A DNA stretch of 33,960 nucleotides from Bacteroidales bacterium (GTDB taxonomy: Bacteria > Bacteroidota > Bacteroidia > Bacteroidales > JAADGE01). The notes beneath the pieces were generated by a model. That model saw only the letters and a program-made list of their open reading frames with translations. It made no database searches and had not been told where the DNA came from. A program made the translations under genes and the position numbers. Of this stretch, positions 1 through 33,960 are shown piece after piece; the first letter of the stretch is position 1, and each line of letters starts with the position of its first letter. The stretch is taken from contig JAOZLS010000008.1 in the NCBI GenBank assembly GCA_029934705.1, positions 1 through 33,960 on the forward strand. The letters are read 5' to 3'.

Positions 1-2206
1 ACTGTTCTTTTATTGCTTCTGTAAGTACAGCAGTATATTGTGCATAATTAACAGATTTAAAACCTTCATCGTCTGTATTAACTAATTCAGGAAATAGAAG
101 TTCAAAATCTTGTGCTATAACTCCTGTTTGTTCTCTGTCGTTCATAAATAATTTGTTTTCAAACTCATCTTGTCTCCAAAAATAATTTACCCCTTCTACT
201 TGTAAAACTCTTTCTAATGAACTTTGTAATGGAGTAATTTCTTTTTTGTATCTGCGGTCTGAAGGGCAGGTCGAAGGTGCTCCTGTTGTTGATAAAGAGG
301 CATAATCTATCGCTTCCACAAATGTATTTCCTGAAACATGTAAATTTCCTGAAATATAGACATCGTTTAAACAACTATTTCCTGCGACTGCAAGATCATC
401 TGTAACAGAAACATCACCATCAAAATAACCTGCGTAGTTTGTTGTTGCACCAGATGCTTTAGCATAAATACCGTAATTTATTGCATTAGTTGCACCCGTA
501 GCTTCCGATTTTACTAAAATACCATAATTCGGATTCGACCTTCCAGTTCCACTACCCACATGTTCGTTAATAAAAAATCCTGCAATATTATTTGAGGCAT
601 TATTTCCATTTGCATCACTAATACGTCCTACTACTCCACACATTGCATTCACACCTGTATGATTTTGGTTATTGTCGTAGTAGCCAAGCATACCTTCACT
701 ATAAACATCATTGGTAATATTATTTTCTATTACACCAGTTGAACCAACCATAAAATCGCCAAGCGAATAAAATGCTTTTGAATACACCCCATAGTTGGCG
801 TCAGGAGCATTTCCTGCCACAGAATAAATTCCGTAGTTATCGGCAACATCAAGAGTACTTGTTCCATCACCTGCAAGTGAACTTGTGTAAATACCATAGT
901 TTTCGGCAGTTCTTCCTGCAGCGTTACCTGTTGTTGCACTATTTCCTGTGTTTTTATTCTCAAAATATCCACCAGCTGTAAGCCGAGTGCACACAGTTGA
1001 TGACGGACCTGCATCAATAGTTCCAACAACTCCCATAAAACCATCAATTTCAAAAGTTCCTAAACCATTTCGGGTGAAATATCCTAAATATCCATTAGCA
1101 TAACCATCCAAATCCCCTTCAACACCAATAATAGTATTTTGGTTGGTAAAATGATTTAATACTGCATTTGCATATATCCCGTGAATATCGTTAGTAGATG
1201 AATTACTTAAAGTATTTACATACAAACCATTATTACCAGTTGCAGCATTAATGTATGTTTGATTTGAGCCTGGGGTTGTTGTGTTTATTCCTACTTCACC
1301 TGTTCCTAATATTGTCATTCTTTCAGTAGCGTTTGTAGAAAAGTACATACTTCCTGTTCCCCAATTGTACATACTGAGCATTCCGTTATCTCCTGGTTGT
1401 CTCCATACTCTACCACTTTCACTACCATCTATTTCTGAAAAGAAACTAACATAAGTATTTTTATCTGCTGTTGTTGCATCAATAGCACCAATTTGAACAA
1501 TATTACCAGAGGTTTGTATATTTCCTCCTCCTGTAATTTTCATTATTTCTTTTTCTGTTGTTGCTCCTGTTTTTTGATGAAAATTATAAGAAGTTACAGG
1601 ATTATCATACATATTCCAAAAATCAACTTCTGCTTGTCCGTTAGATGAATTCCAACTAATTGCTAATCCGCTTGTAGTATGTGATGGTATTGTTTGAGTA
1701 TTTAAAGTTGTGTAAAGATATCCGTTATTGTTAAAATTTCCATTATTATATAACATGAAATTTGCATCAGGAGCTGCATTAATAGCCACATTAGAACCAT
1801 TATCTCTAATAAGTCCTATTCCTAGAGTTGTTCCATCAGGTGTCCAGCGTGCTACATAATTTGCAGTTCCATTTCCACTGATAGTTCCTGAACTACCAAG
1901 TGTTGTCCAAACAGGACTTCCGCTTGTTCCGCTGTTATAATAGAATCCTGGAGTTACATCGCTCACAGAGGCTATATTATAAACAAGTAAGCTTGTCGTA
2001 GGCGAACTTATTGTTGTAGCATCTGTTGTTCCTGTTAATGTAACTCTTGGTATTAACAGACCTTTGTCGCTAGCTGTAATGTCAAGCATTGAGCTTGCAT
2101 CGGGTGTGCCAGAGCTTCCACTTATAAGCACTTGTGCGTTTGATAATTGTGGTAATATTCCAAATAAGAATATTAAAATAGTAATTTGTTGGGTAAATTT
2201 AGTCAT
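1..2206 (-). CDS. Secreted tail-fibre-like protein with C-terminal S74 intramolecular chaperone domain (3' end outside window)
   Basis: An open frame runs from the ATG at 2206 off the left edge (735 codons visible). Residues 1-24 are a signal peptide ending NAQ. Residues about 25-110 (SSMLDI, KGLLIPR, LLVYN) match the N-terminal module of the three FISUMP proteins at 18450-21235. The middle is rich in NYGIY/NYGVY-type repeats, typical of trimeric beta-structured fibres. From about residue 645 comes a Peptidase_S74 domain: SDRRYKK with Ser649 and Lys654 spaced by five, as in the Ser-Lys dyad of self-cleaving chaperones, then GVIAQDFELLFPE. In this family the domain drives trimer folding and then cuts itself off. 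The signal peptide and lack of phage genes suggest a bacterial surface fibre rather than a prophage part. Whether a T9SS tail follows is not visible. The domain calls are firm; the biological role is inferred. Confidence 0.88.
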   Translation of the reverse strand, partial: MTKFTQQITILIFLFGILPQLSNAQVLISGSSGTPDASSMLDITASDKGLLIPRVTLTGTTDATTISSPTTSLLVYNIASVSDVTPGFYYNSGTSGSPVWTTLGSSGTISGNGTANYVARWTPDGTTLGIGLIRDNGSNVAINAAPDANFMLYNNGNFNNNGYLYTTLNTQTIPSHTTSGLAISWNSSNGQAEVDFWNMYDNPVTSYNFHQKTGATTEKEIMKITGGGNIQTSGNIVQIGAIDATTADKNTYVSFFSEIDGSESGRVWRQPGDNGMLSMYNWGTGSMYFSTNATERMTILGTGEVGINTTTPGSNQTYINAATGNNGLYVNTLSNSSTNDIHGIYANAVLNHFTNQNTIIGVEGDLDGYANGYLGYFTRNGLGTFEIDGFMGVVGTIDAGPSSTVCTRLTAGGYFENKNTGNSATTGNAAGRTAENYGIYTSSLAGDGTSTLDVADNYGIYSVAGNAPDANYGVYSKAFYSLGDFMVGSTGVIENNITNDVYSEGMLGYYDNNQNHTGVNAMCGVVGRISDANGNNASNNIAGFFINEHVGSGTGRSNPNYGILVKSEATGATNAINYGIYAKASGATTNYAGYFDGDVSVTDDLAVAGNSCLNDVYISGNLHVSGNTFVEAIDYASLSTTGAPSTCPSDRRYKKEITPLQSSLERVLQVEGVNYFWRQDEFENKLFMNDREQTGVIAQDFELLFPELVNTDDEGFKSVNYAQYTAVLTEAIKEQ

Positions 2207-2377
2207 AATTATTTGTTTTAGTAAAAAATATTATAATTATTAAAAGTTGTATAATGTTCATGTTTTAATTAATGCCTGAATGGATTTTTTTTTACGGATT
2301 TTAACTTTATTTTCAATTATGGGTTGTTTCCGTTCAGAGACTAAATTATTTATAAATTAAAGAATTTTTTAGCTGAA

Positions 2378-2413
2378 AGAAAAAAAAATGTCCCAGCCTA
2401 CCAAGCCGGGACA
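2378..2413 (-). terminator. Intrinsic terminator after the minus-strand T9SS operon, or attenuator in the next leader
   Basis: On the minus strand TGTCCCGGC pairs with GCTGGGACA (one G-U pair, 7-nt loop) and is followed at once by eight T residues. It lies 150 nt after the stop of the gene ending at 2565. A consensus -7 box (2447-2454) sits just upstream of it, so it also falls in the predicted leader of the tail-fibre gene. Confidence 0.85.
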
Positions 2414-2446
2414 TAACCCAACAACCATATTATTATTAATTCTAGT

Positions 2447-2535
2447 CAAACATACTAAGATAATAGGTTAATTGTAATTTTTTTAGTATTACAATAAAGC
2501 TACAGTTTAAAACTAGGCATTACATTATAGATACA
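2447..2535 (-). promoter_or_regulatory. Promoter of the tail-fibre-like gene with two upstream sites 31 bp apart
   Basis: On the minus strand TATGTTTG (2454 to 2447) fits the Bacteroidota -7 consensus TAnnTTTG. No good TTTG box lies 19-20 nt upstream. Instead two copies of a site close to TGTATCTWWWWWGTAATRCC lie in tandem at 2486-2535 with a 31-bp period. The same 50-bp block, 41 of 50 identical, lies in front of the operon promoter at 12026. A weak -33 box plus upstream repeats suggests activator dependence; this is inference. Confidence 0.6.
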
Positions 2536-2564
2536 ATTGTTGTAAGTTGTTTATAATAAGTTGT

Positions 2565-5003
2565 TTATTGGATTATTATTTTCTCTGTAAAAATGTTGTT
2601 TATTGTTTTTATTGTTATAAAATATATTCCTTTAGGCTCTTTTGATAAATCTATTGTTGATTGGCTATTGCTTATTAATAACTGTTCAATAGATTTTCCT
2701 GTTATGTCAGTTATTTTGACGTTACTTTGTCCTCCTTTGTCGGACGAAAGCAAGTCAAAATTTATAGTAAAAATTCCGTTTGATGGATTTGGGAAAATTG
2801 AAACTTCAGAATTAATATTATTAACAGATAAAGAAACGTCAGAATTGTTTGTTACGCTTTGGTCTGTAATATTTTCAAGTGCAATTTCACAAGTTGATTG
2901 TATATTACCATCTGTGTAGCTTAAAGTTACGTTTTGATCAGTATAAATAATATTTTCAACAGTTAATACTATTATATTATTATTGCCAGCTTTTAACTCA
3001 ATATTTGTAATATTAAGGTTATTCTCTTCAACATTAATTTCAAAATCAGCAGGAGCAGACTGTCCGTTCAAGTCCATTTCAGAATCAAAAGTAGCCTCTA
3101 TAGTTAAACCATTAGCAAGAACAGTAGCGTTAGAAAAAGTTGGAGCAGCAACAGAGTTTAAAGTAATTGTATTAATAGAAGGAGTTCCGTCAGTAATTGT
3201 AAAATCGCCATAATTAGAAGTGTAGCAGTCTTTAGTAACAGCATATTCATAAGAACCATCAACTAGGTTAAAAGTTGCTTCACCGTTTTCGTCAGTAATA
3301 TCGCTATATTTTGTAGTACCTACAAGTACTGTTGCTCCTTGTATTGGGGCTTCTTCTTCGTCAATAATAGTAATTGTAATTGAGTTAGTAACAGCAGCTT
3401 CGCCCAAGTACACAAATAAAATTCTGCCATCGTAGTTTTCGTATATTTGTTGAATTCCAACAAGTAGCACAACTTGATTTTGGTTGTTTACATAGCAAGC
3501 TAAACCTCCGGCTAAATCTTTGTCGTTTCCGTTTCCATAAACTACACCAGGGTATGCTTCGGCATCAATAGGGATTGTTCTGCCAGTTGCAGTTTGTGTA
3601 TTTAAATCATATTCAATAAGTTGTACTGCAACGGCTGCTGCTCCCATTTCAAAAAACCACATTTTAGGATTTTCAGGGTCTGAGTATATATCAATAGCAG
3701 TACTTGAAATATAATCTGGACCTACAAATTGATTTCCAGTATATTCGCCTTCTCCATCAAATTCTTGATAAACATTACCGTAGTTGTTTCCCCAAAAGGT
3801 GCTTGTGTTGTTATTATGTGCAAGTGAGCTAACTGTTACTTCTGTAGTAAAAGTATTTACTAATGTTTCGTTTGCAAGGTCTAATTGCGATATATTAGAA
3901 ACACTTTCAGTTCCGTCCCAATTTCCAGTATAAAAATATTGTCCATCATAAGCTAAGTCATCACCAAAGAAATCATCAATAGTAAAAGCGTCGCCAACAG
4001 GTGTACCAGTCATTGTATATTTAGCAAATTCACTAGTTGCCCATTTTCCTACATATATATGATTACCATCGGTTTCGGGGTATGCACAATGGTATGTTTG
4101 TCCACCAAAACTTGAATCAAAGTAGCCTAATAAATTTCCAATAGGACTTTGGTCAACAACACAATTAGTAGTCATTGTATTATTTTCAGTAGATGCATCT
4201 CCTGCAATTGTAACAGTAGCCGTCATTTCATAAGTACCTTCGGCAGGTAATGTCCAAACAGGAAACTCTATAGTCATTTCGCCTCCAACAGGAATATTTG
4301 CACCAGTTGTAATAGTTTGATTGTAGTCAGTACCATCAATTATTAGGTTTACATCATAAGAGCTAGCTTCTACTAAGCCGTAGTTTTGAACTTTTACTTT
4401 GGGCGTTGTTTCTGTGCCGTAAGCAAGAATAGGCTGAATTTCGTTAATTCCTAAGTCTGTATCAGATGTAAAAACATGTACATCGTCAATACAAACTCCC
4501 ATACCACCATCGTAAGAACCTTCAAAAGCAAGGTATATTTCGCTTGATGCAGGAAGGTTGAAAGTTGCTTCAGTCCAATCGTCTGCACCGTCGGGATAAG
4601 TTTCTAGTTGTATCCAACTTCCTGTAAATCCTTCTTTATAATAAACTGTTAATAAATCAATGTCTCCTGCTCCAAAATAAGTATGTGAGGCATACCAAAA
4701 GTTAAGAGTTCCGCCACTTGATAAATCCAAAGCTGGTGTAACAAGTTTAGTAACTGATGGGTTTGGGAAACCACGAAAAATTGCATTCATAGTGCCAGAG
4801 TGTGCTGTTTCTGGGTATGCTCCTCCATTTGCTCCACCAGTTTGGTAAGCCCAGTTGTCGTTGTCGCCAGCACCGTAAACGTTTGACCATCCTGCAGGAA
4901 GAGTTCCGTCTTCAAAGCCTTCGCTAAGTATGTCTGTTTTTTGAGCATATCCTAGGCTTGTTAGTAATACTAATGATAGAAATAGTGTGAATAAGTGTTT
5001 CAT
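2565..5003 (-). CDS. T9SS-sorted adhesin-like protein (choice-of-anchor J, CARDB-like, propeller-like, SwmB-like)
   Basis: This 812-residue protein has a signal peptide (1-20, ending GYAQ). About 27-180 is a choice-of-anchor J/cleaved-adhesin domain (EGFEDGTLPAGW ... CIDDVHVF), a jelly-roll fold found in gingipain haemagglutinin regions and many T9SS cargo. Then come a CARDB-like Ig domain (about 183-285), a propeller-like stretch (290-540), a carboxypeptidase-regulatory-like domain (IQGATVLV; about 548-620), a SwmB-like domain (625-720) and a type A sorting domain (about 735-812; FPNPSNGIF, ITDITGK, GIYFI). No catalytic motif is seen, so binding or adhesion is the likely role. It is the last gene of the minus-strand operon, 34 nt after its upstream neighbour. 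Its sorting domain contains an in-frame palindromic element (2714-2760). Confidence 0.88.
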   Translation of the reverse strand: MKHLFTLFLSLVLLTSLGYAQKTDILSEGFEDGTLPAGWSNVYGAGDNDNWAYQTGGANGGAYPETAHSGTMNAIFRGFPNPSVTKLVTPALDLSSGGTLNFWYASHTYFGAGDIDLLTVYYKEGFTGSWIQLETYPDGADDWTEATFNLPASSEIYLAFEGSYDGGMGVCIDDVHVFTSDTDLGINEIQPILAYGTETTPKVKVQNYGLVEASSYDVNLIIDGTDYNQTITTGANIPVGGEMTIEFPVWTLPAEGTYEMTATVTIAGDASTENNTMTTNCVVDQSPIGNLLGYFDSSFGGQTYHCAYPETDGNHIYVGKWATSEFAKYTMTGTPVGDAFTIDDFFGDDLAYDGQYFYTGNWDGTESVSNISQLDLANETLVNTFTTEVTVSSLAHNNNTSTFWGNNYGNVYQEFDGEGEYTGNQFVGPDYISSTAIDIYSDPENPKMWFFEMGAAAVAVQLIEYDLNTQTATGRTIPIDAEAYPGVVYGNGNDKDLAGGLACYVNNQNQVVLLVGIQQIYENYDGRILFVYLGEAAVTNSITITIIDEEEAPIQGATVLVGTTKYSDITDENGEATFNLVDGSYEYAVTKDCYTSNYGDFTITDGTPSINTITLNSVAAPTFSNATVLANGLTIEATFDSEMDLNGQSAPADFEINVEENNLNITNIELKAGNNNIIVLTVENIIYTDQNVTLSYTDGNIQSTCEIALENITDQSVTNNSDVSLSVNNINSEVSIFPNPSNGIFTINFDLLSSDKGGQSNVKITDITGKSIEQLLISNSQSTIDLSKEPKGIYFITIKTINNIFTEKIIIQ
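2714..2760. repeat. 47-bp palindromic element inside a sorting-domain coding sequence
   Basis: TTTTGAC (2714-2720) pairs with GTCAAAA (2754-2760). Inside, CTTTGTCC faces GGACGAAAG around a short loop. In the protein it encodes the loop around SSDKGGQSN, between the NGIF strand and the ITDITGK strand, which is longer than the same loop in the plus-strand sorting domains of this window. Confidence 0.75.
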
Positions 5004-5037
5004 AATTTATACATTTAGTTATTTATTTATTTATTTA

Positions 5038-7812
5038 TTATTGAATTATTATTTTTTGAGTGTAAATTTCTGCTCCTGTTTTAATATTAATAAAATATAT
5101 TCCTTTAGGTTGGTTACTTAAATCAATTATGGATTGTGAATTTTTAATTATGAGTTGCTTAATAGTTTTTCCTGTTATATCTATGATTGAAACGCTGCAA
5201 GGTCTTGCAGACGCTTGCAGGTTTTTAAACTCGAGATTAAAAATTCCGTTTGATGGGTTTGGGAAAATTGAAATTTTATTTGAATTATTTTCAATTTCCG
5301 GCAATTTGTTTGGAACTCCAATTGGGTATGGTATTGCAAAAGCTGTTAATTCTGCTCCGCCTTCAAAAACATCAATTAATGTTGAATTTCCTGTTTTGGT
5401 ATTTACTTCTCGTAGTTCTCCTCTACTTTCGTTAAAATTAAAGGCTGCTATAAATAATTTATCTTGATTTTTATCATATTCTAAATCTTGCGAATAAATT
5501 GCATCATAACCGAGATATCCTATTTGTGTTGCTGTTCCTGTTTCGGGATTAATTGTGTAAAGATTAAAATTTGTACCCTCTACAGCATATATAGTACCAT
5601 CGTTTGAACAAGCAAGCATAGTAAAATATAAGTTTGGAATTTCATGAATTATTGTCCATTCTCCGGTTATAATATCCAAAGTATAGAGATAACTAACTTC
5701 ATAAACCTCGTTGTCGTAATTTACAGCATACATTGTTTGATTATTATCATTATAAGCTAAGCCAGTATAAAACCATGAGTTACTAATGAAAGTTCTTTCT
5801 CCGGTAATTGTGTCTATTGTTACGAAATCTCCTTGACCAGTAGTTGCATACCATTTATCTTCTGCCCAAGTTGAAGAAGTAATCCAATTATCAATTGATT
5901 GTTCGGCAATTTGATATAAGTTTTGGGGTTGCATCAAATCAAATGTAACTATACCGGGCTGATGTGGGGAGTTATAAGGAAGTCCGAGATATGCGTAAAC
6001 TTGATAGTCAAAATTTACTACATTTAATTCTGTAATAATTACATCGTTTTCCAGCACTTCATCGTTTGGTACATTTATACTTACAGTAACGCTATAACTT
6101 CCTTCAATTGCAGTCCATTCAAAATCTTCAATAGTAATTGATTGTCCTACTTCAAGATTATTTACTGTATATATGTCTGTAAAATCTCCTATTTGTAATG
6201 TAACATCAAATGATTCTGTAATGTTTTCTACGCCAGTATTTGTAACTGTAACAGTTGGAGTTAAAACTGTTTCGGGTTTACAGAATTTTAATATTTGAAA
6301 ATTGTATAGACCAACATCTTTCGACAGTATTTGAGTTTGGTCTTCGTAAGCTCCCATATCAATTCTGTTACCATATATTCTTGGATTTTGTGCTAAATCT
6401 AATTCCGGTATATTTAATCCGGTAGTGTCTATAACTCCTTTGTTAATACATTCCGAAGTATTTTGCAGAGTCCAGTCAGCATTTATGGCATCGTGTTCGT
6501 ATCCGGTTTCTGTTGTTGGGCTTATAAATTGAGGTATTTCATCAATGTTAAATTCATAAGTACCATCATAACTTCCAATTAATAAATAGAAATCATCAAA
6601 ACCGCCTTCAATATCATTGTTGTAAAAACTGGGGTCTGATTGCAAACCATTATCTACTAAAACTATTTGACTACCATCATAATTTGGAGCTTCATTATTG
6701 TAAATAATATTATTATAAAATTCGGGACTTGAATCTATACAATATAATGCCCCTGCAACTTGTGTAGCATAATTATTTGCAATATGATTATTTGTAACAA
6801 TACAATTATTAGAAGTTTCGAAATAAATTCCACCTCCTTGTTTACCTGTGTTATTGCAAATCAAGTTGTTTGATATATTTACATCATCACAAAACCATAC
6901 ATATATTGCACCGCCGTCATTGTCAGAATGATTGTTTACAATGATATTATTAAAAATTTTTGTTCCGTTTCCATGTGTATAAATTGCACCATAGTGGGTT
7001 GTTTCATTATTGTAAATAATATTATTTTCTATTAAGGTTTCACTGGCATATTCAATATTAATTGCAGCTCCAGAATAACCTGAGTATCCATAATTATTAC
7101 TATTGTTTGCCAAATAATTTCCTCTGATAATAGGGTCAATACCGCTTCTTATAAATATAGTTCCGTTCCAATTATTTTCTACAATATTGTTTTCAAAAAC
7201 TGGATAATCATAATCTCCATTTATTCCGTCAAAAATAATAGGAGACACATTGTCGTAAAATTTATTATTAATAATTTTCATTTCGGAATCAACACATATC
7301 AGTGAACTGCCGTTAATTTCCATTTGTCCCCATTCTTCGGGTATTCTGTTATGTCTGAAACAAGAGTTTAAAATTTCAATAAATTGAAATTCTCTTACTC
7401 TAACAGCTCCTTTATAAGGGTATTCTCCATCGGTAACAGAATATTCAAAAATACAATAATGAAGTTTAGTAGAATCGTTTTCTGTACTTGTATTTTCTTG
7501 AGTAAAATTAATAGTTCCCCAACCGGTTTCATGGTTTAGTGCCGTAAATTTTATAGAATCATTTTCTTGCCCTATGGCAAGAATTTGACCGAGTACTAGT
7601 ATATCGTAGTTATCTTGAAATTCTACAACAACACCAGAGTTAATTGTTAAATTTATTCCTGCTTCGAGTGTTACGTCTCCTGTAATTTTTACAGTATCTG
7701 TACTCCATACTGTATTGTTGGAAATACTTCCGCTTACTTCTACACTTGTTTTTTGAGCAAATAAAAAATTGCTTACTAAAAATAATACTAATAATAGATT
7801 TAATTTTTTCAT
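5038..7812 (-). CDS. T9SS-sorted parallel beta-helix protein with choice-of-anchor Q, CARDB-like and propeller-like domains
   Basis: This 924-residue protein has a signal peptide (1-19, ending LFAQ). A right-handed parallel beta-helix of N-rich coils (NNIIYNNE, NNLICNNTG, GGAIYVW) spans about 60-450, of the kind seen in polysaccharide lyases and adhesins. It is closed by a choice-of-anchor Q segment (CINKG ... NPRIYGNRIDMGAYE, about 455-492). Then come a CARDB-like Ig domain (DVGLYNFQIL; 500-605), a propeller-like region (605-845, ending LTAFAIPYP) and a type A sorting domain (about 857-924). No lyase active site can be assigned, so substrate and activity are unknown. It is the third gene of the operon, 59 nt after the 7872-11795 gene. 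The CARDB and propeller half resembles that of the genes at 16266 and 27603, while the N-terminal half is unrelated to theirs. Confidence 0.87.
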   Translation of the reverse strand: MKKLNLLLVLFLVSNFLFAQKTSVEVSGSISNNTVWSTDTVKITGDVTLEAGINLTINSGVVVEFQDNYDILVLGQILAIGQENDSIKFTALNHETGWGTINFTQENTSTENDSTKLHYCIFEYSVTDGEYPYKGAVRVREFQFIEILNSCFRHNRIPEEWGQMEINGSSLICVDSEMKIINNKFYDNVSPIIFDGINGDYDYPVFENNIVENNWNGTIFIRSGIDPIIRGNYLANNSNNYGYSGYSGAAINIEYASETLIENNIIYNNETTHYGAIYTHGNGTKIFNNIIVNNHSDNDGGAIYVWFCDDVNISNNLICNNTGKQGGGIYFETSNNCIVTNNHIANNYATQVAGALYCIDSSPEFYNNIIYNNEAPNYDGSQIVLVDNGLQSDPSFYNNDIEGGFDDFYLLIGSYDGTYEFNIDEIPQFISPTTETGYEHDAINADWTLQNTSECINKGVIDTTGLNIPELDLAQNPRIYGNRIDMGAYEDQTQILSKDVGLYNFQILKFCKPETVLTPTVTVTNTGVENITESFDVTLQIGDFTDIYTVNNLEVGQSITIEDFEWTAIEGSYSVTVSINVPNDEVLENDVIITELNVVNFDYQVYAYLGLPYNSPHQPGIVTFDLMQPQNLYQIAEQSIDNWITSSTWAEDKWYATTGQGDFVTIDTITGERTFISNSWFYTGLAYNDNNQTMYAVNYDNEVYEVSYLYTLDIITGEWTIIHEIPNLYFTMLACSNDGTIYAVEGTNFNLYTINPETGTATQIGYLGYDAIYSQDLEYDKNQDKLFIAAFNFNESRGELREVNTKTGNSTLIDVFEGGAELTAFAIPYPIGVPNKLPEIENNSNKISIFPNPSNGIFNLEFKNLQASARPCSVSIIDITGKTIKQLIIKNSQSIIDLSNQPKGIYFINIKTGAEIYTQKIIIQ
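5165..5276. repeat. 112-bp block identical to 7999-8110, with palindromic core
   Basis: This stretch of the sorting-domain coding sequence is identical base for base, as read by eye, to 7999-8110 in the neighbouring gene. Its core (5195-5210) is CTGCAAG-GT-CTTGCAG, followed by a second CTTGCAG at 5214-5220. It encodes the loop NLQASARPCS. Confidence 0.8.
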
Positions 7813-7830
7813 TTGTTTATTTGTTTTAGC

Positions 7831-7857
7831 CAGGGTTTTACTTCGAGCGAAACCCTG
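7831..7857. repeat. Intergenic palindrome between two T9SS cargo genes
   Basis: CAGGGTTT (7831-7838) pairs perfectly with AAACCCTG (7850-7857) around an 11-nt loop. It fills much of the 59-nt gap between genes. No U-tract follows on the minus strand, so a terminator is unlikely. It could be an RNA-processing or stabilising hairpin, or a dispersed repeat. Confidence 0.65.
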
Positions 7858-7871
7858 ACAATAAATTTAAT

Positions 7872-10800
7872 TTATTGAATAATTATTTTTTGAGTGTAAA
7901 TTTTTGCTCCTGTTTTAATATTAATAAAATATATTCCTTTTTGGGAGTTCGACAAATCAATTGATAACTGATTATTAATAACTGATAATTGTTTTATTGT
8001 TTTTCCTGTTATATCTATGATTGAAACGCTGCAAGGTCTTGCAGACGCTTGCAGGTTTTTAAACTCGAGATTAAAAATTCCGTTTGATGGGTTTGGGAAA
8101 ATTGAAATTTCATTATTTTCAATACTTTTAATGCTTACAACTTGTTGAAATTCATAAGCACCAATTTCTATTATTGAATTATTGATACGTGTATTTCCCG
8201 ACAGGTCAAATTCTGGAATTGAGTATCCTGCCATGTTGGATAAACCTGCATCAATACAAGGTGAATGTTCTTGTAAACTGTAATTCGACAAACTTGCTAC
8301 AAAATTTGGGTTTATATTTAAATTATCAGTGTATTCTCCGTTAAATTGAGAGTCGTCGCCTAAAATAATTTGCGACAATCCGCCTTTTATGTCATTATTC
8401 AGGAAAGTGATATTATCTGTTAGTCCGTCTAATCTAAGCTGGTCGCCCCATTCCTGTGCATCAGCAAGATTATCCCAAAAAATATTATTTACAAAAGTAG
8501 GTTCGTTTGTCATTGTTATTTGGTCAGTTTCGGTGCAATAAAATCCTCCGGCATTTGGGCAGTAATTATTTGCAATTGTGTTATTTACAAATTTAGATTG
8601 AGTGTTTACGGCAAAAATAGCACCTCCAATTCCGTAGCTTGAATTCGCACCTTGTAATGCTTGATTTCCAATTAAAAGGTTATTAATAATTTCAGGACTT
8701 GAGTTTATCATATAAATCGCACCGCCTTTTCCTCCTTGATTATCAAGCATATATGTATTTGAAATTGCAGTATTATTAGTAAAGATGCAGTTTTCAACCT
8801 TACCGCCTTTATATTCGGTATCAAAATAAGCCAAAGCACCACCGGCTCCGTAAGTAAAGTTTCTGTCGAAAGTGCAATTAGCAAATATTGGTGAAGCATT
8901 AATCATTATTGCTGTTGCACCTGCTTGGTCGTTAAAATCATCTAAAAATAGATTATTTACTTTTGAATATGAGAAATTAACATAAGCAAAATGGCTATCA
9001 GTATCAGGTTCTAAAAAAGCAATATGTTTCCAACCTCCTGTTGTGTATTGAATCATTGAATAAAATGCTGTTGTATCGGCAGTTGTAATTGTAATATTAT
9101 TATCGGCAGTTCCAATTGCTTGTATGTTTCCTTCAACTATAAAACCATTATTACCGTAAAAATAGAGTTCGGTTCCAGCTTCAATAATAAGAGTTTTACC
9201 TGCTGAAACTGTAATGTCTGAATTTACGTAATAAACTCCTTGTGAGATTGTTCCATTCATTTCGCCACCAATAATATTTACATTTTGGGTTTCTTGAAAT
9301 TCAAAGCAACCAATATCAATTGTTCCGTTAGCAATTCTTGGATTTCCGTTTACATCAAATTCTGGTAAGTTTAAGTTTGAAACATTGGTTGTTCCCATAT
9401 TTATCATTGGCGAAAAATGTTGTAAATTTGAAGCAATTTCATTTTCATATTCAAAAGCAGGATAAAAAGAGTTGCAATTTTCAAAATCTCCTGTAAATGT
9501 CCAACCAGCATAAGAATCTCCATCTAAACCATCTAAACTATAGGTGTTTGAGCAGTTATAGAAATTTGGAACAGAGCCGTCGTTTGCGATAGAAATATCT
9601 CCAAAAAAACTATCGCCTTTATTATACCAAAAAAGTGAATTGTAAATATTTGGGCTTGAATTTACTATGTATAAGGCATTTCCTTGGTGTTCGGAAGTAT
9701 TGAAAATAAGACTATTATTAGACATATTTGTATTATAGTTTCCGTTTATATAAATTCCGCCTCCGGCATCACTCGCAATATTGTTGAAAATTAAATTTGA
9801 GTTTACATTAATACTTCCTCCCGAAAGTGAAATTCCGCCTCCTTTATAGTTTGTAGAATTATGATGTATTTTGTTACTTGCTACAAGTCCTGTTCCGCCG
9901 TCAATGGCAATTCCGCCACCTGCTCCGTTAAATTTTGGAGGGTTTTTGGCTTTGTTTGATAAGTTATTATTAGAGGTAAAATTTGAATTTTTATTATATT
10001 CCGGTAAATTATATTTTTGATTAGTGATTTTTGAATTATTAATTTCTAATATAGGAATTATTTTTTTCTTTGCTTCGGAATAATTTGTGCTATTATGATG
10101 AATTTCATTATATGCAAAAAAGATGTTGTTACTACCAATAAGAGAAACTCCGCCACCTTCATAATATGCTTGATTATCGGCAATTTCATTATTTGTAATT
10201 TCAGCATTACAATTTGAAGCATAAATTCCACCACCGGAACTATAATTGTCTGTTGCAATGTTGTTTGTAATAATATTATTTTGAATTAATGCAGCATTTA
10301 AAGAATAAAGATATAATGCTCCACCATATTCAATTGTTTCATTTTCATTAAATAAATTTTCGTTAATATTTATTGCAGAATTGTTTGCATAAATTGCTCC
10401 TCCCTTATTTCCCGCATAATTATTTTGAAAAGACGAGTTTAAGATTTCAATGTCAGAATTATTTGCATATATGGCACCACCGTTGTTATCGGCTTTATTA
10501 TTTTCAAAAATAGAATTCGAAATTGTTATATTATTCCAATTTTCGATATTAAAAACAGCACCGTTGCTGTTAGGTTCAGTTTCGCTTTCAGCCCAAGCGT
10601 TTTGGAATTCGCAAAAGTTAAAAACCGATGCAGAGTTACTTGCATCAAGTGTGTTAAAATCAATTCCATACCACCAATCAGCCGCATATCCGGTAGAGAA
10701 AATGATGTGATTATCAGTTGTTCCGCTTGCATTTATGCAACCATTAACCGTGAGTTTGGATTTTTCAGAAAACAGAATTTCTGTTCCAGCTTCTATATTA

Positions 10801-11795
10801 AGACATTCTCCGGTTGGAATTGTAATATCACCCAAAATAATATAAGGCGAGTTTGCCAAAGTCCAATTTCCGGAAACATTTCCGGTATTTATCGCTGTTC
10901 CGTTTGTTACAATTTCATAAAGTTCGGTTGTTACAGTTGAAATGTAGTCGTTTTTAACTGCAATTGCTTTAAGTTCGGTGTTTTCAGAAATAGTTACAGC
11001 ACCTGTATATAATGCTGAACTTGTTGTTGGTTGACTACCATCGGTTGTATAATAAATTGAGGCATCTGCCGGACTCGACGTTATTAAAACATCTGTTGCC
11101 GTTGCAAAAGAACCGCTTGCAGGTAACATCTGTGGCGGATACGCAGGGGGTATCATTATTTTGTATGAACGTTCACTTTCTAAGATAAAGTCATCAGCAA
11201 AATCATCATTAAAAGCAAGTTGTATTCCTTTTGTGCCATCAATATTTTGTATTCCTACTGTTGCAAAATATGTGTCTTCAATATTTGTGGCATCAATTGT
11301 TCTGTAATTAAATTGAATTGAATTTTCTGATGGTTTTATAACAAGTTGCATTGTAATATGCCCGTCGGCATCGTTAATTTTTAACGAATCCCACTGGATA
11401 ATAGTTCTTTCGGTATTTTTGTGATAATATATATTATTATAAGTTGCTTCGTTAGTTAAATCGTTCCAATATGGTGCAATAAGTAATTTTTGGGTTTCTG
11501 TGTTTGGAAGTAGAGTATTATCTGACGGGATATTACCTGAATTTTCAAAAGTTACTGCACCGTCAACAGCAATTCTGAGAGTTGTATATTCTGTTCCGTA
11601 AAATGTAAAATTCCCGATAGGTGCAGGAGATGTTATACCGTTGTCTTGTCCTGCGAGGTCTGTAAGTTTATTTTGTGGTATTTTTATGTCTTCAAACTCG
11701 TAACTTGTCTCAAACCATTGATACTCTTGTGCGTATGTTTTATAATCAAATAAAGTAATAAGGACTAAAGTTATTGCTATTAATGTATATTTCAT
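7872..11795 (-). CDS. Large T9SS-sorted protein with two beta-helix blocks and chitobiase C-terminal-like domain
   Basis: This 1307-residue protein starts with a signal peptide (1-22, ending TYAQ). About 25-215 is a nidogen-like or anchor-type beta-sandwich (IAVDGAVTF, LLIAPYWNDL). About 218-298 is a chitobiase/beta-hexosaminidase C-terminal-like Ig domain (IYYTTDGSQPTTSSALYTG). A first parallel beta-helix block (300-830) and a second (880-1190) each end in a choice-of-anchor Q segment (NPRIANGTIDIGCFEFQ; NTRINNSIIEIGAYEFQ). A type A sorting domain closes it (about 1238-1307). There is an odd N/K-rich, repeat-free insert at about residues 571-622, between two coils that both read HHNSTNY. No catalytic site is recognisable. 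It is the second gene of the operon, 44 nt after the small ORF at 11840. Its sorting domain shares 112 identical bases with that of the next gene. Confidence 0.87.
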   Translation of the reverse strand: MKYTLIAITLVLITLFDYKTYAQEYQWFETSYEFEDIKIPQNKLTDLAGQDNGITSPAPIGNFTFYGTEYTTLRIAVDGAVTFENSGNIPSDNTLLPNTETQKLLIAPYWNDLTNEATYNNIYYHKNTERTIIQWDSLKINDADGHITMQLVIKPSENSIQFNYRTIDATNIEDTYFATVGIQNIDGTKGIQLAFNDDFADDFILESERSYKIMIPPAYPPQMLPASGSFATATDVLITSSPADASIYYTTDGSQPTTSSALYTGAVTISENTELKAIAVKNDYISTVTTELYEIVTNGTAINTGNVSGNWTLANSPYIILGDITIPTGECLNIEAGTEILFSEKSKLTVNGCINASGTTDNHIIFSTGYAADWWYGIDFNTLDASNSASVFNFCEFQNAWAESETEPNSNGAVFNIENWNNITISNSIFENNKADNNGGAIYANNSDIEILNSSFQNNYAGNKGGAIYANNSAININENLFNENETIEYGGALYLYSLNAALIQNNIITNNIATDNYSSGGGIYASNCNAEITNNEIADNQAYYEGGGVSLIGSNNIFFAYNEIHHNSTNYSEAKKKIIPILEINNSKITNQKYNLPEYNKNSNFTSNNNLSNKAKNPPKFNGAGGGIAIDGGTGLVASNKIHHNSTNYKGGGISLSGGSINVNSNLIFNNIASDAGGGIYINGNYNTNMSNNSLIFNTSEHQGNALYIVNSSPNIYNSLFWYNKGDSFFGDISIANDGSVPNFYNCSNTYSLDGLDGDSYAGWTFTGDFENCNSFYPAFEYENEIASNLQHFSPMINMGTTNVSNLNLPEFDVNGNPRIANGTIDIGCFEFQETQNVNIIGGEMNGTISQGVYYVNSDITVSAGKTLIIEAGTELYFYGNNGFIVEGNIQAIGTADNNITITTADTTAFYSMIQYTTGGWKHIAFLEPDTDSHFAYVNFSYSKVNNLFLDDFNDQAGATAIMINASPIFANCTFDRNFTYGAGGALAYFDTEYKGGKVENCIFTNNTAISNTYMLDNQGGKGGAIYMINSSPEIINNLLIGNQALQGANSSYGIGGAIFAVNTQSKFVNNTIANNYCPNAGGFYCTETDQITMTNEPTFVNNIFWDNLADAQEWGDQLRLDGLTDNITFLNNDIKGGLSQIILGDDSQFNGEYTDNLNINPNFVASLSNYSLQEHSPCIDAGLSNMAGYSIPEFDLSGNTRINNSIIEIGAYEFQQVVSIKSIENNEISIFPNPSNGIFNLEFKNLQASARPCSVSIIDITGKTIKQLSVINNQLSIDLSNSQKGIYFINIKTGAKIYTQKIIIQ
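7999..8110. repeat. 112-bp block identical to 5165-5276, with palindromic core
   Basis: This is the second copy of the identical sorting-domain segment, with the palindromic core at 8029-8044. It occupies the same structural loop. Sequence just outside the block differs, for instance LSVINNQLSIDLS here against LIIKNSQSIIDLS in the other copy. Confidence 0.8.
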
Positions 11796-11839
11796 ATCTT
11801 ACGATTATTAGTTTATAAAGAATTACAGTATTAATTTGT

Positions 11840-12010
11840 TTAATTATTTTCGTTTAAATTATCATTTTCTAAATCCTTCGATAATGATTTAACAATTTTT
11901 TTTAATGATTTTATTTGTTCTTTTGTTTCATCTATCCATTCAGATATATCTTTGTTGATATCTTCATTATTCTTGTTAGTTTCTGTTTTGGGTGTTTTCT
12001 TTTCGGACAT
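11840..12010 (-). CDS. Small charged protein, first gene of the T9SS cargo operon
   Basis: The frame encodes 56 residues from the ATG at 12010 to a TAA at 11840-11842. It is almost entirely polar: a K/E/N/D-rich start (MSEKKTPKTETNK), one tryptophan (ISEWIDETKEQ), then a likely amphipathic helix (IKSLKKIVKSLSKDL), and a short acidic N-rich tail. There is no signal peptide or membrane segment, so a cytoplasmic helical protein is expected. A near-consensus promoter ends 16 nt before the ATG, and the stop is 44 nt before the next gene on the same strand, which supports it as a real operon-leading gene. I do not recognise the family. Its function is unknown. Confidence 0.6.
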   Translation of the reverse strand: MSEKKTPKTETNKNNEDINKDISEWIDETKEQIKSLKKIVKSLSKDLENDNLNENN

Positions 12011-12025
12011 TTTTTTTTTTTATTG

Positions 12026-12113
12026 TAAACATATATCAACTTGTAGCTAATATCAAATTTGAGGTATTACAATAAAGATACATCTAAATATAAGGCATTA
12101 CTTTTTAGATACA
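12026..12113 (-). promoter_or_regulatory. Promoter of the minus-strand T9SS operon with tandem upstream sites
   Basis: On the minus strand TTTG (12057 to 12054), a 20-nt spacer and TATGTTTA (12033 to 12026) nearly match the Bacteroidota promoter TTTG-N19/20-TAnnTTTG. Immediately upstream, at 12064-12113, lie two copies of a site close to TGTATCTWWWWWGTAATRCC, 31 bp apart. The block matches 2486-2535 in 41 of 50 positions. Its distance to the -7 box is 31 nt here and 32 nt there. Confidence 0.65.
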
Positions 12114-12199
12114 TTAATGCTAATTAGCAGAGTACTAGTATTATAATGTAGAAATGAAATTGCTAATTAATTGTAAGTATTTACAGTTTTTGTAGTTTT

Positions 12200-12403
12200 T
12201 TAGCGTATTGATGCAAGAAAATTAATAAGATTTTCGTCGGAATTAATATTAAATTTTTTACGAAGTCGGGTTCTGGCAACTCTTATGCTATTTGGTAATT
12301 GGTGTTTTATCATTGAAATTTCTTTTGAAAATATAATTTCAAAATTTAAGTACGAAATTGAAATAATATAATAAAATAAACTTGTTTTTAGTTTTATTAT
12401 CAA
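12200..12403 (-). pseudogene. C-terminal fragment of a LuxR-type helix-turn-helix regulator
   Basis: The last 40 or so residues of this frame read SKEISMIKHQLPNS, then IRVARTRLRKKF, then NINSDENLINFLASI and a stop. This is the recognition-helix end of the LuxR/FixJ-type HTH found at the C-terminus of Bacteroidota TPR regulators (compare S-K-E-I-A ... S-I-R-V-A-R-x-R-L-R-K-K). The start of the HTH and all of the expected TPR and membrane parts are missing. The upstream part of the frame is low-complexity AT sequence. A gene remnant is the best reading; a free-standing mini-HTH protein is possible but less likely. It lies head to head with the intact TPR-AraC gene, 41 nt away. Confidence 0.6.
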
Positions 12404-12411
12404 AATCTCAT

Positions 12412-12419
12412 TAACTTTG
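12412..12419 (+). promoter_or_regulatory. Probable -7 box of the TPR-AraC regulator gene
   Basis: TAACTTTG fits TAnnTTTG and lies 25 nt before the ATG at 12444. A T-rich tract with TTTTTAG about 20 nt upstream could serve as a poor -33 box. The box overlaps the TTG at 12417, which argues against that codon as the start. Confidence 0.45.
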
Positions 12420-12443
12420 AGTTTTCTAAATCAAGTAAAAAAA

Positions 12444-14120
12444 ATGAATAGCTGGCAATATATAAAATATACATATACATTTGTTTTTATATTATTGAGC
12501 TCATTAGTGTTTTCGCAATCAAGAATAATTGATAGTTTAACAAATGAGTTAAATAATGTAATACCTTCTAAAAAAGCCGAATTACTGTCTCAAATTGCTG
12601 ATTCTTATTTACTTATTTCGCCTGAGATATCTGAAAAATATTTACAAAAAGCACTTGTTGAAGCAAACATAAATACAAATAAGAATTTGTTACCTGAAAT
12701 ATACCGGATATACGGAATAATTAAATATTATCAGAATGAAATAGATTCATCTTTTTATTATTATTACAAATCAGTAAAAATTGCCGAAGAACTTGGAGAT
12801 GTAATTGAAGTAGCATCAGGCAATACAAATATTGCAGCATTATTATCAGAAAGAGGAGATTACGGTAGGGCAATACAGTACCTTTTTGTTGCAAGGCAGA
12901 TATTTAGAGACAATAACATAAAAGAGAATGAAGCTATAACACTTAATAATATAGGTTTAATTTATCAAAAATTTAACAAACAAGATTCGGCACTTTATTA
13001 TTTAAAAGAGTCGTTAATTATTAAAAAAGAGCTAAATAACTTGCAAGGTCAAGCTTATACTTTAATTAATATGGCAATAATTGAATATAGGCATAGAAAT
13101 AATTTTATTAATGCAAAGAAAAACTTTGATATTTCATGTCAAATTTTAGAAGATAATAATAATATATATGCAATTTCTTTATTACAATTAGAATTAGGAA
13201 ACTACTACAATTACAAAAGGGACTTTATTAATGCAAAAAAGTACTATATATTAAGTAATGAGTCTGCAAAAAAAATTCAATCTTATAATATTCAAAAACT
13301 AAATAACAAAAGTTTGTACGAAATATTTACTCTTGAGAATGATGTTATTAAAGCTCATTATTATTATAAAGAATATATTGCCTGCAAAGATACACTCGAG
13401 AATGAAGCCATAACTAGAAATATTGATAATCTTAAACTAAAATATGAAACAGAAAAAAAAGAACAAAATATTAATTCTTTAATGGTAGAAAAGAAATTAA
13501 AAGATGCTAAAATAATATTACAAAAAAAAATAATTATAATATTTATAGCTTTAATGCTTGCCACATTAGTGTTCTTGATAATTTTTTATTTTCAATCCAA
13601 AATTCAAAAAAGAGCAAATAAGGATTTAACACATAGAAATTTAGAAGTAATGCAATCTGAAAATGAATTAATAGAAGCAAAAGCTGAATTAGAAACCATA
13701 ATAGAAAATATGCAGATGTCAGATGATAAGGCACTGCAAATTTTAAAGCAATCAAAATTAAATATAGAAGATAAAAAAGAAAAAGAATTGCTTGCAAAAA
13801 TATATAACTCATTTAATAATGATGAAATTTTTTTAAATAACGAACTAACAATTAATGAGTTTTCTAAAATAATAAATTCAAATAAAACTTATATTTCACA
13901 TATTATTAACAATAACTTTAAGATGAATTTTAGCAGCTATGTTAATCATTATAGAGTAAAATATGCAAGAATATTATTAGCAAAACCTAAATATCAAAAT
14001 TATACAATTGAGGCTATTGCAGGTAAATCAGGTTTTAAATCTGTAACTGCATTTAATAAAGCTTTTAAAAAATATACAGGTCTTACACCTTCAAAATTCA
14101 CAAAAAATATTTTTAATTAG
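12444..14120 (+). CDS. Membrane-anchored TPR-AraC family transcriptional regulator
   Basis: The ATG at 12444 gives 558 residues; an in-frame TTG at 12417 is rejected because it overlaps the -7 box. The protein has an N-terminal signal sequence (TFVFILLSSLVFSQ), about 320 residues of TPR helices (e.g. NTNIAALLSERGDYGRAIQY, NNIGLIYQKF), a transmembrane segment near 362-383 (IIFIALMLATLVFLIIF), a coiled coil, and an AraC-type DNA-binding domain near 459-553 (ISHIINNNFKMNFSSYVNHY; AGKSGFKSVTAFNKAFKKYTG; TPSKF). Periplasmic TPR sensor plus cytoplasmic AraC output in one chain is an established Bacteroidota design. The ligand is unknown. It lies between the minus-strand T9SS operon and the plus-strand cargo genes, so it may control one or both. 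No terminator is obvious behind it apart from the dyads at 14185. Confidence 0.88.
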   Translation: MNSWQYIKYTYTFVFILLSSLVFSQSRIIDSLTNELNNVIPSKKAELLSQIADSYLLISPEISEKYLQKALVEANINTNKNLLPEIYRIYGIIKYYQNEIDSSFYYYYKSVKIAEELGDVIEVASGNTNIAALLSERGDYGRAIQYLFVARQIFRDNNIKENEAITLNNIGLIYQKFNKQDSALYYLKESLIIKKELNNLQGQAYTLINMAIIEYRHRNNFINAKKNFDISCQILEDNNNIYAISLLQLELGNYYNYKRDFINAKKYYILSNESAKKIQSYNIQKLNNKSLYEIFTLENDVIKAHYYYKEYIACKDTLENEAITRNIDNLKLKYETEKKEQNINSLMVEKKLKDAKIILQKKIIIIFIALMLATLVFLIIFYFQSKIQKRANKDLTHRNLEVMQSENELIEAKAELETIIENMQMSDDKALQILKQSKLNIEDKKEKELLAKIYNSFNNDEIFLNNELTINEFSKIINSNKTYISHIINNNFKMNFSSYVNHYRVKYARILLAKPKYQNYTIEAIAGKSGFKSVTAFNKAFKKYTGLTPSKFTKNIFN

Positions 14121-14184
14121 TAAAAGTTTTCACTTTTCGAAAAAAACTTATCGCATTGTTTATCAGTGTATTTTCTAAAATTTG

Positions 14185-14242
14185 TCGGCTAATATAGAAA
14201 TTAGCCGATTACAATTTAGGCTAATGTATAAAATAGCCGATT
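14185..14242 (+). promoter_or_regulatory. Tandem pair of palindromic operator-like sites
   Basis: Copy 1 (14185-14208) is a perfect dyad, TCGGCTAAT-N6-ATTAGCCGA. Copy 2 (14218-14242) is AGGCTAATGTATAAAATAGC followed by CGATT. About 21 of 25 positions agree between copies, and the period is 32 bp, near three helical turns. Copy 2 ends about 6 bp before the -33 box at 14248. This looks like a dimeric regulator binding twice on one DNA face. Copy 1 alone could instead act as a weak terminator for the regulator gene. Confidence 0.6.
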
Positions 14243-14247
14243 TCTCA

Positions 14248-14279
14248 TTTGACATACTATTATTTCCTTCATATTTTTG
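14248..14279 (+). promoter_or_regulatory. Bacteroidota-type promoter of the 14335 gene
   Basis: TTTG (14248-14251), a 20-nt spacer and TATTTTTG (14272-14279) fit TTTG-N19/20-TAnnTTTG. The ATG is 55 nt further on, giving a leader of roughly 45-50 nt that is A/T-rich and has no Shine-Dalgarno site. Confidence 0.75.
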
Positions 14280-14334
14280 TTGCATAATAAAAAGCATATC
14301 ATTTTTTTTTTAACATTTTAAATATATAAAAATT

Positions 14335-16188
14335 ATGAAGAAAATTACTTTACTTTCATTTATGTTAGTATTATTACTAACGAATATTAACGCACAAAAT
14401 ATTCCTTGGTCGCAAGATTATCAAGGAGGAGAATGTACTTTGTCACTTCCAGAGTGGGCTGCATTTGAATATCCAAATGGTTGGATTCATACTGTAAATC
14501 TCAATAACGGAGAAGACGGGTATAATGGGACAGTCAGTCCTCATCAAGCAAAGGTTGTAAGAGTGTTAATGGCACCAGGCGTAAAATCTGTTGTTATAGG
14601 CGGAACGTGGTCTCACACTTATAATGGAGCGACTTTACATGGTTTTTTTGCTGGTGAATTAAATCAAGAAGGAGGGTTTGGCTCTGAATTTGAACCAGGA
14701 CAATGTTGTGAGAGTGGTTGCTCAGGTTCTTATATTGATGTATCTGATGAATCTACTGAAATGTTCTTATATTCAAGTTTTTTAGATGATCAAAAAATGA
14801 TAACAAGAGAAGAATTGGGGATACCCATTGATCAGCCAATTTGGCTTAGTTATGTTATGTATCAAGCTCATGATTCATGGACTAATACCAATGTTAGTCT
14901 TACTTTCTCTTGTAATGTTATAAATGAAGAAGGTTCTACTATAAATACAGATGCGTATAAAGCATGGTTAGCTGACAGACCTTGGAATGGTGAAGGTGGA
15001 ACAGGAAGTTATGATGGAATAGCTGAATATCATGCAGGAGAAGATTTAACTGTAGTAGGATATAATGTAAAAGATGGTTTACTTACAGATACAAAGCCTA
15101 ACATGGAATATCAACTTGGTGAAAGTAAAACATGGATACCTTGTACAGACGGAACAACAAGCGGAGTTGCATTTGTAGAAGGTAAAGTTGAAATCAGACA
15201 AATAGGAAAACCGTCTAATTATAGAGAAATAACAACGCTTGTTACCCCTGCAGCACCTACATTTAGTATAAATTATTCAGCAGACAAAACAGCAGAGATA
15301 ATACCAGCAACAACAGAATATAATTACGATAACGATTTTACAACAGGAAATACTCTTGGTGAAGGAATTGAACTTGATTTGACTCCAGGAACCAATGTTT
15401 ATTTTAGAAATCTCGCAACTGTAACTGACTTAACCTCAGCTATACAGTCGCTTATTGTTTCTAATCGTCCAGCAGCACCTGCTTTTACTATTGATTATGT
15501 AAATGAAACAACATCTGAGAATATAGGAACTGATATAGCTTATAGTTATGATGGAGGAACAACTGTATTATTAGGAGACGGAACTCCAGTAGTGCTTACT
15601 CCTGGTAACGAAACAACAATGTTCTGCTATCTTGCTACTACAACAGCTTTTGCTTCTGAACTACAAAATATGACAATTCCAGAACGTCCAGATGCACCTT
15701 TCCAGTCTATAGTTAATGATGATGAAGATACTTTTGGATGGCAAAATAATGCAAGTTTTCCTAATGTAACCGATTATGAAAATACTGTTGATAATGCAAC
15801 TTCTTGGACAGTTTGTGATGTTAATCCTTTAGCTATTGGCGATGTGTCAATACCAGCCGGAGAAGTACAAGTTAGAGTAAAAGCACTCGCAAATACAAAT
15901 TTCCATAGTGATGCTTTACCTTCTTATTCAGCTTTTACACAAGCAGCCGGAGTTGAGAATTTAGCTACTATTTCAATACACCCAAACCCTGTAAATGATA
16001 TTCTAAATGTTAATGCTGATTATATTACAACAATTGAAATTATAGAAATAAGTGGGAAAATAATTAAAGTGGTTGATATTGCTGGAAATACAGCACGCAT
16101 TAATTTAACAGATTTAAGTAAAGGAATATATATAGTAAAAGTAAACTTTAAAAACTCTTTTATTACAAAAAAAATCACAAAACAATAA
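14335..16188 (+). CDS. T9SS-sorted secreted protein with novel N-terminal domain and Ig-like repeats
   Basis: This 617-residue protein has a signal peptide (1-20, ending INAQ). Residues about 21-200 form a domain I do not recognise, with many aromatics and a cysteine cluster (QCCESGCSG) that could form disulphides. Residues about 300-545 hold repeats of roughly 80-100 residues beginning PAAPTFSI, PAAPAFTI and PDAPFQSI, each followed by a VYFR or MFCYL strand, like the DUF4073-type Ig repeats of Bacteroidota. The end is a type A sorting domain (ISIHPNPVNDIL, IEISGKII, GIYIVKV). No enzyme motif is visible. It is the first cargo gene downstream of the TPR-AraC regulator and has its own promoter with a double operator. 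Confidence 0.82.
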   Translation: MKKITLLSFMLVLLLTNINAQNIPWSQDYQGGECTLSLPEWAAFEYPNGWIHTVNLNNGEDGYNGTVSPHQAKVVRVLMAPGVKSVVIGGTWSHTYNGATLHGFFAGELNQEGGFGSEFEPGQCCESGCSGSYIDVSDESTEMFLYSSFLDDQKMITREELGIPIDQPIWLSYVMYQAHDSWTNTNVSLTFSCNVINEEGSTINTDAYKAWLADRPWNGEGGTGSYDGIAEYHAGEDLTVVGYNVKDGLLTDTKPNMEYQLGESKTWIPCTDGTTSGVAFVEGKVEIRQIGKPSNYREITTLVTPAAPTFSINYSADKTAEIIPATTEYNYDNDFTTGNTLGEGIELDLTPGTNVYFRNLATVTDLTSAIQSLIVSNRPAAPAFTIDYVNETTSENIGTDIAYSYDGGTTVLLGDGTPVVLTPGNETTMFCYLATTTAFASELQNMTIPERPDAPFQSIVNDDEDTFGWQNNASFPNVTDYENTVDNATSWTVCDVNPLAIGDVSIPAGEVQVRVKALANTNFHSDALPSYSAFTQAAGVENLATISIHPNPVNDILNVNADYITTIEIIEISGKIIKVVDIAGNTARINLTDLSKGIYIVKVNFKNSFITKKITKQ

Positions 16189-16197
16189 AATTAATAT

Positions 16198-16236
16198 AAT
16201 TATCAGTAATCAATAATTACTTGATTACTGATAATT
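16198..16236. terminator. Perfect 16-bp inverted repeat, possible terminator after the 14335 gene
   Basis: AATTATCAGTAATCAA (16198-16213) pairs with 16221-16236 around a 7-nt loop, starting 10 nt after the stop codon. The tail (TTAATTGTTATT) is T-rich but broken. The stem is AT-rich, so this may be a weak terminator, an RNA-protecting hairpin or a dispersed repeat. Confidence 0.5.
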
Positions 16237-16265
16237 TAATTGTTATTAATAAAAAAAAAAGAACT

Positions 16266-18248
16266 ATGAAAAGTATAATTGTAAAATGTACACTACTGTT
16301 AATTATTACATTTATGTTTGTTTTCACAACAGATGCTCAAGATTTTAGACAAATAGAATTACGCAAAGAAAGTGGTTCTGTAAATGGTAATAGCTTTTCA
16401 GAAGTTATAAAATTAAACACAAAATCTACCTACTTAAACGAAACGTTTAAAAATTTAGATAATTGGACAATTACTGATGGTGGAGAAACTTCCGACACTT
16501 GGCATATTGCAACTCCTGAACCTTCGTCTTTAGATGGAACTCCTTATGCTATTGTTGTAAGCGACGATGCAGGGCAACTTGATATGGATGAAATAATGGA
16601 ACTTACAGTAGGTATTGATGTTACAGATGCAACATCATTATTCTTTTCGTTTGATCATTTTATGTGGGATTGGGATACAAACCCAACTCCTACACAAGGT
16701 CTAGTTCAAGTTTGGGACGGTAATGAATGGGTAACTGTTTATACTGCCGACAACCAAGATATTGGATCTTGGGATGTTCCAGATCATCAAGATATTGAAA
16801 TTACGGCATATAAAAATGATGAGTTAAAAGTAAGGTTTCATTATACTGCAAATTGGGATTTTTGGTGGGCTGTTGACAATTGTATTATTTATTCTAAAAG
16901 CGATCATGACTTAGGCATGTTAAGTAAATCTTTAGAATGGCTCTTTGTTGATGATTCAAAAATACCTACTGCTGACGTGTATAATTTTGGTATAATAAAT
17001 GAAAACACATATAGTGTGAATTATATTATTTATAATGATGAAGATGAAGTTATTTATGACGAAACAGTTAATGTTGAAAATATGATTGCACCCGATGCAA
17101 CTGCCACTATTTCTTTTCCTGCATGGACAGGCACAATAGCCGGAACATATAAGGATACCGTTATTGTTACGGTTTTTGATGACGGAAATTCATTCAACAA
17201 TAAAATAGGAGGCGAAATTAAAGTTATTGGCGATGTTGAATATGATGCAGGAACTATATATGGATGGAATGGAGACCCAACTGCATATACAACTAAAATA
17301 TCATTAGAAACAGGTGAACTTAACAATATGCAAGCAACAGGTGATTTGATGTATTGGACTTGTGCTTCATATATCAACGGCAGAGTTTATGGTGTTAATT
17401 TTAATAATATTCAATATACAAATGCAAAACTTTACTACCTAAATAATGATGGAACACCTTACGAGATTGGAAGTATTGAAGGATCATACATGATAAGTGC
17501 TATGGCACATGATATTACAACAGGAAAAACATATATTACAAATTTTAGTAATATAGGTGTATTTGAACTATTTGAGCTTGATATAGAAAATTTAACAACA
17601 ACTTATATTGGAGCTTGGGGGTCAACTGCAAATCCCGGAGTTGGTAATGTATTTGCACTCGCTTGTGATAATAACGGAGCTCTTTACGGTCTTGCAGGAA
17701 TTATAAATCAATCTACTTATGTTGTAGATGATGCTAAACTTATAACTTTTGATAAAAATACCGCTGAAATAACTGAAGTAGGTGAAATTGATGTTGATAT
17801 TGTTTTTGGAAACCACGATTTAAGTTTTGATAGACAAACAAATATATTATATGGTACTTTGCTCGAACAAGCTGATGGTGCTGGAGTATATTCTTTTAAT
17901 ACAGAAAATGGCGAAGCTACACTAATTCACGACCTTAATTTGGAATACCCAATTACTGCCTGTGCTATTATTCCTTCAAGCCTTGTTAATATTAATCAAG
18001 AAGAAAATACAATTATTAATATTTATCCAAATCCTTCGAATGGAGTTTTTAATATAGACTTTAAAACGTTTACAGAAGTCTTAAATGTTTCAATTACTGA
18101 TATTACTGGAAAAATTATATATCAATTAGCAAATGCTAATTGTAAATCGCAAATTCAAATTGATTTATCAAATCAAAATAAGGGAATTTATTTTATTCGA
18201 CTGTTCAATAACAGTAGCAGTTATAATTATAAAATAAATATTAATTAA
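16266..18248 (+). CDS. T9SS-sorted adhesin-like protein (choice-of-anchor J, CARDB-like, propeller-like)
   Basis: The ATG at 16266 gives 660 residues with a clean signal peptide (1-24, ending TDAQ); an in-frame TTG 45 nt upstream falls inside the inverted repeat and is rejected. Domains in order are choice-of-anchor J/adhesin (about 45-215; NETFKNLDNWTI ... WWAVDNCIIY), CARDB-like (218-325; DLGMLSKSLEW ... IAGTYKDTVIVTV), propeller-like (330-580; TGELNNM, GRVYGVNF, FGNHDLSFDRQTNILYGTL) and type A sorting domain (590-660; IYPNPSNGVF, ITDITGK, GIYFIRL). The layout repeats that of the genes at 2565 and 27603, which points to paralogues. No catalytic motif is seen; a surface-binding role is likely. 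Confidence 0.86.
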   Translation: MKSIIVKCTLLLIITFMFVFTTDAQDFRQIELRKESGSVNGNSFSEVIKLNTKSTYLNETFKNLDNWTITDGGETSDTWHIATPEPSSLDGTPYAIVVSDDAGQLDMDEIMELTVGIDVTDATSLFFSFDHFMWDWDTNPTPTQGLVQVWDGNEWVTVYTADNQDIGSWDVPDHQDIEITAYKNDELKVRFHYTANWDFWWAVDNCIIYSKSDHDLGMLSKSLEWLFVDDSKIPTADVYNFGIINENTYSVNYIIYNDEDEVIYDETVNVENMIAPDATATISFPAWTGTIAGTYKDTVIVTVFDDGNSFNNKIGGEIKVIGDVEYDAGTIYGWNGDPTAYTTKISLETGELNNMQATGDLMYWTCASYINGRVYGVNFNNIQYTNAKLYYLNNDGTPYEIGSIEGSYMISAMAHDITTGKTYITNFSNIGVFELFELDIENLTTTYIGAWGSTANPGVGNVFALACDNNGALYGLAGIINQSTYVVDDAKLITFDKNTAEITEVGEIDVDIVFGNHDLSFDRQTNILYGTLLEQADGAGVYSFNTENGEATLIHDLNLEYPITACAIIPSSLVNINQEENTIINIYPNPSNGVFNIDFKTFTEVLNVSITDITGKIIYQLANANCKSQIQIDLSNQNKGIYFIRLFNNSSSYNYKININ

Positions 18249-18268
18249 TAATTATTTTCATAATTGAA

Positions 18269-18319
18269 TATAGGGGTATCCATTAATAAGATTGTTGGGT
18301 TTCTTATGATACCCCTATA
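18269..18319. repeat. Intergenic 12-bp perfect inverted repeat with long loop
   Basis: TATAGGGGTATC (18269-18280) pairs perfectly with GATACCCCTATA (18308-18319). The loop can extend the stem through TAAGA and TCTTA. It starts 20 nt after a stop codon. An A-run rather than a T-run follows on the plus strand, so it is not a classic intrinsic terminator for the 16266 gene. Confidence 0.6.
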
Positions 18320-18449
18320 AAAAATATAACAAACCTTTATTGTTCTTTTATATGAATTTCTTTTTAAATTTCTTTTCATAATAAGATATTAAATTAAGAA
18401 CGTATTGGTTTGTTTAATTAGTTTACTTTTTACTACTAAATTTGTAATA

Positions 18450-19319
18450 ATGAAAATTTTGAGGCATATAATAATTTTAGGCATATTAATCTTTTCTTTT
18501 CAACTAATGGCACAGAATGTAAGTATTAATATAGATGGCTCAGCTCCAGATGCTTCAGCAATACTTGATGTAAAAAGTACCACAAAGGGGTTTGCTCCTC
18601 CAAGAATGACCCAGTATGAAATGCTCAATATTGCAGAGCCAGCTGCAGGGCTAATTGTTTTTAATACGACTAATAAATGTTTATATTATTATGATAATAC
18701 GACTTGGGCTGATTTACAATTTTGCGATTGCGGACATGTAGTAGATGTTGAAGGTAACTTTTATAGAGCAGTAAAAGTTGGCGATCAATGTTGGATGGCA
18801 GAAAATCTTAAAACAACAAAATATTCCGACGGAACTTCAATACTCGGAGTTTATGATAACGGTGCAACTTACCTAGAAAATTACGGAAAAGTTTATACAT
18901 GGGCAGCCATTATGGGAGGCTCTGCTAGTAGTAATCTAAACCCTAGCGGAGTACAAGGAGTTTGCCCTGTTGGTTGGCATGTGCCTAGTGAAGATGAGTG
19001 GCAAGAGTTGAAAACAGAACTAAACGATGCAACTAACGATGGCAGGATGCTAAAAAAAGACGATGCTTTATGGGGTGGAGACTCGCAAGCAGGATACAAC
19101 GATGGAAACCAAAGTGGGTTTGATGCACTTCCTGGGGGATATAGATCAACTTCAACATCAACTTTTTATAATATAACAGTAACTGCATTGTTTTGGTCTT
19201 CAACTTCTTCTGGTTCAAGCGATGCAAATAATTGCGGAATAGCTCGTAATTCAGCAACTATGGGCATAACTCAAACAACAAAAATAAATGCAGTTTCAGT
19301 TAGATGTGTGCGTGATTAA
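18450..19319 (+). CDS. FISUMP-domain secreted protein 1
   Basis: The ATG at 18450 gives 289 residues; an in-frame TTG at 18405 lies upstream of a -7-like TAAATTTG (18437-18444) and is rejected. Signal peptide 1-22 (SFQLMAQ). Residues about 23-95 are the module SAILDVKSTTKGFAPPRMT ... GLIVFNTTNKCLYYYD, shared with the tail-fibre protein at 1-2206. The rest is a Fibrobacter succinogenes major paralogous domain: VDVEGNFYRAVKVGDQCWM, AENLKT, GVCPVGWHVPSEDEW, FDALPGGYR, FWSSTSSG, VRCVRD. The domain is common in secreted proteins, but its molecular function is unknown. No T9SS tail follows; the domain ends the protein. It is first of three tandem paralogues. Confidence 0.87.
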   Translation: MKILRHIIILGILIFSFQLMAQNVSINIDGSAPDASAILDVKSTTKGFAPPRMTQYEMLNIAEPAAGLIVFNTTNKCLYYYDNTTWADLQFCDCGHVVDVEGNFYRAVKVGDQCWMAENLKTTKYSDGTSILGVYDNGATYLENYGKVYTWAAIMGGSASSNLNPSGVQGVCPVGWHVPSEDEWQELKTELNDATNDGRMLKKDDALWGGDSQAGYNDGNQSGFDALPGGYRSTSTSTFYNITVTALFWSSTSSGSSDANNCGIARNSATMGITQTTKINAVSVRCVRD

Positions 19320-19373
19320 AAAAGACCTCAAAGTGTATGTAAGCTCTTATTGAACATCATAAAATAACAAAAA

Positions 19374-20225
19374 ATGAAATATTCAAAATATATATTCTTA
19401 TTTTTGGTAATATTAATGTTGCAATTGCAAGCAATTTCGCAAGGGGTTGGTATTAGCGATAATGCTAGTAACCCACATTCTTCAGCAATACTTCATGTGC
19501 AAGGCACAAGCGGTGGTTTTTTACCTCCAAGAATGAATGATGCCGAAATGAATGCAATAATAAATCCAGTAAATGGCTTAATAATTTATAATACTACAGC
19601 ACACTGTACATATCACTATAACGGAACAAATTGGTTGGTTTTGGAAACTCACGAATGTATTACCCTTGTTGATATTGAAGATAATAGCTATAAAACAATT
19701 AAAATTGGAAGTCAAATATGGATGGCGGAAAACTTAAAAACATCCCATTACGCAGATGGTTCAGCGATAACAAATGTACAAGACAACGGAGTTTATGGAA
19801 ATGTTTACGATTGGAATGCAGTAATGAATGGAGTAGGAAGTAGTACCACAAATCCTAGCGGAGTACAAGGGGTTTGCCCTAATGGATGGCATCTGCCTAG
19901 CCAAGCAGAATGGCAAGAACTTGAAACAACACTTGTAGCTACAAACGCAGGTAGGAAATTGAAAAAATATGATAATTTATGGACACAAAATTCAACTCAC
20001 CCAAATGCTGGCTATAATGATGCAAATGCAAGCGGATTTAATGCTTTACCTGGTGGATACTGGAGTGGAGCATTCGCAAATCAAAACGGACACGCATATT
20101 TCTGGACAGCAACAGAGAATGGAACTAATGCCGAAAATTTTAGACAGGCTTTTGATATAGCTACATTAATAAGCGAACAAGGAGCTAAAACTACATATTT
20201 TTCAGTAAGATGTGTTTGTGATTAA
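19374..20225 (+). CDS. FISUMP-domain secreted protein 2
   Basis: This 283-residue paralogue lies 54 nt downstream of copy 1. It has a signal peptide (ending QAISQ), the SAILHVQGTSGGFLPPRMN module and the FISUMP domain (GSQIWMAENLKT, GVCPNGWHLPSQAEW, FNALPGGYW, FWTATENG). Two cysteine positions differ from its neighbours: the QCW cysteine is replaced (QIW), and an extra cysteine appears in the terminal VRCVCD. If the family forms disulphides, this copy pairs differently. There is no sorting domain. Confidence 0.86.
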   Translation: MKYSKYIFLFLVILMLQLQAISQGVGISDNASNPHSSAILHVQGTSGGFLPPRMNDAEMNAIINPVNGLIIYNTTAHCTYHYNGTNWLVLETHECITLVDIEDNSYKTIKIGSQIWMAENLKTSHYADGSAITNVQDNGVYGNVYDWNAVMNGVGSSTTNPSGVQGVCPNGWHLPSQAEWQELETTLVATNAGRKLKKYDNLWTQNSTHPNAGYNDANASGFNALPGGYWSGAFANQNGHAYFWTATENGTNAENFRQAFDIATLISEQGAKTTYFSVRCVCD

Positions 20226-20239
20226 TTAAACATAATAAA

Positions 20240-20272
20240 ACTTTATGTGTACTAACACCATGAAGTGTTTTT
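20240..20272 (+). terminator. Terminator-like hairpin between FISUMP genes 2 and 3
   Basis: ACTTTATGTG (20240-20249) pairs with CACCATGAAGT (20256-20266) with one G-U pair and one bulged base, 6-nt loop TACTAA, then GTTTTT. It could lower expression of the third gene relative to the first two. The weak stem and short T-run leave doubt. Confidence 0.45.
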
Positions 20273-20284
20273 AAACAAAATAAG

Positions 20285-21235
20285 ATGAAATATTTTATAA
20301 TAATAATTTTAATAACAATTTCAATAAATATAAATGCACAAGTATTAATTGATGCAGATGGAACTGCAACATTAGAAAGTTCAGCAATACTTGATGTACA
20401 AAGTAATGATAAAGGTTTTTTACCTCCACAGCTTTCTTGGCCAGAAATGCAAGCCATTGTAACTCCAGCCGAGGGATTAATTGTGTATAATACAACTGCA
20501 AATTGTATGTATGTTTACAACGGTACTCGATGGTATGTAATTGAATATTGCAATTGTGGTAATGTTACAGATGTAGATGGTAATTATTATGAAACAGTAC
20601 AAATAGGGACACAATGTTGGATGGCTGAAAACTTAAAAACAACCAACTATGCAAATGGTTCTAGTATTTCAGGAGTTTACGACGATGGAGCAACATATTT
20701 TGAAAATTACGGAAAAGTTTATACATGGGCAGCTGTTATGGGAGGCTCTGCTAGTAGTAATCTAAATCCGAGCGGAGTGCAAGGAGTTTGCCCAGATGGC
20801 TGGCACATGCCAAGCGATGCCGAATTTTTAGAACTCGAAAATAGAATTTGTGAAGATTTAGGACATCCCAATTGTAATACGATTTTTAACGGAACTAATA
20901 CTGGTTGGTTGGGACATATTGAATCACAAGGCGGATCAGAAGCTAGAGCTATGAAAGAATACAATGCATTATGGAATGGGAACTCAACAAATGTGAATGC
21001 TGGTTATAATAATAGTACAGACCCAAGTGGTTTTAATGCCCTTCCAGGAGGTAGCCGACATTCTTCGGGTACTTATGGTAGTGTAGGTTCTACTACTTAT
21101 TTTTGGACAACAACCCAAAATATTTCAAATACGTTGAATGCGTATTTTCGAGGTTTATATTATAATGGAAGTAAGATAAATAGATTTGACATGCAAAAAA
21201 CTTATGGATTATCAGTAAGATGTATTAGAGATTAA
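20285..21235 (+). CDS. FISUMP-domain secreted protein 3
   Basis: This 316-residue paralogue has a signal peptide (1-18, ending NINAQ), the SAILDVQSNDKGFLPPQLS module and the FISUMP domain (GTQCWMAENLKT, GVCPDGWHMPSDAEF, FNALPGGSR, FWTTTQN, VRCIRD). Relative to copies 1 and 2 it carries an insert of about 30 residues after the GWHMPS segment, with two more cysteines (ICEDLGHPNCNT). A 92-bp stretch (20702-20793) differs from copy 1 (18876-18967) at only five positions, so these two are closest and may have exchanged sequence. No sorting domain. The function of the family is not known. Confidence 0.87.
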   Translation: MKYFIIIILITISININAQVLIDADGTATLESSAILDVQSNDKGFLPPQLSWPEMQAIVTPAEGLIVYNTTANCMYVYNGTRWYVIEYCNCGNVTDVDGNYYETVQIGTQCWMAENLKTTNYANGSSISGVYDDGATYFENYGKVYTWAAVMGGSASSNLNPSGVQGVCPDGWHMPSDAEFLELENRICEDLGHPNCNTIFNGTNTGWLGHIESQGGSEARAMKEYNALWNGNSTNVNAGYNNSTDPSGFNALPGGSRHSSGTYGSVGSTTYFWTTTQNISNTLNAYFRGLYYNGSKINRFDMQKTYGLSVRCIRD

Positions 21236-21339
21236 ATTGAACCTGTTAATAATATTAGAAATAAATATGAAATATCATTTATCAAAAAAATACTTATTAT
21301 ACTAAACAAATTAATCATTAACAATTAATATTTATAATT

Positions 21340-23148
21340 ATGAATTACAAAAAATTACTTGCAATTATTTTATTAATATCATTTTATGGTCTAAGTGCAG
21401 AAGCACAGAAAGGACATAAATTTATTAGAGTTGGAGAATCTCTTGGTATTGACAGTAACAACCCTGGAAATGTAAGCCCAGAAGCAAGCCTAGGACATGC
21501 AGTTGCATGGGGCGATATTAATGATGATGGAATGATTGATGTTGCATTCTCAAATCAAGGAGGCGAAGTTAATGGCATGCAGTTTTGGCTATATCAAAAT
21601 ACAGAAGCTGGTTTTATTGATATTTCGGAAACTTCTGGTCTAGGTGAATTATATGCTGATAAAATAATTTTTGCAGACTTAAACGGAGATTATTTTCCTG
21701 AGATAATTGCTTATAAGCAAGCAATGCAATTCTACCCTTTTGATCCTGCAGAACAAACTATATATAGAAATAACGGCGACCTTACATTTACTAAAATGTC
21801 TTCTACAGGGGTAAATCAAAATTATAAAGTACAATCTGTTGCCGATTTTGATAAAGATGGTTTTGTAGATTTACTTACTTGGGATAACACAGGAGCAGTA
21901 TTGATATATGAAAATAACGGCGACTTTACATTTACAGCTTCAATTATAGTGCCTTTTATTTCAGACCTTTATGCTATTTCTTGTATTGATTATAACAACG
22001 ATACTTATCCAGATTTTTACACATCAACTTATGGTGCAAACCCTAATTATTTATTTAAAAATAATGGAGATGGAACTTTTACCGATGTTACCACAGAGGC
22101 AGGGGTAGCTTATGCCGATGCAGGTCATGGACTTACTGTTGGAGATATGAATAATGATGGATATCAAGACATCTATGTTGGAGGTTATAACCAAAATATA
22201 TCAAGTAAATTATTTAAAAATAATGGAAATGGAACTTTTTCAGATATTACTTTAGCTAGTGGAACTTCAGGATATACAGATACACGAACCTCTTCTTTTG
22301 TTGATTATAATAATGATAGTTTTCTTGACATTTTTTCTTCACATCATCAATTTTGGGTTGACCAAAATATTTTATATCACAATGTTCAAAACGAAACCTT
22401 TTTTGATGTGTCAGTTCCTTTAAGATTGTCGTATGAAACTGCTGATGAAGCATGGCTAGGTGATTATTTTGGAACAGCATGGGGCGATTTTAATAACGAT
22501 GGAGATATGGATTTATTTGCTGTAGGACACATTCAAGAAGATCATTATAGTTTATGGAAAAATTCGGAAAATCCTAAAAATTCAATAATTCTTAATTTAA
22601 AAGGTGTAGCGTCAAACAAAAGTGCAATTGGTGCAAAAGCTGTATTAACTTCAGGCGAAAATGTTATTTACCGAACAGTTAATCCTATACAAGGTCAGAG
22701 AGATGGTCATAGTATGAGACTTCATTTTGGATTAGATACTGACACCGAATTCGATAATATTACAGTTTATTGGCCATCTGGTCTTGAACAAACAATTGAT
22801 TTTGCTGAATTTACCATAAATGCAGTAAATACTGTGGTTGAGGACGAGGGGGTTACCGAAGTTTTTGAAGAAATTATTTATGATATTGTAACAGCTACAG
22901 ATATTGACAATGATAATAACATAAATGTATTTCCAAATCCTTCAAATGGATTAATTACAGTAGATAGTAAGAAAATAAAACTTGAAAGTATTGAAATAGT
23001 CGATATTACTGGAAAAATTGTTTATTCTCAAAATATTGATTCAGAATATACAACTATTGATTTAAGTAATAAAGAAAATGGGTTATATATTATTAAATTT
23101 ATTTCTGATAATAAAACCTATAGTAAAAGAATAATGATTATTAAATAG
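21340..23148 (+). CDS. T9SS-sorted FG-GAP/VCBS repeat protein with ASPIC/UnbV domain (CRTAC1-like)
   Basis: This 602-residue protein has a signal peptide (1-22, ending AEAQ). Residues about 40-400 hold seven FG-GAP/VCBS blades with Asp-rich calcium-type loops (DINDDGMID, DLNGDYFPE, DFDKDGFVD, DYNNDTYPD, DMNNDGYQD, DYNNDSFLD, DFNNDGDMD), as in integrin-like seven-bladed propellers. Then comes an ASPIC/UnbV domain (about 415-490; GAKAVLTSGENVIYR, GHSMRLHFGL, ITVYWPSG), together the CRTAC1-family layout. The end is a type A sorting domain (VFPNPSNGLI, IVDITGK, NGLYIIKF). Such proteins are calcium-dependent surface or matrix-binding proteins in other systems; the ligand here is unknown. A terminator follows. 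Confidence 0.9.
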   Translation: MNYKKLLAIILLISFYGLSAEAQKGHKFIRVGESLGIDSNNPGNVSPEASLGHAVAWGDINDDGMIDVAFSNQGGEVNGMQFWLYQNTEAGFIDISETSGLGELYADKIIFADLNGDYFPEIIAYKQAMQFYPFDPAEQTIYRNNGDLTFTKMSSTGVNQNYKVQSVADFDKDGFVDLLTWDNTGAVLIYENNGDFTFTASIIVPFISDLYAISCIDYNNDTYPDFYTSTYGANPNYLFKNNGDGTFTDVTTEAGVAYADAGHGLTVGDMNNDGYQDIYVGGYNQNISSKLFKNNGNGTFSDITLASGTSGYTDTRTSSFVDYNNDSFLDIFSSHHQFWVDQNILYHNVQNETFFDVSVPLRLSYETADEAWLGDYFGTAWGDFNNDGDMDLFAVGHIQEDHYSLWKNSENPKNSIILNLKGVASNKSAIGAKAVLTSGENVIYRTVNPIQGQRDGHSMRLHFGLDTDTEFDNITVYWPSGLEQTIDFAEFTINAVNTVVEDEGVTEVFEEIIYDIVTATDIDNDNNINVFPNPSNGLITVDSKKIKLESIEIVDITGKIVYSQNIDSEYTTIDLSNKENGLYIIKFISDNKTYSKRIMIIK

Positions 23149-23158
23149 ATTTTAACAA

Positions 23159-23210
23159 AGCGGCATCATTGCTATAAATATGTAGAATTATATGGTGTCG
23201 TTATTTTTAA
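23159..23210 (+). terminator. Intrinsic terminator after the FG-GAP gene
   Basis: AGCGGCATCAT (23159-23169) pairs with ATGGTGTCGTT (23192-23202) over 11 positions with three G-U pairs, around a 22-nt AT-rich loop. TATTTTT follows directly. It begins 10 nt after the stop codon. Confidence 0.6.
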
Positions 23211-23361
23211 TATTTATAGAAACTAAGTGTTATAATTAATAATACATAAGTTTGAAATTAGCATTAATTATTTTGCATTATCGTCGGATAAAAGCCTATT
23301 AATAGAATACTTTTATAAGTAAATAAAAAGTGTTTTTTTTCTTCATAATAAAGTTACAAAA

Positions 23362-26300
23362 ATGAAAAATCTAAATATTTACCTAATACTAATAAGCATA
23401 TTGTTTTTTAATGTCAAACAAGTTAAAGGACAAGAACCTCAAGTATCCAAAGCCGCATTCTTCGATATTTCAGAGCCTTTGCGAGATAAAGTTTCTGCAG
23501 ACCATAATAATGCAGTGCAAGTATGGAAAAATGGATTAGTGAAAAATTATTTCGATTTACATAAACTTGTTAATCCGAAAGGAAAAATTACAGATTTAAG
23601 CTCGGTTCAAAAAGAAAATGGAAGCAAAATTACACTAGGAACTATCCATAATTTTGCAGGAACAGGTAATGTTTTACCAATTGCACCGCCCGATCCTTCT
23701 GGCGATGTAGGACCAAATCATTATGTTCAAATGATAAATAGCAAATTACAAATTTTTGATAAAACAGGAAGTTCTATTTATGGACCAGTCGATAACTCAA
23801 CTCTTTGGGAAGGGTTCACTGGTGCATGGACTGGCACAAATGACGGCGATCCTATTGTTTTATACGATGAAAACGCTGACAGGTGGTTTTTAAGTCAATT
23901 TGCAGTTAAAACAAGCAATAATTCATATTGGATTTTAATTGCAATTTCAACAACTGGAGATCCAACAGGAACCTATTACAGATATGCTTTTGAATTTGAT
24001 TATATGCCCGATTATCCAAAATACGGTATTTGGGGCGATGGGTATTATGTTTCGGTAAATCAATTTGAAATTGTGAAAAAAAATGAGTACAGAAAAGGCG
24101 GAGGTTTGGCAAGTCTTGAAAGAGATGCAATGCTTGCTGGCAGTCCTGATGCTAGAATGATATTTTTTACAATGTTAGAAACATGCCCTCAAGGGTGGAG
24201 TTTTATGCCAGCCGACTGTGATAGTAATTTCCCGCCATCAGGAACACCAAATGTTTTTGCTTATATTAATGATGATACTTGGGGAGGAAATGACGAACTT
24301 GATTTATGGGCTTTTCATTCAGATTGGGATAATCCTGTAAATTCAACAATTACAAATGTGAAAACACTTCCTGTTGATGCTTTTGACTCAGATATTTATG
24401 GCAGTACAACTTGGGAAAATCGAAATAATTTGGAGCAACCCGATGTAAGCCAAAAACTTCATGCAATGTCCGATAGACTCATGTTTCGTATGCAATATCG
24501 TAATTTTGGAACACATCAATCCATGGTACTATGCCATACTGTAGATGCAGTTGGCGGCGACGGTGATAGAGCTGGTATTCGTTGGTATGAATTAAGAAAA
24601 TCAACAGCTGATTGGTGTATTCATCAACAAAGTACTTATGCTCCTGATGATAATCATCGTTGGATGGGAAGTATTGCTATGAACGGAAACGGAGATATTG
24701 CACTTGGATATTCTATTGTCAGCAGCACAATTTATCCATCAATTAGATACACAGGCAGGCTTGCTAGTGATCCTTTAAATACAATGACAATTGCTGAACA
24801 AGAAATTGTAGCAGGAACTTCTTCACAAACTATATTTCCTCGCTGGGGAGATTATAGTATGATGAGCATAGACCCTTCAAATGATAAAACTTTTTGGTAT
24901 AATCAAGAATATACATCTGGTAGCTTCTTTTGGAAAACACAAATCGCATCATTCAATCTTGAAGAACTTGAAGATCCTATTTTAAGTGTTTCCGAAAGCG
25001 GAACTTCACAAATAAACCTTTCGTGGATAAAAAACGATGCTAGTAACGATGTTATTATAGCATGGTCGCTTGATGGTAATTTTGGGAAATTACAAGATGG
25101 TAAAATTTATACTGAAAATATGGCAATTGCTGGTGGCGGAACGGTTCTGTATATAGGAGAAAACAATAGCTTTTCTCACTTAGGGTTAAGACCGGGTACA
25201 ACTTATTATTACAAAGCATGGTCAGTGAAAAATGCAAGTCCAGATTACTCTTTTGGAGTAACTGATATAGGACAAACATTAAGAGAAATTATTTTTTATG
25301 ATGGTTTTGAAAGTGAAAATGGTTGGATATATAACGGAGAGTGGGAGCGTGGTGCTCCACAAGGATTAAATTCTGATTCTTACGGTGCTCCTGATCCTGA
25401 AAATGCCTATGCAGGGACAAATGTTCTTGGATTAGATTTAAGCTCAAACGGAGACTACGGTGAAATTACAGAAAATAGAGGACAATGGGCTATTTCTCCA
25501 GTAATAGATTGTTCTGGCTTTGAATACACAGAAATTTCGTTTTACAGATGGCTCGGTGTAAAAGATTTAATGGATTATGCCTACATCGATATCTCTACAA
25601 ACGGAACAGATTGGATAGAACTTTGGACAAACACAATTCCTGTTGATGACGGAAATTGGTATAAAGTAAAACTTGATATTTCGGATTATGCTGATAATCA
25701 ATCAACTATTCAAATAAGATTTTCGATGGGTGAAGCTGATGATAGCTGGTATTATTGTGGTTGGAATATCGACGAGTTTTATATTACAGGAATATCAACA
25801 TTAATGTCGCCAGTTGCTACTATTATTCCTGAAATTGGATGTTCTGATAATGCGTTAACGGTATTGTCAAGCAAACGAGGAGAACAAACATTTTATTTAA
25901 AAGACGAAGCAGGAGACATATATGCTAGTTGGACTGGAGATAATATTTCTCATACATTTACAGGTATTACAAACGGAACATATACAGCACAAGTAGAAAA
26001 GAATGGTAATACTTCAGCTCTTTCCGAATCTGTATCTATTGTTATTGAAAACAGTCCTGTTGCACCTACTGCAATAAATAGTTCTGATACTGAAATTTGT
26101 TTAGGACAAACCGTTGAGTTATCATACACAGGGGGCGAAGGCACAAATTTTGTTTGGTATTCAGGTTCTAGCAACGGAACATTTATTGGAACAGGCAATA
26201 ATTTATCTGTTACACCTTACGAAACTACTACATTTTTTGGGAAATGGGAAAGTTTTTGTGAAACCTCTGCCTGTCAAGAAATTACAGTTAATGTAGTCGA

Positions 26301-27336
26301 ATCGCCTACTGCTACAGTAAGTGCTGATAATATTAGTTTTTGTGAGGGCGAAAATGCAGAGCTTTCAATAAATTTGACAGGTGTGCCTCCGTGGAATTTA
26401 ACATATACAGACGGAATAACCTCTGTAACGGTTGATGAAATTACAGATAATCCATATATTCTAAACATTACAAACGAAGGCACGTATTCAGTAATAAATC
26501 TTTCAGATGCAAATTGTACAGCCACTGAAAATGATTTAACAGGTAGTGTAACTGTAATACAACAAGTTATAACAGCAAATATTAGTGTTGATAATATTAG
26601 TTTTTGTGAAGGTGAAAGTGCAGAGCTTTCTATAAATTTGACAGGTGTGCCTCCGTGGAATTTAACATATACAGACGGAACAACTCCTGTAACGGTTGAT
26701 GGAATTACAGATAATCCATATATTCTAAACATTACAAACGAAGGCACATATTCAGTAATAAACCTTTCAGATGCAAATTGTACAGCTCTTGCTTCAGGCT
26801 TAACAGGTAGTACAACGGTTACACAACTTACAGCTACAGTTGTAACCGAACACCCAGATGATGTAGTTGCACTTGTAGGAGATAATATAAGTTTTGATGT
26901 TACTGCAGAAGGCGATAATTTAGAATATCAATGGCGATTTAATGAAATAGATATAGAAGAAGCAAATAATGAAAATTATGAAATATTAAATGTTCAACCC
27001 AATAATGTTGGTAATTACTCTGTGGTTCTTAACGGAACTTGTGGCGAAATAGAAAGTAATAGTGCATTATTGTCGATTTCGACAATATCAATTGAAAATC
27101 TTACACTTAACGGAATTAAAGTTTTTCCTAATCCGTTTTATGGAATAATAAATATACATGTAAAAAATGATGTTAACCTTGAAATTATTGATGTTTCTGG
27201 AAAAATATTGTTTTCTAAGAATATGAATAACAAAGAAATTACTAAAGTCGATTTAACAAATCAGAAATCTGGCTTTTATATTATGAAATTTACAAATAAA
27301 AATGAAAGTTTTTATTATAAACTAATAAAAAAATAA
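23362..27336 (+). CDS. Large multidomain T9SS-sorted protein with propeller, FN3, jelly-roll and Ig-like repeats
   Basis: This 1324-residue protein starts with a signal peptide (1-23, ending VKGQ). About 90-535 looks like a large beta-propeller (PPDPSGDVGPNHYVQMINS, WFLSQFAV, YPKYGIWGDGYYVSVN, RWMGSIAMNGNGDIALGYS). About 540-640 is FN3-like, and about 645-810 an adhesin/MAM-like jelly roll (YDGFESENGW ... GWNIDEFYITG). Then come Ig/PKD-like domains, including two tandem 88-residue copies (984-1071 and 1072-1159) with nearly the same DNA, another Ig-like domain (1160-1245; NLEYQWRFN, NVGNYSVVL) and a type A sorting domain (about 1250-1324; VFPNPFYGII, IDVSGKIL). No protease or glycosidase active site is recognisable. 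Surface attachment or matrix binding is likely. Confidence 0.86.
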   Translation: MKNLNIYLILISILFFNVKQVKGQEPQVSKAAFFDISEPLRDKVSADHNNAVQVWKNGLVKNYFDLHKLVNPKGKITDLSSVQKENGSKITLGTIHNFAGTGNVLPIAPPDPSGDVGPNHYVQMINSKLQIFDKTGSSIYGPVDNSTLWEGFTGAWTGTNDGDPIVLYDENADRWFLSQFAVKTSNNSYWILIAISTTGDPTGTYYRYAFEFDYMPDYPKYGIWGDGYYVSVNQFEIVKKNEYRKGGGLASLERDAMLAGSPDARMIFFTMLETCPQGWSFMPADCDSNFPPSGTPNVFAYINDDTWGGNDELDLWAFHSDWDNPVNSTITNVKTLPVDAFDSDIYGSTTWENRNNLEQPDVSQKLHAMSDRLMFRMQYRNFGTHQSMVLCHTVDAVGGDGDRAGIRWYELRKSTADWCIHQQSTYAPDDNHRWMGSIAMNGNGDIALGYSIVSSTIYPSIRYTGRLASDPLNTMTIAEQEIVAGTSSQTIFPRWGDYSMMSIDPSNDKTFWYNQEYTSGSFFWKTQIASFNLEELEDPILSVSESGTSQINLSWIKNDASNDVIIAWSLDGNFGKLQDGKIYTENMAIAGGGTVLYIGENNSFSHLGLRPGTTYYYKAWSVKNASPDYSFGVTDIGQTLREIIFYDGFESENGWIYNGEWERGAPQGLNSDSYGAPDPENAYAGTNVLGLDLSSNGDYGEITENRGQWAISPVIDCSGFEYTEISFYRWLGVKDLMDYAYIDISTNGTDWIELWTNTIPVDDGNWYKVKLDISDYADNQSTIQIRFSMGEADDSWYYCGWNIDEFYITGISTLMSPVATIIPEIGCSDNALTVLSSKRGEQTFYLKDEAGDIYASWTGDNISHTFTGITNGTYTAQVEKNGNTSALSESVSIVIENSPVAPTAINSSDTEICLGQTVELSYTGGEGTNFVWYSGSSNGTFIGTGNNLSVTPYETTTFFGKWESFCETSACQEITVNVVESPTATVSADNISFCEGENAELSINLTGVPPWNLTYTDGITSVTVDEITDNPYILNITNEGTYSVINLSDANCTATENDLTGSVTVIQQVITANISVDNISFCEGESAELSINLTGVPPWNLTYTDGTTPVTVDGITDNPYILNITNEGTYSVINLSDANCTALASGLTGSTTVTQLTATVVTEHPDDVVALVGDNISFDVTAEGDNLEYQWRFNEIDIEEANNENYEILNVQPNNVGNYSVVLNGTCGEIESNSALLSISTISIENLTLNGIKVFPNPFYGIINIHVKNDVNLEIIDVSGKILFSKNMNNKEITKVDLTNQKSGFYIMKFTNKNESFYYKLIKK
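26311..26838 (+). repeat. Two tandem 264-bp repeats coding for Ig-like domains
   Basis: 26311-26574 and 26575-26838 repeat with an exact 264-bp period (88 codons), with motifs DNISFCEGE, INLTGVPPWNLTYTDG and TNEGTYSVINLSDANCTA. By eye about ten bases differ over the first 195 or so of the aligned core. Divergence is concentrated at the end of each unit. This is a recent in-frame domain duplication. Confidence 0.85.
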
Positions 27337-27337
27337 T

Positions 27338-27467
27338 GGCTTTAGTTAAAAATGTCATTGGTTGATATAAATGCCTAGGTGAGGTATTTTCACCTCGCTT
27401 TATCTCAAATTTTCAGGTAAAAACACCTGAAATAGGCAAAATAATATCGACATTTTAAACTAAAGCC
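27338..27467. repeat. Nested inverted-repeat element with multi-branched fold
   Basis: The outer arms GGCTTTAGTTAAAAATGTC (27338-27356) and 27449-27467 pair with one mismatch in 19. An inner helix GCCTA/TAGGC (27373-27377, 27433-27437) encloses two hairpins: AGGTGA/TCACCT (27377-27382, 27390-27395) and TTTCAGGT/ACCTGAAA (27411-27418, 27425-27432). It starts two bases after the stop codon of the 23362 gene. It codes for nothing and could be a MITE-like element or a structured RNA. Confidence 0.75.
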
Positions 27468-27490
27468 AAAATAATTAATAATAATTGGAA

Positions 27491-27517
27491 AGTTCAAAAT
27501 AAGGTTGTTTTTGAACT
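27491..27517. repeat. Short hairpin upstream of the 27603 gene
   Basis: AGTTCAAAA (27491-27499) pairs perfectly with TTTTGAACT (27509-27517) around a 9-nt loop. It is 85 nt before the ATG and only 23 nt after the nested element. No T-run follows on the plus strand. Its role is unknown. Confidence 0.5.
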
Positions 27518-27602
27518 AAAATCTAATTGAATAATATGTGTAAAAGTTTATCTATAATAAACTATATATTTCTCATTAAAATAATAATTAAAATTAAAAA
27601 TT

Positions 27603-30014
27603 ATGAACAAAAATTTATTAACTATTCTTATAGTAACTTTTGTTGTATTTGGGTTAAATGCACAAAGTTTGAGTTTGAAGCAAACAAAATCAGGAAAAAG
27701 CTTTTTTAATTCAAATATTAAGGAATTAACAATTGAAAATGGTTTAAAGTCTGGAAAAGTAAATTATATTTCGGAAAGTTTTGATACAGAGATTCCTGCA
27801 ACATGGACGGTTATTAACAATAGTGGAGGAGACAACGATGCTTGGTTATGGAATGCAGGAGGTTGGGCAACTATTGATAGCGACGGACAAGGTACTGTTT
27901 ATGAAAATGATAGAGTAGCAGGAGAATTAATTACACCTACAGTTGATGTCTCAGGTGAAACTATAGTACTTATTAAGTTTGATCATTTTTTTAAATCAGA
28001 CGAGTATAACTCAAATAATGGGAAAGTTGAAGTATGGGACGGTACCCAATGGATTGTAATTGCAGATTATAATGAAACACATGGTTATAATACATCCAAT
28101 ATGGAACATGTTCAATTTGATGTAAGTGAGTATATTAACTCCGACTTTAAAGTTAGATTTAATTTCGACGACGCTGGAGTTTGGGCATATTATTGGCATA
28201 TTGATAATATTGTTGTTATGAGTCCAGAGCCTCATGATCTTGGTGTTAATAAAATATCTCCTAGTTATGTAATTAGTGGACAAACTGTAACACCGCAAAT
28301 AACAATTTATAACAATGGCTCAACCAACGAAACTACATATACAGTAACTATTACCGATGGTGATACTTACATTTCCACAGTTAATGTTTCAGAAGTTATT
28401 GCAATAGGCGAAGAAATAATAATAGATATGGATGCTTATATTCCTATAAGCGGAATTTCTAATTTTACAGCTACAGTTACTGTTGTTGGCGATGCTAATA
28501 CTGAGAATAACGAACTTGCAATACAATGCTTGGTGATGGAAGAAAGAGATACATATACCTGGAATACACAAGGGTTAAATGTTAATAAAGGACCTGCAAT
28601 TGTAACATTACCAACTGGTGAGCTAACAAGTGTTATTGAAAATAGTTATGGTTATGCAACTTGTGGCGATTGGGTTGAAAATACATGGTATGTAATATTT
28701 AGAGAGCCTGGTATAAACGGATCATATTTTTTAGCAAAAATTGATATTAATTCAGGAGTTACTACAGTTATAGGTGAAATTGCTAATGCTGATGATATTA
28801 CAGGAATGGCTTATGATGCAACAACATCTATAATGTATATTGCGTCTTACAATGGAACTGGTTCCGATTTTTATAAAATAGATTTAATTACATCAAATAT
28901 ACAATTTGTAGGTGAAATAGATGAAACTGCAATGATAATTGGTATCGCCTCTGATATTAATGGTGATTTTTGGGGTGTTGATATAGAATATGATCATTTT
29001 TATCAAATTAATAAAGAAACTGGAGCAGGTACAGATATAGGTGCACTTGGTATTGATTTAGATGGTGTTCAAGACATTGCTTTCGACCGTGATAATGATA
29101 TTCTTTTTGGAACTCTTTTTGGAATGAATGGTGGTCTTTATACTATTAATACAAATACAGGAGTTGCTAACTTAGTTTCAACTATTGATGCAGAATTAGC
29201 TGCTTTTGCAATTCCTTATACAAATATTTCAACGGATTTTATTACATTTTCTTTCCCAGAGCAAACGAGTGATGCTGAAATAAATACCGAAAATCATACT
29301 ATTAAAATTGAAGTCGCTTATGGAACTGAAATTGATAATCTTGCAGCACAATTTACAACATCTTATGCTGCTGTTGTTGATATTGTTGATGAAAATCAAA
29401 TAAGTGGGACAACAGTAAATGATTTTACCTCTCCAGTAATTTATACTGTTACTGCCGAAGATGGAGTAACAGAACAAGACTGGACTGTTACCGTTACTAT
29501 TACTACAAATGTACTTAGTGATGTTGCAACATTAAGTGATTTAACTTATGATGGAACAATTATAACTGATTTTAGTGCTACAATTTTTGAATATAATGTA
29601 GAGTTAGAAAGTGGAACTACAGCAGTACCAGTAGTTGTAGGAACTCCAACCGATGATAATGCAAGCACTGAAATAACTGATGCAAATGAACTACCAGGAA
29701 TTACAACCTTATTAGTAACAGCTGAAGATGGTATTACTACAGAATTATATACAATAAATTTTACAGTTGCTGCAAGCTCTATTAATAATATTTTAGATGG
29801 TGAAATTAGTATTTATCCAAACCCTTCAAATGGAGAATTTAGCATAAACGTAAATGATAACTATAATTTAGATATTATTGATATTGCAGGAAGAGTAATA
29901 AACTCGATAGTTATTAATTCAAATAGCAAAATTAATATTTCTGAATCAGGAATATATTTCTTGCGTTTCTCAAATAATACAGGAACTTATACCGAAAAAG
30001 TTTTTGTAAAATAA
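27603..30014 (+). CDS. T9SS-sorted adhesin-like protein with DUF5018-like and cadherin-like domains
   Basis: This 803-residue protein has a signal peptide (1-20, ending LNAQ). Domains in order are choice-of-anchor J/adhesin (about 55-205; ESFDTEIPATWTV ... YYWHIDNIVVM), CARDB-like (208-310; DLGVNKISPSYVISG), propeller-like (312-540; DWVENTWYVIF, AFDRDNDILFGTLFG, ELAAFAIPYT), DUF5018-like (543-638; ISTDFITFSFPEQ, YTVTAEDGVTEQDWTV), cadherin-like beta sandwich (640-725; LSDLTYDGTIITDFSATIFE, VTAEDGITTELYTINF) and type A sorting domain (730-803; IYPNPSNGEF, IIDIAGR). The first three modules match the protein at 16266 in order and motif, and the last two are extra. A promoter is not obvious. Its upstream region holds the nested element and a hairpin. 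Confidence 0.87.
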   Translation: MNKNLLTILIVTFVVFGLNAQSLSLKQTKSGKSFFNSNIKELTIENGLKSGKVNYISESFDTEIPATWTVINNSGGDNDAWLWNAGGWATIDSDGQGTVYENDRVAGELITPTVDVSGETIVLIKFDHFFKSDEYNSNNGKVEVWDGTQWIVIADYNETHGYNTSNMEHVQFDVSEYINSDFKVRFNFDDAGVWAYYWHIDNIVVMSPEPHDLGVNKISPSYVISGQTVTPQITIYNNGSTNETTYTVTITDGDTYISTVNVSEVIAIGEEIIIDMDAYIPISGISNFTATVTVVGDANTENNELAIQCLVMEERDTYTWNTQGLNVNKGPAIVTLPTGELTSVIENSYGYATCGDWVENTWYVIFREPGINGSYFLAKIDINSGVTTVIGEIANADDITGMAYDATTSIMYIASYNGTGSDFYKIDLITSNIQFVGEIDETAMIIGIASDINGDFWGVDIEYDHFYQINKETGAGTDIGALGIDLDGVQDIAFDRDNDILFGTLFGMNGGLYTINTNTGVANLVSTIDAELAAFAIPYTNISTDFITFSFPEQTSDAEINTENHTIKIEVAYGTEIDNLAAQFTTSYAAVVDIVDENQISGTTVNDFTSPVIYTVTAEDGVTEQDWTVTVTITTNVLSDVATLSDLTYDGTIITDFSATIFEYNVELESGTTAVPVVVGTPTDDNASTEITDANELPGITTLLVTAEDGITTELYTINFTVAASSINNILDGEISIYPNPSNGEFSINVNDNYNLDIIDIAGRVINSIVINSNSKINISESGIYFLRFSNNTGTYTEKVFVK

Positions 30015-30027
30015 TAAGAAAATAATT

Positions 30028-30230
30028 ATTGCCCTTTGTATTATGCAGAATTGAGTCCACTCCAAAAAGTCATTTTACCCCTAAATCCCCTAAAGGGGAC
30101 TTTTAGAACTTTCTGTGTTTCAGTATTTTCCCTTTAGGGGCTAGGGGTAAAAAGTATTGAAATTCAAAAAGTTTAAATTTCCGGAGTGGACTCAGAATTA
30201 AAATTTTAGTTCCATAATACAAATGGCAAT
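30028..30230. repeat. 203-bp nested palindromic element (MITE-like)
   Basis: Three sets of arms nest around one centre. The outer arm 30028-30045 pairs with 30213-30230. The middle GAGTCCACTCC (30053-30063) pairs with GGAGTGGACTC (30183-30193). The inner TTTTACCCCTA plus CCCCTAAAGGG (30073-30097) pairs with 30130-30152, apart from a small bulge. It starts 14 nt after a stop codon. The inner part resembles the CCCCTAAAGGGG-type repeats I associate with Bacteroidota genomes. The rest of the gap to 30394 is plain AT-rich sequence in which I see no clear promoter. Confidence 0.8.
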
Positions 30231-30394
30231 TTATTGTTATATAAAATTTATTAAACTGAAAATTTTGAAATAGATGAAACACTTCTAATAAAAAAAATAA
30301 CACACAAAACATTGATTATTGCAATATTACACAAGTAAGTACAAAATAATAGTATGCAGGTGTTATATTTAACTTTTACATAATATTTTAACAG

Positions 30395-33300
30395 ATGAAA
30401 AAAATAATTTTAACATTAATCGTAATTTCTTTATTTGCAACATTTCAGTTATTTGCACAAAAATGGGATAAAAAAAATATTACAAAGAATGGTAATGTTG
30501 ATTTACTTATAGATAGTAAAGCATACTGGCAGAGATTAGCCGATGCAGGCTTAGTTCCTTATAATCCTATAATAAAAATTCCAAATGCAATATATAAAAC
30601 AAGTAAGATTAATGCAAAAAGTGTAAAAACCGAAGATTCGCCAGATGTTCCCGTAGATGAACCTGGAACTTCTTTTCAAAGCGAGAATTCAATATTTGTT
30701 TCACCTATTGACAATTCTTATGTAATGAATTCTAACAATTCAACAACTGTAGGTCTTGATATTTATGGAGCAAATTTTTTTTATTCTGATAATATGGGAG
30801 CAGAGTGGAATGGAACAGAACAAGGTGTAGGTGGCGATAATTCAGGCGATCCTGCAACAGCAATAGGTCTTGATGGAAGAATGTATGTTGGTTTTATTCA
30901 TAATAATAGAGGTCAAGGTGTGTCTTATTCAGAAGATAATGGTATTACCTGGACAAGCGTAGTTGCAGGCGATCCTCCACCAGTAGGCTCAAATAATTTG
31001 CTTGATAAAAATCACTTATGGATAGATAATTCGCCTACAAGCCCTTATGTTGGAAATGTTTACGATGCCTGGACACCTTTTGGTAACGATAATAACAGAA
31101 ATATTGAATTAGTTTATTCAAATAATGGTGGTATATCATATTCAACACCAATAAATATTAGTTCGGGTGTGAATACTGGTGGTCTTAATCAAGGAGTAAA
31201 CCTACAAACAGGACCAAATGGCGAAGTATATGCAGTTTGGTCAATATATGATTTGTCTAATGCAGACGAATCAGCTATAGGAATGGCAAAATCTATTGAT
31301 GGAGGACAATCTTTTGCACCAGCATATAGAATTATTGACAATATTAGAGGAATAAGAAAAACAGGAGTATTAAAAAATATGAGGGTTAATAGTTTTCCTG
31401 TGATGGCTGTAGATATTAGCGAAGGAGTTTTTAACGGAAATATTTATGTGGTTTGGTCAAATATTGGTACGCCTAACGTAAATACTGGAACAAATGTTAG
31501 TATTTATATGATAAAATCTGAAGATGGAGGAACGAATTGGTCGTTACCTATTCGAGTAAATCAAGGAGTTTTCCAAGAGGGTAAAGAGTCATATCAACCA
31601 TGGATAACATGCGACCCAGTAACAGGAACTTTAAGTGTTGTCTTTTATGACGATAGAAATGTAAGTTCTCAACAAGTAGAAACATGGGTTGCAAATTCGT
31701 ATGACGCAGGTGAAACATGGGAAGATTTCAGAATAAGTGATGTCGCTTTTACACCATCTGGCATACCTAATATGGCTGCTAATTATATGGGAGATTATCT
31801 TGGTATTTCAGCTCGAGGCGGGAAAGTATATCCTGTTTGGACTGATAATAGAGAAGGTACTTTTATGTCTTATGTTTCGCCTTTTGAAACAAATAGTAGA
31901 GCCAGACCTACAAATTTGCAAATAGTATTATTGCACGAAACAGGTTCTGTTGAGCTTAATTGGGACTTTGACAATGCAAAATCTTTTCAATATTTTTCAA
32001 TATATAGAGACGATGTATATTTGGGAACAAGTACAGATACATATTTTTCCGATTTACTTCCGATTTATGGTAAATACGAATACAAAATTTATGCTGTATT
32101 TGAAGATGGCGAATCTTTTCCAGCAAAAAATAATATAACTTATGGTAATTATGAAATATCAGCAACCAATGAACTTCATGAGTCTTTGCTTATTAACCAA
32201 TCATCGGTGCGTACTATTTCAGTAACTAATAACGGAACTATTCCTGTAACATATAATGTAATATCAGAAATTATTTCTGCGAAAAATATAACAAATTATT
32301 GTACTGCCAGCGGGGGTGGAGAGTATGAATATATTTCAGGAATTCAATTTGGCGACATTAATAATATTGGAACAGGTAGTAATAATTACACATTTTATTC
32401 AACACTTTCAACTAATGTTACTGCAGGTAATACATACCCTATAGGTATTAGCGTAGGAGAAATTGATTCAAATGATGATATTGGTGTTTGGATTGATATA
32501 AACCATGACGGCGATTTTGACGATGCCAACGAAAATGTAATTTGTGAAGTTGGTATTGGAAATGCAGGAACTTATAATTATAATTTAACAATACCCGAAA
32601 GTGCTGTAGGTGGCGAAACTGTTATGCGTGTGAGACTTAAATGTAATGATATTGATTGTGGTAATCCTTGCGGAGAAACACCTTATGGTGAAGTTGAAGA
32701 TTATATTATTAATATTAATAGTTGGTTGGAAACAAATAGTATTACAGAAACATTGTATCCTGGTGAAAATTCTCAAATTTTAGTACACTTTTTTTCACAA
32801 GATCTTACCTCTGGCAATTATAGTGCAAATATTAATCTATTAAGTTATGAAACTGACGAAAATTTATATACAATTCCTATTACTTTAACAGTTAATAATT
32901 CAATAGAACTACAGTCGTTACCAACAGCAGAAAATTCTCTTTTATGCAGTGGAAACGAAACTTCTCTTTATGCAAATGCGAGAGGTGGTAGTGGTACATA
33001 CACTTATTCTTGGAGTTCTTCCCCCGCAGGTTTTACTTCAAGTAATGCAAATCCTATTGTTTCTCCTTCTGAAAATATGATTTATCATGTAACAGTTAGT
33101 GATGGCTTAGCATCAGTAACCGAAGATGTTAGTCTTGTAATGGCAAGTACACCAGAGCAACCAGCACAACCTATAGGACTAGGTTTTTTATGTAAAAATT
33201 CTTCAAATGTATTGTATCAAATAACAGAAGTTTCAGATGCTCAATATTATCAATGGTCGGTTTTTCCTACAGAGGCGGGCAGTTTTACCGGAGAAAATAT

Positions 33301-33960
33301 TTTTGGGAATTTTTGTCAACATCCAGACTATATAGGAACAGCTTATATTAATGTAACACCTTATAACTCATGTGGTGTAGGCGTAGAATCCGAAGCTTTT
33401 GAAATTAATATAAATGAATCGTTGAATGTTACTATTTCGTTGTATAATGATATAGAGATTGATGATGGTTCTATTGAACTAACAGGAGGGCTTCCTCTGG
33501 GTGGAATTTATTCGGGAAACGGCGTAAACAATGGCTATTTTGATCCTGAGATAGCAGGATTAGGTAACCATGTAATAACTTACACATATTCTGCAGGAAA
33601 TTCTTGCAACGATTTTGCTCAAACTTCTATTAATGTTGTAGAAGATTCTAAAGTTTCTGATGTTTCAAATGAAACAGTAATAATATATCCAAATCCAACA
33701 ACTGGTAGCTTCTATGTGAAAATTGACTCAAAAGAAAGAGGTCTTAAATTGAATATTATTAATTCTCTTGGAGTTTTGGTTCTTCAAAAGGACATAAAGT
33801 TAAATAAATCTCGAAAAACCAACGTTGATTTAAGTAGTTTTGCAAAAGGAATAATAACTCCAAGTCATACAACACACATAAACTACTGCCACACTCCAAC
33901 AAGATTTCTTTGGGATAGCTTCCATTCATACTTAAAAAACCAAAAATTAAATCCAATAAC
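30395..33960 (+). CDS. BNR/sialidase-repeat protein with FN3, GEVED and T9SS sorting domain (runs off right edge)
   Basis: The frame is open from the ATG at 30395 to the edge (1188 codons). It has a signal peptide (ending LFAQ) and a pro-region, then a sialidase-like propeller with five Asp-box motifs between about residues 175 and 445 (SEDNGITW, SNNGGISY, SIDGGQSF, SEDGGTNW, SYDAGETW). FN3-like (about 502-584), GEVED domain (635-774; GVWIDINHDGDFDDANE ... GEVEDYIINI), PKD/Ig-like domains and a sorting domain from about 1097 (IIYPNPTTGSF, NVDLSSFAKG) follow. The arginine triad of true sialidases cannot be placed, so hydrolase activity is unproven. After AKG at about 33850 the expected GIY-strand is replaced by unrelated sequence (ITPSHTTHINYCHTPTRF), which stays open to the edge. 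The gene may be interrupted there. Confidence 0.83.
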   Translation, partial: MKKIILTLIVISLFATFQLFAQKWDKKNITKNGNVDLLIDSKAYWQRLADAGLVPYNPIIKIPNAIYKTSKINAKSVKTEDSPDVPVDEPGTSFQSENSIFVSPIDNSYVMNSNNSTTVGLDIYGANFFYSDNMGAEWNGTEQGVGGDNSGDPATAIGLDGRMYVGFIHNNRGQGVSYSEDNGITWTSVVAGDPPPVGSNNLLDKNHLWIDNSPTSPYVGNVYDAWTPFGNDNNRNIELVYSNNGGISYSTPINISSGVNTGGLNQGVNLQTGPNGEVYAVWSIYDLSNADESAIGMAKSIDGGQSFAPAYRIIDNIRGIRKTGVLKNMRVNSFPVMAVDISEGVFNGNIYVVWSNIGTPNVNTGTNVSIYMIKSEDGGTNWSLPIRVNQGVFQEGKESYQPWITCDPVTGTLSVVFYDDRNVSSQQVETWVANSYDAGETWEDFRISDVAFTPSGIPNMAANYMGDYLGISARGGKVYPVWTDNREGTFMSYVSPFETNSRARPTNLQIVLLHETGSVELNWDFDNAKSFQYFSIYRDDVYLGTSTDTYFSDLLPIYGKYEYKIYAVFEDGESFPAKNNITYGNYEISATNELHESLLINQSSVRTISVTNNGTIPVTYNVISEIISAKNITNYCTASGGGEYEYISGIQFGDINNIGTGSNNYTFYSTLSTNVTAGNTYPIGISVGEIDSNDDIGVWIDINHDGDFDDANENVICEVGIGNAGTYNYNLTIPESAVGGETVMRVRLKCNDIDCGNPCGETPYGEVEDYIININSWLETNSITETLYPGENSQILVHFFSQDLTSGNYSANINLLSYETDENLYTIPITLTVNNSIELQSLPTAENSLLCSGNETSLYANARGGSGTYTYSWSSSPAGFTSSNANPIVSPSENMIYHVTVSDGLASVTEDVSLVMASTPEQPAQPIGLGFLCKNSSNVLYQITEVSDAQYYQWSVFPTEAGSFTGENIFGNFCQHPDYIGTAYINVTPYNSCGVGVESEAFEININESLNVTISLYNDIEIDDGSIELTGGLPLGGIYSGNGVNNGYFDPEIAGLGNHVITYTYSAGNSCNDFAQTSINVVEDSKVSDVSNETVIIYPNPTTGSFYVKIDSKERGLKLNIINSLGVLVLQKDIKLNKSRKTNVDLSSFAKGIITPSHTTHINYCHTPTRFLWDSFHSYLKNQKLNPI
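33851..33960. other. Sequence of unknown origin replacing the end of a sorting domain
   Basis: From about 33851 the conserved last strands of the sorting domain stop and sequence with no likeness to it begins, on either strand and in any frame. It could be the edge of an inserted mobile element, a rearrangement or an assembly junction. No terminal repeat or transposase can be confirmed in the 110 bases available. Confidence 0.4.

Follow-up and report, generated by a model that had tools for sequence, protein, structure and literature searches.

The DNA palindromes that lie within the coding sequences of three T9SS cargo genes of a Bacteroidales bacterium are probably REP-type elements of a Bacteroidales RAYT system (RAYTs being REP-associated tyrosine transposases of the HUH/Y1 superfamily), copies of which persist in frame in protein loops. 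The three genes are located in the window, by which we mean the whole 33,960-nucleotide stretch of DNA that was analysed. The palindromes themselves had been described in a first-pass annotation of this DNA, and the link to RAYT genes is the main addition made here.

Palindromes in the sorting domains of the window

The three palindrome-bearing window proteins all have C-terminal matches to PF18962/TIGR04183 in a profile search (Table 1). The first-pass annotation located the palindromes correctly in three minus-strand T9SS cargo genes: TTTTGAC (2714-2720) is mirrored by GTCAAAA (2754-2760) in one gene, and CTGCAAG-GT-CTTGCAG is present at 5195-5210 and 8029-8044 in the other two. With up to two mismatches, the CTGCAAG palindrome occurs twice in the window, against 0.04 occurrences expected. 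While the places are thus as described, the unit is longer than was recognized, namely 33 nt for type A and 39 nt for type B, and the type-B palindrome extends to 2714-2760 once the flanking A/T bases are counted. All three palindromes are in frame, between predicted strands β1 (residues 9-13) and β2 (residues 24-30). In a structure model of the 5044-5268 domain (mean pLDDT 88), the element corresponds to residues 16-26 and occupies the turn between strands 1 and 2 plus the start of strand 2.

When the DNA was recoded synonymously with the protein held fixed, complete 14/14 pairing arose at P 0.0005-0.0015 for the two type-A window copies and in 0 of 2000 recodings for the type-B copy; overall, the synonymous-shuffle P was at most 0.0025 in 15 of the 19 copies tested. 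The relative at 18057-18089, in the plus-strand domain at 18021, retains 12/14 pairs (P 0.60), and its palindrome can no longer be demonstrated on its own. The loop had also been described as longer than in the plus-strand sorting domains. This stands, by about 3-7 residues, for the comparison with the element-free domains of the window (NP-to-GK spacing of 29-30 with the element versus 23-25 without it), but not for the plus strand as such, since the 18021 domain carries the eroded relative.

Table 1. Genes, sorting domains, and hairpin units of the window
Feature	Position	Strand	Details
Cargo gene, 812 aa	2565..5003	-	Choice-of-anchor J, CarboxypepD_reg, sorting domain
Cargo gene, 924 aa	5038..7812	-	Right-handed beta helix, sorting domain
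Cargo gene, 1307 aa	7872..11795	-	CHB_HEX_C_1, beta helix, sorting domain
T9SS type A sorting domain (PF18962), carrier of type-B hairpin	2571..2798	-	Profile match
T9SS type A sorting domain, carrier of type-A hairpin	5044..5268	-	Profile match and structure model
T9SS type A sorting domain, carrier of type-A hairpin	7878..8102	-	Profile match
Type-B hairpin GACTTGCTTTCGTCCGACAAAGGAGGACAAAGTAACGTC	2718..2756	-	39 nt, loop 9, peptide DLLSSDKGGQSNV
Type-A hairpin AACCTGCAAGCGTCTGCAAGACCTTGCAGCGTT	5191..5223	-	33 nt, peptide NLQASARPCSV
Type-A hairpin, identical to 5191-5223	8025..8057	-	33 nt, peptide NLQASARPCSV
Eroded type-E relative GACTTTAAAACGTTTACAGAAGTCTTAAATGTT	18057..18089	+	Same sorting-domain loop, peptide DFKTFTEVLNV

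Two further features of the window were observed in passing. Three tandem paralogous genes occupy 18405-21235, and their C-terminal parts seem to resemble the Fibrobacter major paralogous domain. In the final sorting domain of the plus strand (33683-33958), unrelated sequence (ITPSHTTHINYCHTPTRFLWDSFHSYLKNQ) abruptly follows SSFAKGI shortly before the contig ends, perhaps owing to a break caused by assembly or by an insertion.

One hairpin design with variable arms

The two window types were initially regarded as different palindromic elements, whereas they in fact share one hairpin design and differ in their arms. The design follows the grammar [AG]AC-N7-CGTC[CT]-N3-[AG]GAC-N7-CGT[CT], with 14 bp and two bulged bases, and the unit is a 33-nt hairpin whose loop is mostly 3 nt, or a longer one where the loop has 9-10 nt. 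From the foot upwards, the fold consists of three stems of 3 bp, 7 bp (with free sequence), and 4 bp, separated by single bulged bases and closed by the small loop; one bulge is a 3'-side base between stems 1 and 2 and the other a 5'-side base between stems 2 and 3. Both window units adopt this fold identically, as does every arm class tested. A search with the pattern RACNNNNNNNCGTCYNNNRGACNNNNNNNCGTY, in which the arms are unconstrained, returned 56 copies across the genome with at most one mismatch and none for the reversed control, and exact matches were found in 21 of 148 related genomes, none of which matched the control. The dispersed palindrome family that the first-pass annotation had postulated, to be sought in the genome and its relatives, is therefore real. 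Going by their labels, the named genomes with a type-D-like pattern are a SulCav MAG labelled Draconibacterium orientale, a groundwater Bacteroidia MAG, a Chlorobi MAG, a Bacteroidetes MAG (Dive96), and one MAG labelled Thiomargarita.

Across 25 aligned distinct types, AC, GTC, GAC, and CGT are the invariant positions. Of the cells, 99.1% are paired, 9 of the 14 pairs change on both sides, and both the number of double-change cells (88 versus 25.6) and the score (0.656 versus 0.174) exceed those of shuffled alignments. The arms thus vary while pairing is kept by two-sided changes, which indicates that the hairpin itself is preserved. The own-genome collection had a minimum arm pairing imposed, whereas the copies from relatives were chosen without any arm rule; in these copies alone, the seven arm positions are paired in 94% of cases, compared to 56% (maximum 65%) when the arms are re-dealt. 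A scan of the sorting domains for hairpins with a free loop discriminated too little, given the AT-rich DNA and the counting of G-U pairs: 111 of 125 domains scored at least 12/14, and only the fixed hairpin geometry is therefore informative.

That all tested classes fold alike, that compensatory change retains the pairing, and that the copies in cargo genes lie near the 3' ends would also be expected of an RNA or DNA hairpin selected for a benefit, such as mRNA stability, terminator-like activity, or a recombination signal. We consider this improbable, because most sorting domains (about 120 of 142 examined) have no recognizable element, eroded copies exist, and the hairpin is also found within a RAYT gene, upstream of that gene, and in RHS, PP2C, and CHAT proteins.

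Placement of copies in the genome

Sorting domains make up 0.7% of the genome but contain 14 of the 56 copies, where 0.4 would be expected; the binomial figure for this enrichment assumes independent copies, and the domains are related. In the 1.27 Mb of genome stretches read, most other copies cross no ORF of at least 70 codons, i.e. they are noncoding. Head-to-head (inverted) pairs are present on contigs C1, C82, C274, C333, C370, C449, and C454. For types D and E, the sorting-domain copies match noncoding ones exactly or almost exactly; for type A, the draft genome contains no noncoding copy. In-frame copies were also found in proteins that, judged by sequence rather than by profile, are of the PP2C, CHAT/TPR, and RHS kinds, and the site in the RHS protein is occupied in two genomes by different arms in the same frame. 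The CHAT/TPR-like protein of one relative (G017, L224) contains NLSASCRPESV together with a second peptide, DLTGFENLSGL, apparently encoded by another palindrome. The IcmF-type mutase of G008/G014 was considered as another in-frame case and set aside, since the orthologue in the present genome is similar in length and the G014 arms do not pair.

The type-B core recurs in RHS-like relics on contig C317, and a variant of it both upstream of and inside the RAYT gene on C1. On C317 (L049:1-60 and 1400-1460), the type-B hairpin lies in short RHS-like relics (PGGAIYKNLLSSDKGGQSSVFSSQ) that flank a PIN-domain toxin-antitoxin-like gene pair, and an open RHS-like protein in G015 (L223) has another arm type at the place matching these relics. 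With two copies 1.4 kb apart enclosing a gene pair, AAC...GTT ends, and bulged hairpins, the arrangement is reminiscent of integron attC sites. It is nevertheless extremely improbable that the family represents attC or another site-specific recombination signal: the ends are mostly GAC...GTC, the bulges are on opposite arms, no tandem cassette array is present in the contigs read, and the C317 copies belong to RHS-like relics.

RAYT genes beside the hairpins

Three RAYT genes of the same genome are accompanied by hairpins of this design. The gene on C1, a 289-codon frame with an NHFH motif, has a head-to-head hairpin pair upstream, a second pair in frame inside the ORF, and a partial copy downstream, beside an N gap; its forward units are of type B, the type found at 2714-2760 in the window. 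The C454 gene has one type-E pair on each side, and the C213 gene has AACCAAGAAG-type hairpins on at least one side. The arm types of two RAYT genes, B for C1 and E for C454, are accordingly also those of sorting-domain loops. When the three RAYT proteins of this genome are aligned, the in-frame pair of C1 appears as additional residues that separate the HUH region from the tyrosine region, and only in this gene does the net gain come nearer to the size of the element.

The RAYT proteins contain HUH (NHFH) and Y..NP motifs and match the NF047646 REP_Tyr_transpos profile at 40.6, 42.5, and 55.6 bits (E 2e-10 to 5e-15), below the curated cut-off of 80 bits; by sequence, they appear to be divergent relatives of the NF047646 family. 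No PDB relative of the C454 protein was found by sequence. RAYT loci of seven related genomes (G066, G008, G015, G116, G067, G082, and G087) have hairpins of the same design nearby, which in G082 carry type-A arms, while many other related RAYT loci have no hairpin of this grammar. Within the draft genome, no cognate RAYT was found for type A or for type D, the most abundant type. Other candidates for cognate enzymes were discarded: the RAYT-like genes of C17 are associated with different palindromes (GCACC...GGTGC), and the RAYT gene of C476 has no such palindrome nearby. The C17 locus (L190:2300-3900) consists of two near-identical IS200-like genes in tandem, each surrounded by its different palindrome family (GCACCGTTGGTGC).

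The sorting-domain loop

With relaxed matching, 22 of the 142 examined sorting domains carry an element, in seven arm classes. The first-pass annotation proposed testing whether copies cluster at this loop and in one reading frame; they do so in 22/22 domains, with constant orientation as well. In three other genomes of the family, the same loop is occupied in the same frame by other arms, giving DFKTSAGLLNV (in another genus), NLTASARPVSV, and the decayed NLPASARLISV; two of these sorting domains, in further genomes, are decayed. No match to the NLQASARPCS domain was found among PLSDB plasmids.

Many copies are tandemly clustered on C148, C45, and C265, the two type-A copies of the window have flanks in common, and the ITDITGK strand is common to domains with and without elements. 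The NLQASARPCS-like residues could accordingly be viewed as a conserved segment of a duplicated sorting-domain subfamily, the DNA symmetry being incidental. This very improbable explanation is already contradicted by the synonymous-shuffle test, by the presence of the same hairpins outside coding sequence and next to RAYT genes, and by conservation: class-A copies share 92% identity in the element but only 63% in the next 54 nt, which is also the value between classes. Element and domain hence have different histories.

The 812-aa window protein has a 50%-identical full-length paralogue on C148, which carries type A rather than type B at the same loop position. This paralogue is the best comparison available, as no orthologues of the window cargo genes with a truly empty loop were found and G001, from the same genus, has no match to these genes; the proposed check for empty sites thus did not yield the expected counterparts. 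Across the genome, NP-to-GK spacing is 26-30 in most element-bearing domains and 23-26 in most others. The element comprises 11-13 codons but the net gain in sorting domains is only about 1-6 residues, which implies that the element stands in for the native turn. The first-pass annotation's idea of a protein-tolerated Bacteroidota family with this loop as a landing site thus holds as regards the family and the favored loop (14 of 56 copies, one frame), but not as regards clean in-frame insertion of the kind known from Rickettsia palindromic elements. Because the net length change is small, the insertion event itself is not visible in the domains.

The main rival is repeated independent landing, in which a RAYT would insert different hairpins at the loop, the DNA of the GTTTCAATAAC/ITDITGK strand would be a preferred target, and out-of-frame events would be selected away. 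It would account for the variety of arms at a single loop (at least seven classes in this genome, others in three related genomes), for the match of domain types D and E to noncoding copies, and for the fact that flank similarity does not follow arm class. We nonetheless regard it as unlikely. The type-A unit contains no stop codon in any of its six frames, so stops alone cannot have fixed phase and orientation, yet these never vary in the 22 domains; the lengths point to replacement rather than a gain of 11 codons; and the RHS site is equally constant in phase with changing arms. These observations favor few original events followed by in-place turnover of the arms and exchange between domains, which we consider the most likely course and at least as plausible as repeated landing.

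Other repeats were noticed in the same domains. The type-A element of three C45 domains (at 1827, 3361, and 5169; L051) encloses a further repeat (GCTGAGCGTAGTCGAAG, peptide AERSRS), and several domains have peptides of this kind (AERSRS, EHSRS) at a later loop as well (INIVYAERSRSKTET...). In element-free domains belonging to the same subgroup (e.g. C465:7481, C67:5001, and C216:56), the loop reads NCELQITNIE or NNELQITNIE, apparently encoded by an AT-rich repeat. The sorting-domain turn may therefore accept several repeat families.

Discussion

The hairpins share several properties with the REP/BIME elements and RAYT (TnpA-REP) genes of REPtrons, in that they are short, imperfect, dispersed, and often in inverted pairs, and in that each hairpin family adjoins its own RAYT gene (PMC2817692, PMC6006769). 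In RAYT subclass 2.4, found in Cyanobacteria and Bacteroidetes, in-frame REP copies have been described inside the RAYT gene between the HUH and Tyr motifs (PMC6006769), where the C1 gene has its in-frame pair. However, the residues tabulated for subclasses 2.4 and 2.6 are WQ, whereas most RAYTs of the present set read GxLFx. Furthermore, the alignment of 25 types has no conserved 5' GT[AG]G guide at the foot of the hairpin as in canonical REPs, but instead the frame [AG]AC...CGTC[CT]...[AG]GAC...CGT[CT] with its two bulged bases.

A second related group is the CGTC superfamily (Di Nocera 2013), which has been reported in Bacteroidetes and includes Neisseria dRS3 and Rickettsia RPE-4 and RPE-6 (PMC3733652), so that the parallel with Rickettsia palindromic elements drawn in the first-pass annotation was apt. 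CGTC-tagged REPs have an unpaired CGTC tag, a stem of 8-9 bp starting with AT, a loop of 4-5, and a CCA tail, and the 2013 survey reported no associated dedicated transposase (PMC3733652). The present hairpins resemble them in the CGTC motif, the short stems, the mostly head-to-head pairs, and the intragenic in-frame copies, but differ from them in tag, stem, loop, and tail: they have CGT[CT] at the 3' end with GT[CT] paired, a loop of mostly 3 or 9-10, and adjacent RAYT genes. As with Rickettsia palindromic elements, the palindromes are tolerated and read as protein in unrelated genes, except that in the present case a single loop of one secreted-protein tag is strongly over-represented and its native turn replaced. 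We found no earlier description of this hairpin/RAYT variant in the open-licence papers that the literature search covered.

In the mechanism we propose, each RAYT would recognize the hairpins of its own family in single-stranded form and move or copy them. One or a few copies would have taken the β1-β2 turn of a sorting domain, displacing the native turn, and would be tolerated there because the turn accepts almost any sequence. The domains would later have duplicated, while the arms turned over in place through REP recombination or hairpin-templated repair and spread among the approximately 150 homologous sorting domains. Such turnover and exchange would account for the unvarying orientation and codon phase. 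The cell need not benefit, and the secretion-tag function is presumably kept. More tentatively, it is possible, albeit doubtful, that a Bacteroidota REP/RAYT lineage swapped the GTAG guide for a CGTC-framed double-bulge hairpin, so that it supplies the transposase said to be missing for CGTC-type palindromes, and uses the T9SS sorting-domain turn as a lasting reservoir, with arms being exchanged there in situ at a constant protein frame.

The occurrence of CGTC-framed palindromes beside RAYT genes with matching arms, in several genomes, makes the enzyme that moves protein-tolerated palindromes testable on defined gene-hairpin pairs. It also means that peptides such as NLQASARPCS or SSDKGGQSN in these proteins should be read as DNA-level repeats and not as protein motifs, and that mobile DNA shapes a loop of a secretion tag used by many exported proteins of the Bacteroidota.
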